The notes under the pieces are model-generated. The model saw only the letters and a list, made by a program, of their open reading frames with translations, was not told the origin of the DNA and did not search any database. DNA of 64,000 nucleotides from Haloterrigena gelatinilytica (GTDB lineage: Archaea; Halobacteriota; Halobacteria; Halobacteriales; Natrialbaceae): assembly GCF_013342145.1 (NCBI RefSeq), contig NZ_JABUQZ010000002.1:62001-126000 (forward strand), in the 5' to 3' direction. Position 1 is the first letter of the stretch; every line of letters begins with the position of its first letter. A program made the translations under genes and the position numbers. This document shows positions 1-64,000 of this stretch, piece after piece.

Positions 1-781
1 CACGCTCGCGCCGATCGTCGAGGACCCCGACGCGGCGGCGCCGACGGCGGAAAACGAAGCGGCGGTCGCGTCGCTGTCGGCCGATCCGGCGGTCTCGACG
101 GCGATCGTCAGCGGTCGCGCGCTGGCCGACGTTCGCGAGCGCATCGACGGCCCGTCAATCTACGCCGGCAACCACGGGCTCGAACTCGAGCGAAACGACT
201 CGCTCGCCGTCCACCCGGTCGCGCGCAAACGCGCCGCGCGCATCGACGAGGTGTGCGGGATCCTCGAGTCGGTGCTCGCGCCGATCCCGAACGCCCGAAT
301 CGAAAACAAGCGATTGACCGGGACGGTCCACTACCGATCCGTGCCGCCGGCGATGCGGCCGATCGTCCAGCGGCGGACGCACGCGGTCGTCGACCGGTTC
401 GGCGGCGACGCCCTCGAGGTGTCCTCCGGGAAGCGCATCCTCGAGATCGGGCCGTCGATCCCGTGGGGGAAGGGGAACGCGGTCGCGTTGATCGCGGCCG
501 ATATGCCGCCGGGGGCCGTCCCGATCTATATCGGCGACGACGTGACCGACGAATCGGCGTTCCGGACCGTCGAATCCGACGGGATCGGGATTCGCGTCGG
601 CGGCGACGAGCCGTCGGCCGCCTCCTATCGGCTCGACTCGCCCGACGCCGTCGCTCGATTCTTGGAGTGGCTCGCATCGATCACGACCGAAACCCTCGAG
701 CGGACCGAGTCGCAAGCGAGTACGCCGGCCGGAGCCGCGATCGCGGTCGACGGGTCGACGGATGATTACTCCGGGTCCTAA
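1..781 (+). CDS. otsB: trehalose-6-phosphate phosphatase, 5' end outside window
   Basis: HAD-family phosphatase that converts trehalose 6-phosphate to trehalose, a compatible solute, in the cytoplasm. The frame is already open at base 2, so the N-terminus and most of HAD motif I lie upstream; the first visible residues, TLAPIVEDPD, continue that motif. The other family hallmarks follow in order: SGR (motif II), YAGNHGLE, then WGKGNAV with the motif III lysine, and YIGDDVTDE (motif IV). About 35 residues after FLEWLAS form a low-complexity tail. A trehalose-phosphate synthase would be expected upstream but is not visible. Confidence 0.92.
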   Translation, partial: TLAPIVEDPDAAAPTAENEAAVASLSADPAVSTAIVSGRALADVRERIDGPSIYAGNHGLELERNDSLAVHPVARKRAARIDEVCGILESVLAPIPNARIENKRLTGTVHYRSVPPAMRPIVQRRTHAVVDRFGGDALEVSSGKRILEIGPSIPWGKGNAVALIAADMPPGAVPIYIGDDVTDESAFRTVESDGIGIRVGGDEPSAASYRLDSPDAVARFLEWLASITTETLERTESQASTPAGAAIAVDGSTDDYSGS

Positions 782-1006
782 GCGATATCGAGAACACGTC
801 CGTCCGCGTTCGCTGCCACGGCGACACCGGCCAGCGTCCTCCGGTGACACCGGCTGATTACCGTCGGCCGGTCTCGAGATCGCCGTCGGTCTCGACGCCG
901 ATACGAAAACCGTTTAGCCGGTCACTACTGAGTGACTCCGATCGATTATTCGAGGCTATCTCTCGTTTTCAACACCTTTCCTGACGTATAACCCAATCGA
1001 TAAAGC

Positions 1007-1017
1007 CGAAACTATTA
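1007..1017 (+). promoter_or_regulatory. possible TATA element of the 1059 gene
   Basis: CGAAACTATTA lies about 45 bases before the GTG start at 1059, at a distance compatible with a short leader. It was chosen only by composition and spacing in an AT-rich stretch. Confidence 0.35.
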
Positions 1018-1058
1018 GTTACCACTGGAAATATAGTTCGTACCGAGAGTGAACGATA

Positions 1059-1409
1059 GTGAAACTGCGTCAACCTACTGATTTCCTGATCCTTGAGGCG
1101 CTCGAGGAGAAAGGCCGAAACGTCGCAACGAATCTCGCCGAACACACGGGGAAGAGCCGCAAGAACATCAATACTCGGTTACCGGTACTCGAAGATTACG
1201 GGCTGGTCCGCAAGATCGGTCCGGCCGAACGGTCCGGACTGTACGAGATTACGTCGTCGGGTAAGGCGGCGCTCGTCTATCGCGACCAGTACGACGAGGT
1301 TGACGACTTCGAGTCGCTCATCGAAGGGCCCAGCGCCGGCGGAGTCGACGACAACGACCCGCAGGCGAGTTTCGTCCGCGGCGAGGACGACAGCGACGAC
1401 GACGAGTAA
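1059..1409 (+). CDS. PhiH1-repressor-like winged-helix protein
   Basis: A 116-residue cytoplasmic DNA-binding protein. Residues 1-75 form a winged helix: the recognition-helix segment HTGKSRKNINTRLPVLEDYG is followed by a wing ending in GLYEITSSGKAAL, the pattern of MarR-like proteins annotated in haloarchaea as PhiH1 repressor relatives. The last 30 residues are an acidic tail ending in a run of Asp. The start is GTG at 1059, because no ATG occurs earlier in this frame and the residues that follow begin the fold at once. It stands alone, and its target is unknown. Confidence 0.75.
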   Translation: MKLRQPTDFLILEALEEKGRNVATNLAEHTGKSRKNINTRLPVLEDYGLVRKIGPAERSGLYEITSSGKAALVYRDQYDEVDDFESLIEGPSAGGVDDNDPQASFVRGEDDSDDDE

Positions 1410-1562
1410 TCCGTTTCTGCCTCGGTCCGTTCGGACGATCCGCCTCGAAGCTGCGAGTAGCGTGACGTTGTGTCGCCGGCCGGCCGCCGATAGCGCCGAT
1501 GAGCCGACCTCGAGGACGGTCGGAGCCGGCTTTCGACTCCCGCGTTCCACTGCTCTCCTCGC

Positions 1563-2327
1563 TTATCCGAGCCCGCTGCCGCTGTACGCGGCGAGTTCGC
1601 GTCGCGCGCACGCGGAGAATTCCAGACTGAGTTTTCGCGGTCGATGCGCCGGCTCCGGATACGGACGCCCGCACGCCGAGCGGTCGACGTCGGCGTCGCC
1701 GTTCCAGGCGTAACTGCTCAACATCGGCGTCGCGACGATCGCGCCCCCGTGCCGGAAGGAGACGCCGTGTTCGTGATCCAGCCCGAGCGCGTGGCCGATC
1801 TCGTGGACGAGCACCTGTATCGAGCGCGTGGCCGGTTCGTTCGGCACGATAACTCGCTCGGCGTCCGCTGCCGGCGTCGAGAGCAGGTCGTCGAACGACG
1901 CGAGCGCGGCGAGGTGCCGGGCGCCGCCGACCGACGCGACGTGCGGGAGCCCGTACCCGGTCGGCGTCCGTCGCATCTGGCCGTCCGTGACGAGCAGGTT
2001 GACGTCGGCGACGGGGGTGACCGCGGGCGCTCCCACCGCGCCCGTCGCGAGCGTCAGCGGCCACTCTCCGTGACTCGTGACGCGCGCCCCGTTTTCGGTC
2101 GAGACGTCGACGGTGCCGCCGATCGAGAGGTCGAGCGTCCAGTACTCGAGATCGAAGATCCGCTCGAGGTACTCCCGAAGCCGCTCGGCGACGCCGTCGT
2201 ACTCCGCGGCGCCGCTCGAGAGCCAGACGCGGATCTCGAGGCTCTCGACCGGCTCTCGAGTCGTATACGCGAGCGTGCCGACCGAGGTGAGCGAGCCGAC
2301 GGCCCCGAGAAACGCGCGTCGCTTCAC
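1563..2327 (-). CDS. secreted metzincin-like zinc metalloprotease
   Basis: A 254-residue protein with an N-terminal export signal: MKRRAFLGAVGS, a hydrophobic stretch, and a weak Tat-like RR. The diagnostic element is HEIGHALGLDHEHG at about residues 175-188, which is the HExxHxxGxxH zinc site of metzincins. Some 15 residues later ATPMLSSYAW provides a candidate Met-turn. This suggests an extracellular or envelope-bound endopeptidase. The N-terminal 160 residues do not match a propeptide I recognise; there is no obvious cysteine-switch. Family assignment within metzincins (M10, M12, M57 or archaemetzincin-like) is open. No partner gene is adjacent. Confidence 0.75.
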   Translation of the reverse strand: MKRRAFLGAVGSLTSVGTLAYTTREPVESLEIRVWLSSGAAEYDGVAERLREYLERIFDLEYWTLDLSIGGTVDVSTENGARVTSHGEWPLTLATGAVGAPAVTPVADVNLLVTDGQMRRTPTGYGLPHVASVGGARHLAALASFDDLLSTPAADAERVIVPNEPATRSIQVLVHEIGHALGLDHEHGVSFRHGGAIVATPMLSSYAWNGDADVDRSACGRPYPEPAHRPRKLSLEFSACARRELAAYSGSGLG

Positions 2328-2423
2328 ACCGACGGCTCTCGCGGCCGACGGCCAGTTCCTATCGGTTCACATATTCGCCGCTTATCGGCGGCCCGCCGCA
2401 GCTGTCACAATCGGCGGCGGCGA

Positions 2424-2807
2424 CTACTTCGGCAGCGAACCGTTCGGGACCGGCCGCCGCGTGTCGACGACGCGAGCGCCGCGGTCGTCGATTCGGAGCT
2501 CGACCCACGCGGGGAGGTCGTCGGTCGGCGTCAGCAACAGCAAGGAGCCGTCGCTCGTTTCCACCAGCCGTCGGTCCGGATCGCGCTGTCGCATGCACGG
2601 CGTCCAGCGGTCGGTTCGAAGCCGCCGCCTGAGCTGCCAGTGGGTGTAGTAGCGATCGTTCGATCCCTCGTAGAGGCCCTCGACCGGTACGTCCGGCATC
2701 ACGTCCGTACACCCTCCCCCGAGCGGCGGCCGCTCGCCGCCGGAATACTCGTCGTTCCCATCGTAGTCGGAGGGGATCGACGCGTTCGCATCGTCGCTCG
2801 GGTTCAT
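2424..2807 (-). CDS. conserved haloarchaeal hypothetical protein
   Basis: A 127-residue protein of unknown function. The N-terminal 30 residues are acidic and disordered; the rest is a compact, basic-to-mixed domain containing YYTHWQLRRRLRTDRW and ending in a strand-rich segment (LLLLTPTDDLPAWVELRID). Two cysteines (GGCTDV and TPCMRQ) could pair or bind metal. The ATG at 2807 was chosen because GAAGG lies close upstream on the minus strand; an in-frame ATG at 2825 is the alternative. I do not recognise a family. Confidence 0.6.
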   Translation of the reverse strand: MNPSDDANASIPSDYDGNDEYSGGERPPLGGGCTDVMPDVPVEGLYEGSNDRYYTHWQLRRRLRTDRWTPCMRQRDPDRRLVETSDGSLLLLTPTDDLPAWVELRIDDRGARVVDTRRPVPNGSLPK

Positions 2808-3115
2808 ATGGCCCTTCTTTAACATCTCGTGAGTATCGGCGTTCGTGACGTATTCGCATCGACGGTCGGCGGGAGTCGGGCGCAACCAGCGCGTCGACGA
2901 CCGGGCAGTGCCCGCAGTTGAGTGACGGCCCGCTACGCCGTCTCTCCGCTCCGTCTCGGCGGGCTTTGACGGCGAGATCGGCTTTCGGTTCGACACACCG
3001 GGTTTCCGGTGAACGAACGGCGGCGATCGATCGACGATCGACGATCGGCACCGCTGAGTACCCGGGGTCGGACCCGTCGCGTGCTCGCTAAGCGGTCCCG
3101 CCGGTCGACCGCCGC
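2808..3115. other. intergenic, no gene seen
   Basis: This stretch lies between two minus-strand genes. Its reading frames lack protein-like composition and look like translated GC-rich spacer. No repeat or RNA gene was seen. Confidence 0.5.
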
Positions 3116-5251
3116 TCAGGGCGGCTGCGGGCCGCCGCTGGCTTCGAAGAACTTCTCGAGGACCGCCTTCATCCCCTTCCGGAGGTGCTGGTGCATCGTC
3201 GGCGGCGAGACGTTCATCGCCTCGGCGATCTCCTCGCCGGTGCTCTCGCGGGGCCACTCGAAGAAGCCGCTGTAGTAGGCGAGTCGCAGCGTCGTCAGCT
3301 GTCGATCGGTCAGTTGGTCGAAGATGCGATCCCGCCGCTGAGCGGCGGTTCGAACCGGGCGGTCGATCTCGCGGCGCGCGACGAGTTCGGTGTTCTCGTA
3401 GATCACCGTCAACGCCTTCGCGATCTCGCGGACGTTCGCGTCCTGCGAGACCTCGATCAGACAGGTTCCGACGCCGTCGTCGACGGTGACCTCGCGGAAC
3501 GTCGCGCCGTGGTTCGCGAGCGTTCGGACCCCCGACTTCGCGAGGCGAATCTCGATCGTGCAGTTCTCGCCGCCGTCGTGAATGAGCCGACAGTTCTCGA
3601 TCGACGGATGTGCCTCGGCCTCCTCGAGGACGGTCTCGCCGTCGAGGCCGTCGATCGTGACGTATTGGACGGTGCGGCCGTCCGCCGTCGTTCCGGCCCA
3701 CTCGAGCGAGACGGTACAGCCGTACCGCTCGGAGAGATCGAACGAGAAGGTGTTGCCGCCGTCGATCCGGAACTCGAGTTCGACGACCGTGTCGGCGAAC
3801 AGCAGCTGGCGGTTCTTGACGGCCATGATCGTGAAGCCGATCGTCTCGCCGAGCAGGCCGAACCCGGCTCGCTCGCCCTCTCCGAAGGCGTCTTCGCGGT
3901 CCGCGAGGACCGTCAGGACGCCGTAGACCGAGTCGTTGTGGCTGATCGGAACGGCGATCGCGGACCGGACGCCGTCCGTCCGGGCGGCCCTGCAGAGCGA
4001 TTCGGGCATCGAATCGCTCGTCGGGATGCGCGTCGCCGTCTGGATCTCGCCGGTCTCGGCGGCCTGCTGGACCAGATACGCGTGGCCCTCCTCGAGTTCC
4101 TTCGCGCGGTCGAGGTACGCGTCCACGTCGCCGGCGCCGGTTCGGAAGGCGAGGGACCCCTCGCCCGTCCGCTCGGCGATCCAGGCCCCGCAGTACAGCT
4201 CCGACTCAACGAGCTGGTCGCAGACCTCCCGTTCGATGGCCTCCCGGGAGGGTGCCTCGACCAGCGTGTCGATCACCTGTCCGACGACCGCGCTGATCCT
4301 GTTGAGCGTCTCGAGTTCGTCCCGTCGCGATCGCAGCTCTCGCTCTCGACGCATCCGCTCGGTAATGTCTCTGGCGAGCCAGACGACGGCGTTCCGGCCG
4401 TCGATCGGTTCGTCGATCGGGACGACCCGCCCCTCGTACCGTCGGCAGCCGTCGGTCGTTCTCGCCTCGTACTCGATCGACTGTACGTCGCCGGTCCGGA
4501 GCGTTCGATCGACACACGCCTGCAACTCCGCGGCCCTGTCGTCGGGAAACACCTCCGCGAGGTTCTTCCCGGGCAGTTCGTCGGCCGTCGTCGTGTAGAG
4601 ATCGGCGGCGTCGGACCGGACCTTCGCCTCGAGGTAGGTGCCGTCGGCGGCGATGACGAAGGCCTCGTCGGGCAACTCGTTCGCGAGGATGCGGTGGTAC
4701 TCGCCGGTCGATTCCGTCGCCGGCCGACTCTCGACCGGGGCTGCGGAGACGCCGACCGCCCGGCCTGCACCGTTCGCCGCCGTGGCGGACGTCGGTTCGC
4801 CGGCGGTCTCGCCGGCGCTGACTGCCCCGCCGAGCGTGCGGATCGCATCGACGATCCGCTCGACCGGGTCCCCGTCGCCGTCGAGGGGCGCGTACTCGGC
4901 GGCGCCGCCCCGCAGCGCCGCCGCCGCGAGCGCCTCACTGCCGGTCGGCGGGGCGACGACCGTCGGCGCGTCCGGCCACGCCTCGAACAGCCGTTCGAGG
5001 GCGGTCCGAACCCGTTCGGGACGCTCGAGTTCGAGGACGAACCCGGCGGGAACCGACGGCCCCGCGTCGGACTCGCTTTCCCCGTCGGACTCGTTTTCCC
5101 CGTCGAAGACTGACTCGAGATCGTCCTCGAGGGCCGCTGGCGTGATCGATCGAACGCCGGCCGAAGACGCTTCGCAAAGCCGTGCCTGGAGCGACTCCGT
5201 GTGAGACGTCGAGATGTGTACGATCGGGCCGGAACGGATCTCGGGGGACAT
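3116..5251 (-). CDS. HTH_10 (bacterio-opsin activator type) PAS-GAF sensor-regulator
   Basis: A 711-residue cytoplasmic one-component sensor and transcription regulator of the Bat/HTH_10 family. Order of parts: a poorly conserved receiver-like N-terminus (about 1-150) with an acidic linker; a PAS domain (about 185-300; ILANELPDEAFVIAADGTYL, then EYEARTTDGCRRYEG and DITER); a GAF domain (about 330-480); the BAT strand-rich region (about 490-640); and the HTH_10 helix-turn-helix at the end (LTDRQLTTLRLAYYSGFFEW, then TGEEIAEAMNVSPPTMHQHL). GAF and PAS suggest redox, light or small-molecule input. A triple operator-like element lies 260-325 bases upstream of its start, making autoregulation possible. 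Confidence 0.88.
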   Translation of the reverse strand: MSPEIRSGPIVHISTSHTESLQARLCEASSAGVRSITPAALEDDLESVFDGENESDGESESDAGPSVPAGFVLELERPERVRTALERLFEAWPDAPTVVAPPTGSEALAAAALRGGAAEYAPLDGDGDPVERIVDAIRTLGGAVSAGETAGEPTSATAANGAGRAVGVSAAPVESRPATESTGEYHRILANELPDEAFVIAADGTYLEAKVRSDAADLYTTTADELPGKNLAEVFPDDRAAELQACVDRTLRTGDVQSIEYEARTTDGCRRYEGRVVPIDEPIDGRNAVVWLARDITERMRRERELRSRRDELETLNRISAVVGQVIDTLVEAPSREAIEREVCDQLVESELYCGAWIAERTGEGSLAFRTGAGDVDAYLDRAKELEEGHAYLVQQAAETGEIQTATRIPTSDSMPESLCRAARTDGVRSAIAVPISHNDSVYGVLTVLADREDAFGEGERAGFGLLGETIGFTIMAVKNRQLLFADTVVELEFRIDGGNTFSFDLSERYGCTVSLEWAGTTADGRTVQYVTIDGLDGETVLEEAEAHPSIENCRLIHDGGENCTIEIRLAKSGVRTLANHGATFREVTVDDGVGTCLIEVSQDANVREIAKALTVIYENTELVARREIDRPVRTAAQRRDRIFDQLTDRQLTTLRLAYYSGFFEWPRESTGEEIAEAMNVSPPTMHQHLRKGMKAVLEKFFEASGGPQPP

Positions 5252-5508
5252 TCGATGGGGGACCGTGTGGTTCGTGACCGCTTGAAAGCGTCATTTCAGG
5301 AAAAGATTTTCGCAGAATAAAAGCGTACTGGTACTGGATATCCCGAACGGTTACGGCTACGAACGGCGTTCAACGGCCGCTGCGATCGGTACTCCGAGGG
5401 AGTTGCTTTCCTCTCCGTCGCTCGACGATATCGTTCGCTCCCGGTGGGCCGCCTCGGACCGTTCGCCCGTCACGGCCGCGGTGAAGTACCGCTACCACGA
5501 ACACCGTC

Positions 5509-5576
5509 TACACATTCTAAACAGTCCACACATTCTAAACAGTGTAAAATCGGAACTACACGTTTAGAACGTGTAT
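5509..5576. promoter_or_regulatory. three-copy operator-like palindrome cluster
   Basis: Two direct copies of CACATTCTAAACAGT begin at 5511 and 5529 (period 18). A third copy in the other orientation, TACACGTTTAGAACGTGTA at 5557-5575, is a perfect 8+3+8 palindrome whose reverse complement TACACGTTCTAAACGTGTA aligns with the first two. The shared core is ACAC-TTCTAAAC-GTGT. It lies in the 377-base spacer between two minus-strand genes, upstream of the HTH_10 regulator. Confidence 0.6.
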
Positions 5577-5628
5577 GCCGTGTAGATCCGCTGTTTTTCC
5601 GACTCAGCAAGAACCCGCTCGAACGCGA

Positions 5629-6477
5629 CTAGAGTCGGCGCATGAACTTCGGCAGGATCCCCCGCTCGCTCGAGTCGGACGCGGCGGCCGGTTCGGCGCC
5701 CGGGTGGTCGAACTCCGCCCCGTCTTCGGCGGACTCGGCGTCGTCGAACGCGTCGGCGCTCGCTCCGCCTCGGCCGGCCGTCTGCTGCCCGGTCGCGTTC
5801 TGTCCGGACGCCGACTGCCCGGCGGTGTTCGGTCCGGCGGGCTCGGTACCGGCGGGACTCGAGGCGGTTTCCGCGGCGGCCGCTCCCGGTTCCGCTTCGC
5901 CGGCGACCGTCCCGGGATCGGCGACGCCGTCACCAGCGGTTTCGGAATCGGGGGCGTCGGCGCCGGCCGGCGATCCCGCGCCGATTTCGGTCTCGAGGAC
6001 GGCGTCGAACTCCTCCTGGGTTCGCGGACCGAAGTAGAAGGGCTGATCGGGCCGGAGGTACTCGCGGAACTGGAAGTTGGCGTACCCCGCCCCGGCCAGC
6101 GCGAGGACGACCAGCGGTTCGACGCCGATCACGGTGGGGCCGGCGGTCAGGATGACGAGAAAGACCGATAGCGGCGAGTAGACGTAGTAGGCGAGCAGCC
6201 GAAACCAGGTGGCGACGTAGCCGTCGATGACGTAGGCATACAGTCCGTAGGCGCCGACGGCCAGTCCCGCGTCGGCGTAGATGGAGACCAGCAGACCGGC
6301 TTCGCCGGCGACGAAGATGTGGATGTGCGCCGCCAGCGCCCCCATCAGGACCGTCGTCCGGTTAACGTACGTCTCGTCTAACGCCATGCCGACGACGAGC
6401 ACCGCGATCTGGATCAACGGCGCCGCTAACCACCAGGGGAGGGAACTGAGGAGGAACCCGAGGGACACGTCGATCAC
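5629..6477 (-). CDS. multi-pass membrane protein with Ala/Gly-rich cytoplasmic tail
   Basis: A 282-residue hypothetical membrane protein. About six hydrophobic segments fill residues 5-150 (for example FLLSSLPWWLAAPLIQIAVL and YSPLSVFLVILTAGPTVIG). A short amphipathic region FREYLRPDQPFYFGPRTQEE follows, then about 100 residues of low-complexity Ala/Gly/Thr/Glu, ending in a basic GILPKFMRRL. The GTG at 6477 was chosen because the residues before it (back to 6597) are basic, non-hydrophobic and overlap the divergent promoter region. No family recognised. Confidence 0.7.
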   Translation of the reverse strand: MIDVSLGFLLSSLPWWLAAPLIQIAVLVVGMALDETYVNRTTVLMGALAAHIHIFVAGEAGLLVSIYADAGLAVGAYGLYAYVIDGYVATWFRLLAYYVYSPLSVFLVILTAGPTVIGVEPLVVLALAGAGYANFQFREYLRPDQPFYFGPRTQEEFDAVLETEIGAGSPAGADAPDSETAGDGVADPGTVAGEAEPGAAAAETASSPAGTEPAGPNTAGQSASGQNATGQQTAGRGGASADAFDDAESAEDGAEFDHPGAEPAAASDSSERGILPKFMRRL

Positions 6478-6627
6478 AGCTGTTCGTGTGGAGGGATCCG
6501 TCCCGCGTCCTTTAACGTTCGTCCCGTTTCGAGATTCGATACGAACGCCGAGTCCGTCGCCGATTCTTGTAACGGGCCGTACAATTCTTCGAAACAATCA
6601 TTAGCCCGCAGCGAACACCGTAACGGT

Positions 6628-7017
6628 ATGGCCAAAGATACCGTCAGGTACCCGGACGAGGTCGTCGAGGCGATCGACGAACTGGTCGACGACGGTATGT
6701 TCGAGAGCAAATCCGAGTTCTACCGCTTCTCCGCGGAGTACGTCCTCACGCTGCTCAACAACGACCACGAGGTGAAGACGTTCAACTTCGACGAGATCAA
6801 GACCGAACTCGACATCTCCGAGGAGGATCACGCGAAGGCGCTGGGTGCCGACGGTGGAACCTTCTTCCTCGACGCCGTGATCACCGTTCGCAAACACGGG
6901 CTTCGAGGCGACTACGAGGCCGCCGAGCGGTTCATCGACACCCACTACGAGTCGACCGATCAGGAGTGTATCATCCTCGAGGAACTGCTCGGAACCTACC
7001 GTTCGGAGCCGACGTAA
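6628..7017 (+). CDS. ribbon-helix-helix DNA-binding protein
   Basis: A 129-residue transcription regulator. Residues 1-45 show the ribbon-helix-helix pattern: a short strand DTVRYPDEVVEAIDELVDDG followed by FESKSEFYRFSAEYVL, where SKSEFYR is the second-helix signature. The C-terminal 80 residues form a helical extension of unknown role, so it is longer than simple CopG-type proteins and resembles the long RHH regulators of haloarchaea. It is divergent from the membrane gene on its left, with about 150 bases between the two starts, so it may regulate that neighbour. Target unknown. Confidence 0.8.
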   Translation: MAKDTVRYPDEVVEAIDELVDDGMFESKSEFYRFSAEYVLTLLNNDHEVKTFNFDEIKTELDISEEDHAKALGADGGTFFLDAVITVRKHGLRGDYEAAERFIDTHYESTDQECIILEELLGTYRSEPT

Positions 7018-7093
7018 CGCGACCCGAAGCCGTCGTTGCTCCGACATCGCCCTGTCGTCCGTAGCGATTCGCTCGATCGCCCGCGACTCGAAC

Positions 7094-8791
7094 TCACGAA
7101 TCGAACGGCCGGCCGAGCGCCTCGAGATCGACGTGCTCGCCGACCAGCGCCGCGGCGCGGTCGTACGGCGTCGACCCGGACCCGACCGTCCGCTCGGTCT
7201 GCGAACCCGACTCCGAAGCGGCTGCTGACGCGGGCTCCTCGCCGGCATCCGTTCCCGTTCCAGCCGTCTCGGCACTGTGACGCGGGCGATCGGTTCCCGT
7301 CTCGGACGCGACGGCCTCGAGAAACGCCGTTCGGACCGCCTCGTTGTCGAACAGGCCGTGGAGATACGTGCCGAGCACGCGTCCGCGGGCCGCGCTCGAG
7401 TCGCCGAGCGGTCGGGCGATCGCTTCGCGCTCGGCCTCGAGCACGCGCGTCCGTCCGGCGTGGATCTCGTAGCCAGACGCGGTGCCCTCGGCGCCGGCCA
7501 GCAGCGGCGACGCGGACCCGTCGACTGGGACCGTCGTCTGCTCGACGCGCTTGGTCCCCTCGAACCGCGTCTCGACCGGTAACAGCCCGAGTCCCTCGAC
7601 GACGGCGTCGTCGCCGGTCCCCTCGAGCGCCGCGTTCGTAATCCGTTCCCCGAGCATCTGGTAGCCGCCGCAGACGCCGACGATCGGCCCGTCGAACGCC
7701 GCGAGCGCGTCGGCGAAGCCGGCCTCGTGGAGCGCCAGCAGATCGTCGACGGTGTTCTTCGTTCCCGGGAGGACGACCGCGTCGGCGTCGACGGCCGCGA
7801 GCGGATCGGTACTGACCGCCTGTCCCTCGGCCGCCGACTCCGCGTCGACTGGCACGAACGCGACCGAGACGCCCGGCTCCGCGGCCAGCGCCTCGAGGTC
7901 CGTCGCGTTCGAAATCCTGGGGAGGCGCGGCACGGCGACGGTGAGCCGCCGGTCGTCGGGAACGCCGTCGTCGTCGCCCAGCACGCCGCGCTCGCGTTTC
8001 GATGGAAGGCCGACGCTGTCCTCCTCGGGGAGGCCGGGATCGTCGTACGGGAGGACGCCCAGGATCGGCACGCCGGTCTTCGACTCGATCTCCTCGATGC
8101 CGGGCTCGAGCAGCGACCGGTCGCCGCGGAACTTGGTGATCACGGCGCCGACGACCCGATCGCGCAGCGCGTCGGGGAGCAGTTCGATCGTCCCGTAGAG
8201 GCTGGCGAAGGCCCCGCCGCGCTCGATGTCGACCAGCAGGAGGATGTCGGCGTCGGCGAACCGCGCGGTTTCGACGTTCGCGAGGTCCCGATCGTGGAGG
8301 TTGATCTCGCCGATGCTGCCGGCGCCCTCCGCGACGATCACGTCGTGGTCGGCCGCGAGTCGCCGGTAGGACTCTTCGGCTGCGGCGCGGGCCTCGTCCC
8401 AGAACTCCTCGTAGTACCGGCCCGCGGGGACGTGCTCGTGGGCCCGTCCCTGCAGGACCAGCTGGCTCTCCCCGTCGCCGCGCGGTTTGAGCAGGACCGG
8501 GTTGCAGTCCGTAGTGGGGGTGATGCGGGCCGCTCGAGCCTGGACGAACTGGGAGACGCCGATCTCGCCCCACTTGTCGACATCCGGTTCGTCGCTCTCG
8601 TCGGTGTCGCTTCGGTCGTCGCCGGCCGCTGCTTCGGGTCGTACGACGACTCGAGCGTTGTTGCTCATGTTCTGTCCCTTGAACGGGGCGACCGAGACGC
8701 CTCGATCGGCGAGCAGCCGACAGAGACCCGCGGCAACCGTCGATTTGCCGACGTGGCTCGCGGTTCCGGCGACGAGCAGCGTTCTGGTCAT
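7094..8791 (-). CDS. cbiP: cobyric acid synthase
   Basis: Glutamine-dependent amidase that converts adenosylcobyrinic acid a,c-diamide to adenosylcobyric acid in cobamide synthesis. The 565-residue protein begins with the P-loop-like [19 protein letters not shown] of the dethiobiotin-synthetase-like domain. At about residue 373 it carries the class I amidotransferase nucleophile ([10 protein letters not shown]), with YEIHAGRTR and YLHGLFDN downstream. A 60-residue acidic, low-complexity insertion precedes the last helix, so the protein is longer than typical CobQ. The ATG at 8791 is preferred over 8806 because TRTLLVAG starts the fold. cobA lies about 6 kb away across the origin module. Confidence 0.93.
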
Positions 8792-8828
8792 TCGCGTGGG
8801 TCTCATTCGCGCGGCGTTCGGTATCGTC

Positions 8829-9047
8829 CTATCGATTCGTCGGAACGGATCCGGGCCGTCTCGAGGCCGTTAGATTACTATTCGTCGTTGTAGGGTCTGA
8901 CAGCTGGCCGTCCTCGAAGTCGACTTCTTCGCCGGGATGGGGTTCGATGTGGGGTAGGATCTCGTAGGGGATGACGGTCGCTTTCCGGATTACCACTATA
9001 GGATCCGAGACGATTTTCGAATCCTTCAGCGTACCTCTTTTGTTCAT
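8829..9047 (-). CDS. possible small hypothetical or gene remnant
   Basis: A 72-codon frame. Its first 50 residues look protein-like ([20 protein letters not shown], then [12 protein letters not shown]); the tail is unconvincing. It fills the gap between the cbiP start and the outermost origin repeat. It is unrecognised and could be a truncated gene left at the module boundary, or chance. Confidence 0.25.
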
Positions 9048-9055
9048 CGGGGACA

Positions 9056-9080
9056 GTCACACACCACTTTTGCAAGTGGA
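9056..9080 (-). repeat. origin repeat A1
   Basis: Reads CACACCACTTTTGCAAGTG on the plus strand. It is the outermost left copy and is inverted relative to the outermost right copy at 12094. Confidence 0.75.
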
Positions 9081-9130
9081 GCTGTTCCGAACGAGCTGTG
9101 ATTCCTGCTGTCGTAATGTCCAGTGAGAGA

Positions 9131-9154
9131 GGGAGGGGGTGCCCCAGTGTAAAC
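9131..9154 (-). repeat. ORB-like box with G-string
   Basis: GGGGGTGCCCCAGTGTAAAC on the plus strand. The reverse complement begins GTTTACACTGG, like the boxes at 60.4-60.9 kb, next to a G/C string. Confidence 0.55.
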
Positions 9155-9193
9155 TCGAGATATTCGGGACGTAGACACCACTAAGCTTCTGTC

Positions 9194-9217
9194 TTCACTT
9201 GCAACGATACTGTGTCC
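9194..9217 (+). repeat. origin repeat A2, diverged
   Basis: TTCACTTGCAACGATACTGTG. It keeps the TTCACTTG half and a decayed GTGTG half. Confidence 0.55.
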
Positions 9218-9310
9218 GAGTTGGCTACTGTCTCTAATGAGGAGTGTTCCCCAACATCGAATCGATAGTCGACCTAAGTGAGATTAGACTCCGTTGATTG
9301 ACTACTCTGA

Positions 9311-9326
9311 CACACCACGAGCTACG
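9311..9326 (-). repeat. origin repeat A3, half copy
   Basis: CACACCACGAGCTACG. Only the CACACCAC half is well kept. Confidence 0.4.
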
Positions 9327-9330
9327 AGAA

Positions 9331-9370
9331 CCCCCCGGTTCCAGTGTACGGGGGGTGTTCCAGTGTAGAC
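9331..9370 (-). repeat. tandem pair of ORB-like boxes with potential hairpin
   Basis: Two boxes, each ending TTCCAGTGTA, follow one another at 9331-9349 and 9350-9370. CCCCCCG at 9331-9337 and CGGGGGG at 9349-9355 form a perfect 7-base inverted repeat around an 11-base loop that holds the first box core. Confidence 0.6.
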
Positions 9371-9615
9371 GTTGTCCACTTATCTCATGGAGGATTTCCG
9401 TGACGCTCTCGAGATGTGGACCCTCTGCAAGCGCTTCGATCGCGAGTCCGGAATCGATCGAGATCGAATAGAAGCTCGACGTCCGCAGTCTTGGCTCTGA
9501 TTGTACCTTTCGATAACCGTTTGACTACTATCGAGAATTCCGTGAAGTCACTCTGATGTGTGCTATCTATAACAGCAGACGTGCTGTGAGTTAGGTGAAT
9601 CCAACGCTCTATGGC

Positions 9616-9642
9616 GATTCACCACTGTTTCTGAAGATTTCG
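9616..9642 (-). repeat. origin repeat B1
   Basis: TTCACCACTGTTTCTGAAGA on the plus strand. It is a diverged copy of CACACCACTGTTTCCGGAGC. Confidence 0.55.
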
Positions 9643-9670
9643 ATTCTCAGGAGGGTATGGAAAGCTACCA

Positions 9671-9701
9671 GACACACACCACTGTTTCCGGAGCTTTCGA
9701 G
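9671..9701 (-). repeat. origin repeat B2
   Basis: CACACCACTGTTTCCGGAGC, the best B-type copy. The same motif recurs inverted at 11783 and 11919, and in the second origin at 60.2-60.4 kb. Confidence 0.7.
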
Positions 9702-9879
9702 CACGAATGAAGCAGGATTACTACGATTTTCGAAGGTAATGATCTCCAGAGCCTTCGTATTGTTCTTTCAACGTGGCCGTTTACTGACGGAGACACACCC
9801 TCACTTCATTCGTTTTCAGGAGTGGACGGGTAGACTTTCATACCCACTACCGGTTCAAACGTAATTCAACTGCCGTACA

Positions 9880-9905
9880 GTCACACACCACATTTGCAAG
9901 TGAAG
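9880..9905 (-). repeat. origin repeat A5
   Basis: CACACCACATTTGCAAGTGA, a close copy of A1. Confidence 0.75.
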
Positions 9906-10013
9906 CCTGTTCCAAGAGCACCAAGTTGCTATCATAATGGATGGTGTAGAATGGATGTAGACGTGTTCCGCGTCTGTTCGAAATTCTCCTCGGTACGACC
10001 GGTCAACTTGCCA

Positions 10014-10041
10014 GCTTCACTTGCAAACATGGTGTGTCGCC
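10014..10041 (+). repeat. origin repeat A6
   Basis: TTCACTTGCAAACATGGTGT, in the opposite orientation to A5. Confidence 0.75.
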
Positions 10042-10115
10042 ACCTTCTTTTAATTGGATTCGGCGTTGTATCCTAGACTCGAGTGGGTATATTTCTCGTT
10101 CTGATTTTATCTACC

Positions 10116-10144
10116 CAGCCACACACTATGGTTGCGAGTGAAGC
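10116..10144 (-). repeat. origin repeat A7
   Basis: CACACACTATGGTTGCGAGTG, truncated here to CACACTATGGTTGCGAGTG. With A8 it forms an inverted pair around the AT-rich stretch. Confidence 0.6.
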
Positions 10145-10265
10145 ACAGCGGCGGCGACACTGCAATCGTGAAGCCGCTTTTCGGTACGATAGTCGGTAGA
10201 GACATATCACCGTTACAACTGAAATAGCTAGCCAACTGGCTGTTGAGCGTGAAAACTCTAGTTCG

Positions 10266-10300
10266 CCTTTTTCGATATATGATTTATATATTACATGTAT
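10266..10300. other. AT-rich candidate duplex-unwinding element 1
   Basis: A run dominated by A and T (TTTTTCGATATATGATTTAT and onward), the most AT-rich stretch of the module. It is bracketed by inverted repeats A7 and A8 and lies 140 bases before the orc start. Confidence 0.6.
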
Positions 10301-10349
10301 GGGTATTAGATGAAATCGTGGTGTGTTGTTTCGCTGTAGCCATTGTGGA

Positions 10350-10377
10350 CCCTTCACTTGAAAAGGTGGTGTCTCCC
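10350..10377 (+). repeat. origin repeat A8
   Basis: TTCACTTGAAAAGGTGGTGT, nearly identical to the four copies downstream of orc. Confidence 0.75.
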
Positions 10378-10406
10378 ACTTTACTTGAATCAGATGAATG
10401 GGTGGT

Positions 10407-10414
10407 TTTATAAC
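10407..10414 (+). promoter_or_regulatory. TATA box of the intact orc gene
   Basis: TTTATAAC is centred 26 bases before the ATG at 10437, so transcription should start at or next to the start codon (leaderless). It lies just after repeat A8, so binding of Orc to the repeats could block it. Confidence 0.65.
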
Positions 10415-10436
10415 ACTTCCTTCAAAATAGTTTCAT

Positions 10437-11663
10437 ATGACTCGGTTCGAACGTAAGAGGTCGATTTTTCAAAACAAAGATGCGTTGGGCGAGTCGTATC
10501 AACCGACGGAGATAGAGGAACGTGATGAAGAGATCGCTGCGTATACGGATGCGCTTCAACCAGTTGTGGACGGATGGGAGCCGAACAACGTGTTCATCTA
10601 TGGCAACACTGGCGTCGGCAAAACGGCCGTCACCGAGTATCTTCTCGAAGAACTTCAGAAGGATATCGAACGCTACGATGACGTCGATCTTTCCGTCATT
10701 TCGATCAACTGCAAAACGCTCAATTCCTCCTATCAAGTCGCAGTACGGCTAGTAAACGAGCTACGTCCACCGGGAAACGAAATCAGTTCGACCGGTTATC
10801 CGCAGCAAACCGTCTTTTCGAAGCTCTACGATGAACTCGATGTTCTCGGTGGAACGATTCTCATCGTACTCGATGAGATCGATTCGATCGGTGATCGAGA
10901 CGAACTTCTCTACGAACTTCCCCGTGCCCGCTCGAACGGCTATCTCGAGTCGACGAGGGTCGGCGTTATCGGTATTAGCAACGATTTCAAATTCCGTGAG
11001 CAACTCGACTCTCGCGTTCAGGACACGCTTTGTGAACGCGAACTCCAGTTCCCGCCGTACGATGCAACTGAACTAGCTAATATACTCGCTTCTCGAGCAG
11101 ATATCGCCGTTAAAGACGATGCCTACGAGGATGGTGTCCTCGAGTTTTGTGCTGCACTCGCTGCTCGAGATAGCGGGAGCGCCCGTCAAGGCCTCGATCT
11201 CCTTCGACTTGCCGGTGAAATCGCGGAAAGCAGGGATGCGGACTGTATTTGCGAGGACCACGTTGAGGACGCTCGTTCGAAACTCGAGCAAGAACGAGTC
11301 GAGGAGGGAATGCGCGAACTCACAACTCATGGTCGTCTCACACTTCTCGCGGTGATCTCGAAGGCGGCAAAGGACGAAACCCCGTGTCGAACTCGAGAGG
11401 TCTATCAGGAATACGTCGATCTCTGCGAGTCCTCGGGGACGGATACACTCGCACAACGGTCGGTTCACAATCACCTCTCCGATCTTCGCATGCTCGGTAT
11501 CCTCTCTGCGAAAGAGAATCGTAGCGGTTCTCGTGGAAACTACTATAGTTATAGCCTCGACGTGCCGTTCACGAGTGCTATCGGGGCAATGGCCGACGTG
11601 CTGTATCTCGATAGAGAGATTGAAGTGATTCGTGACATTGCAGATATGAACGATATCACATAG
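10437..11663 (+). CDS. orc: Orc1/Cdc6 replication initiator, intact
   Basis: A 408-residue AAA+ origin-binding ATPase that recognises origin boxes and starts replication. Visible parts: Walker A GNTGVGKT (56-63), Walker B ILIVLDEID (141-149), sensor 1 IGISND (about 178-183), the sensor 2 region ARDSGSARQGLDLLRLAGE, and a C-terminal winged helix (about 300-390). Length matches the family. The gene is less GC-rich than its surroundings. It sits inside an array of repeats on both sides: mixed orientations upstream, a single orientation downstream. The leaderless TATA box at 10407 supports this start. Confidence 0.93.
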   Translation: MTRFERKRSIFQNKDALGESYQPTEIEERDEEIAAYTDALQPVVDGWEPNNVFIYGNTGVGKTAVTEYLLEELQKDIERYDDVDLSVISINCKTLNSSYQVAVRLVNELRPPGNEISSTGYPQQTVFSKLYDELDVLGGTILIVLDEIDSIGDRDELLYELPRARSNGYLESTRVGVIGISNDFKFREQLDSRVQDTLCERELQFPPYDATELANILASRADIAVKDDAYEDGVLEFCAALAARDSGSARQGLDLLRLAGEIAESRDADCICEDHVEDARSKLEQERVEEGMRELTTHGRLTLLAVISKAAKDETPCRTREVYQEYVDLCESSGTDTLAQRSVHNHLSDLRMLGILSAKENRSGSRGNYYSYSLDVPFTSAIGAMADVLYLDREIEVIRDIADMNDIT

Positions 11664-11723
11664 CGTACTCTACTCTGTAAATTGGATGCACTTCTGCCAC
11701 GTCGGCTAGGGTAGTTCCGTCAA

Positions 11724-11750
11724 GTTTCACTTGTAAGAGTGGTGTGTCTC
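11724..11750 (+). repeat. origin repeat A9
   Basis: TTCACTTGTAAGAGTGGTGT. First of four same-orientation copies downstream of orc. Confidence 0.8.
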
Positions 11751-11782
11751 TGTTCCCGGATCGTCAGTTCCTTCCTCTAGGT

Positions 11783-11811
11783 ACAATAGCTTCGGAAATA
11801 GTGGGGTGTTG
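11783..11811 (+). repeat. origin repeat B3
   Basis: AGCTTCGGAAATAGTGGGGT, an inverted copy of the B motif seen at 9671. Confidence 0.6.
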
Positions 11812-11871
11812 GTAGCTCCGTAATTACATCCTCTTCTGCAGAAATATGCTCTAACAGATCATGTAAGGGCA

Positions 11872-11900
11872 ATATTCACTTGAAAGAGTGGTGTGTCCAG
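11872..11900 (+). repeat. origin repeat A10
   Basis: TTCACTTGAAAGAGTGGTGT, a consensus copy. Confidence 0.85.
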
Positions 11901-11918
11901 TATCGACACGACGTGTGA

Positions 11919-11946
11919 GATAGCTCCGGAATTGGTGGTGTGTTGG
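11919..11946 (+). repeat. origin repeat B4
   Basis: AGCTCCGGAATTGGTGGTGT, an inverted B copy. Confidence 0.65.
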
Positions 11947-12007
11947 CTGCTTCTTGACTCTCTCTTCTTCTACCGAAATCAGTCGAAAACGTGGTTGTAA
12001 GGCCCAT

Positions 12008-12032
12008 GTTCACTCGAAAGAGTGGTGTGTCG
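12008..12032 (+). repeat. origin repeat A11
   Basis: TTCACTCGAAAGAGTGGTGT, one change from consensus. Confidence 0.85.
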
Positions 12033-12093
12033 TTCTCGACTCAACAGCTGCTGCACTCGATTCCTCCTGTTGATCGTAATTTGGTGGTGACGA

Positions 12094-12120
12094 GATTCAC
12101 TTGAAAGAGTGGTGTGTGTC
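12094..12120 (+). repeat. origin repeat A12, right boundary copy
   Basis: TTCACTTGAAAGAGTGGTGT. It ends 19 bases from the stop of the ABC permease gene. The 11664-12138 spacer holds only these repeats and no gene. Confidence 0.85.
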
Positions 12121-12138
12121 TCCCCTTCCAGAAACGAA

Positions 12139-13601
12139 CTAGTCGCCATCTCGAGACCGCTGCTCCCAGCGCGGGCCGGCCCGATTCGAGAGAACCAACC
12201 CGACGACACCGAATCCGACCCCACCAACTCCCAGCGCCATCGCAACGGCCCCGGTTGGCGGAACTACGACGAACCCGGCGACCAGCGTCGGCACGAGCGC
12301 GACCCCCACCCCGAGCGTGAACAGCGAGAACCGAACGGCGTCGAAGAGGAACTCGTTGGGATCGAAGCCGGCGATGTAGACGGTCAGTCCGTAGTAGTAC
12401 AGCGCGTAGCCCGCCAGCAGAATTGCGCCGACGACCGCGTCGACGAGCGTCGCCTCGAACCAGAGCACGGCCGCGAGATACGGCACCGCCACCGTCGGCG
12501 CGCCGACGAGGACGAATGCGACCCGTTTCGCCCGGAAGACGTCGTCGATCGAGACGGGGTAGGCGAGGTAAGCCTCGAGCGAGTCGAACTGGGTCAGCCA
12601 GTTGTACGTGGTAAACGCGGTCAGCCCCAGCACGCCGCCGAAGAAGACGCCCGGCGCCGGCGCGATCCCGGTGATCGAGTCCACGACGCCGACGAGCGCG
12701 GCGACCAGCGCCAGCAGGATGGCCGCGGAGACGAACGGCTTCGTGACGCCGCCCGACGAGCGAGCCAGATCGAGCAGCGTCTTCGAGACGAGCGCGCTGT
12801 CAGCACCGATCGCCTCCACGGGGAGCGCGTCGCTGAGCCGGGCGAACCGATCGCTCGCGGTCCGGGACGGCCGCCCGTAGGTCGGATCGTACAGGGCCAG
12901 TGACGCCGCGCCGACGACTCCGGTTCCGACCGCCAGTCCGATCGCACCGGCCAGTCCGCCGTTGATCGGCACGAACGCCTTCCAGACGGCCCCGCCGATT
13001 CCCGTCAGCCACGCCGCGCCGGCGACGACGACGATCGCAGCGGTGATCGCCCACGTCGGCACGCCGCGGGTTCGGACCGCGATCAGCGCGACGGTCAGGG
13101 CCATCCCGGCGGCGAACGTTAGCGACAGCGAGAGCCACAGCGCTCCCACCGCGGCCGGCGCCGCCGCGAGACGGTCGGCCAGCACGGCGTTCGAGAGCGC
13201 CATCGGCAGGACGAACGCGACCGCGTAGAACAGCGCGTCCTTCAGCAGGAAGACGCCCAGCAAGCGCCGCCGAGACAGCGGGAGCGTCGTCGACGACGAG
13301 AGGAGCAGCGAGAGCTCGCCGAACACGTTCTCGAGCATGTCCGAGCCGGCGAATCCGGCGGTCCCGCTGTAGAGACCGAAGCCGAGCGCGAGGACGTGCA
13401 GCCCCGTCAGGATCGTTCCGTCCGCGGTCCCCGTCTCGCGCAGGGCGACCGTCGCACCCACTGCGAGGACGGCGATAACTCCCGGGAAGAGCGCGAACCG
13501 CCAGCCGCCGAACAGCTGGGTGTGCAGCCGCCACTCCTCGCGGAAGAGCACGCCGAGCAGCCGCCGCGTCGAGGGTCCCGATCGGTCGGTCGTCGCCCCG
13601 C

Positions 13602-13605
<4 letters not shown>
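12139..13605 (-). CDS. ABC-2 type transporter permease
   Basis: A 488-residue integral membrane protein with about 12 hydrophobic segments after a charged cytoplasmic N-terminus (LLGVLFREEWRLHTQLFGGW). It has the look of the large permeases of haloarchaeal ABC-2 exporters. Its start codon overlaps the stop of the ATPase gene by four bases (ATGA at 13602-13605), so the two are translationally coupled and form one exporter. Substrate cannot be read from the sequence. Its 3' end abuts the last origin repeat. Confidence 0.82.
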
Positions 13606-14372
<767 letters not shown>

Positions 14373-14476
14373 TGAACGCCGATACGTTCTCAGGAGCTGA
14401 TATTAATTGTGTTGGTAGGAGAATAGTAACACGGTCGCCGAACCGGGGGTTTCGCTCGAGCGGCCGCCGCTGTCGC

Positions 14477-15163
14477 TCAGAACTCGGTTCCGCGCCGTGC
14501 CCGCTGGCCGTCGTCGATCGGATGTTTCACTTTGCGAACGTTCGTGACGAGATCGGCTCGATCCTCGAGGTACGCCGGTTCCGCGTGGCTCCCCGAGAGC
14601 ACCAGTTCGAGGTCGTCGGGCTTCGCGTCGATGAGGCCGTGGACGTCGTCCTCCGAGAGCAGGTCGCGATCCGCGGCGTAGAGCACCTCGTCCAGAATCA
14701 GCATGTGTACCCCCTCCTCCGGCGGTGCGTCGAGATCGATCGGCGCCTCGAGATCGGCCTCGGCCGCCGCCTCGAGCAGTTCGTGAGCGCGCTCGAGGCC
14801 CGCTTGGGCCTGGGCCTCGTGGTCTTCCTCGTCGCTGCCGTCGGCCATCCCGTGCCAGCCGTAGTGGCCGAGGTTCTCGTAGCTGATCCCCGGCAGCGCC
14901 GCGATGGCGTTGTACTCGCCCCGGACGGCGTCGACGCTCGAGGCGCCGCCCTTCATGAACTGGAGCATGTGGACGCGGTAGCCGTGGCCCGCGGCGCGCA
15001 GTCCCATCCCGAGCGTGGCCGTCGTCTTCCCCTTGCCGTCGCCCCACCAGACCTGCACGAGGCCGAACTCCTCGGGCGCCGCGGGTTCGATTCGTTCCGG
15101 TTCGGGCGTCCGTCCCTGTCCGGGCGTGTTCTCGACCGTCGAGTCGGGCGTCTCGTCGCTCAT
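14477..15163 (-). CDS. cobA: cob(I)yrinic acid a,c-diamide adenosyltransferase
   Basis: Transfers the 5'-deoxyadenosyl group from ATP to the corrinoid cobalt in cobamide synthesis and salvage (CobA/CobO/BtuR family, cytoplasmic). After an acidic 33-residue extension, the sequence LVQVWWGDGKGKTTATLGMG carries the P-loop (41-48). RVHMLQFMKGG, LILDEVLYA and LVLSGSHAEP follow in family order. Compared with bacterial proteins there is a charged insertion (about 110-150). With cbiP at 7-8.8 kb it suggests a cobalamin gene neighbourhood now separated by the origin module and the exporter. Confidence 0.93.
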   Translation of the reverse strand: MSDETPDSTVENTPGQGRTPEPERIEPAAPEEFGLVQVWWGDGKGKTTATLGMGLRAAGHGYRVHMLQFMKGGASSVDAVRGEYNAIAALPGISYENLGHYGWHGMADGSDEEDHEAQAQAGLERAHELLEAAAEADLEAPIDLDAPPEEGVHMLILDEVLYAADRDLLSEDDVHGLIDAKPDDLELVLSGSHAEPAYLEDRADLVTNVRKVKHPIDDGQRARRGTEF

Positions 15164-15286
15164 ACGCGGCCCGTCGGGCCGATCCTACATGTAGTTGGCC
15201 CACCCGTCGCGACTCGCGGCCGACGCGTCCGGCACTTTCGGGACCAAACGTGTCTTTAGGCTTCGCTCCTAACGTGGTCGCAGTCC

Positions 15287-15652
15287 ATGACACTCGAGTT
15301 CTCATCGTCCGACGACGCCGCCGATCTCGCGGGCGTCGTTGCCGTGCTGGACGATGCTGACTGTCGAGAGATCATCGCGATTCTCGAGGCGCCCAAGACC
15401 GTTCCCGAGATCGCCGAGGCGGTCGATCTCCCCCTCTCGACGACCTATCGAAAACTCGATCGGCTGACCGAGGCCGGACTCGCCAGCGAAACCGTCGGCG
15501 TTCGACGGGGTCGCCACCACGCGTCGCGGTACGTAGCGACGTTCGATCACATCGGGATCGGCCTCGACGACGACCACGAGTTCCGCGTCGATATCGACTG
15601 CTCGAACGACCAGTCGCTGGGCATCTGGTCGAACGTGCGCGAGGAGTTTTGA
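15287..15652 (+). CDS. ArsR-like winged-helix regulator
   Basis: A 121-residue DNA-binding protein. The helix-turn-helix is at about 30-75 (KTVPEIAEAVDLPLSTTYRK, then LDRLTEAGL), followed by a wing (VGVRRGRHHASRYVATFDHI) and a short dimerisation tail. This is the haloarchaeal winged-helix pattern related to ArsR. It is divergent from cobA, with TTTAGG at about 15255 placed for a leaderless transcript. A role in controlling cobA or the alkaline phosphatase downstream is possible but not shown. Confidence 0.75.
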   Translation: MTLEFSSSDDAADLAGVVAVLDDADCREIIAILEAPKTVPEIAEAVDLPLSTTYRKLDRLTEAGLASETVGVRRGRHHASRYVATFDHIGIGLDDDHEFRVDIDCSNDQSLGIWSNVREEF

Positions 15653-15795
15653 CCGCGCCGTCGTCGCCGGGAACGGCGACCGCGTCGGCTTCGTTCCTGA
15701 CTCCCTCGCAGCGCCGGGAGACTGCGGCGTGACCCACGGATCAGTATCGACGAGAACCTATCACAAGCGATTATTCTCGTATCACACTATATCCC

Positions 15796-15804
15796 TATTA
15801 TAAA
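15796..15804 (+). promoter_or_regulatory. TATA box of alkaline phosphatase gene
   Basis: TATTATAAA would place the transcript start near 15826. That leaves the GTG at 15822 untranscribed and favours the ATG at 15837. Confidence 0.6.
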
Positions 15805-15836
15805 CCGTCTTCACTGGAATCGTGGCCTATCCGGTG

Positions 15837-17315
15837 ATGTCTCAAGAGAGCACGCAGACGGGGACGGACCGTGCGAAGGGATCGACCGACCGACGCAGCT
15901 TTCTGGCGGGACTGGCCGCGGTATCCGGGACGGCGGCCGCCAGCCAGGGCGCTCAGGCCGCGGGATGGGGCCGCTGGGGCCGCGGAACGCGGACCAACGT
16001 GATCATGATGATTCCGGACGGGAGCAGCAGAGCCCACGACACGGCCGCGCGGTATCTGCGGGCCTACCGGGACGATCCCGACGCGTACCCCGAGAACATC
16101 CCGGACGTCGAACTCGCCGTCGACCGCGCCGACGCCAACGGCTACATGAGCCACTTCCCGGCCGATCCGAACTCGATGGTGACCGACTCGGCCGCCGCCG
16201 GAACCGCCATCGCGACGGGCGCAAAGACCTACAACGGCGCGATCAGCGTCGACACCGATCGGGAGCCGCTCCCGACGATCCTCGAGCGGGCCGGCGAGGC
16301 CGGCTACGCGACCGGGCTGGTCTCGACGACCCAGCTGACCCACGCGACGCCGGCCTCGTTCGCCGCCCACGTCGAGGACCGCGGGATGCAGGAGGAGATC
16401 GCCCGCCAGTTCGTCGATGAGACCGACGTCGACGTCTTCCTCGGCGGCGACCGCTCGCACTTCCGGGCCGACGACCGCGACGACGGCGAGGACCTGATCG
16501 GTCGGGCCGAAGAGCAGAACTACGCGTACGTCGAGACGGCTTCGGAACTCGAGTCCGTCTCGGAGGGGAAGGTCCTCGGACTGTTCTCCCAGTCGGGCCA
16601 CCTCGACTACTACCTCGACCGCGCGAACGACGCGGACAACACCCAGCCCGGGCTTCGCCAGATGACCGAGCGAGCCATCGACCTGCTCGAGACGCGGTCC
16701 GACGAGGGCTTCTTCCTGCTGGTCGAGGGCGGCCGCATCGACCACGCCTCCCACGGGAACGATCCCGCGACGGTTCCGGAACAGCTCGAGTTCGATCGGG
16801 CCCTCGACGCGGCGATGGAGTACGCGCGGGACGGCCCGCGTCGCTCGGAGACGCTGACCGTCTCGGCGTCCGACCACGACACGGGCGACCTCGGGCTCGA
16901 CTACGGCGCGAACGTCGCCGCCATCGACGACCTCGAGGCGTCTCAGGGGACGCTCACGTCCGCGATCGACGCGGCGTCCTCGACGTCGAAAATCGCGTCC
17001 GTCCTCGAGTCGCAGGCTGGTATCGACGATCTCACCGACGACGAACTCGCCGCCCTCGAGGAGGACCCGTCGGCGCTGACCGGCGCCGACGGGATCCTCA
17101 ACGATCGCGCGGGCCTCGTCTGGGGCTCGGGCAGCCACACCGGCGAGGACGTTCCGATCTACGCCGCCGGCGAGCACGCCGAGCAGTTCACCGGATCGAT
17201 CGACAACACCGACCTCTTCGAGGTGTTCGCCGGCGTGCTCGACCTCGATGGCTCGAGGCGTCCCGGTCGGTCTACCGGTCGCGGCCGAGCGCGCGGACGC
17301 GATCGCGGCCGGTAA
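15837..17315 (+). CDS. secreted alkaline phosphatase, PhoA family
   Basis: Exported phosphomonoesterase that releases phosphate from organic phosphates outside the cell. The 492-residue precursor has a Tat signal (TDRRSFLAGLAAVSG). The mature part starts its metal site with MMIPDG; the phosphorylated serine is in TDSAAAGTA (Ser118). GLVSTTQLTHATPASFAAH, EGGRIDHASHGND and SASDHDTGDLG supply the remaining zinc and magnesium ligands. The C-terminus after ALEEDPSALT is longer than bacterial PhoA and ends in a basic Arg/Gly tail. The ATG at 15837 was chosen over GTG 15822 from the TATA spacing. Confidence 0.9.
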   Translation: MSQESTQTGTDRAKGSTDRRSFLAGLAAVSGTAAASQGAQAAGWGRWGRGTRTNVIMMIPDGSSRAHDTAARYLRAYRDDPDAYPENIPDVELAVDRADANGYMSHFPADPNSMVTDSAAAGTAIATGAKTYNGAISVDTDREPLPTILERAGEAGYATGLVSTTQLTHATPASFAAHVEDRGMQEEIARQFVDETDVDVFLGGDRSHFRADDRDDGEDLIGRAEEQNYAYVETASELESVSEGKVLGLFSQSGHLDYYLDRANDADNTQPGLRQMTERAIDLLETRSDEGFFLLVEGGRIDHASHGNDPATVPEQLEFDRALDAAMEYARDGPRRSETLTVSASDHDTGDLGLDYGANVAAIDDLEASQGTLTSAIDAASSTSKIASVLESQAGIDDLTDDELAALEEDPSALTGADGILNDRAGLVWGSGSHTGEDVPIYAAGEHAEQFTGSIDNTDLFEVFAGVLDLDGSRRPGRSTGRGRARGRDRGR

Positions 17316-17476
17316 CGCATACGGCTCCGCGGATCCGGCGTCGCTCGTCCCCGCTCTGGCGTCGGTTTTCCCCTTCCTCGAGTCCCGAGCCGTGGGCGTC
17401 TCTCGCTGCCGAAACCGGTCGAACCCGTATTCGTTAGGGGCGTCGCTTACTCCGTTGGCGACCGCAGTCTCGACCG

Positions 17477-19174
17477 ATGTCAGACGTTGCCGTACTCGGC
17501 GGCGGAATCGGCGGTCTCACCGCGGCCCAGGAACTCGCCGAGCGGGGGTTCGAGGTGACGGTCTTCGAGGCCACCGACCGCTTCGGAGGCAAGGCGCGAT
17601 CGATTCCGCTCGACGACGGGCCGGCGCCGTTGCACGGCGAACACGGCTTCCGGTTCTTCCCCGCGTTCTACCGCCACGTCATCGACACGATGGACCGAAT
17701 CCCCGACGGCGACGGCACCGTCGCGGACAACCTCGTCGAGACCGAAGCGACCCTCGTCGCGAGCGCGACCGGACCGGGGCGGATCGCCGATACCCGAACG
17801 CCGGATACCGTGCGGGGCTGGCTCGAGGCGCTGCGCCCGGCGTTCGCAGAGGACCTGCCCGCCGACGACGTTCGGTTCCTGCTCGAGCGGCTCCTGTACT
17901 TCCTGAGCGCCTGCGAGCGGCGTCGAACGGAGGAGTTCGACGACGTCTCGTGGTGGGAGTTCATCGACGCCGAGAACCGCTCGCAGGCGCTTCGCGACCG
18001 CCTCGCCTTCGCGACGCAGTCGCTCGTCGCGCTGCGCCCGCAGGTCGGCAGCGCCAGGACGATCGGCACGATCTACCTGCAGTTGCTGTTCGGCCAACTC
18101 GATCCGACCCGCCCTACGGAACGAATCCTGAACGCGCCGACTAGCACGGCCTGGATCGATCCGTGGGTGCGCCACCTCGAGTCCCTCGGCGTCGAATTTC
18201 GGCCGAACGCGCCGATCCGGCGACTCGAGTTCGACGGTCGTCGCGTCACCGGTGCCGTCGTCGGCTCCGAGCGCGACCCCGATGGCCCGTCCCCCGAGCG
18301 GATCGAGGCCGACGACTACGTCCTCGCCGTCCCCGTCGACGTCGCTCCCCGGTTGCTCACCCCCGAACTGACCCGAGCCGCGCCCGCGCTCGGTCGGATC
18401 GAGCGCCTCGACACCGCCTGGATGAACGGGATCCAGTTCTATCTGACCGAAGACGTCGCGCTGTCGCGGGGCCACCAGGTCTACGCCGATGCCCCGTGGG
18501 CGCTGACGTCGATCTCGCAGCGCCAGTTCTGGTCGGACTCGGACTATAATCTCGCGGACCGCGACGACGAGGTCGCGGGCGTCCTCTCAGTGATCGTCTC
18601 CGACTGGGTGACGCCGGGAATCCTGCACGAGAAGCCGGCCAGACGGTGCAGCCGCGAGGAGATCGCCGCGGAGGTCTGGGAACAGCTGAAAACCCACCTG
18701 AACGGCCCCGACGAGCGGCTGCGAGACGAGATGCTCGTCGACTGGTTCCTCGATCCGGCGATCGTCGAGGCCGGCGTTGCGTCGGAGACGCAACGGGAAG
18801 ACAGCGACGCCGTCGTCACCGGCGTCGAGAACCGCTCGCCGCTGTTGATCAACACCGTCGGCTCGCTGCGGAACCGACCGCCGGCCGACGTCGGCGTTTC
18901 GAACCTCGCGCTGGCCGGCGACTACGTCCGAACGAACGCCGATCTGGCCTCCATGGAATCGGCCAACGAGGCCGGCCGCCGCGCGGCCAACGCCGTTCTC
19001 GAGCGTCGCGGCGTCCGCGCGTCGCCGGCGCGGATCTGGGACCTCGAGGAACCCGTCGTGTTCGACCCGCTCAAACGGGAGGATCGGGTTCGCTACCGGC
19101 TCGGGCTCCCTCACCCCGCGGAAGTGACGCAGTCGCTGCGGTCGGTCACGCGCGGGTTGGTCGGCGGTCGTTAA
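17477..19174 (+). CDS. FAD-dependent amine-oxidase-fold oxidoreductase (desaturase or hydroxysqualene-dehydroxylase-like)
   Basis: A 565-residue flavoprotein. It starts with the dinucleotide fold VAVLGGGIGGLTAAQELAER, then GYxVTVFEA-like VTVFEATDRFGGKARS. The C-terminal FAD contact is LALAGDYVRTNADLASMESA, near NEAGRRAANAVL. Overall layout resembles phytoene-desaturase and HpnE-type proteins that act on isoprenoids, so a carotenoid or squalene-derived substrate is plausible, but the exact reaction is not readable. No carotenoid genes are adjacent; it stands between alkaline phosphatase and glycerol-3-phosphate dehydrogenase, convergent with the latter (20 bases apart). Confidence 0.8.
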   Translation: MSDVAVLGGGIGGLTAAQELAERGFEVTVFEATDRFGGKARSIPLDDGPAPLHGEHGFRFFPAFYRHVIDTMDRIPDGDGTVADNLVETEATLVASATGPGRIADTRTPDTVRGWLEALRPAFAEDLPADDVRFLLERLLYFLSACERRRTEEFDDVSWWEFIDAENRSQALRDRLAFATQSLVALRPQVGSARTIGTIYLQLLFGQLDPTRPTERILNAPTSTAWIDPWVRHLESLGVEFRPNAPIRRLEFDGRRVTGAVVGSERDPDGPSPERIEADDYVLAVPVDVAPRLLTPELTRAAPALGRIERLDTAWMNGIQFYLTEDVALSRGHQVYADAPWALTSISQRQFWSDSDYNLADRDDEVAGVLSVIVSDWVTPGILHEKPARRCSREEIAAEVWEQLKTHLNGPDERLRDEMLVDWFLDPAIVEAGVASETQREDSDAVVTGVENRSPLLINTVGSLRNRPPADVGVSNLALAGDYVRTNADLASMESANEAGRRAANAVLERRGVRASPARIWDLEEPVVFDPLKREDRVRYRLGLPHPAEVTQSLRSVTRGLVGGR

Positions 19175-19193
19175 CGCTGTGTTCGTCTCTGCG

Positions 19194-20468
19194 TTAGCGG
19201 CTATCACCGACGAGATCCGCGTCCGTCGGCCCCTGCCCGTCGAACTCGCGGACGTACTCGTCGAGCGTCGACGGCTCCGACGCGCCCGGGAGTTCGGTCG
19301 TCGCCGTGGTCGACTCGGCGTCGACGTCCAGTCGATCGCAGACGAGATCCGCGGTCGCCTCGGCCATCCGGCGGTAGGTCGTCAGCTTCCCGCCGACGAT
19401 GCTGGCGAAGTTCTCGACGCCGTCGGAACCCAGCGCCGATGAGGACGTCCGCTCGCTCCCGTCAGCAGCGTGGTCGAGCAGGTGAAAGCCCCGCGAGATT
19501 CCGCGCCCGCCTCGAGCGGCCTCCTCGGGTTCGTACAGCGGCCGCACGCCCCACCACGTCCGAACCTGGTCTGCCTCGGCGACGGCCGGGAGGACCGTCG
19601 CGCACTCCTCGATCGTTCGCTCGACTTCCCAGTCGGCCCGCTCGTAGTCGTCCGGATCGTCGATCGGGACGCTCGTCGTTCCCAGCACGGCCTCGTCGTC
19701 GTGGGGGACGACGATGTCGCCGTCGGCGGGATCACGGCAGCGGTTGAGGACGGGCTCGAGGCCGTCGTACTCGACCGAGACCATGACGCCACGCGTCGGC
19801 CGCATCGGAACGGTGACGCCGGCCATCGCCGCGATTCGGCCGGCGTGGGCGCCCGTCGCGTTCACGACGTACGTCGGCTCGAGGGTCCGCTCGGCGTCGC
19901 CGCCGAGCGAGACCGACGCGATGCGACCGTCGTCGACGGTCATGTCGGTGACGGGCGCGTGCGGCAGGATGTCGGCGCCGCGGTCCCGAGCGGCCGCCGC
20001 GTTGGCCGCGACCAGCCGCGACGGGACGACGACCCCGTCGGGAACCCACATCGCGCGTTCGACCTCGTCGCTGAGGCCCGGAGTCGCGTCTCGAGCCGTC
20101 TCGCCGTCGATCACGTCGACCGGAATCCCCACGTCCTCGCAGGCCGCGCGCTTCTCCTCGAAGTAGTCCGGATCGTCCTCGGCCAACTGGACGAACAGCC
20201 CGCGGGTCTCGCGGACGGCGGCGCCGCCGATATCGCGGAGGATGCGGTTCTCCTCGAGGCACTCGCGGGCGCCCTCGGGATCGCTCTCGGCGTACCGGGC
20301 GCCGCTGTGCAGCAGGCCGTGGGAGCGCCCGGAGGCGCCCGCCGAGAGCCCGCCGCGTTCGGCCAGCGTCACGTCCACGCCTCGCAGTGCGAGGTCCCTG
20401 GCGAGTCCCGTGCCGGTCGCGCCGCCGCCGACGACGAGGACGTCCGGATGGGTCGGTCGACTGTTCAT
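19194..20468 (-). CDS. FAD-dependent glycerol-3-phosphate dehydrogenase, short form
   Basis: Oxidises sn-glycerol 3-phosphate to dihydroxyacetone phosphate at the membrane, feeding electrons to the quinone pool. The fold starts with DVLVVGGGATGTGLARDLAL, then GLSAGASGRSHGLLHSGARY and, near the end, SIVGGKLTTYRRMAE, all GlpA/GlpD hallmarks. At 424 residues it lacks the roughly 100-residue C-terminal region with BFD-like iron-sulfur cysteines that GlpA proteins usually have, and no glpB, glpC or glpK is adjacent. It is probably a paralogue rather than the main glycerol-catabolism enzyme. Confidence 0.85.
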   Translation of the reverse strand: MNSRPTHPDVLVVGGGATGTGLARDLALRGVDVTLAERGGLSAGASGRSHGLLHSGARYAESDPEGARECLEENRILRDIGGAAVRETRGLFVQLAEDDPDYFEEKRAACEDVGIPVDVIDGETARDATPGLSDEVERAMWVPDGVVVPSRLVAANAAAARDRGADILPHAPVTDMTVDDGRIASVSLGGDAERTLEPTYVVNATGAHAGRIAAMAGVTVPMRPTRGVMVSVEYDGLEPVLNRCRDPADGDIVVPHDDEAVLGTTSVPIDDPDDYERADWEVERTIEECATVLPAVAEADQVRTWWGVRPLYEPEEAARGGRGISRGFHLLDHAADGSERTSSSALGSDGVENFASIVGGKLTTYRRMAEATADLVCDRLDVDAESTTATTELPGASEPSTLDEYVREFDGQGPTDADLVGDSR

Positions 20469-20561
20469 AGTCGGACCACGTGCTCGAGCGGGAGGTACCT
20501 TTCACCGTTCGGACGGCCGACGGAGCGGCGCGCGGCGTCGGGACGGAAAAAACGACGGTTG

Positions 20562-20987
20562 CTACGGACTGTAGTCGGGCGACTGGGCTTCGATCGTGTC
20601 GGCGACGTTGTCGAGTTCCTCACCGATCGTCGCGATCAGGTCGTCCAACGTCGCGATCCCGGTTAGGTTGCCGTCGTCGTCAACGATGGGGAACCGACGG
20701 ACGTTGTGCTCCGCGATCGCCTCCGAGATCGCCAACGGATCGTCGTCCGCGTGAATCGTCGCCGGATCCTCCGCCATGATCTCCTCGACCGAGAGGGAGC
20801 CGACGTCGTCGTGATCGTGGATCGCGAGCGCGGCGTCGCGGTCGGTGAGCATCCCGACCGGCTCGTCGCCCTCGGTGACGACGAGCGCGCCGACGTTTTC
20901 GTCCTCGAGCGTCTGCGTGGCCTCCTCGAGGTCGCTATCGGGACTGGTCGTGACGACGTTTTCGGGGCCGAGTTTGCCGATTGACAT
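20562..20987 (-). CDS. two-CBS-domain protein
   Basis: A 141-residue cytoplasmic protein made of a single Bateman pair. CBS1 spans about 5-60 (NVVTTSPDSDLEEATQTLED, then VGMLTDRDAAL) and CBS2 about 66-125 (IMAEDPATIHADDDPLAISE, then FPIVDDDGNLTGIATLDDL). Such stand-alone pairs bind adenine nucleotides or S-adenosylmethionine and sense energy state; the ligand here is unknown. No partner enzyme is adjacent. Confidence 0.88.
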   Translation of the reverse strand: MSIGKLGPENVVTTSPDSDLEEATQTLEDENVGALVVTEGDEPVGMLTDRDAALAIHDHDDVGSLSVEEIMAEDPATIHADDDPLAISEAIAEHNVRRFPIVDDDGNLTGIATLDDLIATIGEELDNVADTIEAQSPDYSP

Positions 20988-21184
20988 GATCCATCGAAAC
21001 CGTCGACGGGAGCGGTATTCAAGATAGAGCCTTCGAGTGAACGCAGGAGTGGGAGCCCGGTGAGCGGCGAACGGAAGAGTCGGAACCCGCGTTCGACAAC
21101 GTCGGAGACGGGACGGGACGGTACTGCCGATCGTTCGGCTTCGGGTCTCCGAATCGGCTCCGGGACCGCGCCGTTGCTATCGTG

Positions 21185-21619
21185 CTATTTCGGAGGCAGC
21201 TGCGCTTGGTTGCACCAGAACGATTCGGTGGCCGACACGAGCGCGTCGAACTCGCCCGTCGCTTCGAGACACGCGTTCGCACCGCGTTCGTAGTACAGGC
21301 CGCAGGTCGCGTCGGTACCGCCGTCCACGACGACGAGCACGGGGACGGGCGCGAATCGTCGTTCGCGCTCGATCGCCTCGAGCAATTCGACCGCGTCCGA
21401 CCGCGGGAGGTATATCAGCACGATGTCGGGGAACGGTACGGACGCGTCCTCGTCGCGCCGGAGCGCGTCGAGCGCTGCATCGGTGGTGAGAACCGTGTGC
21501 GGCGTCGCCGCCACGGCCGGTTCCTCGAACGCAGCGCTCAGCGGACGGGCTTCGTCGCGACTGTCCGCAACGAGTAAGATCTCCAGAAGATCGTTGCGTT
21601 CGACCGACACTTGATTCAT
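21185..21619 (-). CDS. degenerate receiver-domain protein
   Basis: A 144-residue protein with the alternating strand-helix pattern of response-regulator receivers: EILLVADSRDEARPLSAAFE, then DALRRDE, PDIVLIYLPRSDAVELLEAI, PVPVLVVVDGG and ERGANACLEATGEFDALV. The phosphoacceptor Asp expected in PDIVLxDLP is Tyr (PDIVLIYLP), and the conserved Lys of the fifth strand is missing, so phosphorelay function is unlikely. Haloarchaea have many short receivers of the HalX/HoxA type; this one looks like a phosphorylation-independent variant. A TATA-like element at 21644 implies a leaderless message. Confidence 0.7.
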   Translation of the reverse strand: MNQVSVERNDLLEILLVADSRDEARPLSAAFEEPAVAATPHTVLTTDAALDALRRDEDASVPFPDIVLIYLPRSDAVELLEAIERERRFAPVPVLVVVDGGTDATCGLYYERGANACLEATGEFDALVSATESFWCNQAQLPPK

Positions 21620-22117
21620 ACGCCGAACGACAGCGATTAGTCCTTTTATTATAGACCCCTACAACGCACGTAACGCGGGCTTTCGGACGCTCGAACCGTC
21701 GCATAGTCGCTTCGCGATCGGGAGCGGTAGGCGCCGTTTACGCTCAGTCGTACGGAACGAAGGCCGCGACGGTGCGGCCACACGTCGCGTCTCTACGAAT
21801 CTTCCGGACTTTCGCCCATCGATCTCCTCGCTCTTCGATGACGCGGATCGGATTTACCCGGCCCGCACGGTAGTTGCGATAACTGAAACGGTGCTCCTCG
21901 TCGCGTTCGGAAGAAGAAATCGACCGGCGCCTCGATTCCAGTCAGCGATACCGCGGATGCGGCCTGTCCGTGGGTCCGTCGCACCGGTACGGGCCCGGGT
22001 TGGAATCGATCGGTAACGCCTCCGCCGACTGGCGCTCGGACACGAGCGTCGCTTGTAGCGTCGAATGAATACGGAACAGGCTTTCACGCGAATCGCGGTA
22101 TCGGTACCGTCGATGTG
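21620..22117. other. 500-base spacer, no gene seen
   Basis: Apart from the promoter near 21650, the frames in this stretch are Arg-rich or Ser-rich and look like translated non-coding GC-rich DNA. No repeat or RNA gene was seen. Confidence 0.5.
21644..21653 (-). promoter_or_regulatory. TATA box of receiver-like gene
   Basis: TATAATAAAA on the minus strand, centred about 29 bases before the ATG at 21619. Confidence 0.55.
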
Positions 22118-22384
22118 CTAGTCTGCGGGCGCGATCGCGGCGTGAAACTCGTCGAGCGTCGCGGCGAGCTCGTCGCGCCAGTCCCCGTCGGCGGCCGGGA
22201 TATAGCGGACGACGATCGGCCGACCGATCTCCCGTTCCTCGGTCGATGGTACCGTGACCGCCTCGGTCCACTGCGTCCCCTGCCAGATTTGGGTAACCTC
22301 GACGCGACCGTGGGTTGCGTGAGCATAGACCCCACCACGTTCGATAGCGCGACCAGACGGGGTGGCGTGGTCGGTTTCGCTCAT
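22118..22384 (-). CDS. small haloarchaeal hypothetical protein
   Basis: An 88-residue acidic protein with a predicted strand-rich core (RGGVYAHATHGRVEVTQIWQ, then IGRPIVVRYIPAADG) and a C-terminal helix (WRDELAATLDEFHAAI). The N-terminus is a short disordered leader. No cysteines, membrane segments or known motifs. It is unrecognised; the composition is typical of a real haloarchaeal gene. It stands alone between the receiver-like gene and msrA. Confidence 0.65.
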   Translation of the reverse strand: MSETDHATPSGRAIERGGVYAHATHGRVEVTQIWQGTQWTEAVTVPSTEEREIGRPIVVRYIPAADGDWRDELAATLDEFHAAIAPAD

Positions 22385-22510
22385 TACGGATTGCTACTCC
22401 CTACCACGTTTTCAGCGGTCTGCTTGCGATATCGGCGAGCGGTGCGGCCTCGAGTACGGGTCCGTCGATCGACGCGCCGAGTCACTGCAGCGGACCGGTT
22501 CCGGAGAACG

Positions 22511-23044
22511 TTAGTCGCCGGCAGCGGCCTTCTCGCCGAACTTCTCCCGCACTTTCTCGACCTTCGGGGCCGCGTGCATCGAACAGTAGGCGTCGTTGGG
22601 GTTCTTCTCGAAGTAGTCCTGGTGGTACTCCTCGGCCTCGTAGAACGTGTCCAGGGGCTCGATCTCGGTGACGATTCCGTCGTAGAGCCCCTCGTTCTCG
22701 AGTTCCGCGGCGAACGTCTCTGCGGTCTCGAGCTGGTCGTCGTCGTGGGCGTAGATCGCCGACCGGTACTGGCTGCCGACGTCCGGGCCCTCCCGATCCT
22801 TCGTCGTCGGGTCGTGGATCGTAAAGAAGACTTCGAGCAGGTCCGCGTAGGCGATCGCGTCGGGGTCGTACTCGATCTGGACCACTTCCGCGTGGCCCGT
22901 CTTTCCGGAACAGACCGCCTTGTACGTCGGATCCTCGGTGTGTCCGCCGGCGTAGCCGGAGGTGACCGACCGAACCCCCTCGAGTTCCTTAAATGCCGCT
23001 TCGACACACCAGAAACACCCGCCGCCGAACGTGGCTCGTTCCAT
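22511..23044 (-). CDS. msrA: peptide-methionine (S)-S-oxide reductase
   Basis: Reduces methionine-S-sulfoxide in proteins and free form, repairing oxidative damage in the cytoplasm. The 177-residue length is standard. The catalytic site GGCFWCVEAAF is at residues 8-18 (Cys10; Cys13 is an extra cysteine common in archaeal forms). SGYAGGHTEDPTYKAVCSGK, GHAEVVQIEYDP, FFTIHDPT and GSQYRSAIY follow, with YCSMHAAPKVEK near the end. The start is the ATG at 23044, directly before the active site. It is divergent from the crotonase gene. Confidence 0.96.
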   Translation of the reverse strand: MERATFGGGCFWCVEAAFKELEGVRSVTSGYAGGHTEDPTYKAVCSGKTGHAEVVQIEYDPDAIAYADLLEVFFTIHDPTTKDREGPDVGSQYRSAIYAHDDDQLETAETFAAELENEGLYDGIVTEIEPLDTFYEAEEYHQDYFEKNPNDAYCSMHAAPKVEKVREKFGEKAAAGD

Positions 23045-23173
23045 GCATTCGAGTAGGTCGTGCTCGAGGAAAGATGTGACGGGTCCGGACTCGACGGTCG
23101 CGTTCGGTCGCGCCCACGGACCGAGACTACCGCGGTGCCAAGGGATTTCACCGGGGCCGATGAACCCCGGCGT

Positions 23174-23947
23174 ATGTCCTGGCAGACCGTCGAAATCGAG
23201 TGGGACGGAGACGTCGCAACGATAACCGTCGATCGACCCGAGGCGCTCAACGCCCTGAACGTCGAGACTCTCGAGGCGATGGGCGAGGCGCTCACCGAGG
23301 CGGCCGACGAGGACGCCCGCGCGCTCGTCCTGACCGGCGCCGGCGACGATGCGTTCATCGCCGGCGCGGATATCGGCTACATGCGGGATCTCTCGACCGC
23401 CGAAGCCCAGGAGTGGGGCGCCCTCGGTCACGACGTCGCCGACGCGCTCGCGGCGTTCCCGGCGCCCACGATCGCCGCGGTCAACGGCTACGCGTTCGGC
23501 GGCGGCTGCGAGATGGCCATCGCCTGCGACCTCCGCGTCGCCGGCGAGTCGGCCGTCATCGGTAACACGGAGATCGACCTCGGCATCATCCCGGGCTGGG
23601 GCGCGACCCAGCGACTGCCGGAACTCGTCGGCGACGAGACCGCCCGCCGCATGATCTTCCTCGGCGAGCGACTGGACGCCGATTCGGCCGCCGAGGCCGG
23701 GCTGTTCGGCGAAGTGGTGGCCGACGGCGCCCTCGAGGAGACCGTCGACGAGTTGGCCTCGCGGCTCGCCGCGAAGCCGGCCGTCGCGATGCGCGCCGCG
23801 AAACAGGCGCTCAACCAGCGCCACGAGGGGTCACAGACCAGCGGGCTCGAGTACGAGAAGCGAGCGTTCGCGAGCCTCTTCGGAACGCCGGACCAGCGCG
23901 AGGGGATGGCGGCGTTCGTGGAGGATCGCGAACCGGAGTTCGAGTAG
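23174..23947 (+). CDS. enoyl-CoA hydratase/isomerase (crotonase) family protein
   Basis: A 257-residue cytoplasmic crotonase-fold enzyme, most likely hydrating trans-2-enoyl-CoA in fatty acid or branched-chain acid oxidation. Family marks: VDRPEALNALNVETLEAM, FIAGADIGYM (oxyanion-hole segment), YAFGGGCEMAIACDLRVAGE and EIDLGIIPGWGATQRLPELV, with both catalytic Glu positions plausible (CEMA and NTEIDLGI). GEVVADGALEETVDELASRL closes the domain. The ATG at 23174 gives the standard length. Substrate preference is not readable. Confidence 0.92.
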   Translation: MSWQTVEIEWDGDVATITVDRPEALNALNVETLEAMGEALTEAADEDARALVLTGAGDDAFIAGADIGYMRDLSTAEAQEWGALGHDVADALAAFPAPTIAAVNGYAFGGGCEMAIACDLRVAGESAVIGNTEIDLGIIPGWGATQRLPELVGDETARRMIFLGERLDADSAAEAGLFGEVVADGALEETVDELASRLAAKPAVAMRAAKQALNQRHEGSQTSGLEYEKRAFASLFGTPDQREGMAAFVEDREPEFE

Positions 23948-23948
23948 T

Positions 23949-25874
23949 TCAGTCGGTTCGGCCGCGCCCGTTCGCCGCTGACTCTCTGTGACCGCGCGTT
24001 TCGTGCTCGCCGTGACCGCACTCGCCGCCCCGGTCGAGGCCGACGGCCAGTCCGTCGCGCGTCGGATCGGCCGCGCCGATCAGCTCGTCCGCGCCGACCT
24101 CGATGACCTGTACGTTGCCGAAGTCGTCGCTGGGGTCGTCCTCCCAGACCTGGCCGAATCGCTCGGTCGCCTCGCGGGCGCCGGCCGGCACCCCGTCTTC
24201 CCACATGATCGGCGGACAGTCGGTGGTGAAGACGGTCGGTTCGGAAAGCGCCGCGAGCGGCTCGAGGTCGTAGACGTAGCGGTGGAGCAGCGTCTGGGCG
24301 ACCGAGGTGATGATTGTCCAGCCGCCCGGCGAGCCCACGGTGAACTCGGGGACGCCGTCGCGGAACGCGATGATGGGGCTCATGCTGCTCAGCGGCCGCT
24401 TCCACGGCTCGACCTGGTTCGGGCCGCCGGGTTCGGCGTCGAAGTCCGTCAACTCGTTGTTGAGCATGAAGCCGCGCCCGGGGACCATCATCCCCGAGCC
24501 CATGAGCTGTTCGATAGTCGAGGTGTAGGAGACGGCGTTGCCGTCCGCGTCGACGACGGAGAAGTGGGTCGTCGACCCGTACCCTTCCTCGGCGGCCGCG
24601 ACTCCCCGCGATCCGTCGACGCCCGGCGGTACGCCGGGGTCGACGCACTCCTCGGCTCCGTAGTCCGCGAGCGTGTCGTCGACGCGCACCTGCGCGGCGC
24701 GCTCGGCGAGGTAGTCGTCGCTGAGCAGACCGTCGACCGGCGCGTCGACGAACTCGGGGTCGCCCATGTACTCGTTCCGGTCGGCCCAGGCCAGACTCGT
24801 CGCCTCGGCGAACAGGTGATACTTCTCCGGCGACCGGAGGTCGTACCGTTCGATCCCGAGTTGCTCGAGGACCCGCAGGATGTACGCGACGGTGGTCGGT
24901 CCCGAACTCGGCAGCGGCTGGCCAACGAGTTCGAGGTCGCGCCACGCCGCCCGGACCGGTTCGTCGAGCGTGACGTCGTAGGCGGCGAGGTCGTCGACGG
25001 TCATGCTGCCGCCGGCCCCCCGTACCGTTTCGGCGAGATCGGCGGCGATGGGCCCCTCGTAGAAGGCCGCGGCGCCGCCGCACTTGATCCGCTCGAGCGT
25101 ATCCGCCAGATCGGGATTGACGTGTGTGTCGCCCGCCTCGAGCGGCCTCCCGGACGCATCGGAGTAGGCCTCCCGGGCCGCGTCGTTGAACTTCTCCCAG
25201 TTCTCCGCGATCTGTTCGGCGAAGACCGCGTCGACGGCGAACCCGTTGCGCGCGAGGTCGATCGCGGGACGGATCAGTCGCTGCCGCGGCCGCGAGCCGT
25301 GCAACTCCAGCGCCGTCTCCAGCCCCATCACGGTGCCGGGGACGCCCACGGCCTTCCCCAGTTGGATCCGCTCGTCGAACGGGATCGGCTCGCCGTTTTC
25401 GTCGAGGAACATGTCCGGGGTCGCGCCGTGAGGCGCCCGCTCGCGGCTGTCGACGACGGAGACCTCGTCCGCGTCCGCGTCGTAGACGACCATGAACCCG
25501 CCGCCGCCGATGCCCGATGCGTGGGGCTGGGTCACGGTCAGCACGTACTGGAGCGCGACGGCGGCGTCGACGGCGTTGCCGCCCTCCCGCAGGACGTTCG
25601 CGGCGACGCCGGAAGCGATCGGATCCACGCTCGAGACCATCCCGTCGGCCGCGGTCACCTGCCGGCCACACGCGAACTGGGGGCGGTCGCAGTCGACTCC
25701 CGGAACGCCGGCCCCGCTTCGGCCGTCGCCCGTCGCACCCGCGATGGCGCTCCCGCCGAGGACGCCGGCGGTCGCCCCGAGCGCGCCGAGGAACGCTCGA
25801 CGGTCGACGCGCGAAGGTTCGGTTCGCCGCGCTGCTCTCCGTCCGGTCGCGTTCGGATCGGTGTCTCGTGTCAT
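23949..25874 (-). CDS. ggt: Tat-exported gamma-glutamyltransferase
   Basis: A 641-residue secreted enzyme that cleaves or transfers gamma-glutamyl groups from glutathione-like peptides or, in haloarchaea, gamma-glutamylcysteine. The signal SRVDRRAFLGALGATAGVLG is a clear Tat type. The precursor self-cleaves before the conserved Thr in STTHFSVVD (Thr435). Large-subunit marks include GGGGFMVVYDA-like IGGGGFMVVYDA, VDSRERAP and GKAVGVPGTVMGLE; the small subunit has MMVPGRGFMLNNELTDF and SPGGWTIITSVAQ. The start at 25874 is chosen over 25901 because a basic disordered leader follows. Ends two bases from the convergent crotonase gene. Confidence 0.94.
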   Translation of the reverse strand: MTRDTDPNATGRRAARRTEPSRVDRRAFLGALGATAGVLGGSAIAGATGDGRSGAGVPGVDCDRPQFACGRQVTAADGMVSSVDPIASGVAANVLREGGNAVDAAVALQYVLTVTQPHASGIGGGGFMVVYDADADEVSVVDSRERAPHGATPDMFLDENGEPIPFDERIQLGKAVGVPGTVMGLETALELHGSRPRQRLIRPAIDLARNGFAVDAVFAEQIAENWEKFNDAAREAYSDASGRPLEAGDTHVNPDLADTLERIKCGGAAAFYEGPIAADLAETVRGAGGSMTVDDLAAYDVTLDEPVRAAWRDLELVGQPLPSSGPTTVAYILRVLEQLGIERYDLRSPEKYHLFAEATSLAWADRNEYMGDPEFVDAPVDGLLSDDYLAERAAQVRVDDTLADYGAEECVDPGVPPGVDGSRGVAAAEEGYGSTTHFSVVDADGNAVSYTSTIEQLMGSGMMVPGRGFMLNNELTDFDAEPGGPNQVEPWKRPLSSMSPIIAFRDGVPEFTVGSPGGWTIITSVAQTLLHRYVYDLEPLAALSEPTVFTTDCPPIMWEDGVPAGAREATERFGQVWEDDPSDDFGNVQVIEVGADELIGAADPTRDGLAVGLDRGGECGHGEHETRGHRESAANGRGRTD

Positions 25875-26025
25875 CTGTCGAATCGTCGTACGGGTCCCCA
25901 ACGTGGCCGCCGAAAATATTTCCGGAAAACGTAATCGGATAATAAAATTGTTCGTATAATTGATTATTCGATCAGTTCTAAAACGTCGTCTAATACGCGA
26001 GACCCGACCGGACGAGTCCGTCGGC

Positions 26026-26691
26026 CTAGCGCCCCTCGACGCGCCAGATCAGCAAGGCGCCGTCGTCGAGTCGAGCGACCTCCTCGAGACTGAGCGACGG
26101 AAACGCCTCGACGAACCCCTCGCCGTCGGCCAGCGTCGGGGCGTCGCGGCCGCCGATGACTGTCGGGCCGACGAACGTCCGTAACTCGTCGACCAGTCCG
26201 GCCTCGAACAGCGAGAAGATGAGTTCGCCGCCGCCCTCGACCATGAGCCGCTCGAGGCCCTGTTCCTCGAGCGCCGCGAACGCCCGCAGGAGGTCGACGC
26301 GCTCGTCGCCGGCGGTCACGAGTTCCGCGCGGTCGGTCAGCGCCAGCCGCGCATCGACGGAGGCGGCCTCGCTGAGACAGACGTAGGTCGCCGCCGCGTC
26401 GTCCAGCACCGCGGCGTCGGTCGGGGTGCGCCCCCGCGAGTCGACGACGACGCGGGCCGGCTGTTTCGACTCGCCCCGCTCGAGGCGGTCCTCGCACAGC
26501 GACTCGTCTTTCACCGTCAGGTGCGGATCGTCGGCGAGAACGGTGCCGACGCCGACGACGACGGCGTCGCTGTCGGCTCGGAGTCGATCGACGCGCTCGA
26601 AGTCCGCTTCGCCGCTGATCGCGATCTGCTCGCGGCGCCGCGAGGAGAGTTTGCCGTCCGCGCTCGCGGCGGCGTTGACGACGACGTGCAT
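26026..26691 (-). CDS. arfC: 2,5-diamino-6-ribosylamino-pyrimidinone 5'-phosphate reductase
   Basis: The archaeal RibD C-terminal-domain type reductase of riboflavin and F420 synthesis, using NAD(P)H to open the ribose ring to ribitol. 221 residues, the usual size. Family marks: MHVVVNAAASADGKLSS, GEADFERVDRLRADSDAVVV, GVGTVLADDPHLTVKD, PARVVVDSRGRTP, LMVEGGGELIFSLFEAGLVD and the end VIGGRDAPTLADGEG. An internally deleted mini-copy of this gene lies at 28575-28706. Confidence 0.93.
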   Translation of the reverse strand: MHVVVNAAASADGKLSSRRREQIAISGEADFERVDRLRADSDAVVVGVGTVLADDPHLTVKDESLCEDRLERGESKQPARVVVDSRGRTPTDAAVLDDAAATYVCLSEAASVDARLALTDRAELVTAGDERVDLLRAFAALEEQGLERLMVEGGGELIFSLFEAGLVDELRTFVGPTVIGGRDAPTLADGEGFVEAFPSLSLEEVARLDDGALLIWRVEGR

Positions 26692-26813
26692 GGGTCTCCT
26701 GCGTGGCCGTCCGTAAAGAAACACCGTGAACTGATCGCCGTAACCGCTCCGCTCGACCGCCATGCTATCGGTCGCGATTCCCGCCGTCGGTCGCGACCGT
26801 CGCCGTCGACCGG

Positions 26814-27446
26814 TTACTGAACTTCGATGTCGCCGTTCATCGTCGCTTGATGGGGCTCGCAGATGTACTGGGCCATCTCGCCGGTGACTTCGTCGATCGA
26901 GAGGGTCTGGGTCTCCCCTTGCTCCGACATGATTTCGGTCTCGTAGTCGTCGACGACCTCGTCGTTGTCGTCGAGAATCTGGATGTTGTGGCCGGCGCCG
27001 TCCAGGTTCTCCCACGTGATCTCGTAGCTCTCCCCCTCCTGCAGGGTGAGCGTCGGATTCTCCTCGTCGGCGATCTGATCGGGAGAGACGCCCAGCCAGG
27101 CCTGCGTTTCGCCGCCGAGCTGGATTTCGCCGGGTTCTATCGCCCCGCTGGCGCCGCCATCGCCGTCCTCCGACTCGTTCGTTTCGTTGCCGCCGTCAGT
27201 CTCGTTCCCGTCCGTCTCGTTGCCGCCGCTTTCCGATTCGTTCGTTTCGTTGCCGTCGCCGTCCGACTCGTTCGTCTCGTTGCCGTCTTCGGACTGGTTC
27301 GCGCCCTCCCCGCCGTTCTCCGACTGATCTTCCTCGCCCCCGTTTCCGCCGGGATCCCCACCGCAGCCGGCGAGAAGGGCTGCTACGGCCGCGCTGCCGC
27401 CGAGTCGAAGCACCGCCCGTCGTGATCGCGGTTCGGCCCGATTCAT
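26814..27446 (-). CDS. halocyanin-like blue copper lipoprotein
   Basis: A 210-residue membrane-anchored type 1 copper protein that carries electrons outside the cytoplasmic membrane. The signal has twin Arg (RSRRAVLRLGG) and a lipobox LLAGCGG. A 90-residue linker of NETNES-type acidic repeats follows. The cupredoxin domain covers the last 110 residues, with ligands in DGAGHNIQ (His) and YICEPHQATMNGDI (Cys, His, Met). The ATG at 27446 places the twin Arg properly. Redox partners are not encoded nearby; it is convergent-free and sits between arfC and a ZIP transporter. Confidence 0.9.
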   Translation of the reverse strand: MNRAEPRSRRAVLRLGGSAAVAALLAGCGGDPGGNGGEEDQSENGGEGANQSEDGNETNESDGDGNETNESESGGNETDGNETDGGNETNESEDGDGGASGAIEPGEIQLGGETQAWLGVSPDQIADEENPTLTLQEGESYEITWENLDGAGHNIQILDDNDEVVDDYETEIMSEQGETQTLSIDEVTGEMAQYICEPHQATMNGDIEVQ

Positions 27447-27514
27447 GAATCTCCCGTGGTGTACGTTAACGGGCTGCATAAGTCGCTCCCCGGACGGTGC
27501 CGGGCTGAACCGGC

Positions 27515-28381
27515 TCAGACGGCGAGTCCGACGTCGACGACGACCATCACGACGAAGCCGACGACGAACGTCAGCGTGGCTTCGTCGGCGTAGCCGTGGC
27601 CGTGGCTCGCGGGGATCATCTCCCGGAAGATGACCGCGAGCATCGTTCCGGCGGCGAAGCCGGCCGCCACCGGGAAGAGCCCGGTGACGACCGCGACCAG
27701 GGCGAAGCCGATCGCGGCCGCGATCGGTTCGGGGCCCGCGCCGGAGAGCGTCGTGTAGAGGATCGTCTTCGGCTTCGAGAGGCCGGTTTGACTCGCCGGG
27801 ATCGCCATCGCGAAGCCGTCGGGAACGTTCTGAACGGCGATCGCGACCGCCAGCGCGATCCCGACGCTCTCGAGGCCGCCCGCGAAGGCGATGCCGATCG
27901 CCAGCCCCTCCGGGACGTTGTGGATGGTGATCGCGCTGCCGACGAGAATCGCCTGCCGGAGGTCGTCGTCCGGCGCGGGAACGACGTCCTCGTCGCGCGC
28001 GTCGGCGTCGTCGGCTCTTTCACCGGGCGGCAACGGCGGCGCGGCCTCGAGTTCCCTCTCCGATCCCGCGATCGGCGGATAGGTCCGGTTCGCTTCGCCC
28101 GTGATGAGCAGGTGAATGTGGGGAATGAGCCGGTTCGCGGCCAACAGGAAGACGCTGCCGAGGAGAACGCCGACGACGACCTCCCACAGCGAACCGAACT
28201 CGAGGCCGGGGACGACCAGCGCGAAGACGGCCGCGCCGAACATGATCCCTGCCGCGAGGCCGAGCGCGGCGTCGTAGAAGCGGTGGCTGATCCGTTCGGT
28301 CACGTACACCGGCAGTGCGCCGAGTCCGGTCGCCGCGCCGGCCAACGCTGCGATCATCACGACCTCTCCGAGCGTGCTCAC
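27515..28381 (-). CDS. ZIP-family divalent metal transporter
   Basis: A 288-residue membrane protein importing zinc, iron or a related divalent metal into the cytoplasm. About eight hydrophobic segments; the paired metal-site helices contain ITIHNVPEGLAIGIAFAGG (HNVPEG) and AVQNVPDGFAMAIPASQ, the family signature, with an acidic histidine-poor loop between the third and fourth segments. It starts with GTG at 28381; no ATG lies before the first hydrophobic helix. Metal specificity cannot be told. Confidence 0.92.
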   Translation of the reverse strand: MSTLGEVVMIAALAGAATGLGALPVYVTERISHRFYDAALGLAAGIMFGAAVFALVVPGLEFGSLWEVVVGVLLGSVFLLAANRLIPHIHLLITGEANRTYPPIAGSERELEAAPPLPPGERADDADARDEDVVPAPDDDLRQAILVGSAITIHNVPEGLAIGIAFAGGLESVGIALAVAIAVQNVPDGFAMAIPASQTGLSKPKTILYTTLSGAGPEPIAAAIGFALVAVVTGLFPVAAGFAAGTMLAVIFREMIPASHGHGYADEATLTFVVGFVVMVVVDVGLAV

Positions 28382-28417
28382 GAGTGTCTCGATATCGCAG
28401 GTACTCTGGGAAAACGT

Positions 28418-28565
28418 TCACGATCGATGAAATTCGACGTCGCTCGAACCGAGCGGGAGCCGGTAGACGAGGTAGCCGATCAGCAGGACGAAGGCGAACG
28501 TGGGACGGTTTCGCCGAACAGGACGGCGGCGTACAGGGCTCGCGTCAGGATCTGGATGACGACGA
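28418..28565 (-). pseudogene. frameshifted C-terminal remnant of a membrane protein
   Basis: On the minus strand one frame reads IQILTRALYAAVLFGETV. About 57 bases in, the similarity to a membrane protein continues in a different frame as FVLLIGYLVYRLPLG and ends at a stop at 28418. Two hydrophobic helices split over two frames, with no upstream part, indicate a decayed gene end. Its family was not recognised. It directly adjoins the arfC mini-copy. Confidence 0.5.
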
Positions 28566-28574
28566 GTCCGCCGA

Positions 28575-28706
28575 CTCGAGCGCTGCGAACGCCCGCAGGC
28601 GGTCGACGCGCTCGAAGTCCGCTTCGCCGCTGATCGCGATCCGCTCGCGGCGCCGCGAGGAGAGTTCACCGCCCGCGCTCGCGGCGGCGGCGTCGACGAC
28701 GTGCAT
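28575..28706 (-). pseudogene. internally deleted mini-copy of arfC
   Basis: Bases 28603-28706 match 26588-26691 (start codon and first 34 codons of arfC) and 28575-28602 match 26266-26293 (around codons 134-142), at the same lengths and with few substitutions. The two parts meet at TCGACGCGCTCG, which occurs in the parent at both 26294-26305 and 26588-26599. The missing 294 bases are therefore a deletion between 12-base direct repeats after a duplication. The reading frame runs out in unrelated sequence. Confidence 0.8.
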
Positions 28707-28912
28707 ACCGTCTCTCCGGAGGGGATCTCCGAGAAGAGACGGTGTTTCGCCGCCGCCGGTGACGGCCACGACCGGACGATTTGGCCGCGACGAGCGGCGA
28801 ACCGATCGCGGGCGCGGTGAACTCGAACCTCGATTCCCGTTGGATATCGTGGTGACAATCGCCATCGCGTTTGTTATTTCCTGAAATCTCATCCGATAAT
28901 ATTATGTTCATT

Positions 28913-29920
28913 ATGAATGAACAGTCATTCATGGCCCTACAGGAAAAACTGACTATGGCGAAGGGGATACTTACCACCCCCTTTATGAGACGTCAACTCC
29001 TGCTGTCCTCCGTTCTCGGTCCGATCCAGAAGCGGATCCGGGGAAACGACGGCGAGTACGTCATGGATGCGGACTGGGATAACCTGATTATCCTCGACGG
29101 CTGTCGATACGACCTGTTCACGCAGATCTATGCCAAGCACTCGTTGGACGGAGAGCTCTCCCGGTTTCAGTCCCGGGGCAGTTCGTCGCCGGAGTTCCTC
29201 TCCGAGAACTTCGAGGGGCGGTCCTACAACGACACCGTTTACGTCACCGCGAACCCCCACGAGAAACGAGTTCTCGACGACGCGTTTTACGATACGGACC
29301 GCGCCTGGATCGACGACTGGGACGACGAAGACGGGACCGTCCTCCCGGGGGTTCTTTCCGAACGCGCTCGGGCCGCTCACGACGCCTATCCGAACAAGCG
29401 GCTGATCGTCCACTTCATGCAGCCACACGTCCCGTTCATCGGCGAAACGCAACTCGACGTCGACAGCGAAATCACGAGCGGACTTCGGGATATGATGCTC
29501 GAAGATTCGATGGACGACGCGCCCGGATTCGTCTGGGAAGAGTTGCAAAACGGCGCGATCGAAGAGGGCGTCTTCTGGGAAGCCTATCGCGATAACCTGA
29601 TTCGGGTGCTCGAGGAGGCCGTTCCGCTCGCCGAGGATCTCCCGGGGAAGACGGTGATCACGGCCGATCACGGAAACGCGCTCGGCGAGTGGGCGACGCC
29701 GTTCCCGGTCCCGGTTTACTTCCACCCGACGAACATCCGTATGCCGGAACTGAACACCGTCCCGTGGTTCGTTCCGCCCTATTCGGAGCGAAAACGGATC
29801 GTGCGATCGGGCGACGCTCCCGCGGAGACGATCGAGGAGCCTGCTGCAGCCGACGAGTCGGTCGAATCCGGCGAGAACGCTGTCGAAGACCGCCTCTCGG
29901 CGCTCGGCTACGTGGACTAA
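28913..29920 (+). CDS. alkaline-phosphatase/sulfatase-fold protein
   Basis: A 335-residue cytoplasmic protein of the alkaline-phosphatase-like superfamily. Hallmarks: WDNLIILDGCRYDLF (metal Asp plus a candidate nucleophile region) and LIVHFMQPHVPFIGE, then KTVITADHGNALGEW, the DHG metal site. It ends in VEDRLSALGYVD, the tail seen on many haloarchaeal sulfatase-like proteins encoded near polysaccharide and glycan genes. Substrate is probably a sulfate or phosphate ester of a glycan (inferred). Start uncertain: ATGs at 28871, 28913 and 28934 are in frame. Less GC-rich upstream DNA and nearby gene debris suggest a recombined boundary. Confidence 0.75.
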   Translation: MNEQSFMALQEKLTMAKGILTTPFMRRQLLLSSVLGPIQKRIRGNDGEYVMDADWDNLIILDGCRYDLFTQIYAKHSLDGELSRFQSRGSSSPEFLSENFEGRSYNDTVYVTANPHEKRVLDDAFYDTDRAWIDDWDDEDGTVLPGVLSERARAAHDAYPNKRLIVHFMQPHVPFIGETQLDVDSEITSGLRDMMLEDSMDDAPGFVWEELQNGAIEEGVFWEAYRDNLIRVLEEAVPLAEDLPGKTVITADHGNALGEWATPFPVPVYFHPTNIRMPELNTVPWFVPPYSERKRIVRSGDAPAETIEEPAAADESVESGENAVEDRLSALGYVD

Positions 29921-30118
29921 TACTGCGGGACGGACTGACTTCGGAGTGACTGCCGTCCGGGAGTCTATCGACTACACTGCTCACCCACCTCCACTGCGTA
30001 CCCGGCCGCGCTCGCGGTCCGGTTGAGCGACTGCGACCGCCTGCCGAAATCCGTTCGAACGCTTCACTTTCACCCCGTTGCGGGAACGCTTTTGAAGCCC
30101 CCGCACGAAAGGCAAGTG

Positions 30119-31402
30119 ATGGAACTCGACGATCATGCCGAGGATCTCGCCTCCGACCTCGGTGTCGACAAAGAGGAGGTCAAATCCGACCTGCAGAACT
30201 TGGTGGAGTACAGCGTTCCCGTCGACGAGGCCAAACAGAGCCTGCGACGGAAGTACGGCGGCGGCTCGAGCGGCGGCGGCGCTCCCTCGAGCAAGGATAT
30301 CGCCGAGATCACGCCCGAGGACGGCAACGTCACCGTGACTGGTGTCGTCCTGACGTCCGGCAAGCGATCGATCCGCTACCAGGGCTCGGACCACGTCATC
30401 GTCGAAGGTCGACTGGCCGACGAGACCGGCGCGATCGACTACACCGCCTGGGAGGACTTCGGACTCTCGGCCGGCGACACGATCACCGCGGGCAACGCGG
30501 GCGTCCGCGAGTGGGACGGCGAACCCGAACTCAACTTGGGCGAGAGCACCTCGCTGTCCTTCGAGGACGACTCGCTCGACATTCCCGCGGCCTACGCCGA
30601 CGAGATCGGCGGCGACGCCCAGTTAGCCGATCTCCAGACCGGCGACCGCGCGGTGAACGTCGAGGTGGCCGTCGTCGAGTGCGAACGACGGACGATCGAC
30701 GGCCGCGACGGCGAAACCGAGATCTTGAGCGGCGTCTTCGGCGACGAGAGCGGCCGCCTGCCGTTCACGAACTGGGATCCCGCACCCGAAATCGAGGACG
30801 GCGGTGCCGTCCGGATCGAGAACGCCTACGTCCAGGAGTTCCGTGGCGTTCCGGAAGTGAACGTCTCGGAGTTCTCGACGGTCACCGCCCTCGACCGCGA
30901 GATCGAGGTCGGGGCTGATTCGACGACGATGGACGTCGGCGAGGCCGTCCGAACCGGCGGCATCTACGACGTCGAACTCGTCGGCAACGCCATCGCGGTC
31001 CGCGACGGATCCGGGCTGATCCAGCGCTGCCCCGAGTGCTACCGGGTCATCCAGAAGGGCCAGTGTCGCACCCACGGCGACGTCGACGGGATCGACGACC
31101 TCCGCGTGAAGGCAATCTTAGACGACGGTACCGGCGCCGTCACCGTCGTCCTCGACGACGAACTCACCGAGGACGTCTACGGCGGGACGCTCGAGGATGC
31201 CCTCGAGCAGGCCCGTGAGGCGATGGACCAGGAAGTCGTCGCCGACACGATCCGCGAGCGCATCGTCGGGAAGGAGTACCGCGTGCGCGGCCACCTCTCG
31301 GTCGACGAGTACGGCGCGAACCTCGACGCCGAGAGCTTCGAGGAGAGCGCCGACGATCCGGAGGCGCGTGCCGCCGCCTTCCTCGAGGAGGTGAGCGCAT
31401 GA
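30119..31402 (+). CDS. rpa1: replication protein A, single-strand DNA-binding protein
   Basis: A 427-residue RPA that coats single-stranded DNA in replication and repair. An N-terminal helical part (1-60) is followed by OB folds: about 65-165 (GNVTVTGVVLTSGKRSI and AIDYTAWEDFGLSAGDTI), about 185-285 (LPFTNWDPAPEIEDGGAV) and a C-terminal OB fold with a zinc finger (CPECYRVIQKGQCRTHG at about 302-318). Length and the following rpap-like and phosphoesterase genes match the rpa1 operon known in Haloferax. It overlaps the next gene by four bases. AAGGCAAG before the ATG may serve as a ribosome site. Confidence 0.92.
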   Translation: MELDDHAEDLASDLGVDKEEVKSDLQNLVEYSVPVDEAKQSLRRKYGGGSSGGGAPSSKDIAEITPEDGNVTVTGVVLTSGKRSIRYQGSDHVIVEGRLADETGAIDYTAWEDFGLSAGDTITAGNAGVREWDGEPELNLGESTSLSFEDDSLDIPAAYADEIGGDAQLADLQTGDRAVNVEVAVVECERRTIDGRDGETEILSGVFGDESGRLPFTNWDPAPEIEDGGAVRIENAYVQEFRGVPEVNVSEFSTVTALDREIEVGADSTTMDVGEAVRTGGIYDVELVGNAIAVRDGSGLIQRCPECYRVIQKGQCRTHGDVDGIDDLRVKAILDDGTGAVTVVLDDELTEDVYGGTLEDALEQAREAMDQEVVADTIRERIVGKEYRVRGHLSVDEYGANLDAESFEESADDPEARAAAFLEEVSA

Positions 31403-33264
31403 GCGCGAACGGGAACGGCGAGGACGACGAGGAGATTCCGGGACGCGAAGTCGCCTACCGACTGTTCGCCGCGGAGTACGACGACGCGTCGTTCTCCTAC
31501 GCCGAGAGCGACGAAGAACGGGCCCCCAACTACGTCATCTCGCCGACCGGCGCGCGGCTCAACCGCGTCTTCGCCGTCGGGACCCTCACCGAGATCACCG
31601 CGGTCAACGACGAGATGGTCCGGGCCCGCGTCGTCGATCCGACCGGCGCCTTCGTCGTCTACGCCGGTCAGTACCAGCCCGACGAACTCGCGACGCTCGA
31701 GCGACTCGAGCCGCCCGAATTCGTCGCGGTGACCGGGAAGGCCCGCACCTTCCAGCCCGACGACTCGGACCAGGTCTACACCTCGCTCCGCCCGGAGAGC
31801 ATCGCGACGGTCGACGCCGACACCCGCGATCGCTGGGTCGTCAGCGCGGCCGAGCAGACCGTCGAGCGCGTCGGCACCTACGCCGCGGCCGCCGAAAGCG
31901 ACGCGAGTGGAGACGCGCTGACCGATGCGCTCCTCGAGGCCGGCGTCGACAAGGGGCTGGCGGGGGGAATCCCGCTCGCACAGGACCACTACGGGACGAC
32001 GCCGGCCTACCTCGCGGCCCTGCGCGACTGCGCCCTCGAGGCCGTCGAGGTCGTCGCGGGCGAGCGCGATCAGGTCGAAGCGTTCTCGCTTTCGCCCGAG
32101 GACTCGAGTCCCGACGCCGACGCCTCGTTCGCGTCGCTGGCCGACCTCGTCGACCTCGATCTCGAGGGTCTCGAGACGCCACCGGCGGTCGAAACTGAGT
32201 CCGATTCCGAGCCCGAACCGGAGCCGGCCGCGGCGACGGCCGGCACCGGTTCCGCCGCGGGGACGGCGACGAGCACCGACCGCGAGTCCTCGTCTGCCGA
32301 CGTCGAGGTCGAATCCGACGAGGCGGACGCCGTCGAGGCGGAATCCGAGACCGAGACCGAGACCGAGACCGAAACCGAAACCGAACCGGAGCCGCCGACG
32401 GAATCGACTCCCGAAAGCGCCGACCCGGCCGCCGAGACGACCGAGGCGACGCCAACCGGAACGGGCGTGACCGACGCCGAGGCCGACGCGACGGCCGACG
32501 TCGCCGCCACCGACGAGCCGGCCGAAGCGGACGCCGGGTTCGACGAGACGGACCTCGACGAGTCCGAGACGACGGACGAAGCTACCGAGGCTGACGTCAA
32601 CCTCGAGAGCGACACTGAGACGGGTGCCGACCTCGAGACTGATGCCGAGACCGACGACGAGGATCTCGGCGACTTCGACGTCGACGCCGACGACGTCGAC
32701 GCCGACGACGTCGGCGACGGCGGGATGTACGAGATGGACGAAGAAGAGCGCGAACAGCTCGAAGCGGAGTTCGGCGCCGAGTTCACGACCGGTGCGGAGG
32801 TCGAGGAACCCGGCGAGGCCGACATCGACGTGCCCGAGCCCGACGACGAACCCGTCGACGAGTTCGAGACCGAAAGCGAGGCGGCCGCTGACGCCGCGGC
32901 GTCCGACGAAGCCGAAACCGAGTCGACCGACGACCTCGGCGCGCCGCCGTCGTCGGGACTCGAGGCCGACGCGGAAGCGGAACCCGACGAAGACGACGCG
33001 ACCGCCGAATCCGCCGCGACGGAGCCCGCCGAGGACGCGGCCGACGACACCGAGGAGGAACCCGCGGACGTCGACCTCGAGGACTACGTCGTCGAAACGA
33101 TGGAGGACATAGACGACGGCGACGGCGCCGACCGGACCGAACTCGTCGAGCGAGTCGCCGACGAGACCGGCGCCGACGAGAGCGAGGTCGAGGACGCGAT
33201 CCAGGACGCCCTGATGGGCGGCCAGTGTTACGAGCCCGACGACGAGACGCTGAAGGCGATCTGA
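31399..33264 (+). CDS. rpap1: RPA-associated protein with long acidic linker
   Basis: Partner of RPA1, coupled by an ATGA overlap. Residues 1-140 form an OB-like domain (RLFAAEYDDASFSY, GTLTEITAVNDEMVRARVVD, GAFVVYAGQYQP). Residues 140-250 are helical. About 265-540 is a highly acidic, repetitive linker (runs of Glu-Thr and DVDADDVDADDV). The last 65 residues form a winged-helix-like end (VDLEDYVVETMEDID, then GADESEVEDAIQDALMGG). The 621-residue length is well above what I expect for RPAPs, entirely due to the linker. Works with RPA in the nucleoid. Confidence 0.9.
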   Translation: MSANGNGEDDEEIPGREVAYRLFAAEYDDASFSYAESDEERAPNYVISPTGARLNRVFAVGTLTEITAVNDEMVRARVVDPTGAFVVYAGQYQPDELATLERLEPPEFVAVTGKARTFQPDDSDQVYTSLRPESIATVDADTRDRWVVSAAEQTVERVGTYAAAAESDASGDALTDALLEAGVDKGLAGGIPLAQDHYGTTPAYLAALRDCALEAVEVVAGERDQVEAFSLSPEDSSPDADASFASLADLVDLDLEGLETPPAVETESDSEPEPEPAAATAGTGSAAGTATSTDRESSSADVEVESDEADAVEAESETETETETETETEPEPPTESTPESADPAAETTEATPTGTGVTDAEADATADVAATDEPAEADAGFDETDLDESETTDEATEADVNLESDTETGADLETDAETDDEDLGDFDVDADDVDADDVGDGGMYEMDEEEREQLEAEFGAEFTTGAEVEEPGEADIDVPEPDDEPVDEFETESEAAADAAASDEAETESTDDLGAPPSSGLEADAEAEPDEDDATAESAATEPAEDAADDTEEEPADVDLEDYVVETMEDIDDGDGADRTELVERVADETGADESEVEDAIQDALMGGQCYEPDDETLKAI

Positions 33265-33274
33265 TCGACGACTG

Positions 33275-34150
33275 ATGTCCGACGCGCCTCGTTCCGACGC
33301 GCCTCGCGGTTCGACACTGCCCCGCGTCGAGCCCGTTCCCGGCGAACCGGCCGCGACCGCCACCGTCGGGACCGAGCGCGTCCTGCTCGTCGCCGACTAC
33401 CACGCCGGCTACGAGGCCGGACTGCGCTACGAACGCGGCGTCGACGTCCCCAGCCGCGCCCCCGACCGCCGGGAGCGACTGCTGCGTTTGATCGAGCGCA
33501 CCGACCCCGACCGCCTCGTCGTACTCGGCGATCTGATGCACTCGATCGGCGACCCGGGCGGCGCCGAGCGCGGCGAACTCGAGGTGCTCTTCGAGGCGTT
33601 CTCCCCCTCGCTCTCGGTGACGGTCGTGAAGGGCAACCACGACGGCGGGATCGAGGACTGGCTCACCCCCGAAAGCGAGCGCGAGGTCGCCGCCCTCGAG
33701 TTCGATCCCGAAGCCGTGACGGTCACGCCCGGCGCCGGCGTCGCGCTCGGTGGTGGCGCCGTCGGCGTCTGCCACGGCCACACGTGGCCCGCCCCCGAGG
33801 TGCTCGAGTGCGACGTCGTCTGTCTGGGCCACGAACACCCCTGCGTCCGCCTCGAGGACGAGGTCGGCGGCAGCCGCGTCGAACGGGCGTGGCTGCGTGG
33901 CCGCCTCGATCCCGACCCGTTCCGCGAGCGTCCCGAGTACGAGGGCGTCTCGTGGCTCGAGCGGGACGGCGAGACGCCGCCCCGGCCGCCGCGAATCGTG
34001 GTCGTGCCGGCGTTCAACGACCTCGTCGGCGGCACGTGGGTGAACCTGGCGAACCAGTCGTTTCTCTCGCCGTTCCTCCCCGCGGGGCTGGCCGACGGCG
34101 AGGCCTACTTGGTAGACGGGACGCGTCTCGGGCCGTACGACGCGGTTTGA
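33275..34150 (+). CDS. rpe: RPA-operon metallophosphoesterase
   Basis: A 291-residue calcineurin-like phosphoesterase of the kind found third in rpa1 operons. Metal motifs: LLVADYHAGYEAGL (Asp and His), VVLGDLMHSIG (GD), VVKGNHDGGIEDWL (GNHD), GVCHGHTWP and CLGHEHPCV (the late His pairs). It begins 10 bases after rpap1, so it is co-transcribed. The substrate is not known; context suggests a nucleic-acid or nucleotide phosphodiester linked to single-strand DNA handling. Confidence 0.92.
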   Translation: MSDAPRSDAPRGSTLPRVEPVPGEPAATATVGTERVLLVADYHAGYEAGLRYERGVDVPSRAPDRRERLLRLIERTDPDRLVVLGDLMHSIGDPGGAERGELEVLFEAFSPSLSVTVVKGNHDGGIEDWLTPESEREVAALEFDPEAVTVTPGAGVALGGGAVGVCHGHTWPAPEVLECDVVCLGHEHPCVRLEDEVGGSRVERAWLRGRLDPDPFRERPEYEGVSWLERDGETPPRPPRIVVVPAFNDLVGGTWVNLANQSFLSPFLPAGLADGEAYLVDGTRLGPYDAV

Positions 34151-34238
34151 CCGTTCGCAGCGCCCGTCCATCGGTACCGACCCGACCGCCAGCGAATGTA
34201 AGCCGAATCGCCAACACGGGACCGCGCGAACGGGACGT

Positions 34239-34541
34239 ATGCCCATGGAAACCTACCGGCTCGAGGTGCGGGAGATCGAGACCAACGGAATCGACGCCGA
34301 CGTCTACGGCGCTGACGACGTGATCGAGGAGTCGACTCGAGTCGCCTACGCGGACCACGACCTCGAGCCCCCGGCCTCGCGGGACGAAGAGCCGTCCTAC
34401 ACGGAGGAGATCACGGCCGACGTGACGACGCTCGACCTGCAGTACGAGCGCGACGACGGCGGTTTCGAGTTCCGCCTGCTCGGCGATCGCGACGAGCTGA
34501 CGCGAGTCAGGGTCGACGACGAGGAGTGGGACCTGAACTGA
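34239..34541 (+). CDS. small acidic hypothetical protein
   Basis: A 100-residue acidic protein of unknown function with mixed strands (YRLEVREIETNGIDADVYG, then DVTTLDLQYERDDGGFEFRL) and no cysteine, membrane or catalytic motif. An in-frame ATG at 34245 (METYRLEV) is an equally good start. It lies about 90 bases after the phosphoesterase gene and may be a separate unit. Confidence 0.65.
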   Translation: MPMETYRLEVREIETNGIDADVYGADDVIEESTRVAYADHDLEPPASRDEEPSYTEEITADVTTLDLQYERDDGGFEFRLLGDRDELTRVRVDDEEWDLN

Positions 34542-34583
34542 GGGGGTCGCGGCCGCGATCGGCGCCGACGATCGACCGTCGTC

Positions 34584-34943
34584 TCAGGACTGCCGGGTGG
34601 CCTCGGGGAAATTGAGCGTTCGGGCGACGACCTCGCCCAGCCGCTCGGCCAGCGGACTGCGGTCGATCGTCGCCGTCCGGTGGAACCACGCCTGAGCGAA
34701 ACACGGGAGCGCGGCGGCGAGGCTCACGATACCGCTCACTGTCCAGGGTGTCCCACCGGTTACGAGCCACGCGACGCTTCCGACGCCGACGAGACAGCAG
34801 ACCGCGCCGCTGGCGGCGTACGCTCGCCAGAGCCGCGGGGCTCGAGCCCGCTGCTCGTCGGTGTACGAGCGCGCCTCGGCAACGCAGAAGACGCCGCCGA
34901 CCGCGAGAACGACCGCGAGGAAGCCGAAGAACACGCCGAGCAT
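34584..34943 (-). CDS. small three-to-four-helix membrane protein
   Basis: A 119-residue membrane protein: hydrophobic segments at about 1-20 (MLGVFFGFLAVVLAVGGVF), 40-60 (AASGAVCCLVGVGSVAWLV) and 68-85 (VSGIVSLAAALPCFAQAW), followed by a cytoplasmic tail. An upstream in-frame ATG at 34970 would add nine residues; GGAGAG before 34943 favours the shorter form. Unrecognised. Convergent with the small gene on its left. Confidence 0.7.
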   Translation of the reverse strand: MLGVFFGFLAVVLAVGGVFCVAEARSYTDEQRARAPRLWRAYAASGAVCCLVGVGSVAWLVTGGTPWTVSGIVSLAAALPCFAQAWFHRTATIDRSPLAERLGEVVARTLNFPEATRQS

Positions 34944-35041
34944 ATCCGGCCGTTCTCTCCATACCACCATAACTGTTCGCCGGTGAACACGTTACGGCGT
35001 CGAAACCGGATGCCGTTTCGCGGGGCGGGGTGTCGCCGTTC

Positions 35042-35419
35042 TCACCAGCTGCTGCTCTCTCGTTGGACCGTCTCCGACTCGATGCGGTCCCCGTCGCGCC
35101 ACTGGAAGTAGTGGTAGGTCGTGCCGGCGATCTCCTTGACCGTAACCGACGCTCGGTCCGGGACGCCCTCCGGGTACTCGAGGTCGTCGTCGATCTCCTC
35201 ACCGGCGTCGTCGTCGTTGGGATCGCTCGGAGTCGAACCCGTCTCCGCTCGTTCGTCCGACTCGTCTGCGGCCGATTCCGTCCACGCCGCGAGATCCTCG
35301 AGGTAGGCGGCGATAGCGCGGAGGTCGTCGGCGTCTCGATCCTCGAGTCGCGCCAGCGCCTCCCCGGCGTCGCGGTCGAGATCGGACGGCGGCGTCGGGC
35401 GGTCGCGATCGTTCGTCAT
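35042..35419 (-). CDS. haloarchaeal hypothetical with DUF6788-like C-terminus
   Basis: A 125-residue acidic protein: a helical N-terminal half (EALARLEDRDADDLRAIAAY, then LEDLAAWTE), a Glu/Asp linker, and a C-terminal strand pair ITVKEIxGTTYYYxQW-like (VTVKEIAGTTYHYFQWRDGD). That last element resembles small haloarchaeal proteins that bind or accompany transposon and plasmid genes, but no function is established. The ATG at 35419 was taken instead of the ATG at 35446. Confidence 0.6.
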   Translation of the reverse strand: MTNDRDRPTPPSDLDRDAGEALARLEDRDADDLRAIAAYLEDLAAWTESAADESDERAETGSTPSDPNDDDAGEEIDDDLEYPEGVPDRASVTVKEIAGTTYHYFQWRDGDRIESETVQRESSSW

Positions 35420-35630
35420 CGGGTCGTCTCGAAGGTGGGTCGACACCCGTAAAACTCCCGTCGGTTCAGACTCGTTGCCCGACCGATCGGGCTCCGCTGC
35501 AATACTCCCGGAGCGCCGCGGTCGTCAGTCGTCATGGTTGCTATCACCACCCATATTTTCCGCCCGACGAAATTGTATCGAACCCTGTACTGTACTCCTT
35601 TATCCGATATATACACAATCCACGTGTGGA

Positions 35631-35638
35631 TTTATATA
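35631..35638 (+). promoter_or_regulatory. TATA box of the 35665 regulator gene
   Basis: TTTATATA is centred about 30 bases before the ATG at 35665 and implies a very short leader. ATATATAC just upstream, at 35608, is a second AT-rich element. Confidence 0.6.
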
Positions 35639-35664
35639 CACGAACGGGGACTCCACTGCTGACA

Positions 35665-35898
35665 ATGAGTTCACAGAAGCAGCGACCGGAGCCCCGGATC
35701 GAACCGATTCCCGAGGAGCTCGACTCCGCGCAGGCGAAACTCGTCTTCCTCTGTCTCGAGGCGACGGGCGGTGCCACGGTCGACGATCTGGGCGACCTGT
35801 TGGCGATGAAGAAACTCTCGATTCTGAGTCTTCTGAACGAACTCTCGAGCGAGAACCTGATCGAACGGCGCGGCGAGGAGTACGTCGTCGCGAACTGA
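35665..35898 (+). CDS. TrmB-like winged-helix protein
   Basis: A 77-residue DNA-binding protein consisting of almost nothing but a winged helix: LDSAQAKLVFLCLEATGG, then ATVDDLGDLLAMKKLSILSL (recognition helix) and LNELSSENLIERRGEEYVV (wing). Such minimal proteins related to TrmB are frequent in haloarchaea and regulate metabolism or surface genes; the target is unknown. The ATG at 35665 is preferred over 35626 from the TATA position. Confidence 0.75.
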   Translation: MSSQKQRPEPRIEPIPEELDSAQAKLVFLCLEATGGATVDDLGDLLAMKKLSILSLLNELSSENLIERRGEEYVVAN

Positions 35899-36032
35899 GC
35901 GGGACGGGTAGCGGATCGTCGTTACGATCTCGATTTTGTGACGTCTGGTGGGGTCTTCGGTGGATCGCTGTCGAACCCAGCGCGGGTCAGTACTCGCGTT
36001 TTCACTCGCGATATCGGCAGCAGTAGACTCCA

Positions 36033-36260
36033 TTACAGCCCGTCGATTACGGCGAGTATCGTAGATCCGAGTACGACTGCAGTTCCTGGAAACAGGATCA
36101 TCAATACGGTTTCCGCCGGTGTGGAAGACACCAGATGGATGCCGAACAACCAGTAGCAGAGGGCGCCGAGAAACGCGAAAATCGGCGTACCGACATAGAC
36201 GTACCACTTATTATTCCACGTTTCAGTCCCGAATAGCTTTGACTTCAACGAATTAGTCAT
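36033..36260 (-). CDS. small two-helix membrane protein
   Basis: A 75-residue protein with two hydrophobic helices (VGTPIFAFLGALCYWLFGI and VLMILFPGTAVVLGSTILAV) and a short polar N-terminus with an aromatic motif (WNNKWYVYVG). Less GC-rich than neighbours. A TATA-like AACTATATAC at 36282-36291 on the minus strand is 27 bases before the ATG, supporting a leaderless gene. Function unknown. Confidence 0.65.
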   Translation of the reverse strand: MTNSLKSKLFGTETWNNKWYVYVGTPIFAFLGALCYWLFGIHLVSSTPAETVLMILFPGTAVVLGSTILAVIDGL

Positions 36261-36281
36261 ACATGACAACTATTTATGATT

Positions 36282-36292
36282 AGTATATAGTT
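36282..36292 (-). promoter_or_regulatory. TATA box of the small membrane protein gene
   Basis: AACTATATACT on the minus strand, about 27 bases upstream of the start at 36260. Confidence 0.55.
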
Positions 36293-36471
36293 CCTACGTA
36301 GCGCTCGCCAAAAGCGGAGGAGGTACATAGCCGGCGCTCGAGACGGGTCTCTTCGCTCGAATCTACTACCGTCCTCGAGATCGCTCGGACGCCGACGACT
36401 GCAACAGCGACACGCGCTCGAAGCAACCCGAGAAAAGCAAGCGGAACGAAACCGAGGACCGACGGCGATCG

Positions 36472-37827
36472 TCAGTACTGCTCGAGGTAGCGGTCGAGTT
36501 CCCACTGGGAAACGTCGACGAGGTACTCCTCGAACTCCTGACTCTTGGCTTCGACGAACTTCGGCGCGACGTGCTCGCCGAGCGCGTTGTAGATGACTTC
36601 GTCCTCCTCGAGGGCCTCGACGGCCTCGCCGAGGTTCGACGGGAGCGTCTCGATGCCGTACTCCTCGCGCTTCTGTTCGTCGAACTCGTAGATGTTCTCC
36701 CGGACCGGGTCGGGACACTCGAGGTCCTGCTCGATGCCGTCGAGACCCGCGTGGATCATGACGGCGAAGGCGAGGTACGGGTTACAGGACGGGTCCGGCG
36801 AGCGCAGTTCGACGCGCGAGGCCGCCGGGACGCGGGCGGCCGGCTTGCGGACCAGGGCCGAGCGGTTACGATCCGACCAGGCGACGTAGACCGGCGCCTC
36901 GTAGCCCGGCACCAGGCGCTTGTAGCTGTTGACCGTCGGGTTCGCAACGGCCGTGATCGCCGGCGCGTGCTCTAAGATACCCGCGAGGTAGGAGTGGGCG
37001 GTGTCGGAGAGGTTGAACTCGTCGTCCTCGTCGTGGAACGCGTTCTCGCCGTCCTCGGTCATCAAGGACATGTGCGTGTGCATGCCCGAGCCGTTGATCT
37101 TCGGGATCGGCTTGGGCATGAACGTCGCGTGGAGGTCGTGTTCGGCGGCGATCGCGCGGACGACGGTGCGGAACGTGGCGACGTTGTCCGCGGTCGCGAG
37201 CGCGTCGTCGTACTCGAAGTTGATCTCGTACTGGCCGCGAGCGACCTCGTGGTGGCTGGCTTCGATCTCGAAGCCCATGTCCTCGAGACCGTAGATGATG
37301 TCCCGGCGGACGTCGCTCGCGAGGTCTTTCGGCGCGAGGTCGAAGTAGCCGCCGTAGTCGGCGGTCTCGGTCGTCGCGCGACCCTCTTCGTCCTCCTCGA
37401 ACATGAAGAACTCCGGCTCGGGCGCGAAGTTGACCTCGTAGCCCATGTCGTTGGCGCGCTCGATGGCCCCTTTGAGGACGTTGCGCGGGTCGCCCTCGAA
37501 GGGCTCGCCCGTCGAGGTGTTGTAGACGTCACAGATCATCCGGGCGGAGGCCCCGTCCTCGCGCTGTCTCCAGGGGAGGACGGCGAACGTGTCCGGATCG
37601 GGAACCAGACGCATGTCCGATTCCTGAATGCGGACGAAGCCCTCGATCGAGGAGCCGTCGAAGTAGATCCCCTCGGTGAAGGCCTTCTCGGCCTGGCGGG
37701 CCGGCACGGAGACGTTCTTTACCGTCCCCAGGATGTCGGTAAACTGCAGTCGAAGGAAGTCGATATCCTGTTCTTCGATCTCGTCCAGTACCTCCTCTTC
37801 CGCGGACGTGAGATTTCCGCTTGTCAT
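36472..37827 (-). CDS. glnA: glutamine synthetase type I
   Basis: Makes glutamine from glutamate, ammonia and ATP: the central ammonium-assimilating enzyme, a cytoplasmic dodecamer. 451 residues, the expected length for the archaeal type. Hallmarks include the beta-Grasp N-terminal domain ([19 protein letters not shown]), [17 protein letters not shown], the metal and ATP site [32 protein letters not shown] and [12 protein letters not shown]-type glutamate loop residues. No adenylylation tyrosine motif is evident, as expected in archaea. AGAACTTTAGTAG (minus strand, near 37862) fits a TATA box with a short leader. Confidence 0.97.
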
Positions 37828-38144
37828 CTTCTACTCGAGTATGCCATTGGATTCTACTACTAAAGTTCTACTGATGTTGGCGAATACTCCTATAGTGAGA
37901 TAAACTTGGACATGTGTTGTTTAGAAAAGGGTGTATGAGGGGTTGGAACTAACAACGACTGAAAAACGTCGGGGAAAACTGAATAGTCGTGTAGCGGTTA
38001 CTGATCGACCGTTACGAACGGCGCGGAGACCGACACTGATCGGGACGCCCATCAGTCACCCATCGGGACGTCAGTCGCGACCGAACCCGACCAGCAGAGG
38101 CGACCGCGACTCGCGGCGAGAGCGACCGAGTTCGGCCGGTGCCG
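37828..38144. other. glnA upstream region
   Basis: Holds the glnA promoter (TATA-like element at 37857-37868, a second candidate TTTATC near 37903). The rest shows no gene or repeat. Confidence 0.45.
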
Positions 38145-38480
38145 TCAGCGTCGCAGTCGGTCGCTCGAGGGAACCGACACGGCCGCGACGCCGGTCAGTC
38201 CGACGTCGATGGTCGCTCGCCAGATCTGGATCGTGGTTCGAACCGTTCGCTGCCACGTCGCGGTCGGTCGAGCGATCGATCGATCGGCCGTCGCGTCGTC
38301 GGGAAGCGGCCGCTTCGTGAGCGTCGTCTCGCAGACGGGGCAGACGTATTCGACGTGTCGGTCCCGCGTCCGGCGAACCCAGTCGCCGTCGACCGGGTTC
38401 GCGTGGTCGCACTCCCAGCAAAAGAGGGTCGATTTCCGGGGTACTGACGGATTCTCGTCGGTAGTTGCGGGCCGAGTCAT
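38145..38480 (-). CDS. zinc-ribbon protein with amphipathic C-terminus
   Basis: A 111-residue protein with a two-knuckle zinc ribbon: STLFCWECDHANPVDGDW and YVCPVCETTLTKRPL. Two CxxC pairs about 24 residues apart fit one zinc. The C-terminal 40 residues are basic and Thr/Ile-rich (TATWQRTVRTTIQIWRATID) and could contact nucleic acid or membrane. Unrecognised family, common style in haloarchaea. Confidence 0.7.
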   Translation of the reverse strand: MTRPATTDENPSVPRKSTLFCWECDHANPVDGDWVRRTRDRHVEYVCPVCETTLTKRPLPDDATADRSIARPTATWQRTVRTTIQIWRATIDVGLTGVAAVSVPSSDRLRR

Positions 38481-38881
38481 CGACCGGACCGACGGGATCG
38501 GCGCGTAAAGCCATCGGCTACGGTTCGGATCGTCCACGCGAGTCGTCGCCCGTATACGAACGATTTCGTCCGAAACGGTGCGATCCCCCGGTTCGAAAAC
38601 CGGCCGCGTCGGCGGCGGCTTCGGAGCGGTCGCGAGGACCGCCGACGGTCGTCGGGGCGATCGACTCGAGGCCGCGCTCCGGTAACGCTTCAAACGAATT
38701 CATCCGAGTAGATCGCCGGCGAGTCCGTTCATCGCACGGGAGCTCTCCGCCGACGGCGAGTCCGGTCGCCGTCGCGGACCGCCTCGCTCACGCTGTGGCG
38801 GACGTCGTCCCGGTTCGGCTCACGCGAACCCCCAGCGTCCGCCGACGGTACCGATTTCAGCGCGAAGCCGATAGGGATAGT
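38481..38881. other. 400-base spacer, no gene seen
   Basis: Lies between divergent genes (zinc-ribbon protein left, thioredoxin right). Frames here are Arg/Pro/Ser-rich and not protein-like. No clear TATA box was located. Confidence 0.5.
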
Positions 38882-39232
38882 ATGGACGACCCGACAAAAC
38901 CGACGCACCTCGAGACCGGCGACGAGCTCGACGCCTTCCTCGAGCGCCACGACGTCGCCCTCGTCGAGTTCTACACCAGCGGCTGCACGATGTGTCAGGC
39001 GATGGAACCGGTTCTGGGCAACGTCGCCCGAGCGACCGGCGTCCCGGTCGCGCTGATCAACCCCGGGGACGATATCGGACTCGTCGAGCGGTTCGAGATC
39101 CGCTCGGTGCCGACGCTGATCCTGTTTTCCGACGGCGAGGAGATCGACCGTCGCGCTGAGGGGTTCGTCGGCGCCGACGACGTCGTCGCGATGCTCGAAG
39201 CCGACGTTCCCGAGGCCGTCGACGCGGCGTAG
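38882..39232 (+). CDS. thioredoxin-like protein
   Basis: A 116-residue thioredoxin fold acting as a cytoplasmic disulfide reductase. The active site is CTMC in VEFYTSGCTMCQAMEPVL (about 28-45), differing from the classical CGPC; RFEIRSVPTLILFSDGEEID contains the conserved cis-Pro and the following strand. The charged, acidic surface is typical. No thioredoxin reductase is adjacent. Confidence 0.9.
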   Translation: MDDPTKPTHLETGDELDAFLERHDVALVEFYTSGCTMCQAMEPVLGNVARATGVPVALINPGDDIGLVERFEIRSVPTLILFSDGEEIDRRAEGFVGADDVVAMLEADVPEAVDAA

Positions 39233-39294
39233 GTCCGGCTTCCGCGAGGGCGTTCGAGCGTCGCCGCGCCGTCGCGCCGGCCGTCAGCCGCGAG

Positions 39295-39663
39295 TCACTC
39301 GTCCTCGGACTCGAGTGCTGTCGGATCGACCTCGCCTTCCAGGTACCGCTCTCCTAACTCCGTGATGTCGTACATGCCGATTGCCTGTTTCACCAGCAGG
39401 CCGCGCTTGCTGAGCTCTCGACAGCGGTACGCGGCGTGGGGCGCGCGACAGACGTCCTCCGTTTCGATGTGGTCGGGATCGAAAATGTAGCTCTCCCGCA
39501 TCAACTCGAGGATCTCGTCGTCGACGGGGTCCATCCACTCGGCGGGGACGTCCGGTTCCGATTCCGCTTCTCCCTCTGCGTCGGCTTCTTCGGCCCCGTC
39601 GTTCGCGTCCGGGGCGTTCTCGTCCGGTTCCTCGTCACCGTCGTTCGCGTGCGGATCGGTCAT
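39295..39663 (-). CDS. PhiH1-repressor-like winged-helix protein
   Basis: A 122-residue DNA-binding protein. A 40-residue acidic leader precedes the winged helix: MDPVDDEILELMRESYIFDP, then EDVCRAPHAAYRCRELSKRG and LLVKQAIGMYDITELGERYL. This is the haloarchaeal DUF2250 or PhiH1-like fold, similar in kind to the protein at 1059. Target unknown. Confidence 0.75.
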   Translation of the reverse strand: MTDPHANDGDEEPDENAPDANDGAEEADAEGEAESEPDVPAEWMDPVDDEILELMRESYIFDPDHIETEDVCRAPHAAYRCRELSKRGLLVKQAIGMYDITELGERYLEGEVDPTALESEDE

Positions 39664-39767
39664 GCTGATTCTCCCCGTGAATACGGTCGCGTCGGCCGGA
39701 AAAACGCAGTCGGGCTACAAGATACTGTTGCATCGCACCGTCGCGCTCGGGACCTGAGACCGCCGAG

Positions 39768-40187
39768 TTACGTCCGCGACTCGGGGGCGGCGTAGTCCAC
39801 GTGGACGTTCGGGACGGCGGCCGGGGACAGACCCGTGATCCGGCGGTCGACGAGCGTCACGTCCGCGAGGTCGCCGGTGAACCGGAACCGGAGCGTCCCG
39901 GATTCGATCGTCCCCTCGAGGGTCGACCCCGAGAGGACCGTCGCCGACTCGCTCTCGTCGTCGATCAGTTCGATCGTCCCGTCGACCGTAATCTCGAAAC
40001 TCGAGGGGGTACCGTGCCCGATGATCGTCAGCGTGTTCGCCGACGAGTCGGCGTCCCGCGTGGTCGCGGCGATCGTGGCGGTCGCCGATTCGGCCGTCGC
40101 CGCCGCGGGCGTTCGATCGGCGAGATCGACGGCGACCGACCGATCGTCGTCCGTCTGCGCATCGTGGGTCGCGTACTGCCGTTCCAT
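39768..40187 (-). CDS. haloarchaeal hypothetical, strand-rich
   Basis: A 139-residue cytoplasmic-looking protein rich in short strands (LTIIGHGTPSSFEITVDGTI, then ATVLSGSTLEGTIESGTLRF). It has no signal peptide. The repeating strand-turn pattern suggests a small beta-sandwich or barrel. No family recognised. A TATA-like GGTTTATGC at 40213-40221 sits 30 bases upstream of the start. Confidence 0.6.
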   Translation of the reverse strand: MERQYATHDAQTDDDRSVAVDLADRTPAAATAESATATIAATTRDADSSANTLTIIGHGTPSSFEITVDGTIELIDDESESATVLSGSTLEGTIESGTLRFRFTGDLADVTLVDRRITGLSPAAVPNVHVDYAAPESRT

Positions 40188-40213
40188 ATACCGGATGATG
40201 TCGAGTATACAAG

Positions 40214-40221
40214 CATAAACC
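40214..40221 (-). promoter_or_regulatory. TATA box of the 40187 gene
   Basis: GGTTTATG on the minus strand, centred about 30 bases before the ATG. Confidence 0.55.
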
Positions 40222-40379
40222 TTCTCACCTAACTATCGATATGATTTGATGAAATACGAGCTTTCATTTCCGTTTTAATCACTACTTTCATCTCTCGGTG
40301 ATGGTTCTGGAGTTTGATTCGACGACTAATCGCGAAACACTTATACCCGAATCGAAAGAAGCACCGACAACCGAATTCT

Positions 40380-40586
40380 ATGTCACTCTCTCGCCTGCTC
40401 TCCGGTCTCTTTACCGGATCGGAGCCCAACACCGAGTCACCAGCGACGACACAGCACAGTGGCGAGAGCGAGCCGTCGTCGACGGTCATCTACGAGTGTC
40501 GCACCTGCGGAACGACCGTCTCGGCGGACACGGTCAGGTGTCCGGCGTGTGAGGACGACGATATCGTTCGTTACTCGATCGACTGA
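40380..40586 (+). CDS. small zinc-ribbon protein
   Basis: A 68-residue protein with one zinc ribbon near its end: YECRTCGTTVSADTVRCPAC, followed by an acidic tail. The N-terminus (MSLSRLLSGLFTGSEP) is a short amphipathic segment. Haloarchaeal zinc-ribbon miniproteins of this size are common and mostly uncharacterised. The preceding ACTTATACCC near 40340 may be its promoter. Its 3' end overlaps that of the glycosyltransferase gene by 16 bases, tail to tail. Confidence 0.7.
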   Translation: MSLSRLLSGLFTGSEPNTESPATTQHSGESEPSSTVIYECRTCGTTVSADTVRCPACEDDDIVRYSID

Positions 40587-41629
40587 TCGGGCGTCTCGAC
40601 CTCGGTCCTCGCGCCGCTGTACTCGTATCTGGTCGTCTCGAGCGATTCGTTTTCGTCGAAGTCGAGGTAGATCGCGAACCCGAGTGCGATCAGGCCGACC
40701 AGGACGGCCACGAACGAGCCGATCGCACCGGTGTACCCGTCCTTTCCGCGAAGGGTTCGGACGATCGAGTTGCCGAGTCCGGCGCTGCCGCCGAGGAGTC
40801 CGGTGGCGCCGGCGCCGTAGAGGACGACGGCGGGATGGAACTTCTCGACCACGTAGCGGGTCTTCAGCCGCCAGATGAAGCTCCGGAGCAACAGCAGGGA
40901 GACGAACCGCACGAACGGGACGTAGCGGATGCTGCTGTTTTCCTCGCCGTAGACCGCCGACATCGAGACGTCCGCGACGCGACACTCGTTGACGTTGAGG
41001 TGCGTCAGCAGGTGATTGAGGAAGCCGTACCGATCGGTGATCGCCTCGAGGTCGAGCCGTTCGATCGTCTCCCGCGAGATGGCGGTGTAGCCGTTCTGCG
41101 GGTCGCCGATGGTCCAGTACCCCGAGGCGAACTTCGAGAGGCCGGTGAGCAGGGCGTTGCCGAAGAACCGGAACGTCGACATTCCCTCGCGGTCCTCGGG
41201 GTGGAGCAGCCGGTTGCCCTTCGCGTAGTCGGCCTCGCCCTCGACGACCGGATCGATGATCCGATCGAGGATCGCGGGGTCCATCTGGCCGTCCCCGTTC
41301 ATCACGGCGACGACGTCCATCTCGTCGTCGGCGGCGTGTTTGTACCCCGTCTTGACCGCCGCGCCGTAGCCGCGGTTCTCCTCGTGGCGGATCGGCACGA
41401 CCCGCCGCGAGTCGCCGCCGTCGGCCAGCGCGAGCGCCGGCTCGGGCTCGGCGTCCTCGTTGATCCGCGCGGCGACGCGCCTGATCTCCCGCCAGCTGCC
41501 GTCCGGCGAGGCGTCGTCGATGGCGTAGATCCGGTCGACGAAGTCCGGAACCGTCTCGATGACGGTCCCGACGAACGACTCCTCGTCGTAGGCCGTGACG
41601 ACGACGCCGATTCGTTTGCCCTTATACAT
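40571..41629 (-). CDS. GT2 family glycosyltransferase with two C-terminal membrane helices
   Basis: A 352-residue inverting GT-A glycosyltransferase, dolichyl-phosphate-sugar-synthase-like. The nucleotide-binding start is IGVVVTAYDEESFVGTVIET, then IYAIDDASPDGSWRE and the metal-site VAVMNGDGQMDP, plus NRLLHPEDREGMSTFRFFGN. Two hydrophobic helices (about 265-290 and 300-325) anchor it to the membrane facing the cytoplasm. It is the last gene of the sugar operon, overlapping the upstream dehydrogenase by eight bases, so it probably transfers the sugar made there or a related one to a lipid carrier. Confidence 0.9.
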   Translation of the reverse strand: MYKGKRIGVVVTAYDEESFVGTVIETVPDFVDRIYAIDDASPDGSWREIRRVAARINEDAEPEPALALADGGDSRRVVPIRHEENRGYGAAVKTGYKHAADDEMDVVAVMNGDGQMDPAILDRIIDPVVEGEADYAKGNRLLHPEDREGMSTFRFFGNALLTGLSKFASGYWTIGDPQNGYTAISRETIERLDLEAITDRYGFLNHLLTHLNVNECRVADVSMSAVYGEENSSIRYVPFVRFVSLLLLRSFIWRLKTRYVVEKFHPAVVLYGAGATGLLGGSAGLGNSIVRTLRGKDGYTGAIGSFVAVLVGLIALGFAIYLDFDENESLETTRYEYSGARTEVETPDQSIE

Positions 41630-43118
41630 CGTCTGCCCCGGGGTTCTCGAGGGTGCCGTCGGTCTCCGTCGGTCGTTCGTCGGTGCCGCCGTCGGCGGTC
41701 AGCGAGCGTTCGTCCGCCGCGATCGCGTCCGCTCCGCCGTCGCCTCGCGGCGGCCGTCCGTCCGCCGTTCCGCCGAGGGTGTACCGCCGGTGTGGCGTTC
41801 CCGAGAGGTCGACCGCGTCCCGGCCGTCGACGACGACCATCGGCTCGAGGTCGGCCCACGGAATCGCCTCGAACTCGGCGTGGGGCGTCACGACGATCGC
41901 GGCGTCGAACGACTCGTCCGCGAGGTCGTCGACGTCGACCGCTCGAGCGCCGTAGTCGGCGGGATCGACCAGCGGATCGACCCCGGCGACGTCCGCGCCG
42001 GCGTCCCGCAGCGCGTCGATCACGCCGATCGCCGGCGACGCGCGCGTCTCCTCGACGCCGGCCCGGTAGGTGATCCCCAGCACGACCACGGACGCGTCCG
42101 CGAGGTCGTCGCCGGTCGCCTCGAGCTCCCGCTCGAGTCTGTCGACGGTGACGGCCGGCATCTCGTCGTTGAGCCGGCGGGCCGTCCGCGTCAGGTCCAT
42201 CGGTTCCTCGGCCTGGGAGAGCAGGAAGTGCGGGTAGAAGGGGATGCAGTGGCCCCCGACGCCCGGACCGGGATCGTGGAGCTGGCACATCGGCAGATCG
42301 TTCGCCGTCCCGATCGCCTCGCGGACCGAGATGCCGAGCTCGTCTGCCAGCCGTCCCAGTTCGTTGGCCAGCCCGATGTTGACGTCGCGGTAGACGCCCT
42401 CGAACACCTTGACGGCCTCTGCGGTCGTCGCGTCCGAGACCGGGTGGACCTCGTTGCTCGAGAGCTCGTCGTAGACGACCGAGGCGGCGCGGGTGCTCTC
42501 GTCGTCGATCCCGCCGACGACCTTGGGGTACGCACCGCGGATGTCTTCCAGCGCGCGACCGCTGGACGTCCGCTCCGGACAGAACGCCAGCCCGAACTCG
42601 TCGTCCTCGAGACCGCTCTCCTGTTCGAGGTGCGGCCGAATGACGTCTCGACAGCTCGTCGGCGGCAGCGTCGACTCGGCGATGACCAGATCGCCCGGCG
42701 CTAGTCCGGCGGCGATATCGTCGACGACCGACTCGACGGTCGCCAGGTTCGGATCGTCGTCGTCGTCCAGCAGCGTCGGGACGATGATCACGTGGATCCG
42801 CGCGTTCGCGGCCGCCTCGGGGCCCTCGGTCGTCGCCTCGAGCCGACCGGCGTCGACCTGTTCGGCGACGAGCTCGTCCAGTCCGGGCTCGCCGACGACG
42901 TGGTTCTCGCCGTCGTTGATTCGGTCGACGACGTCGGGATCGATGTCGACGCCCGTGACGGCGCCCGTCGTTTCGGCGTAGACGCCCGCCAGCGGCAGCC
43001 CCATCTTCCCGAGGCCGTAGACGGCGACCGGAATCTCGCCGTCGGTGAGCAGGTCGCGTTGGCGCTCCGGGTCGACGGTCGAGTCGTAGAGCCCGACGTC
43101 GGTCTCGTCGCCGACCAT
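41622..43118 (-). CDS. nucleotide-sugar 6-dehydrogenase (UDP-HexNAc type)
   Basis: A 498-residue NAD-dependent enzyme that oxidises C6 of a UDP-sugar to a uronic acid, like WbpA/WecC and archaeal AglM. N-terminal Rossmann fold VAVYGLGKMGLPLAGVYAET (about 31-50), VDIDPDVVDRINDGE, then CPERTSSGRALED, and the catalytic cysteine in GPGVGGHCIPFYP (about residue 290), then VLGITYRAGVEETRASP. A low-complexity 50-residue tail is unusual. A strong ribosome site GGGAGGTGG precedes the ATG, whose base overlaps the TGA of the previous gene. Confidence 0.92.
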   Translation of the reverse strand: MVGDETDVGLYDSTVDPERQRDLLTDGEIPVAVYGLGKMGLPLAGVYAETTGAVTGVDIDPDVVDRINDGENHVVGEPGLDELVAEQVDAGRLEATTEGPEAAANARIHVIIVPTLLDDDDDPNLATVESVVDDIAAGLAPGDLVIAESTLPPTSCRDVIRPHLEQESGLEDDEFGLAFCPERTSSGRALEDIRGAYPKVVGGIDDESTRAASVVYDELSSNEVHPVSDATTAEAVKVFEGVYRDVNIGLANELGRLADELGISVREAIGTANDLPMCQLHDPGPGVGGHCIPFYPHFLLSQAEEPMDLTRTARRLNDEMPAVTVDRLERELEATGDDLADASVVVLGITYRAGVEETRASPAIGVIDALRDAGADVAGVDPLVDPADYGARAVDVDDLADESFDAAIVVTPHAEFEAIPWADLEPMVVVDGRDAVDLSGTPHRRYTLGGTADGRPPRGDGGADAIAADERSLTADGGTDERPTETDGTLENPGADDV

Positions 43119-44101
43119 CAGGCCTCCACCTCCCGTTTCTCGGTCTCCTCGGTAACCAGCGAGTCGATCGTCTGGACCATCTCGAGGGCCCGGATGCCGT
43201 CTTCGGCGGTGACGACCGGCTCGGAGCCGTTCCGGGCGGCCTCGACGAACGACTCGAGTTCGTGTCGCAGCGGCTCGCCGTTGTCGACGCGGGGTCGTTC
43301 GACCACGCTCTCGTGGCGGTACCGCCGTTTTCCGTCGTCGGTGAGGTACTCCGGATAGGAGTCGCGGTGGATCAGCACCGACTGCTCCAGATAGTCGACC
43401 TCGACCAGACACTCGCGGGCGGTGACGGTCAGCGTCCGGACTTTCTTCTGCGTGACGCGACTGGCCGTCAGGGAGGCGACGACGTCGTCGAACTCGAGCG
43501 TCGCCGTCGCGTACTGGCCGCTCTCGGTTCCCGTCGCGGTCACCGAATCCGGCCGGTCCTCGAGCAGCGAGGCGACGATGTCGAGATCGTGGACCATCAG
43601 GTCGAAGACGACGTTGCCCAGCGCGGTCCGATCGAGCGGCGGGCCGAGTCGTTCGGCCTCGACGCTGATGACGTCGAGGTCCTCGACCAGGTCCGTCACC
43701 GTCTGGACGGCCGGGTTGAACCGCTCGATGTGGCCGACCTGCAGGACGAGACCACGTTCCTCGGCCAGTTCGGCCAGAGCGCGGCCCTGTTCGGTCGTCT
43801 CGGCGATCGGCTTTTCGACCAGGACGTGGACGTCGGCGTTCAGACAGTCCGAGACGACGTCGTAGTGAGCCCGCGTCGGAACGGCGACCGTGACGACGTC
43901 ACAGCGCTCGAGGACGGTCTCGAACGCGACGGCGTCGGTGGCGTACGCGTCGGCGACTCGCCGCGCGACCTCCTCGTCGTGGTCGGCCACGCAGGCGAGT
44001 TCGACGTCTTGGAGTTCGCTGTACACGCGCGCGTGGTTCTCGCCCATGGAGCCGACGCCGATGACGCCGGCCCGAATCGGTCGTGAAGGTGTTTCGTTCA
44101 T
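43118..44101 (-). CDS. Gfo/Idh/MocA oxidoreductase, WbpB-like
   Basis: A 327-residue NAD-dependent dehydrogenase. Rossmann start RAGVIGVGSMGENHARVYSE (about 10-29), ACVADHDEE, LVEKPIAETTEQG (the EKP motif), HIERFNPAV and VVFDLMVHDLDIVASLL. In sugar clusters with an aminotransferase and acetyltransferase this family oxidises C3 of UDP-GlcNAcA (WbpB, MMP0352-like). It overlaps its upstream neighbour by four bases and its downstream neighbour by one. Confidence 0.9.
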   Translation of the reverse strand: MNETPSRPIRAGVIGVGSMGENHARVYSELQDVELACVADHDEEVARRVADAYATDAVAFETVLERCDVVTVAVPTRAHYDVVSDCLNADVHVLVEKPIAETTEQGRALAELAEERGLVLQVGHIERFNPAVQTVTDLVEDLDVISVEAERLGPPLDRTALGNVVFDLMVHDLDIVASLLEDRPDSVTATGTESGQYATATLEFDDVVASLTASRVTQKKVRTLTVTARECLVEVDYLEQSVLIHRDSYPEYLTDDGKRRYRHESVVERPRVDNGEPLRHELESFVEAARNGSEPVVTAEDGIRALEMVQTIDSLVTEETEKREVEA

Positions 44102-45354
44102 TGGGAGTGGAAGTGGTCGGTCACTGCTTCGACGACGGTTCGCCGATCGCGCTCCGAGAGGGTCGGATGCACCGGCAGCGAGAGCACGGTCTCGGCCGCC
44201 CGCTCGGCCTCGGGAAGCGACGCCGCGGCCGTGCTCACCGTCTCGTAGGCCGGCTGGCGGTGGATCGGCGTCCCGTAGTAGACGCCGGTGTCGACGCCCC
44301 GCTCGTCGAGGGTCGCCGCCAGCTCGTCGCGCTCGTCGGTCCGGATCGTGTACTGGTGGTAGACGTGCCGGTAGCCGTCCGGCTCCGTCGGCGTCTCGAC
44401 CGGCAGCTCGGCCAGCTGCTCGTCGTAGTAGGCGGCGTTTTCCCGTCGAGCCCGGTTGAAATCGGGCAGCCGCTCGAGTTGCTCGCGGCCGATGGCGGCG
44501 GCGAGGCTCGTCATGCGGTAGTTGTGCCCGAGGTCGACGTGCTCGTAGCTGCCGCCCTCGCCGACGTCCCGGCCGTGGTTGACGAAGCTCGCGGCTCGGT
44601 CGGCGAGGTCGTCGCGATCGGTCGTGATCACCCCGCCCTCGCCGGTCGTCATGTTCTTCGTCGGATAGAACGAGAAGCAGGCCGCGTCGCCGAACGAACC
44701 GACGCGCTCGCGGTCGATTTCCGCGCCGTGGGCCTGGCAGGCGTCCTCGAGCACGAACAGGTCGCGCTCGTCGGCGATCTCGCACAGCCGTTTCATGTCG
44801 GCCGCCAGCCCGTAGAGGTGGACCGGCAGCAGGCCGACGACGTCGTCACGCTCCTCGAGGATCCGCTCGACGGCGTCCGGATCGAGCGTGTACGTCTCCG
44901 GATCGATGTCGGCGAAGACGGGTCGGGCGCCGGCGAGTCTGATCGCGTTCGCGCTCGCGACGAAGGAAAACGGCGACGTGAGCACCGCGTCGCCCTCCTC
45001 GAGGCCCAGCGCCTCGAGGGCCGCGTGCAGGGCGGTCGTCCCGTTGGAGGTCGCGACGGCCCGGTCGGTGCCGCAGTAGGCGGCGTACTCGTCCTCGAAG
45101 GCTCTGACTTCCGGCCCGTCGGCGAGCATGCCGCTCTCGAGGATCGATTCGACTCGCTCGACGGCGTCGTCGCTGAGCGTCGGGTTCGCGATCGAGACGG
45201 AGTCGCTGGTCTCGGCGCCCTCGTCGCTCGGTTCGGACGCCGACGCGTCGGTCTCGCTCTCAGTTTCGGCCTCGGCGACGCCGCCGTCGGTCTCGGCGAC
45301 CGTCTCGGTTCCGGGCTCGCGCCCGCTGTCGATGTCGCTGTTGGAATCGGTCAT
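44098..45354 (-). CDS. DegT/DnrJ/EryC1 sugar aminotransferase, WbpE-like
   Basis: A 418-residue PLP enzyme that aminates a UDP-3-keto-sugar. After a 55-residue acidic extension: SIANPTLSDDAVERVESILE, AVATSNGTTALHAALEALGL, SPFSFVASANAIRLAGARPV, EDACQAHGAE and the PLP lysine in SFYPTKNMTTGEGG (about residue 231), then NHGRDVG and YRMTSLAAAIGREQLERL. The N-terminal extension is longer than usual and low in complexity. Overlaps the acetyltransferase stop by four bases. Confidence 0.93.
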   Translation of the reverse strand: MTDSNSDIDSGREPGTETVAETDGGVAEAETESETDASASEPSDEGAETSDSVSIANPTLSDDAVERVESILESGMLADGPEVRAFEDEYAAYCGTDRAVATSNGTTALHAALEALGLEEGDAVLTSPFSFVASANAIRLAGARPVFADIDPETYTLDPDAVERILEERDDVVGLLPVHLYGLAADMKRLCEIADERDLFVLEDACQAHGAEIDRERVGSFGDAACFSFYPTKNMTTGEGGVITTDRDDLADRAASFVNHGRDVGEGGSYEHVDLGHNYRMTSLAAAIGREQLERLPDFNRARRENAAYYDEQLAELPVETPTEPDGYRHVYHQYTIRTDERDELAATLDERGVDTGVYYGTPIHRQPAYETVSTAAASLPEAERAAETVLSLPVHPTLSERDRRTVVEAVTDHFHSQ

Positions 45355-45929
45355 GCGATCTGGTTTGCTCCCTCGAGCGGTTCGGGCAACGCTTGCACCG
45401 TCGCCGGCGTGCCGACGGCGAGCGTGTCCGGCGGGACGTCCTCGGTGACGACCGACCCGGCGGCGACGAAGGCGTTCTCGCCGACGGTGACGCCGGGCAA
45501 CAGCGTCGCGTTCGCGCCGATCGATGCGCCGTCCTCGATCGTCGGCCCCTCGAGGCCGTTGTCCGTCCTGATCGGGTACTCGTCGTTCGTCAGGGCCGCG
45601 CTCGGCCCGATGAAGACGTTATCCCCGATCGTCGTCTCGGTCGGAATGTAGACGTTCGTCTGGAGGCTGACGTGGGAGCCGATCGTCGTCTGGCCGTCGA
45701 TGACCGTCTTGGTGCCGACGAGGACGTCGTCGCCCATCGTCGTCCCTTCTCGGACCAGGACGTCGTGGCCGGTCGTGAACTCGTCGCCGATCGTCACGTC
45801 GCCGTAGACGATCGAGCCGGCCCTGATCGTCGCGCCGTCGCCGACTCGCGTCGGTTCGTCGAACTCGCCGTATCCGACCGTCGCATCGTCGTCGACCGTG
45901 CAATCCTCGCCGTGGACGAACTCGCTCAC
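45351..45929 (-). CDS. hexapeptide-repeat acetyltransferase, WbpD-like
   Basis: A 192-residue left-handed beta-helix transferase, probably adding an acetyl group to the 3-amino of a UDP-diamino-uronic acid. Hexapeptide turns run through the whole length (VGDGATIRAGSIVYGDVTIG, LVGTKTVIDGQTTIGSHVSL and IGANATLLPGVTVGENAFVA); catalytic His positions are plausible at GHDVLVREG. First gene of the operon. GTG at 45929 is fixed by a perfect GGAGGTGA at 45936-45943 six bases away. Confidence 0.93.
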   Translation of the reverse strand: MSEFVHGEDCTVDDDATVGYGEFDEPTRVGDGATIRAGSIVYGDVTIGDEFTTGHDVLVREGTTMGDDVLVGTKTVIDGQTTIGSHVSLQTNVYIPTETTIGDNVFIGPSAALTNDEYPIRTDNGLEGPTIEDGASIGANATLLPGVTVGENAFVAAGSVVTEDVPPDTLAVGTPATVQALPEPLEGANQIA

Positions 45930-45935
45930 GGCGTC

Positions 45936-45943
45936 TCACCTCC
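45936..45943 (-). promoter_or_regulatory. perfect Shine-Dalgarno GGAGGTGA
   Basis: Full complement of the 16S rRNA 3' end, six bases before GTG 45929. Unusual in a window where many genes look leaderless; it marks the start of the sugar operon. Confidence 0.85.
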
Positions 45944-46346
45944 GGAGCTGTCCCTCGAGACCGTGCCAGGGGTGCGGAACTGTCGTGTTGGATGATACAT
46001 GAGTACTCGATACCCGCGTGGGCAATCGTGCTGATACAGCCGGTAACACGGCTTTGTTATCCCCGCCCTGAGGCTGCCGTAGTCACGAACTATACACGCG
46101 AGGACTGCCGACCTGGTGAAATTACCGCGATACAGGCGATTCCGAGTACGCTCAGCCGATCCGAACTGTTATTCCTCGAAAAATGTCGGATTAGACGTCA
46201 GTCACGGCCGGAAACTGGTATAAATCCCTTTCGTACGGGTAGCCGAGTGATAGTAAAGTGCCAATCCCTGGCATTCAGTGACGTGAGGTATCCGAATAGC
46301 CCCGGAGACCGGATTCAGAAACCGGTTTGGGAACGCGAGGACGCCT
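45944..46346. other. 400-base spacer, promoters only
   Basis: Divergent region between the sugar operon and the DUF7344 gene. GGTATAAATCCC at about 46210 is a likely TATA box for a rightward transcript. Frames here are not protein-like. Confidence 0.45.
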
Positions 46347-46880
46347 ATGTCTGAACACGAACTGACACAGGCCGAACTGTTCGACGTCTTCAGCAACGCT
46401 CGGCGGCGACGGACCGTCCAGTATCTCAAGCGGCAGGGCGGCGCCTGCGATCTCGCTCCGCTCGTCGAACAGGTCGCTGCCTGGGAAAACGACGTCGACC
46501 CGGACGAGGTAACGCGCACGCAGCGTCGGCGGGTGTACATCTCCCTCTACCAGACCCACCTGCCGATGCTCGAAGAACACGGGATCGTCGACTGGGATCC
46601 CGACGATCACACCATCGACCTCCTCCCCCACGAGGACGTCTTCGACCCCTACCTCGATCACCGACTCGAGGATCAACGGGAGTGGCACCGGCCGTACGTG
46701 ACGGTAACGGCGTTGGGGGTCCTCGGACTCGTAATCTCGTGGCTCTCGATCGGTCCCCTGACGGCGGCCGCCGCCCCGGTCGTCGCACTGACGCTTTGCC
46801 TGCTCGTTCTCGCCCTCGCAGTGGTCCAGCACGTCTCGCGGCGACCCGACCTCGAGTTGCCCCTCGGCTTGACGAGCTAG
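46347..46880 (+). CDS. DUF7344-type winged-helix membrane protein
   Basis: A 177-residue regulator-like protein. Residues 10-95 match the haloarchaeal DUF7344 pattern (LFDVFSNARRRRTVQYLKRQ, RRRVYISLYQTHLPMLEEHG, VDWDPDDHTIDL), a winged helix. Two hydrophobic helices at about 120-155 tether it to the membrane. Same family as the protein at 50679. These proteins are thought to be transcription regulators; ligands are unknown. It faces away from the sugar operon. Confidence 0.8.
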   Translation: MSEHELTQAELFDVFSNARRRRTVQYLKRQGGACDLAPLVEQVAAWENDVDPDEVTRTQRRRVYISLYQTHLPMLEEHGIVDWDPDDHTIDLLPHEDVFDPYLDHRLEDQREWHRPYVTVTALGVLGLVISWLSIGPLTAAAAPVVALTLCLLVLALAVVQHVSRRPDLELPLGLTS

Positions 46881-47443
46881 CGACCGTTCCCTACGCCGCC
46901 CGACCGGTTCTGCGCACCATTTGCTCCCGCCGAGACTCGCGTGTCCCTCCCCGTCTAGTTCGTTCGCTGGTTTCCGAATTCGCCGTTCGCGCGGCCCGCG
47001 GGACCGTCGGCCTCGCGTCGGCGCAACCGGCTACGCTACCAGAGTTGTTTGCTCTCGTGACGGACGACGCTGACTACTAACCCTGTATTACCGACTACCG
47101 ATGTCAGATACCTCATTGCTTCTAATTGGTCCGTTTCTCGGGGCGGACTTCGACTCCGTTGCAAGCGCCTGCGGGACGAACGACGACTGGGATCGCCGTG
47201 TGCGCGGCGTTGATCGACGGCCGGTCGCCGTCTTCGACTAAGGTTTCGGTTCGATCTGGACGCTCACTCTACATCAGCTACTGTGACTCTCGAAACAGCC
47301 GCGCTCCAGTCAAAACAGGGCCCGAGCAGCGCGGCAAGGAGTGGACCGTCCCATGAGCGCTCCGCTACAGTGGTGGCCTCTCCGTCAGCGATCGAGACCG
47401 CCGGGCGAATCGCGATCGTCGCGTCTCCGGCGCCGGAGACGCG
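46881..47443. other. 560-base spacer with one doubtful small frame
   Basis: No convincing gene apart from the small frame at 47101. No repeat was found. Confidence 0.4.
47101..47241 (+). CDS. doubtful 46-residue frame, perhaps a truncated gene start
   Basis: ATG at 47101 opens MSDTSLLLIGPFLGADFDSV with a protein-like start and a hydrophobic strand, then turns Arg-rich and stops. It could be the broken N-terminus of a receiver-like or sensor protein. No clear promoter or ribosome site. Unrecognised. Confidence 0.2.
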   Translation: MSDTSLLLIGPFLGADFDSVASACGTNDDWDRRVRGVDRRPVAVFD

Positions 47444-48430
47444 TCACTCCTCGACGGTGACCCAGAAGTAGGTGTCTTCTTCGGCGTTCTCGTTCGTCGG
47501 CTCTTCCGGCGGCTCTCCCTCGTACAGGAGGACGCTAATACGGACGGTTTCGCCCTCCGACGCCGTCGGCGTGACGCTCAGTTCGCCGTTCCCCGTCGTC
47601 CCGTGGTCGAGGGTGGTCTCGAGGTCCTCGAGCCGCGTCCGTTCGACGACGCTGTCGTCCTCGATCACCTGCTCCTGGACGACGACGGTGTAGTCGGTCG
47701 CCTCGCCTTCCTGATTCGTGATCGAGACGGTCACCGGGACGGATTCGCCGGGCGCGACCTCGTCGGTGATGTTGCCGGCGACCAGCTCCTCGCCGCCGTT
47801 GTCGCTGTACAGCGCCAGTTCGGTGTAGCCGCCGGTAGACGGCGGCACGAGAAAACCGAACAGGAGCGCGCCCGCCGCCGCCCCGATCGCGAGCACGACC
47901 AGTATCGAGGACGCCGTCGCGACGGCGCTCTCGTCGCCCCGGAGTCGCGCGAGCGACGCGAGCGGGGAGACGGTAAACCGCTCCGACGCCGGCGTTCGGA
48001 ATCGCCTGATGACGCCGAGTTGCGCGAGCACGACGGTGACGACACAGAGCGTCGCCGCCGTCGAAACGGTCGTAAAGCCCCACTGGGTAAACGGCAGCGC
48101 GATCCCGACGATCGGAACGACCGCCAGCGAGAGCGCGACCGCGAGCCCCAGTCGCTCGAGGACGTCGATGCCGCGGGACTGTCGATCGATCGGCGTCGAC
48201 GTCGCCTCTCGCCCGCTCCGATCGGCCGCCGGGAACAGAAGCGAGACCAGCGCGTACCCCGGGAAGAAGAGCACCAGCGGGAAGGTGACGAGCAACCGCA
48301 CCACGTTCCCCTCCGGCGTGGCCGTTGCGATTCCGTACGCCAGTATCGCGGCGATCGAGACGACGGCGAGATCGAACGGATACTGGCGGATGACACCGAC
48401 TCCCGTCAGGCGACTCGTTCCGTGACTCAT
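47444..48430 (-). CDS. DUF1616 membrane protein
   Basis: A 328-residue protein of the DUF1616 family. Four or five hydrophobic helices occupy residues 15-200 (YPFDLAVVSIAAILAYGIAT, LVTFPLVLFFPGYALVSLLF, LGLAVALSLAVVPIVGIALP, SILVVLAIGAAAGALLFGFL). An extracellular domain (about 205-328; FTELALYSD-like YTELALYSDNGGEELVAGNI, then VTVSITNQEGEATDYTVVVQ) follows. Genes of this family lie near surface-glycan clusters in haloarchaea; an export or envelope role is inferred from that, not shown. Confidence 0.88.
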   Translation of the reverse strand: MSHGTSRLTGVGVIRQYPFDLAVVSIAAILAYGIATATPEGNVVRLLVTFPLVLFFPGYALVSLLFPAADRSGREATSTPIDRQSRGIDVLERLGLAVALSLAVVPIVGIALPFTQWGFTTVSTAATLCVVTVVLAQLGVIRRFRTPASERFTVSPLASLARLRGDESAVATASSILVVLAIGAAAGALLFGFLVPPSTGGYTELALYSDNGGEELVAGNITDEVAPGESVPVTVSITNQEGEATDYTVVVQEQVIEDDSVVERTRLEDLETTLDHGTTGNGELSVTPTASEGETVRISVLLYEGEPPEEPTNENAEEDTYFWVTVEE

Positions 48431-48673
48431 CGGTTAGCCACCGGGAGTTGATCGGGAGGGCGCAATCCGTCTGAAGACGACACGTAGAGCATTCTCGATT
48501 CGGTCTCTCTTCCGGGAATCGCTTTGTTATGGTCGGGTTACCGCGCCGTCGATCGGATCGATCGTCGACACCGGTCTCGTGCGTGATACGTTTTCGCCGG
48601 CTACCGCCGACAGACTCCCGGTTACCGCCGACAGACGCCGGTCGGCTCCCCACCTGCGGCTCCCGGAGTTCCG

Positions 48674-48949
48674 CTAGAAATCGACGTACTGTTCTTCCCA
48701 CTCGCGACGTTCCTGGATCCGCTCCTGGCCCGTCTCCGTGATCGCGTAGTAGTTCGTCCGTCTGTCGAGCTCTCCCTTCTCGACGAGTTCCTTGTTGACG
48801 AGCGTATCGAGGTTCGGATACAGTCGTCCGTGATTGATCTCGGAGCTGTAATACTTCTCGACTTCGTCCTTGACGGTCTGTCCTGACGGCTGATCTGCGC
48901 CTGCGATCACGTACAGGAGGTCCCGCTGGAAGCCGGTCAGATCGTGCAT
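48674..48949 (-). CDS. PadR family transcriptional regulator
   Basis: A 91-residue winged-helix repressor with the typical haloarchaeal PadR sequence: MHDLTGFQRDLLYVIAGADQ, then INHGRLYPNLDTLVNKELVE and ITETGQERIQERREWEEQYV. The short C-terminal helix serves dimerisation. ACAAATATC at about 48995 on the minus strand is a possible TATA box. Target unknown; it is adjacent to the DUF1616 gene (downstream) and may control it. Confidence 0.9.
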   Translation of the reverse strand: MHDLTGFQRDLLYVIAGADQPSGQTVKDEVEKYYSSEINHGRLYPNLDTLVNKELVEKGELDRRTNYYAITETGQERIQERREWEEQYVDF

Positions 48950-49191
48950 TGCTCAATCACAGTGACCATTCCCCTGAGTAGATATTTGTTATCCGTATCA
49001 TACAGGGACGTTAGAACTCCTTTCAAGACATATCCGCGGAACTAAAGTGCACGTTCCGGCGATTCTCTCTCCAGAGAGACGATCTGCACCTGTCGCGTCG
49101 GGCGACAACTGTCGCTCACTTGCCTCTCGGCGTCCCCCGTTGACTCGCTCGGTTGGGCAGCCCCCAGTGAGACCGATTGCGTCGGCCGCAC

Positions 49192-49524
49192 TCACTCATC
49201 GGTGGACGGTATCGAAACGTCGATCCCGTCCGCACAGATCTCTACCTCGAGCGTTTCGATCGTCGCTTCGTAGGCCGTCGTATGCGAGCCGTCGTCGTCG
49301 AAACGAACGCACTCGGAGAGGAGTCCGCTCTCGAGGAGATTATTGATCCGTCGATACACCGTCGCCGACGAACTGTCCGTTCGCTTCGTCAGCTCCTTTG
49401 CCGTCTTCGGACCGTCGCTCGTGGCGACGAGAATCATTCGTGCGCATTCGTCACCGAGCACGTCGAGCTGGGCGGACGGGTCGGGCGTGGATTCCGTTCG
49501 TGTATCGCTTGCTTGCATTGACAT
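49192..49524 (-). CDS. ArsR-like winged-helix regulator
   Basis: A 110-residue regulator. Winged helix at about 20-85: LDVLGDECARMILVATSDGP, KTAKELTKRTDSSSATVYRR (recognition helix) and INNLLESGLLSECV. The C-terminal strand pair VEICADGIDVSI follows. This is a haloarchaeal type related to ArsR. ATG 49524 is preferred to GTG 49536 because GGTGA sits seven to eight bases ahead of it. Target unknown. Confidence 0.78.
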   Translation of the reverse strand: MSMQASDTRTESTPDPSAQLDVLGDECARMILVATSDGPKTAKELTKRTDSSSATVYRRINNLLESGLLSECVRFDDDGSHTTAYEATIETLEVEICADGIDVSIPSTDE

Positions 49525-50103
49525 CGTCGTATTCACCGAGTTCGTGGAGATCGACTTCGTTCGCTCTCGCGGGAGAGGGCTCGATACGGATCGACTGGGC
49601 GTGGTCCGCCCCGGTCGCGGATACCACCGTTACATTCCAGCACGACGATCGGTAAGCGATAGTGGTATTTTATAACGATGTACCTTATCCGTTGGAAACA
49701 TCAGTATTCGGCGCCGAAACTCGACGTTTCTCGATCGAAATACCGTATTTCGAGCCGGCTCGAAACGCTCAATACGGCCTTTGAACGCCGAATGCGGGCA
49801 AAGCCATCTGAATTCACTGTCCCAATCACCGGGACGCAATCTCTCCAGGCGGTCCTTCGACGGCAGTACAGCACGCTACGGTGTCGGAAACTGCGTATTT
49901 CGCGGTTCTCGGAACCGCTCGAGAGGTGAACGGTCTCCGTCCTTTATTCATATCTGCCCCCCTCGGTAGGATGTCGTTCGGACGAGTGCGATGGTCTCGC
50001 GGTCGGACCCGCCGTCGTCGGCCCGTTTCGACGCGCATCGATCGGGCCGACGACAGCGACCGCCGCCGTTCGTCACTGCTCGTCCGCGTACCACCCCCCA
50101 ACC
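49525..50103. other. 580-base spacer, no gene seen
   Basis: TATTTTATAACG at 49668 is AT-rich and promoter-like, but the frame after it (49678 onward) is basic and not protein-like. No repeats found. Confidence 0.4.
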
Positions 50104-50295
50104 ATGAAATCCACCCAACAAGACTGGAAGCCCATGGAATCGTCGACGGCAGGCGCTCGCTGTCGAAACTGCGGCACCCACGTCACACAGCAGTTCGCAC
50201 GTGTTTTCGGCGATAACGGCGATATCGTCCACGGGTGTCCGGCCTGTACGACGTACCGCGAAATGCAGTCCGGCGGCCACCTCCCCGGTGAGTAA
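50104..50295 (+). CDS. small zinc-finger protein, DUF7563-like
   Basis: A 63-residue protein with a zinc knuckle pair: ARCRNCGTHVTQQFARVFGD and VHGCPACTTYREM. Similar proteins (DUF7563) occur in nearly every haloarchaeon, often near virus- or chromatin-related genes; the function is unknown. Stands alone. Confidence 0.75.
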   Translation: MKSTQQDWKPMESSTAGARCRNCGTHVTQQFARVFGDNGDIVHGCPACTTYREMQSGGHLPGE

Positions 50296-50678
50296 CGCGC
50301 CGGACTCCTGCTGTGACGTTCCGTCTGCGGTCGACCGTTTTTCGCGACGACGCGTAACTCGAGATCCCTAGTCCCATCGCTGGACGATCCCCTCGCGATC
50401 TGGACCCGATCGATCCCTCGCCGGTCGCTCGGTGGCGCGAACCGCCCGTCTCCGAGGGAGACGGGGTCGCGTCACGAGGCAACTGCAGTGCCCTCGAGTG
50501 CGTCGTCACGGTCCCGGTGTACCCTCGCCTTACTCGCTAGCCCGCGTCGCCGCGCGTCCTCGAGGGCGAACAGCGACGTCCTAGCCTGCAAAAGTTAAAG
50601 TCGGTGGTCTGCGAAAGGCAAGCGTGCATGGTAGCTGGTGGTGGACTGTTCGTGGAGCACGCGTTCGCTTTCTGATCG
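50296..50678. other. 380-base spacer, no gene seen
   Basis: No protein-like frame or repeat. AAAAGTTAAAG at about 50590 may be part of the promoter of the next gene. Confidence 0.4.
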
Positions 50679-51182
50679 ATGTCTGTCCAGACGAACCGAA
50701 CTGAGTCGCTCGAGGAAAGTGAAGTCTTTCACATCCTCGGGAACGACAGACGACGAGCGATCGTACAGTTGCTCGCCGAAGAGGCCGGACAGGTCGACGT
50801 CTCGGATATCGCCTCGGAGATCGCCGCCAGCGAGACGGATACGACCCCCGTTCCGAACAACCTCTACAAGAGCGTCTACGTCTCCCTCCAGCAGACGCAT
50901 CTCCCGCAGCTGCAGGAGGACGCCGTCATCGAGTACGACTCCGACTCGAAGACGATCACGCCGGGGCCGAACTTCGAGGACGTCTTGCAGTACATCGACG
51001 GCCACGGCGAACTGCAGGCCTCGGTTCTGCAACTCCACCTGGCCTTCTGTATCGTCGGCCTCGCGATCATCGCGCTCGCCGGTCTCGGCATCCCACTCGT
51101 CTCGAGCATCGATCCGGTGCTCTCGAGCGTCCTCGTGTTCCTGATCGTCGCCGCGAGCAGTCTGTACCGCCTGCTCAGCTGA
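50679..51182 (+). CDS. DUF7344-type winged-helix membrane protein
   Basis: A 167-residue relative of the protein at 46347: ESEVFHILGNDRRRAIVQLL, YKSVYVSLQQTHLPQLQEDA and VIEYDSDSKTITPGPNFEDV form the winged helix (about 10-105). Two hydrophobic helices (about 118-140 and 146-163) follow. The HILGNDRRR and QTHLPxL motifs are the family signature. A membrane-tethered regulator is the likely role. Confidence 0.82.
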   Translation: MSVQTNRTESLEESEVFHILGNDRRRAIVQLLAEEAGQVDVSDIASEIAASETDTTPVPNNLYKSVYVSLQQTHLPQLQEDAVIEYDSDSKTITPGPNFEDVLQYIDGHGELQASVLQLHLAFCIVGLAIIALAGLGIPLVSSIDPVLSSVLVFLIVAASSLYRLLS

Positions 51183-51269
51183 TCGTCCCGTCTATCCGCG
51201 GGGACGCGTCGTCACTTTGTCCGTCGTCCGTTCGAAAAAAGTCCGCCCGCCTGCGTCGCGTCGTTCGCC

Positions 51270-53579
51270 TCAGTTCGCGGCGGTGATGCTCGTCGTCGCG
51301 TTCGCGCTCTCGTTGACGGTGACGTCGGTGTCCCCGTCGACGGTCGTGTCGTTCTCGAGGTCGCCTTCGAGGTCGCCGTCACCGCTCGTCGCCGCGGTGA
51401 TCTCGATCGCACTGACTTCGCCGGAGAACTCGGTGAGGACCATGTGGACGTACTGCCCGGGCTCGAGGTCGCTCGTGTCGACCTCGAACTCGACGTCGGT
51501 GGTCTCGCCGGCCGCCAGCGTCGTCTCCTGTGCTTCGATCAGGTCACCGTCCAGACGGAACTGGACCGCTTCGGTTCGTTCCTCGTCCGTCGGGTTCGTG
51601 ACCGTTGCCGTGACGGTGAGCGGCTCACCGGCTTCGGCGGTGTCGGGCGCCTGGAGGTTCTCTACCGTGAACGAGTCAGCGGCTTCTTCTTCCTCGACCG
51701 GCTCTTCCTCAGGTTGCTCTTCGACCGGCTCTTCGGTCTCGTTCGGCTCTTCAACGACCGGTTCGTCCGGCTCCTCGACTGGCTCCTCAGTCTCGTTCGG
51801 CTCTTCAACGACTGGTTCTTCCGGCGCCTCGACTGGCTCCTCGGTCTCGTTGGGTTCCTCGACGACCGGTTCTTCCGGTTCCTCGACCGGCTCCTCAGTC
51901 TCGTTCGGCTCTTCAACAACTGGTTCTTCCGGCTCCTCGACTGGCTCCTCAGTCTCGTTGGGTTCCTCGACGACCGGTTCTTCGGTCTCGTTCGGCTCCT
52001 CAACGACCGGTTCTTCCGGCTCTTCTTCGACCGGCTCCTCGGTTTCGTTCGGCTCCTCGACGACCGGTTCTTCAGGCTCTTCGATCGGTTCTTCGGTCTC
52101 GTTTGGTTCCTCGACCGGCTGTTCCGGCTCCTCAACCGGCTGCTGAGGAAGTTCACCGATGTCGCCGATGAATACGAAGACGGTCGCCTCTTCGATGACG
52201 ATCTCGGCGTTGCCGTCATCGGTCATTCCGAACTGCATTTCGTTCGACGAGTCGGTCTCGTTTGCCTGCTCGTGGACCGAGTCGCTCACTCCGGCGTGGT
52301 GCTGGCTGACCGGCACGACCGTGACCTGCCCGACCGTGACGTCTATCTGCTGCTCACCCATCTCGAGCGTGGTCTCGGTGGCAGCGTCGGTCTCGTCGGA
52401 CATATTCGAGTCGGTCTCGTTAGCAGTATCGGTGCCGTCCTCGACGGGGACACCGTTACCTTCGTAATCGGAGTCGCCCGCATCGGTTGCAGGAGCGTCC
52501 GCGTGGTCGCCGACGAACACGAAGACGGTCAGGTTTTCGATGACGACGTTGATCCTGCCGTCATCGATTTCCTCGGGCTGTTCTTCGACCGGCTCTTCGG
52601 TCTCGTTCGGCTCTTCGACGACCGGTTCGTCCGGTACTTCGACCGGTTCTTCGGTCTCGTTCGGCTCTTCAACGACCGGTTCGTCCGGCTCCTCGACCGG
52701 CTCCTCAGTCTCGTTCGGTTCCTCGACCGGCTCTCCTTCAGGGACCTCTTCGACCGGTTCCTCGGTTTCGTTCGGCACCTCAACCGGTTCCTCTTCGACC
52801 GGTTCTTCGGTCTCGTTCGGTTCGTCGACCGGCTCTTCTTCAGGGACCTCTTCGACCGGCTCTTCGGTCTCGTTCGGCACCTCAACCGGTTCTTCTTCGA
52901 CCGGTTCTTCGGTCTCGTTCGGCTCCTCGGCTGCCGGCTCGCCCACGGTGACGACGGCCTGATCAGTGACCGGATCATCCTCTGCCGTCAGGTACGGAGC
53001 ATCGGCTGCACCCTGGGTTTCGACGAAATCGTACGTCTCGTTCGCGTTCGTGTCGCGATGTGGCATCGCGATCAGCGTCTCGTCTTCCGCGAGCGGTTCG
53101 TCGAGCGTCACTTCGACGTTCTCGTGCGTTCCCGCCTCGAGATACGCGGACGTCCCGATGACGCTCGTGAAGACGTTTTCACCGCCGGCCAGCAGGCTGC
53201 TGTCGTGGATGACCACGAAGCCGCCGCTCGCCATCGTCACGTTGTCGACGACGACCGTCTCGCCCTCGGTCGCCTGATCGCTGAAGTTGACGTAGGCGTC
53301 CTGCTCGCTATCAACGTCCTCGTCGATCAGTTCGTCCGACTGGTTTTCCTCGCCAGTCGGTTCTTCCGCATCGCTGTCGTTCGGTTCCTCCGCGACACTA
53401 TCGGTGGAGTCCTCTACCGTCGATGTGTCGTTTCCCTCCTCGAGTACGTCGGTCCCATCGTCGTCGACTTGGGTGTGCTCGTCGACGGTTGCCGGCGCCG
53501 CACCGACGACCATCGCCCCGCTCGAGCACACCATCATCAACGCGGTGAGTACCACGAGTAGCTGATTGCGTGCGTTCAT
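51270..53579 (-). CDS. secreted repeat-rich surface protein with DUF7282-like domains
   Basis: A 769-residue exported protein. Signal peptide NQLLVVLTALMMVCSSGAMV (1-25). A first compact domain at about 85-200 (AYVNFSDQATEGETVVVDNV, GFVVIHDSSLL, VTLDEPLAEDETLIAMPHRD) matches the haloarchaeal DUF7282 pattern. Then come two long arrays of EEPNETEEPVEE-type repeats, separated by a segment with DGRINVVIENLTVFVFVGDH and EIVIEEATVFVFIGDIG. The last 115 residues are a beta-sandwich of the CARDB kind (LTVTATVTNPTDEERTEAVQ). No C-terminal anchor is visible. Probably an S-layer-associated stalk protein. Confidence 0.82.
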   Translation of the reverse strand: MNARNQLLVVLTALMMVCSSGAMVVGAAPATVDEHTQVDDDGTDVLEEGNDTSTVEDSTDSVAEEPNDSDAEEPTGEENQSDELIDEDVDSEQDAYVNFSDQATEGETVVVDNVTMASGGFVVIHDSSLLAGGENVFTSVIGTSAYLEAGTHENVEVTLDEPLAEDETLIAMPHRDTNANETYDFVETQGAADAPYLTAEDDPVTDQAVVTVGEPAAEEPNETEEPVEEEPVEVPNETEEPVEEVPEEEPVDEPNETEEPVEEEPVEVPNETEEPVEEVPEGEPVEEPNETEEPVEEPDEPVVEEPNETEEPVEVPDEPVVEEPNETEEPVEEQPEEIDDGRINVVIENLTVFVFVGDHADAPATDAGDSDYEGNGVPVEDGTDTANETDSNMSDETDAATETTLEMGEQQIDVTVGQVTVVPVSQHHAGVSDSVHEQANETDSSNEMQFGMTDDGNAEIVIEEATVFVFIGDIGELPQQPVEEPEQPVEEPNETEEPIEEPEEPVVEEPNETEEPVEEEPEEPVVEEPNETEEPVVEEPNETEEPVEEPEEPVVEEPNETEEPVEEPEEPVVEEPNETEEPVEAPEEPVVEEPNETEEPVEEPDEPVVEEPNETEEPVEEQPEEEPVEEEEAADSFTVENLQAPDTAEAGEPLTVTATVTNPTDEERTEAVQFRLDGDLIEAQETTLAAGETTDVEFEVDTSDLEPGQYVHMVLTEFSGEVSAIEITAATSGDGDLEGDLENDTTVDGDTDVTVNESANATTSITAAN
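51690..52135 (-). repeat. coding minisatellite, first array
   Basis: About ten imperfect copies of a 36-51 base unit encoding VVEEPNETEEPVEEP inside the surface-protein gene. Unit lengths vary by whole codons, so the frame is kept. Confidence 0.8.
52570..52945 (-). repeat. coding minisatellite, second array
   Basis: About eight units of EEPVEVPNETEEPVEE type, separated from the first array by 435 bases. The sequence is more varied (EVPNETEE, EVPEEEPVDE), consistent with independent expansion. Confidence 0.8.
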
Positions 53580-53732
53580 GTCTGTGCCGTAATGGCACCG
53601 ATTACTCCGTCCGTTCGCCGCATAAACAGCCACAACCATTTCATCACGTAACAGGAAACTACGGCTACGGGAGCCGAAGTCCGGTTTCGGACCGGTTCCG
53701 GAAAACAACGGTTGTTGATAGCTTCCCGATTC

Positions 53733-54239
53733 TCATTCGTTCTTCGGCTTCTCGGGCGACTGGGAGGCCGTCGGTTCGTGACCCGGCAAACAGACCAGGT
53801 TCTCGCGGCCGAGCCGGAGTTTCGTGATGCGACCCTCTTCCTCGAGTTCGGCGAGCAGTCGGCTGACCTTCGCTTTCGACCAGTCCACGTCGTTGACGAT
53901 CTTCGACTGTTTCATCCGCCCGCCGTTCTCGCGGATGAGCTGCTGGACGTGCTCGCGATCGGTGAGAAACTCCTCGCGGCGCGGTTCCGGATCGGCCACG
54001 AAGGCGTTCTGTTGATCGAACCGGTTGCGGGCGACGAGGACGCCCCCCAGAAGTGCGAGTGCAACGATGCCCGCAAGCGCCGCGACGTGCGGGCTCCACT
54101 CGAGCTGGAGCGGCCGAGTCAACGGGCTCACGTCACCCAGTGACTCGGAGGAGAGTGTCGATACGATTGGCTCGTTGCCGATGCTACTCGGACCGGAGTC
54201 GGCGATCATCGCGAGACTAGCTCGGAAGTGAATGCTCAT
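53733..54239 (-). CDS. membrane-tethered winged-helix protein, DUF7343-like
   Basis: A 168-residue protein: a short external N-terminus, one hydrophobic helix (HVAALAGIVALALLGGVLVA, about 50-70), a linker, and a C-terminal winged helix (EFLTDREHVQQLIRENGGRM, QSKIVNDVDWSKAKVSRLLA, GRITKLRLGRENLVCLPG). The helix-turn-helix is of the MarR-like DUF7343 kind. It is about 150 bases upstream of the surface-protein gene in the same orientation, so it could sense the envelope and regulate that gene (inferred). ATG 54239 is chosen; an ATG at 54305 adds 22 basic residues. Confidence 0.8.
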   Translation of the reverse strand: MSIHFRASLAMIADSGPSSIGNEPIVSTLSSESLGDVSPLTRPLQLEWSPHVAALAGIVALALLGGVLVARNRFDQQNAFVADPEPRREEFLTDREHVQQLIRENGGRMKQSKIVNDVDWSKAKVSRLLAELEEEGRITKLRLGRENLVCLPGHEPTASQSPEKPKNE

Positions 54240-55082
54240 GTGGATCGGATGGGCCTTGATTCGCTCACGCTCACGTTTCCCTGTACCGTCGATACCGCTC
54301 CCCAAAATGTTTTTTATCGATCATTTATCGTTCCTGTACAGTATTTCACGATCGGTGATGGTGTTGGTCGCTCGGTGGATCGTCGGGATTCCCGCTGCGG
54401 TTAGCGATCCCTACGCGCCCGGTGCACGCCGCTCCAGCGTCCCGTCGGTTCGCGCGATTCCCCCCGTAGACGGCCGTCGCAGCCGATCGGATTTCGACTG
54501 CCGAACCTGTCGGCGAACGTGACGATGGTGGGAGGCGCAACGGTGCTTCGGAGAGCCGTAGACCGAGGGTTCGAATAAACTCGGTCGGACGTTTGAAACG
54601 ACTAGCCGGGATTCGTTCCGATTCAGCCGGTAATCGATCAATTCGATGAGTGTCTCGAGAACCGAAATCAGTCGAGCACCGATTGATCGGGGTCTCGGGC
54701 CCCCTTCGGACCGATCCCGTATGGGTGTTTCGTTCACTCGAGCAGACCGAACCGGGCGCGAGCGAGACGGATCGTCCGCTTCGCTCGAGCCAGTCTCGCC
54801 TCCTGACACTACTCGAGCGAGTCCCGATGACGATCGGAACTGCACGCGGCTACGGATGCCGCTGCGTCACGAGCGATACCGTACTGCAAGTAGTGCCACG
54901 GTGTGATTCGACCGCGCTCGAGGTGGTGCACGCCACGACACAGGACCGAGGGTCGCGGGACAGTTCAGGATACGGTACCGCTCCGGTGGTGGTTCGGTTT
55001 CGGACTGCAAGCGGTCCCGCGCGGGAAAGACCGAGACCGAGCGGCCCAGCCGCGACGCTGGCGCGGGCGACTCTCGTCTGTT
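54240..55082. other. 840-base spacer, no gene seen
   Basis: The largest unexplained gap outside the origins. Frames in it are Arg/Ser-rich. No repeat, tRNA or inverted repeat caught my eye. AATGTTTTTTATC at about 54307 is AT-rich and promoter-like for the gene on its left. Confidence 0.4.
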
Positions 55083-55490
55083 CTAGACGCCCGGCACGCC
55101 GGCGGCCTCGAATCCGGTGACGCCGATGAGCGCGAGGACGTAGAGCACGACCAGGACCGATAGCCAGGCGACGATCGTAATCGCGGCGGCGTCGATCCAG
55201 CCACCTGGATACCGGGAGTTGATCACCGCGAGGTAGGCGACGAAGACCAGCAGCGGCCCGAGCAGCGGAATCCAGCCGAGGAAGAACCCGACGACGCCCC
55301 AGACGACCGCCCCGATCAACGCCGTGACGAGCGCGTACGTGTAGTCCTCGGCGTCGACGATCACCTTCGCGCCGACGTAGATGCCGACCGCGCCGATCAG
55401 CAGGCTGACGGCGAAGACGACGAGGCTCTGTACGGGCGTTGCGCCGCTCTGACCGGGCACCGTGGCGACACCGGCGAGACTCTCGATCAT
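55083..55490 (-). CDS. four-helix membrane protein
   Basis: A 135-residue membrane protein with four hydrophobic segments (VQSLVVFAVSLLIGAVGIYV, YALVTALIGAVVWGVVGFFL, LLGPLLVFVAYLAVINSRYP, ITIVAWLSVLVVLYVLALIG). The pattern resembles small haloarchaeal integral membrane proteins of unknown role. TTAGTTATC at 55516-55524 (read on the minus strand) suggests a leaderless transcript. Confidence 0.75.
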   Translation of the reverse strand: MIESLAGVATVPGQSGATPVQSLVVFAVSLLIGAVGIYVGAKVIVDAEDYTYALVTALIGAVVWGVVGFFLGWIPLLGPLLVFVAYLAVINSRYPGGWIDAAAITIVAWLSVLVVLYVLALIGVTGFEAAGVPGV

Positions 55491-55515
55491 ACCCGTTCGT
55501 GAGGCGGCGTATTCC

Positions 55516-55524
55516 GTTAGTTAT
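55516..55524 (-). promoter_or_regulatory. TATA box of the four-helix protein gene
   Basis: GATAACTAA on the minus strand, about 30 bases before ATG 55490. Confidence 0.5.
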
Positions 55525-55672
55525 CTTTCACCTACACTCACGGAAACGCCGTTCTATTCGCTACTAACTCGGTTTTCGAGCGTCTCCCGAGAAGAGCGAC
55601 AAGCTTTGGTAGTAGGTACCAAACTCTTCCGTCGGGAGCGGTTCCGGCCGTTTGCTGACCCGTACACCGGCT

Positions 55673-56650
55673 TCAGCTGATGGTTCGTTCTTCGTGGCTC
55701 GATTCGACGTCGGCGTCCGCCGGCGTCAGTCGCGTCCCGTCAACGAGCGATTGGATTCCGCTCTCGAGGCTCACGCGCGGTTCGAACCCGAGCGTCCGCT
55801 TCGCTTTGGAGACGTCCGCGCCGCTGTGTCTGATGTCGCCGGGACGGGAATCGCGGTGGACGATCGGCGAGTCGGAGTCGGTCGCGTCCGTGATCGTCTC
55901 CGCCAGTTCCTTGATCGACGTCCGGCTTCCCGTGCCGATATTGTAGGCCTCGCCGACCGCATCGGTCGTCGCCGCCCGGAGGTTCGCCCGGACGATATCG
56001 CTGACGTGGACGAAGTCCCGGGTCTGTTCGCCGTCGCCCTCGATCGTAACGGGTTCTCCCGCGCGCGCCTGCTCGAGAAACGTCGAAATGACGCCGCTGT
56101 AGGGGCCCCGCTGGCGCGGTCCGTAGGCGTTGAAGTACCGCAGCGCGACCGTCTCCAGATCGTACAGCTCCGCGTAGCGGCGAGCGTACTGGTCGACGGC
56201 GAGCTTCTGGATGCCGTAGGGCGAGGCCGGATCGGTCGACGCGGTTTCCGAGACGGGAAGCTCGTCGGGGTGGCCGTACACCGCGGCGCTCGAGGCGACG
56301 ACGACCCGGGCGTCCTCCTGGCGAGCCTGTTCCAAGACCAGCAGGCTCGCGTCGAGATTCGTCTCGTTGCTCCGCCGGGGAGCGTCGACGCTGCGGGAGA
56401 CGCTGACGAGCGCGGCGTGGTGGAAGATGACGTCGACGCCGCGGGCCGCCCGCTGGAGGGCGATCGGATCGCCGACGTCGCCCTCGACGATCGTCACGCC
56501 GTCGGGGAGGTAGCTCCGGTCGCCCGACGAGAAGTTATCGAGGATCCGGACCTCGTTGTGCGGCGCCAGCGCCTCGACGAGGTGGCTCCCGATAAAGCCC
56601 GCGCCGCCGGTGACGAGCACCGTTTTGTCGCGAATCGCTGCTGTATCCAT
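55673..56650 (-). CDS. NAD-dependent nucleotide-sugar epimerase/dehydratase
   Basis: A 325-residue extended SDR enzyme, most like UDP-glucose 4-epimerase. Start KTVLVTGGAGFIGSHLVEAL, then HHAALVSVSRSVDAP, ASSAAVYGHPDELP, the catalytic YGIQK (Tyr-x-x-x-Lys), LRYFNAYGPRQRG and GEQTRDFVHVSDIV. The cytoplasmic product probably feeds surface glycans; it is not in the sugar operon itself. TGTTTAGTAT at 56675-56684 fits a leaderless promoter. Confidence 0.9.
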   Translation of the reverse strand: MDTAAIRDKTVLVTGGAGFIGSHLVEALAPHNEVRILDNFSSGDRSYLPDGVTIVEGDVGDPIALQRAARGVDVIFHHAALVSVSRSVDAPRRSNETNLDASLLVLEQARQEDARVVVASSAAVYGHPDELPVSETASTDPASPYGIQKLAVDQYARRYAELYDLETVALRYFNAYGPRQRGPYSGVISTFLEQARAGEPVTIEGDGEQTRDFVHVSDIVRANLRAATTDAVGEAYNIGTGSRTSIKELAETITDATDSDSPIVHRDSRPGDIRHSGADVSKAKRTLGFEPRVSLESGIQSLVDGTRLTPADADVESSHEERTIS

Positions 56651-56674
56651 TGGGTCGTTCCACCAGCCACCCGC

Positions 56675-56684
56675 TGTTTAGTAT
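56675..56684 (-). promoter_or_regulatory. TATA box of the epimerase gene
   Basis: ATACTAAACA on the minus strand, centred 30 bases before ATG 56650. Confidence 0.5.
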
Positions 56685-56872
56685 CCGATTCGTACCCTCG
56701 TGGTTCCGTGCGCTCGCTCCCGTAAACCGGTGCTTACAGGGGCGGATTTGCCGGTCACGGTCGGGAACCGTGTCGCCCTCTGGGAAACGGTGCGTGACTC
56801 ACCCGGGATTCGCAGACCGGGCGCGATCCGTTTGGGGAAGCTATATGCGCGGCCCTCGGCAATCTCCCGGCA

Positions 56873-58264
56873 ATGTCCGTTGATCTCGTCGTACGCAACT
56901 GTACCGTCGTCACGCCGGCGGGGCGCTCGCCCGACTCGGGCGTCGCCGTCGAGGACGGTGAGATCGTCGCCGTCGGCCGCAGCGACCGGCTTCCCGACGC
57001 GGACCGCGTCGTCGACGGCGAGGGTAACGCGCTGGTGCCGGGGATCGTCGACGGCCACATCCACAACCGCGAACCCGGCCTCGAGTACAAGGAAGACTGG
57101 GAGTCGGCCACGCGGGCCGCGGCCGCCGGCGGCGTGACGACCGTCGTCGGGATGCCCAACACGGACCCCGTCATCGACCGCCCGGACCACCTCGAGTTGA
57201 AGTTCGAGCGCGGCGAGGCCTCGGCCCACGTCGACTTCCAGAGCTACGCGGTCGTCACGAGCGAGAACATCGACTTGATCCCCGAGATCGACGCGGTCGG
57301 CCCGCTCGGGTTCAAGATCTTCCTCGGATCGACGGTGGGCGACGTCCCGCCGCCGAACGACGGCGAGATCCTCGAGGCGATGGAGCAGATCCGCGAGACC
57401 GGCAAACGGCTGGGATTCCACGAGGAGAACGGCGAGATCATCGACCACTACACGGAGAAGTTCCGGGCCGAGGGTCGGAACGACCCGATCGATCACTCCC
57501 ACTCCCGGCCCGTGATCGCCGAGCGGGAGGCCGTCGAGCGGATGATTACCTTCGCCGAGGAGACCGGTGCGAAGGTCCACATGTTCCACGTCTCCTCGGG
57601 GTCGGCCGCCGAGGCCGTCGCCCGCGGCAAGGAACGCGGCGTCGACGTCACCGCCGAGACGACGCCCCACTACCTCTGGTTCACCGAGGAGGTCATGCGC
57701 GAGAAGGGGAATCCGGCCCGCATTCAGCCCCCCATTCGGGACGCCGCCGAGCGCGAGAAGCTCTGGGAAGTCGGCATCGACGAGGGCGCGATCGACACCG
57801 TCGCGACCGACCACGCCCCCCACACCCCCGAGGAGAAGAAAGTCGACGACCCGTTCGGCAACACCTGGGACGCCATCTCGGGCTTCGTCGGCCTCGAGAC
57901 CGAAGTTCCGGTCATGCTCACCTTCGTCGATCAGGGCCGGCTCTCCCTCGAGGAGTGGGTGCGACGGCACTCCACCCGTCCGGCACAGGTCTGGGGCCTG
58001 TACCCCCGGAAGGGGTCGCTGCAGGTCGGCACCGACGCCGACTTCACGATCGTCGACCCCGACCGGAAGTGGACGCTCGAGGACGCCGACGAACTGCATT
58101 CCAAGAACTGCGTGACGCCCTTCATCGGCGAGTCCTTTACCGGCAAAGCGGTGATGACCGTCGTCCGCGGCGAGGTCGTCTACGAGGACGGTGACGTCGT
58201 CGGCGACTCCGGCTACGGGACTCGCGTCGCGGTCGACGAGACGAACGACGCCGACGACGCGTAG
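56873..58264 (+). CDS. cyclic amidohydrolase, dihydroorotase or allantoinase type
   Basis: A 463-residue TIM-barrel metal hydrolase. The first metal site is VDGHIHNREPGLEYKEDW; GPLGFKIFLGST carries a lysine placed like the carboxylated lysine of allantoinases and hydantoinases, HMFHVSSGSAAEAVARGKER and VTAETTPHYLWFTEE supply later His, and TVATDHAPHTPEEK the Asp. The HIHNREPG variant differs from HVHFRDPG of most dihydroorotases. pyrD 560 bases further on and the usual haloarchaeal annotation favour pyrimidine synthesis (PyrC), but allantoinase-like purine breakdown is not excluded. Confidence 0.75.
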   Translation: MSVDLVVRNCTVVTPAGRSPDSGVAVEDGEIVAVGRSDRLPDADRVVDGEGNALVPGIVDGHIHNREPGLEYKEDWESATRAAAAGGVTTVVGMPNTDPVIDRPDHLELKFERGEASAHVDFQSYAVVTSENIDLIPEIDAVGPLGFKIFLGSTVGDVPPPNDGEILEAMEQIRETGKRLGFHEENGEIIDHYTEKFRAEGRNDPIDHSHSRPVIAEREAVERMITFAEETGAKVHMFHVSSGSAAEAVARGKERGVDVTAETTPHYLWFTEEVMREKGNPARIQPPIRDAAEREKLWEVGIDEGAIDTVATDHAPHTPEEKKVDDPFGNTWDAISGFVGLETEVPVMLTFVDQGRLSLEEWVRRHSTRPAQVWGLYPRKGSLQVGTDADFTIVDPDRKWTLEDADELHSKNCVTPFIGESFTGKAVMTVVRGEVVYEDGDVVGDSGYGTRVAVDETNDADDA

Positions 58265-58434
58265 CGACGAGAGCCACGATAACGTCGGACAGTGCCGGTA
58301 CCGGTCGCTTCCGATTACTCCGTTCGCCCGGACGGGAACGGATGTCGTTGATACCGACGATTCTCATTTCGTGAAAGTGGCGGAGGGTTTATATTCATCG
58401 TCCGATCGATCGGATTCGATGAGGGTCACCACCC

Positions 58435-58674
58435 ATGACCGAATCCGAATCCGAGGCAGACGAGGACCGAGAGACGGACGAAGCAGACAAGACGGCGGAG
58501 CTTCGGTCGGTGTACCTCTCCGTGACCGACGGTGACACTGATCCCGTCGTCGAGTCCCAACGGGAGGACTCGACCTCCCGTGAGATCCGCGAGGAACGCG
58601 CCGACGAAGCCGTCGGCCCGGCGGAACTGCACGGACTCGACGACGCGATCGACGACGCCGAACCCGCCGACTAA
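58435..58674 (+). CDS. small acidic hypothetical protein
   Basis: A 79-residue, very acidic protein (ESEADEDRETDEADKTAELR at the start, DDAIDDAEPAD at the end) with a short strand RSVYLSVTDGDT. GTTTATATTC at about 58387 looks like its TATA box. Unknown function; similar acidic miniproteins are common in haloarchaea. Confidence 0.55.
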   Translation: MTESESEADEDRETDEADKTAELRSVYLSVTDGDTDPVVESQREDSTSREIREERADEAVGPAELHGLDDAIDDAEPAD

Positions 58675-58822
58675 CGGTCGGCGCCGTCCCCGTTCGGCGA
58701 GAGCCGCCCGCCGCTACGGCGGATCCGCGCTGTCCGCCGCGGCGGATGCTCCCCGCTCACCTACTCCGCGAGGGTCGCCCCTCGCGACTCGAGAAACACA
58801 GTTATCGGTCCGCGCCGCGACG

Positions 58823-59893
58823 CTACTCGAGATCGGCGCCGACCGCCGCTTCGACCGACGAGAAGCCGTCGCGCTCGAGCAGATCGACCAGCCCTCGGTT
58901 GATCCGCTCGGCCGTCGACGGCCCCCGGTAGACGAACCCCGTATAGAGTTGCACGAGCGACGCGCCCGCGCGAATCTTCTTATAGGCGCTCGCAGCCGAA
59001 TCGACGCCGCCGACGCCGACGATCGGCAGTTCGCCGTCCGTGTGTTCGGCGATCGTGCGGATCACGGCGGTGGATCTGTCTTCGATGGGGTCGCCGCTGA
59101 GTCCGCCCCACTCCTCGCGGGCGGGCGACTCGAGTCCCTCGCGGGTCGTCGAGGTGTTGGTCGCGACGATCCCGTCGAGGCCGAACTCCCGAACGATGTC
59201 GACGAGGTCCAGGATCGCGTCCTCGGGTTCGTCGGGACCGATCTTCACCAGCATCGGCACGTTCTCGTCGTTTTCGGCCTCGAGGGTTTCGAAGATCGCC
59301 CGCAGGTGCTCGGGCGAGGCCTCGTCGAACTCGTCGGGCGTGTTCGGACAGGAGACGTTGACGACGACGTAGTCGGCGAAGGGCGAGAGCCGATCGAAGA
59401 CGCGCCGGTAGTCCTCGATCGCCTCCCGTTCGGTCGAGGAGTTCATCTTCCCGATGTTGACTCCCAGTGGGAAATCGGGCGTGCCGTCTTCCTCGAGTCG
59501 CTCCTTGACGGCCTCCATTCCCTGCCCGTTGAAGCCCATCCGGTTGATCATCCCCTCGTCCTCCCGCAGTCGGAACAGCCGGGGTCGGTCGTTGCCTTCC
59601 TGCGGATAGGGCGTGACGGTGCCGATTTCGACGAACCCGAAGCCGAGCGCCTCGAGGGCGTGGGTCACCTCGGCGTTCTTGTCGAAGCCGGCCGCGATCC
59701 CCACCGGGTTCGGAAACGTCGAGTCGAACAGGTCGACCTCGAGCGCGGGATGATCGTACTGGTAGGCCGCGGCGAGGGCCCGCCGCGTCGGCCACGTGGA
59801 CTGGGCCGCCCGGAGCGTTCGCTTGCCGAGATCGTGGGCGGTCTCGGCCGGCAGTTTGAACGCGAGGGGGCGAACCCGCGAGTACAGCGTCAT
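58823..59893 (-). CDS. pyrD: dihydroorotate dehydrogenase, quinone-dependent class 2
   Basis: Oxidises dihydroorotate to orotate at the inner face of the membrane, passing electrons to quinone. 356 residues. The amphipathic N-terminus RPLAFKLPAETAHDLGKRTL is the class 2 membrane helix region. NPVGIAAGFDKNAEVTHALE, VEIGTVTPYPQEGN, RMGFNGQG, DYVVVNVSCPNTPD (serine base of class 2), MLVKIGPD and VGVGGVDSAASAYKKIRAGA (FMN phosphate) are all present. ATG 59893 gives the family start; the longer frame upstream is thiolase debris. Confidence 0.96.
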   Translation of the reverse strand: MTLYSRVRPLAFKLPAETAHDLGKRTLRAAQSTWPTRRALAAAYQYDHPALEVDLFDSTFPNPVGIAAGFDKNAEVTHALEALGFGFVEIGTVTPYPQEGNDRPRLFRLREDEGMINRMGFNGQGMEAVKERLEEDGTPDFPLGVNIGKMNSSTEREAIEDYRRVFDRLSPFADYVVVNVSCPNTPDEFDEASPEHLRAIFETLEAENDENVPMLVKIGPDEPEDAILDLVDIVREFGLDGIVATNTSTTREGLESPAREEWGGLSGDPIEDRSTAVIRTIAEHTDGELPIVGVGGVDSAASAYKKIRAGASLVQLYTGFVYRGPSTAERINRGLVDLLERDGFSSVEAAVGADLE

Positions 59894-60002
59894 TTGCTGG
59901 TGTTCGGAACGGCCGATAGGTAAACGTCTCGAAGACGGGACCGCCGACTGCGGCCTCGAGCGAGGATCGGACCGGAGGGGACGGTTCACGCTCGGAGTCG
60001 TG

Positions 60003-60150
60003 GCTATCGATGTCTTCGACCGCGAGACTGTTGCGCTCGAGGAGCCGTTCGACGATACCGCCGTGCGGCCCAGCTCGACGGCTTCGACAGCCGCGAGCGA
60101 TCCGAGCAGCGTTCCGTTGGATGTTCGCGCGCTGTCGACGAGAACGATGT
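60003..60150 (-). pseudogene. internally deleted mini-copy of the thiolase gene
   Basis: Bases 60062-60150 match 63741-63829 (N-terminal VLVDSARTSNGTLLGS against VLVDGARTPHGTLLGS). Bases 60003-60062 match 62913-62972 (VERLLERNSLAVEDIDS against VERLLERNELAVEDVDA). The intervening 769 bases are gone, joined at a 4-5 base microhomology (CGCCG), which throws the two parts into different frames. Homology ends eight bases before the first origin-2 repeat. Confidence 0.8.
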
Positions 60151-60157
60151 AGATGGG

Positions 60158-60180
60158 CACACCACTATGTCCGCAGTTCC
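60158..60180 (-). repeat. origin-2 repeat B5
   Basis: CACACCACTATGTCCGCAGT. Left boundary copy, next to the thiolase mini-copy. Confidence 0.7.
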
Positions 60181-60197
60181 GTAGCCGAGACCGAAAT

Positions 60198-60221
60198 CAG
60201 AACAGCGGACATGGTGGTGTG
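60198..60221 (+). repeat. origin-2 repeat B6
   Basis: AACAGCGGACATGGTGGTGT, inverted relative to B5 at 18 bases distance. Confidence 0.7.
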
Positions 60222-60235
60222 GGATCGGTCATTCC

Positions 60236-60258
60236 ATCACTATTTCCGCAGAAGTTCC
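60236..60258 (-). repeat. origin-2 repeat B7, diverged
   Basis: ATCACTATTTCCGCAGAAGT. It matches B3 of origin 1 (read as CCCCACTATTTCCGAAGCT) closely. Confidence 0.5.
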
Positions 60259-60307
60259 GTACGGAGACGGGTAGCGTGTAAGCCGATGTATCACGCGATA
60301 TTTATAA

Positions 60308-60331
60308 GACCACCGTGTCCGGAGCTCTGTC
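60308..60331 (-). repeat. origin-2 repeat B8
   Basis: GACCACCGTGTCCGGAGCTC. It shares TCCGGAGC with B2 of origin 1. Confidence 0.65.
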
Positions 60332-60346
60332 GTTTATATATAATAG
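60332..60346. other. short AT-rich tract
   Basis: TTTATATATAATAG between repeats B8 and B9; a possible minor unwinding site or promoter. Confidence 0.4.
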
Positions 60347-60357
60347 ACGGACACACC

Positions 60358-60385
60358 TACACCACCGTGTCCGTTGTTCTCTGTC
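60358..60385 (-). repeat. origin-2 repeat B9
   Basis: ACACCACCGTGTCCGTTGTT. Confidence 0.65.
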
Positions 60386-60453
60386 CCTTGTTGATCCGTT
60401 GTCACTCTCGTACTGTGAGGAAAGGGGCCCACCGCCGTTTCAGCAATTCACTA

Positions 60454-60482
60454 CTCCCTCCCCCCGTTATCGAAGTGTAAAC
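60454..60482 (-). repeat. ORB of origin 2, left
   Basis: CCCCCCGTTATCGAAGTGTA on the plus strand. A near-perfect inverted match over about 26 bases to the box at 60776, including the flanking G/C string. Confidence 0.85.
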
Positions 60483-60776
60483 CGTCGATCGATCAATGGA
60501 CTCATACAGAGAGATACCGCCTCAAGGAGACGAATCTGCGAGGCAACTCAACTGTTCAGTGTGGTTTGAATACAGAAGAATTTATTATAGTGTGACAGAA
60601 AATGTATCTGTAATATAGTCACAAGTAATGTAGGTTAGTGATATGGTTTTCGTCCCGTGTGAGATATTCCTATACCCCTCTTTACTGCTCTTCTTTAGCT
60701 CGAGATCCTTTCAACTGAACTCACTGCTACCTGAAGCGACTCCCCACATGACGCCTAACGATCCGACCTGTGCCGG
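60481..60776. other. candidate replication origin 2 core
   Basis: About 300 bases between inverted ORBs, without a gene. The central part (60560-60650) is strongly AT-rich (GAATTTATTATAGTGTG and GTATCTGTAATATAGTC), a good unwinding element. It lies past the 3' end of the broken orc gene rather than upstream of it, which is unusual. Confidence 0.75.
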
Positions 60777-60804
60777 ATTTACACTTCGATAACGGGGGGA
60801 GGGG
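60776..60804 (+). repeat. ORB of origin 2, right inner
   Basis: TTTACACTTCGATAACGGGG, then more G. Partner of the inverted box at 60454. Confidence 0.85.
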
Positions 60805-60880
60805 CTGAAGGAGAGCGAGCGCCAAAAGGATCAAATCCCGTCCATCGAAGTGACTCTACCTTCGGTCTGAATTCGAGAGC

Positions 60881-60905
60881 AGTTACACTCCGATAACGGG
60901 GGATG
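60881..60905 (+). repeat. ORB of origin 2, right outer
   Basis: GTTACACTCCGATAACGGGG. Same orientation as the box at 60776, 105 bases away, with a shorter G string. Confidence 0.8.
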
Positions 60906-60921
60906 ACTGGTTGAGTGGAAA

Positions 60922-62372
60922 TCAGTTATCGTGGAACTCTCTAAGTTGCGTAATAACAATCGTCTGAATCGGTTCATCATAATCCGCGACGTTCGCAATT
61001 CGAGAATCCTCACTGAGTCGGTCTAGTACTCCCGCTGGGTCTCCGGTGAACGTGAATTCCATATACATACCGCGGCCCCGACCCCTACTCTTGCGGGTCG
61101 TTGCAACGAGGCCATACGTCGAGAGTTCCTTGACGTATTTGACGTACGTCTCTCGAGTCATTTGATCAGTATCGAGTTCGTCAGTCAGCCACTGGTAGAC
61201 CGTGAACCCGACTGGACTCGGTACGGAGCTACTCGACCGATTCGAGTACTGAGCGACCGCTGCTGTTGCGTACAGCGAGACCTTTTTCTGAGTAGTGAGA
61301 CCGTCGATGAGTTTCATCGACCGATCTTTGTCGATCTCCTCTTGGGAATCACGAACGTGGACTTCAGTAACCTCCTCGTCGCCGCGCTCATCTGCGAGAT
61401 CGCCGGCTCCGCGAAACAGATCGATGGCCTTGCGAGCATCGCCGTGGCTCTGTGCCGCAAACGCTGCGACGAGCGGGATTACGTCGTCGGAGAGTGCATC
61501 AGGTCGAAACGCGTCGCGGCGATTCGTGAGTATCTGACGCAGTTGATTCGCATCGTAATCGGGAAAGTAGACGTCTCGAGGATTGAACGAACTCTCCGCT
61601 CGACCGTCGATATTCTCCATGAAGCGCGGATCGTTCGTCAGCGCTGCGACTGATACTCGACCTTCGATATCGTTCGTGCTACTCGCTCGAGACAATTGGT
61701 AGAGTAGCCTCGAATAGGCTGGTTCAACGTGGTCCGGCCGTCCGACAAGGAGATCGATTTCGTCGAGAATGAAAATGACCGAATCGTAGTGATCGTTGAT
61801 CAGTTCGTAGAGGCGACGATACTTCCGCTGGGTTGAGACACCCGTTTCGGGAACGCCGATCTCGGTACCGACATCAGTCGCGACAGTCTTCACGAGTTCG
61901 TATACCGCTTGATCGAGCGTATTAATCGCTTGGCAGTTAATGTCGATAACACCGAAGATAACCCGTTAGATTTGCACAAGTCGGTGATTTGCTGCGTAAC
62001 AGCGTTAATTATCAGCGACTTTCCCGTCCCTGCCGGACCATAGAGGAGCATATTCGGTGGTCGATTTCCCTGAAGCGCCGGTCGCAAGAACGACACGACT
62101 GACTCGAGTTGATCGTCCCGACCGACGATTCGTTCCTCGTCGATGATCGTTTCCGGTTCGACGAGATCGCGATTAACGAACACGGAGCTGTTTCCCTCTC
62201 CGTCGAGCATTTCTCGAATCGTACGCTGCGTGTTACTCGTTGCGGTTTGAGATGTTCCCGCTTCCGAGTTCTGGTCTTCCGGCGCCGAGTACAGCTCAGA
62301 ATCATCTGTTCTCTGCTGTGATTCATTGCTCGACGTTATTCGACCGGCTTCATCTTGTTCGCTCTCATCCAT
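60922..62372 (-). pseudogene. orc: Orc1/Cdc6 initiator broken by a frameshift
   Basis: From ATG 62372 the frame gives a 90-residue acidic leader, then EERIVGRDDQLESVVSFLRP and Walker A YGPAGTGKS (111-119). It loses homology at about 61950 and stops at 61890. The next frame continues as IDINCQAINTLDQAVYELVK, then Walker B VIFILDEIDLLVGR, ALTNDPRF (sensor 1), HGDARKAIDLFRGAG (sensor 2) and a C-terminal winged helix, to 60922. A single missing base near 61948-61952 (for example GTGGTT to GTGTT on the minus strand) explains the break. Without frameshifting the ATPase is split between Walker A and B. Otherwise well preserved, so the break is recent or a sequencing error. Divergent from the initiator at 10437. 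Confidence 0.85.
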
Positions 62373-62395
62373 ATGATTACTGCATACTCTATATT

Positions 62396-62405
62396 GAAAA
62401 TATTT
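62396..62405 (-). promoter_or_regulatory. TATA box of the second orc gene
   Basis: AAATATTTTC on the minus strand, centred about 29 bases before ATG 62372, the same leaderless design as the first orc gene. Confidence 0.5.
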
Positions 62406-62666
62406 CCTTATTCGATGTGTATACAGGTAATATTCTGATCGTAGACCTTTATCCTCGAAAAGCGGGATTTCTTCTGTTTCACCTCTATCGAAGTCTATAG
62501 TCCTCCGGCTGCGTCCCGACCCTTTCGAGCCACCCCGGCGGCTGCGCGGCCGACGACTCGGAGTGGCCCCGCTTCAGCGCTATCAGCGTCCGCTCGAGAC
62601 CTCGAGTGGAGCTCGATCCGGTCTCACGTTTCACGCCCGAGAGCGCGGTAGTGGCGATCGATCCGG

Positions 62667-63854
62667 TCAGTAGCTCTCGAGCAGCCCCATGATCGCGCCG
62701 CCGCCACCGATGCTCATCCCGACGAAACCGCGGTCGACGTCGGGGTCGTCCCGGAGCTGGTAGGCGAGGCTGGCCGCCAGCATCCCGCCGGAGGCGCCGA
62801 TCGGGTGGCCGAACGCGACCGCGCCGCCCTGCGGGTTCATCCGCTCTCGCGGAATCCCGACGCGGTCCATGACGTACACCGCCTGCGCGGCGAAGGCCTC
62901 GTTGATCCAGTAGGCGTCGACGTCCTCGACCGCGAGCTCGTTGCGCTCGAGGAGCCGTTCCACGACGTCGCCGACGGCTTCGTTGAACCGGTCGGGATCG
63001 CGGTAGGCGGTCGCGTAGTCAACGAGTCGGGCCAGCGGCTCGAGGTCCCGATCGTCGACGGTCTCCTCGTCGGCCAGCAACACCGTGCCCGCGCCGTCGC
63101 TGAGCTTCGAGGCGTTGCCGGGCGTGATGGTGCCGTCCTCGCGGAACGACGTCGGCAACTCGGCGAGATCCGACAGGCTCGAGTCCGGCCGCGGCCCCTG
63201 ATCCTCGGCGACGGTCTCGCCGCCCGTCTCGACGGGCACGATCTCGTCGTCGAACGCGCCCGAATCGATCGCGTCGGCGGCCCATCGGTGGCTCTCGAGG
63301 GCGTACTCGTCTTGGGCTTCTCTCGAGATTCCCTCGCGGTCGACCAGTCCCTCCGTGATCTCGCCCATGTGGACGTCCAGGTTGACGTCCCAGAGCGAAT
63401 CGAGGAGCATCGAGTCCTTGATCTCGACGTCGCCGTACCGGCGCCCTGTCCGGTAGTCGGGGAGGATCCACGGCGCGTTCGTCATCGACTCGAAGCCGCC
63501 CGCGATCGCCAGGTCGGCGCGGTCGGCCGCGATCCGATCGGCCGCGAGTCCGATCGCGCTCATCCCGGAGCCCGAGGCTTCGTTGATCGTCGTCGCCCGC
63601 GTCTCGTTGGGAAGCCCCGACTCGACGACGACCTGCCGTCCCGGAACCTGTCCGATGCCGGCCTGGATGGCGTTGCCGAGTCCGACCCAATCGATTGCGG
63701 CGTCGTCGACGTCGACGCGCTCTACGAGGCCGTCGACGGCCGTCCGACCGAGTTCGACCGCCTCGACGTCCGCGAGCGATCCGAGCAGCGTTCCGTGGGG
63801 CGTTCGCGCGCCGTCGACGAGGACGACGTCGGGCGCGCTGTCAGCGTCGGTCAT
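62667..63854 (-). CDS. haloarchaeal-type thiolase (acetyl-CoA acyltransferase) alpha subunit with serine nucleophile
   Basis: A 395-residue thiolase-fold enzyme condensing or cleaving acyl-CoA in the cytoplasm (beta-ketothiolase, as in fatty acid metabolism or polyhydroxyalkanoate synthesis). VLVDGARTPHGTLLGSLADV, GFESMTNAPWILPD, NEAFAAQAVYVMD and GGAVAFGHPIGASGG are family marks. The nucleophile position reads NEASGSGMSA, serine (Ser94) where most thiolases have cysteine; the late CxG is also changed (GMSIGGGG). This fits the Ser-type alpha subunits (BktB/PhaA) described in Haloferax mediterranei, which need a separate OB-fold beta subunit; none is in this window. ATG 63854 preferred over 63902. 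Confidence 0.92.
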   Translation of the reverse strand: MTDADSAPDVVLVDGARTPHGTLLGSLADVEAVELGRTAVDGLVERVDVDDAAIDWVGLGNAIQAGIGQVPGRQVVVESGLPNETRATTINEASGSGMSAIGLAADRIAADRADLAIAGGFESMTNAPWILPDYRTGRRYGDVEIKDSMLLDSLWDVNLDVHMGEITEGLVDREGISREAQDEYALESHRWAADAIDSGAFDDEIVPVETGGETVAEDQGPRPDSSLSDLAELPTSFREDGTITPGNASKLSDGAGTVLLADEETVDDRDLEPLARLVDYATAYRDPDRFNEAVGDVVERLLERNELAVEDVDAYWINEAFAAQAVYVMDRVGIPRERMNPQGGAVAFGHPIGASGGMLAASLAYQLRDDPDVDRGFVGMSIGGGGAIMGLLESY

Positions 63855-64000
63855 GGACGCCCGGTCGACGCGAACGCGAATGAAGGTTGGCCGTGACCGC
63901 ACGCCTCGAGACTCGGTCCCTCAGTCGGGGCGGCTTCCCGTTCTCGAAGCCACCTGGTCACCGTTTCCCGAATACGTCCCGGTTCAATATTCGTATCAAA

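Follow-up and report, generated by a model that had tools for sequence, protein, structure and literature searches.

Haloarchaeal replicons are known to gain, lose and disrupt replication origins at fixed places (PMC3528665, PMC4441112). In Haloarcula, the turnover of orc/cdc6-adjacent origins (Wu et al. 2012, PMC3528665; Wu et al. 2014, PMC4441112) comprises the gain, loss and disruption of strain-specific origins located at the same position of collinear replicons, and non-functional relics are left behind. The capture of extrachromosomal origins has also been proposed (Robinson and Bell 2007, as cited in PMC4441112): in the model as outlined there, an origin and its initiator join a replicon which already has an origin.

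The Haloterrigena locus analysed here resembles these systems in all these respects, and is a further, well-resolved example of the known capture and turnover of haloarchaeal origins at hotspots. However, the variable regions of Haloarcula carry foreign genes and transposases (PMC3528665, PMC4441112), whereas the Haloterrigena module consists of orc and repeats only, shows no transposase in its 2.5 kb, and is bounded by a host-gene duplication whose junction is readable. It also differs from the extrachromosomal capture model, in the form cited in PMC4441112, in lacking an integrase, an att site or any other plasmid or virus gene. The locus shares with tandem duplications in which one copy decays the direct orientation, the presence of one intact and one deleted copy and the short match at the junction, but differs from a plain tandem duplication in that a replication origin sits in one of the units and that the duplication seems linked to this origin. 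A literature search on thiolase genes beside archaeal origins, or on tandem duplication together with an origin in haloarchaea, returned nothing relevant, and no paper on this locus was found in the library searched.

The window (the whole 64-kb stretch analysed, G000:C2:62001-126000) is part of a 179.5-kb replicon of a Haloterrigena-like haloarchaeon, G000, whose collinearity is largely kept in five other Haloterrigena species. G000 was compared with its Haloterrigena relatives G001 (H. alkaliphila), G002, G003, G004 (KLK7, plasmid unnamed3), G005 (H. turkmenica, pHTUR04) and H. salifodinae (pHTS171), and with two genomes from other genera, G097 and G109. G002 and H. salifodinae are close relatives, and G003 is nearest to G002.

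Thiolase remnant and origin module

The features of the locus, in window coordinates, are as follows:

58823..59893, minus strand: pyrD (quinone-dependent dihydroorotate dehydrogenase), conserved left neighbour
60007..60056, minus strand: mini-copy part 1, thiolase 3' half fragment, matching 62917-62966
60057..60150, minus strand: mini-copy part 2, thiolase 5' fragment, matching 63736-63829, joined after a 769-bp deletion
60151..60157, no strand: deletion junction, about 125 bp of KLK7 sequence absent
60158..60179, plus strand: type-1 origin repeat (OrcB-type), starting at contig position 122158
60200..60221, minus strand: type-1 origin repeat (OrcB-type)
60358..60379, plus strand: type-1 origin repeat (OrcB-type)
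60456..60481, minus strand: type-2 origin repeat (OrcA-type), left arm of a perfect 26-bp inverted repeat
60482..60777, no strand: AT-rich spacer between the inverted type-2 repeats, GC down to 37%
60778..60803, plus strand: type-2 origin repeat, right arm of the inverted repeat
60883..60902, plus strand: type-2 origin repeat, third copy
60922..62372, minus strand: orc1/cdc6 (OrcA), frameshifted, matching TIGR02928 in two pieces
62500..62598, minus strand: remnant of a second maoC, 33 codons, residues 163-195 of MaoC dehydratase
62599..62666, no strand: duplication junction, where the maoC remnant meets the 3' flank of the thiolase, around CTCGAGACCT
62667..63854, minus strand: intact thiolase, right copy

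The mini-copy (60007-60150) is a thiolase truncated at its 5' and 3' ends, in the same orientation as the intact gene (62667-63854). Two ungapped same-strand families were found, 60007-60063 to 62917-62973 and 60057-60150 to 63736-63829 (84% identity in both cases), and the E-values against the intact-copy region (9e-14 and 8e-27), together with the shared order and orientation, excluded a chance origin of the match. The best breakpoint was located at 60056/60057, and the thiolase segment skipped (62967-63735) measured exactly 769 bp from the alignment offsets (2910 and 3679); the last 250 bp or so of the gene (62667-62916) and its start codon end were also missing. The preliminary description, whose span (60003-60180) takes in about 20 bp of origin repeat, was accurate in reporting two copies in the same orientation across the module, a 769-base internal deletion, and homology stopping eight bases from an origin repeat (it ends at 60150 and the repeat starts at 60158). 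An open frame of 445 aa (58823-60160) runs from the GTG at 60160 through the N-terminal thiolase remnant and continues in frame into PyrD, and automatic gene calling at these coordinates may report a false N-terminal extension of PyrD; the conserved pyrD start is the ATG at 59893.

The module contains an AT-rich stretch between type-1 repeats (60221 to 60358) and two perfect 26-bp inverted type-2 arms 296 bp apart, whose spacer (60482-60777) is likely the unwinding region. As in other haloarchaeal orc/cdc6-adjacent origins, the orc gene lies beside the repeats, and inverted repeats and an AT-rich spacer are present, but the initiator frame is not intact in the G000 assembly: a 1-nt deletion near 61963 with respect to KLK7, whose OrcA orthologue is intact and annotated as orc1/cdc6, splits it into 60922-61893 and 61890-62372, a frameshift read from one assembly. 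The locus in G000 is thus probably a decayed orc/cdc6-adjacent origin, and this origin (origin 2) would probably be weak or inactive unless another Orc serves it.

The reading of open frames in the module (60151-62666) revealed orc only, and no integrase or transposase. A transposable origin with its own integrase was ruled out, as no such gene is encoded in the module; nor does the locus combine an integrase or transposase with a short target duplication, as integrated mobile elements do, its flanking repeats being a duplication of host genes.

At the left edge, the homology to the thiolase continues in KLK7 past the start codon and for about 30 bp more, followed by the module edge with an extra, outermost repeat; this left-edge sequence beyond the thiolase homology is common to G002 (77%, E=4e-39). 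With respect to KLK7, G000 has lost about 125 bp, comprising the thiolase start, some 30 bp upstream, the module edge and the outermost type-1 repeat, the ends being joined at a two-base match. The repeat at 60158 is outermost in G000 only; its relatives have one more outside. A later deletion in the G000 lineage therefore accounts for the eight-base gap between mini-copy and repeat, which is not the integration scar that the preliminary description saw in it; position 60150 was discarded as an integration junction on the same grounds. Rfam (59800-64000) and tRNA scans revealed nothing at the site, which is consequently no RNA-gene attachment site.

At the right edge, a maoC remnant lies between orc and the intact thiolase (E=4e-10 in G000, 5e-6 in G004). 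An intact maoC was found beyond the intact thiolase, just outside the window, the position that it occupies in KLK7 and other genomes. A conserved element of about 100 bp (62494-62604), considered as an RNA or a dispersed repeat, was shown to be the maoC 3' end. On this comparison of sequences, the duplicated unit is larger than the thiolase and also includes the 3' end of maoC. The join at CTCGAGACCT is common to three species (G000, G002 and G004), so that the duplication most likely arose once; G002 and H. salifodinae retain only about 10 bp on the maoC side.

Occupied and unoccupied sites in related replicons

The module, a left thiolase remnant and an intact right thiolase were present together in four Haloterrigena replicons (G000, G002, G004/KLK7 and H. 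salifodinae). Module and remnant were both absent in G003 and H. turkmenica pHTUR04, in which pyrD is directly followed by one intact thiolase; the proposed tie between thiolase duplication and module is borne out by this distribution. PyrD also adjoins the thiolase, without the module, in several other genera of the family.

The portions of the gene that survive in the left remnants differ (base 1 being at the gene's 3' end): bases 1-81, 240-258 and 1126 to the start in G004; 1-52 and 126-224 in G002 and H. salifodinae; and 251-300 and 1070-1163 in G000. The left copies are thus shown to have decayed by lineage-specific deletions. Identity alone was of no use in telling the left or right ancestry of these remnants, given their short length and their divergence (79-84% to all). 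The preliminary description held that a remnant without the module, or a module without the remnant, would contradict it: neither was found in G003 or H. turkmenica, but on a strict reading G001 bears on this condition, as it lacks the module and has a thiolase reduced to its two ends. This is its sole copy, with a different deletion, and no close thiolase copy was found elsewhere in G001.

The left thiolase 3' end of H. salifodinae (L168, pHTS171, reverse complement 2442-2496) showed no difference from the right-hand copy of G002 across 55 bp; the left copy of G002 itself is 89% identical to that right-hand copy. This suggests conversion between copies and, with it, occasional recombination across the module.

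Outside these replicons, G097 showed the order pyrD, thiolase remnant, type-1 repeats, OrcB and disrupted maoC, and the 14 kb read contained no other thiolase; it is as if an origin had entered between thiolase and maoC. Its left edge beyond the thiolase upstream region did not align with that of G002/G004, so that a common insertion event is unsupported. In G109 (L158, G109:C4:46000-60000, reverse complement 7614-8780), a different, unrelated orc lies between the thiolase and an intact maoC, also without duplication, and the thiolase-maoC gap looks like a repeated entry point of origins.

Other orc sites of these replicons also varied. In H. turkmenica pHTUR04 (L072-L080), a second orc lies between 0.5-kb direct duplicates (82% identity; 67414-67935 and 70700-71213 on the reverse complement of the whole replicon), and KLK7 has a single copy and no orc at this site. 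Two further sites, at about 97.9-98.4 kb (window 35.9-36.4 kb) and 163.4-165.8 kb of G000:C2, with counterparts in G002-G005, carry different orc genes at the same position across species, or none.

Two initiators and two repeat types

In G002 and H. salifodinae the initiator is OrcB and the repeats are of type 1; in G000 and G004 it is OrcA, with type-2 repeats in addition to those of type 1. The two proteins are 28% identical. An OrcB homologue (75-100% aa identity) adjoins the type-1 repeats in 10 of the 15 loci read from the family, the exceptions being single sites in G018, G019 and G005, and the loci of G000 and G004, in neither of which was an OrcB orthologue detected elsewhere (best matches 49% and 62% respectively). 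Type-2 repeats adjoin OrcA homologues in G086 and G087.

The identity at fourfold sites between G000 and G004 was 94-97% for OrcA, compared with 78% for pyrD, 70% for the thiolase and 78% for the universal orc, indicating a recent arrival or exchange of OrcA. Between G002 and G097, OrcB (63%) was as diverged as pyrD (66%), and is consequently old. The comparison supports the type-1 repeats of G000 (60158-60379) as putative orphans of an older OrcB origin, and the direction of the swap would be that of OrcA replacing OrcB rather than the reverse.

Proposed history, alternatives and meaning

In our view, the mini-copy probably represents the left-hand unit, now decayed, of a tandem duplication that holds a captured replication origin. 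An OrcB-type origin would have inserted into the thiolase-maoC gap, some 30 bp upstream of where the thiolase begins, and so separated the thiolase from its promoter (the position is seen in KLK7, the effect on transcription is presumed). Unequal recombination with a copy of the region free of any origin, with a short CTCGAG-like match as the joining point, would then have generated the order pyrD, thiolase (left), origin, maoC 3' end, thiolase (right), small gene and maoC; the junction is observed, its place in the sequence of events is our reconstruction, and the duplication could have preceded the insertion. Left thiolase and left maoC then decayed, through deletions that are seen to differ between lineages. 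In G000 and KLK7, the OrcB gene would have been replaced by OrcA with its own repeats, leaving the orphan OrcB repeats in place, and in G000 a single deletion has brought the thiolase remnant up against the next origin repeat, while the OrcA frame is broken by the 1-nt deletion. G003 and H. turkmenica may have sites that never received a module or that were restored, and losses or transfers are needed, since G003 is closest to G002 yet unoccupied. G097 could have lost a second copy by recombination between maoC copies.

An unlikely alternative is a Campbell-type capture, in which a small circular replicon with the origin, the end of maoC and a complete thiolase entered through a single crossover with the resident thiolase. 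It would yield the same order, two direct thiolase copies do flank the module, and recombination between left and right copies would produce such circles; the integration through a duplicated thiolase segment put forward in the preliminary description holds in that the duplication flanks the module. However, the thiolase is not the sole duplicated flank ending at the module (there is a maoC remnant, and the left end is a secondary deletion), and a simple crossover leaves this remnant, as well as G097, unexplained. The circle would need to hold the illegitimate join of maoC end and thiolase 3' flank beforehand, no free plasmid with such content was found among plasmid records, and in G097 and G109 an orc lies between thiolase and maoC in the absence of duplication.

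It is still less probable that unrelated events were superimposed, namely a tandem duplication and decay of the thiolase, and an origin landing later in neutral dead DNA. The broken thiolase of G001 indicates that decay needs no origin, and the maoC/thiolase join is a plain duplication junction; but the duplication was found without the module in no genome examined, and G097 has an origin with decayed neighbours and no duplication. A function for the mini-copy, for example within the origin or as an N-terminal extension of PyrD from the GTG at 60160, is very improbable: the frame is open through the remnant into pyrD, but the remnants of G002 and G004 are made of different gene parts, and the conserved start of pyrD is the ATG at 59893.

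A tentative and rather doubtful generalization can be made. Origins on the secondary replicon may spread as bare orc-plus-repeat cassettes entering the promoter side of host genes, and be tolerated because an intact tandem copy of the damaged genes forms in the same region; later cassettes would overwrite earlier ones in place, leaving layered origins with orphan repeats. If so, the H. turkmenica orc between 0.5-kb direct duplicates would be another such case.

How archaeal replicons acquire additional origins is usually deduced from whether origins are present or absent in large variable regions. At this locus, several closely related species allow the boundaries to be read to the base; empty, single-copy and duplicated sites are all represented, as is an in-place change of the initiator together with its repeats. 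Both the sequence of events and what it costs the neighbouring genes thereby become testable. Origins predicted on such replicons may be relics.
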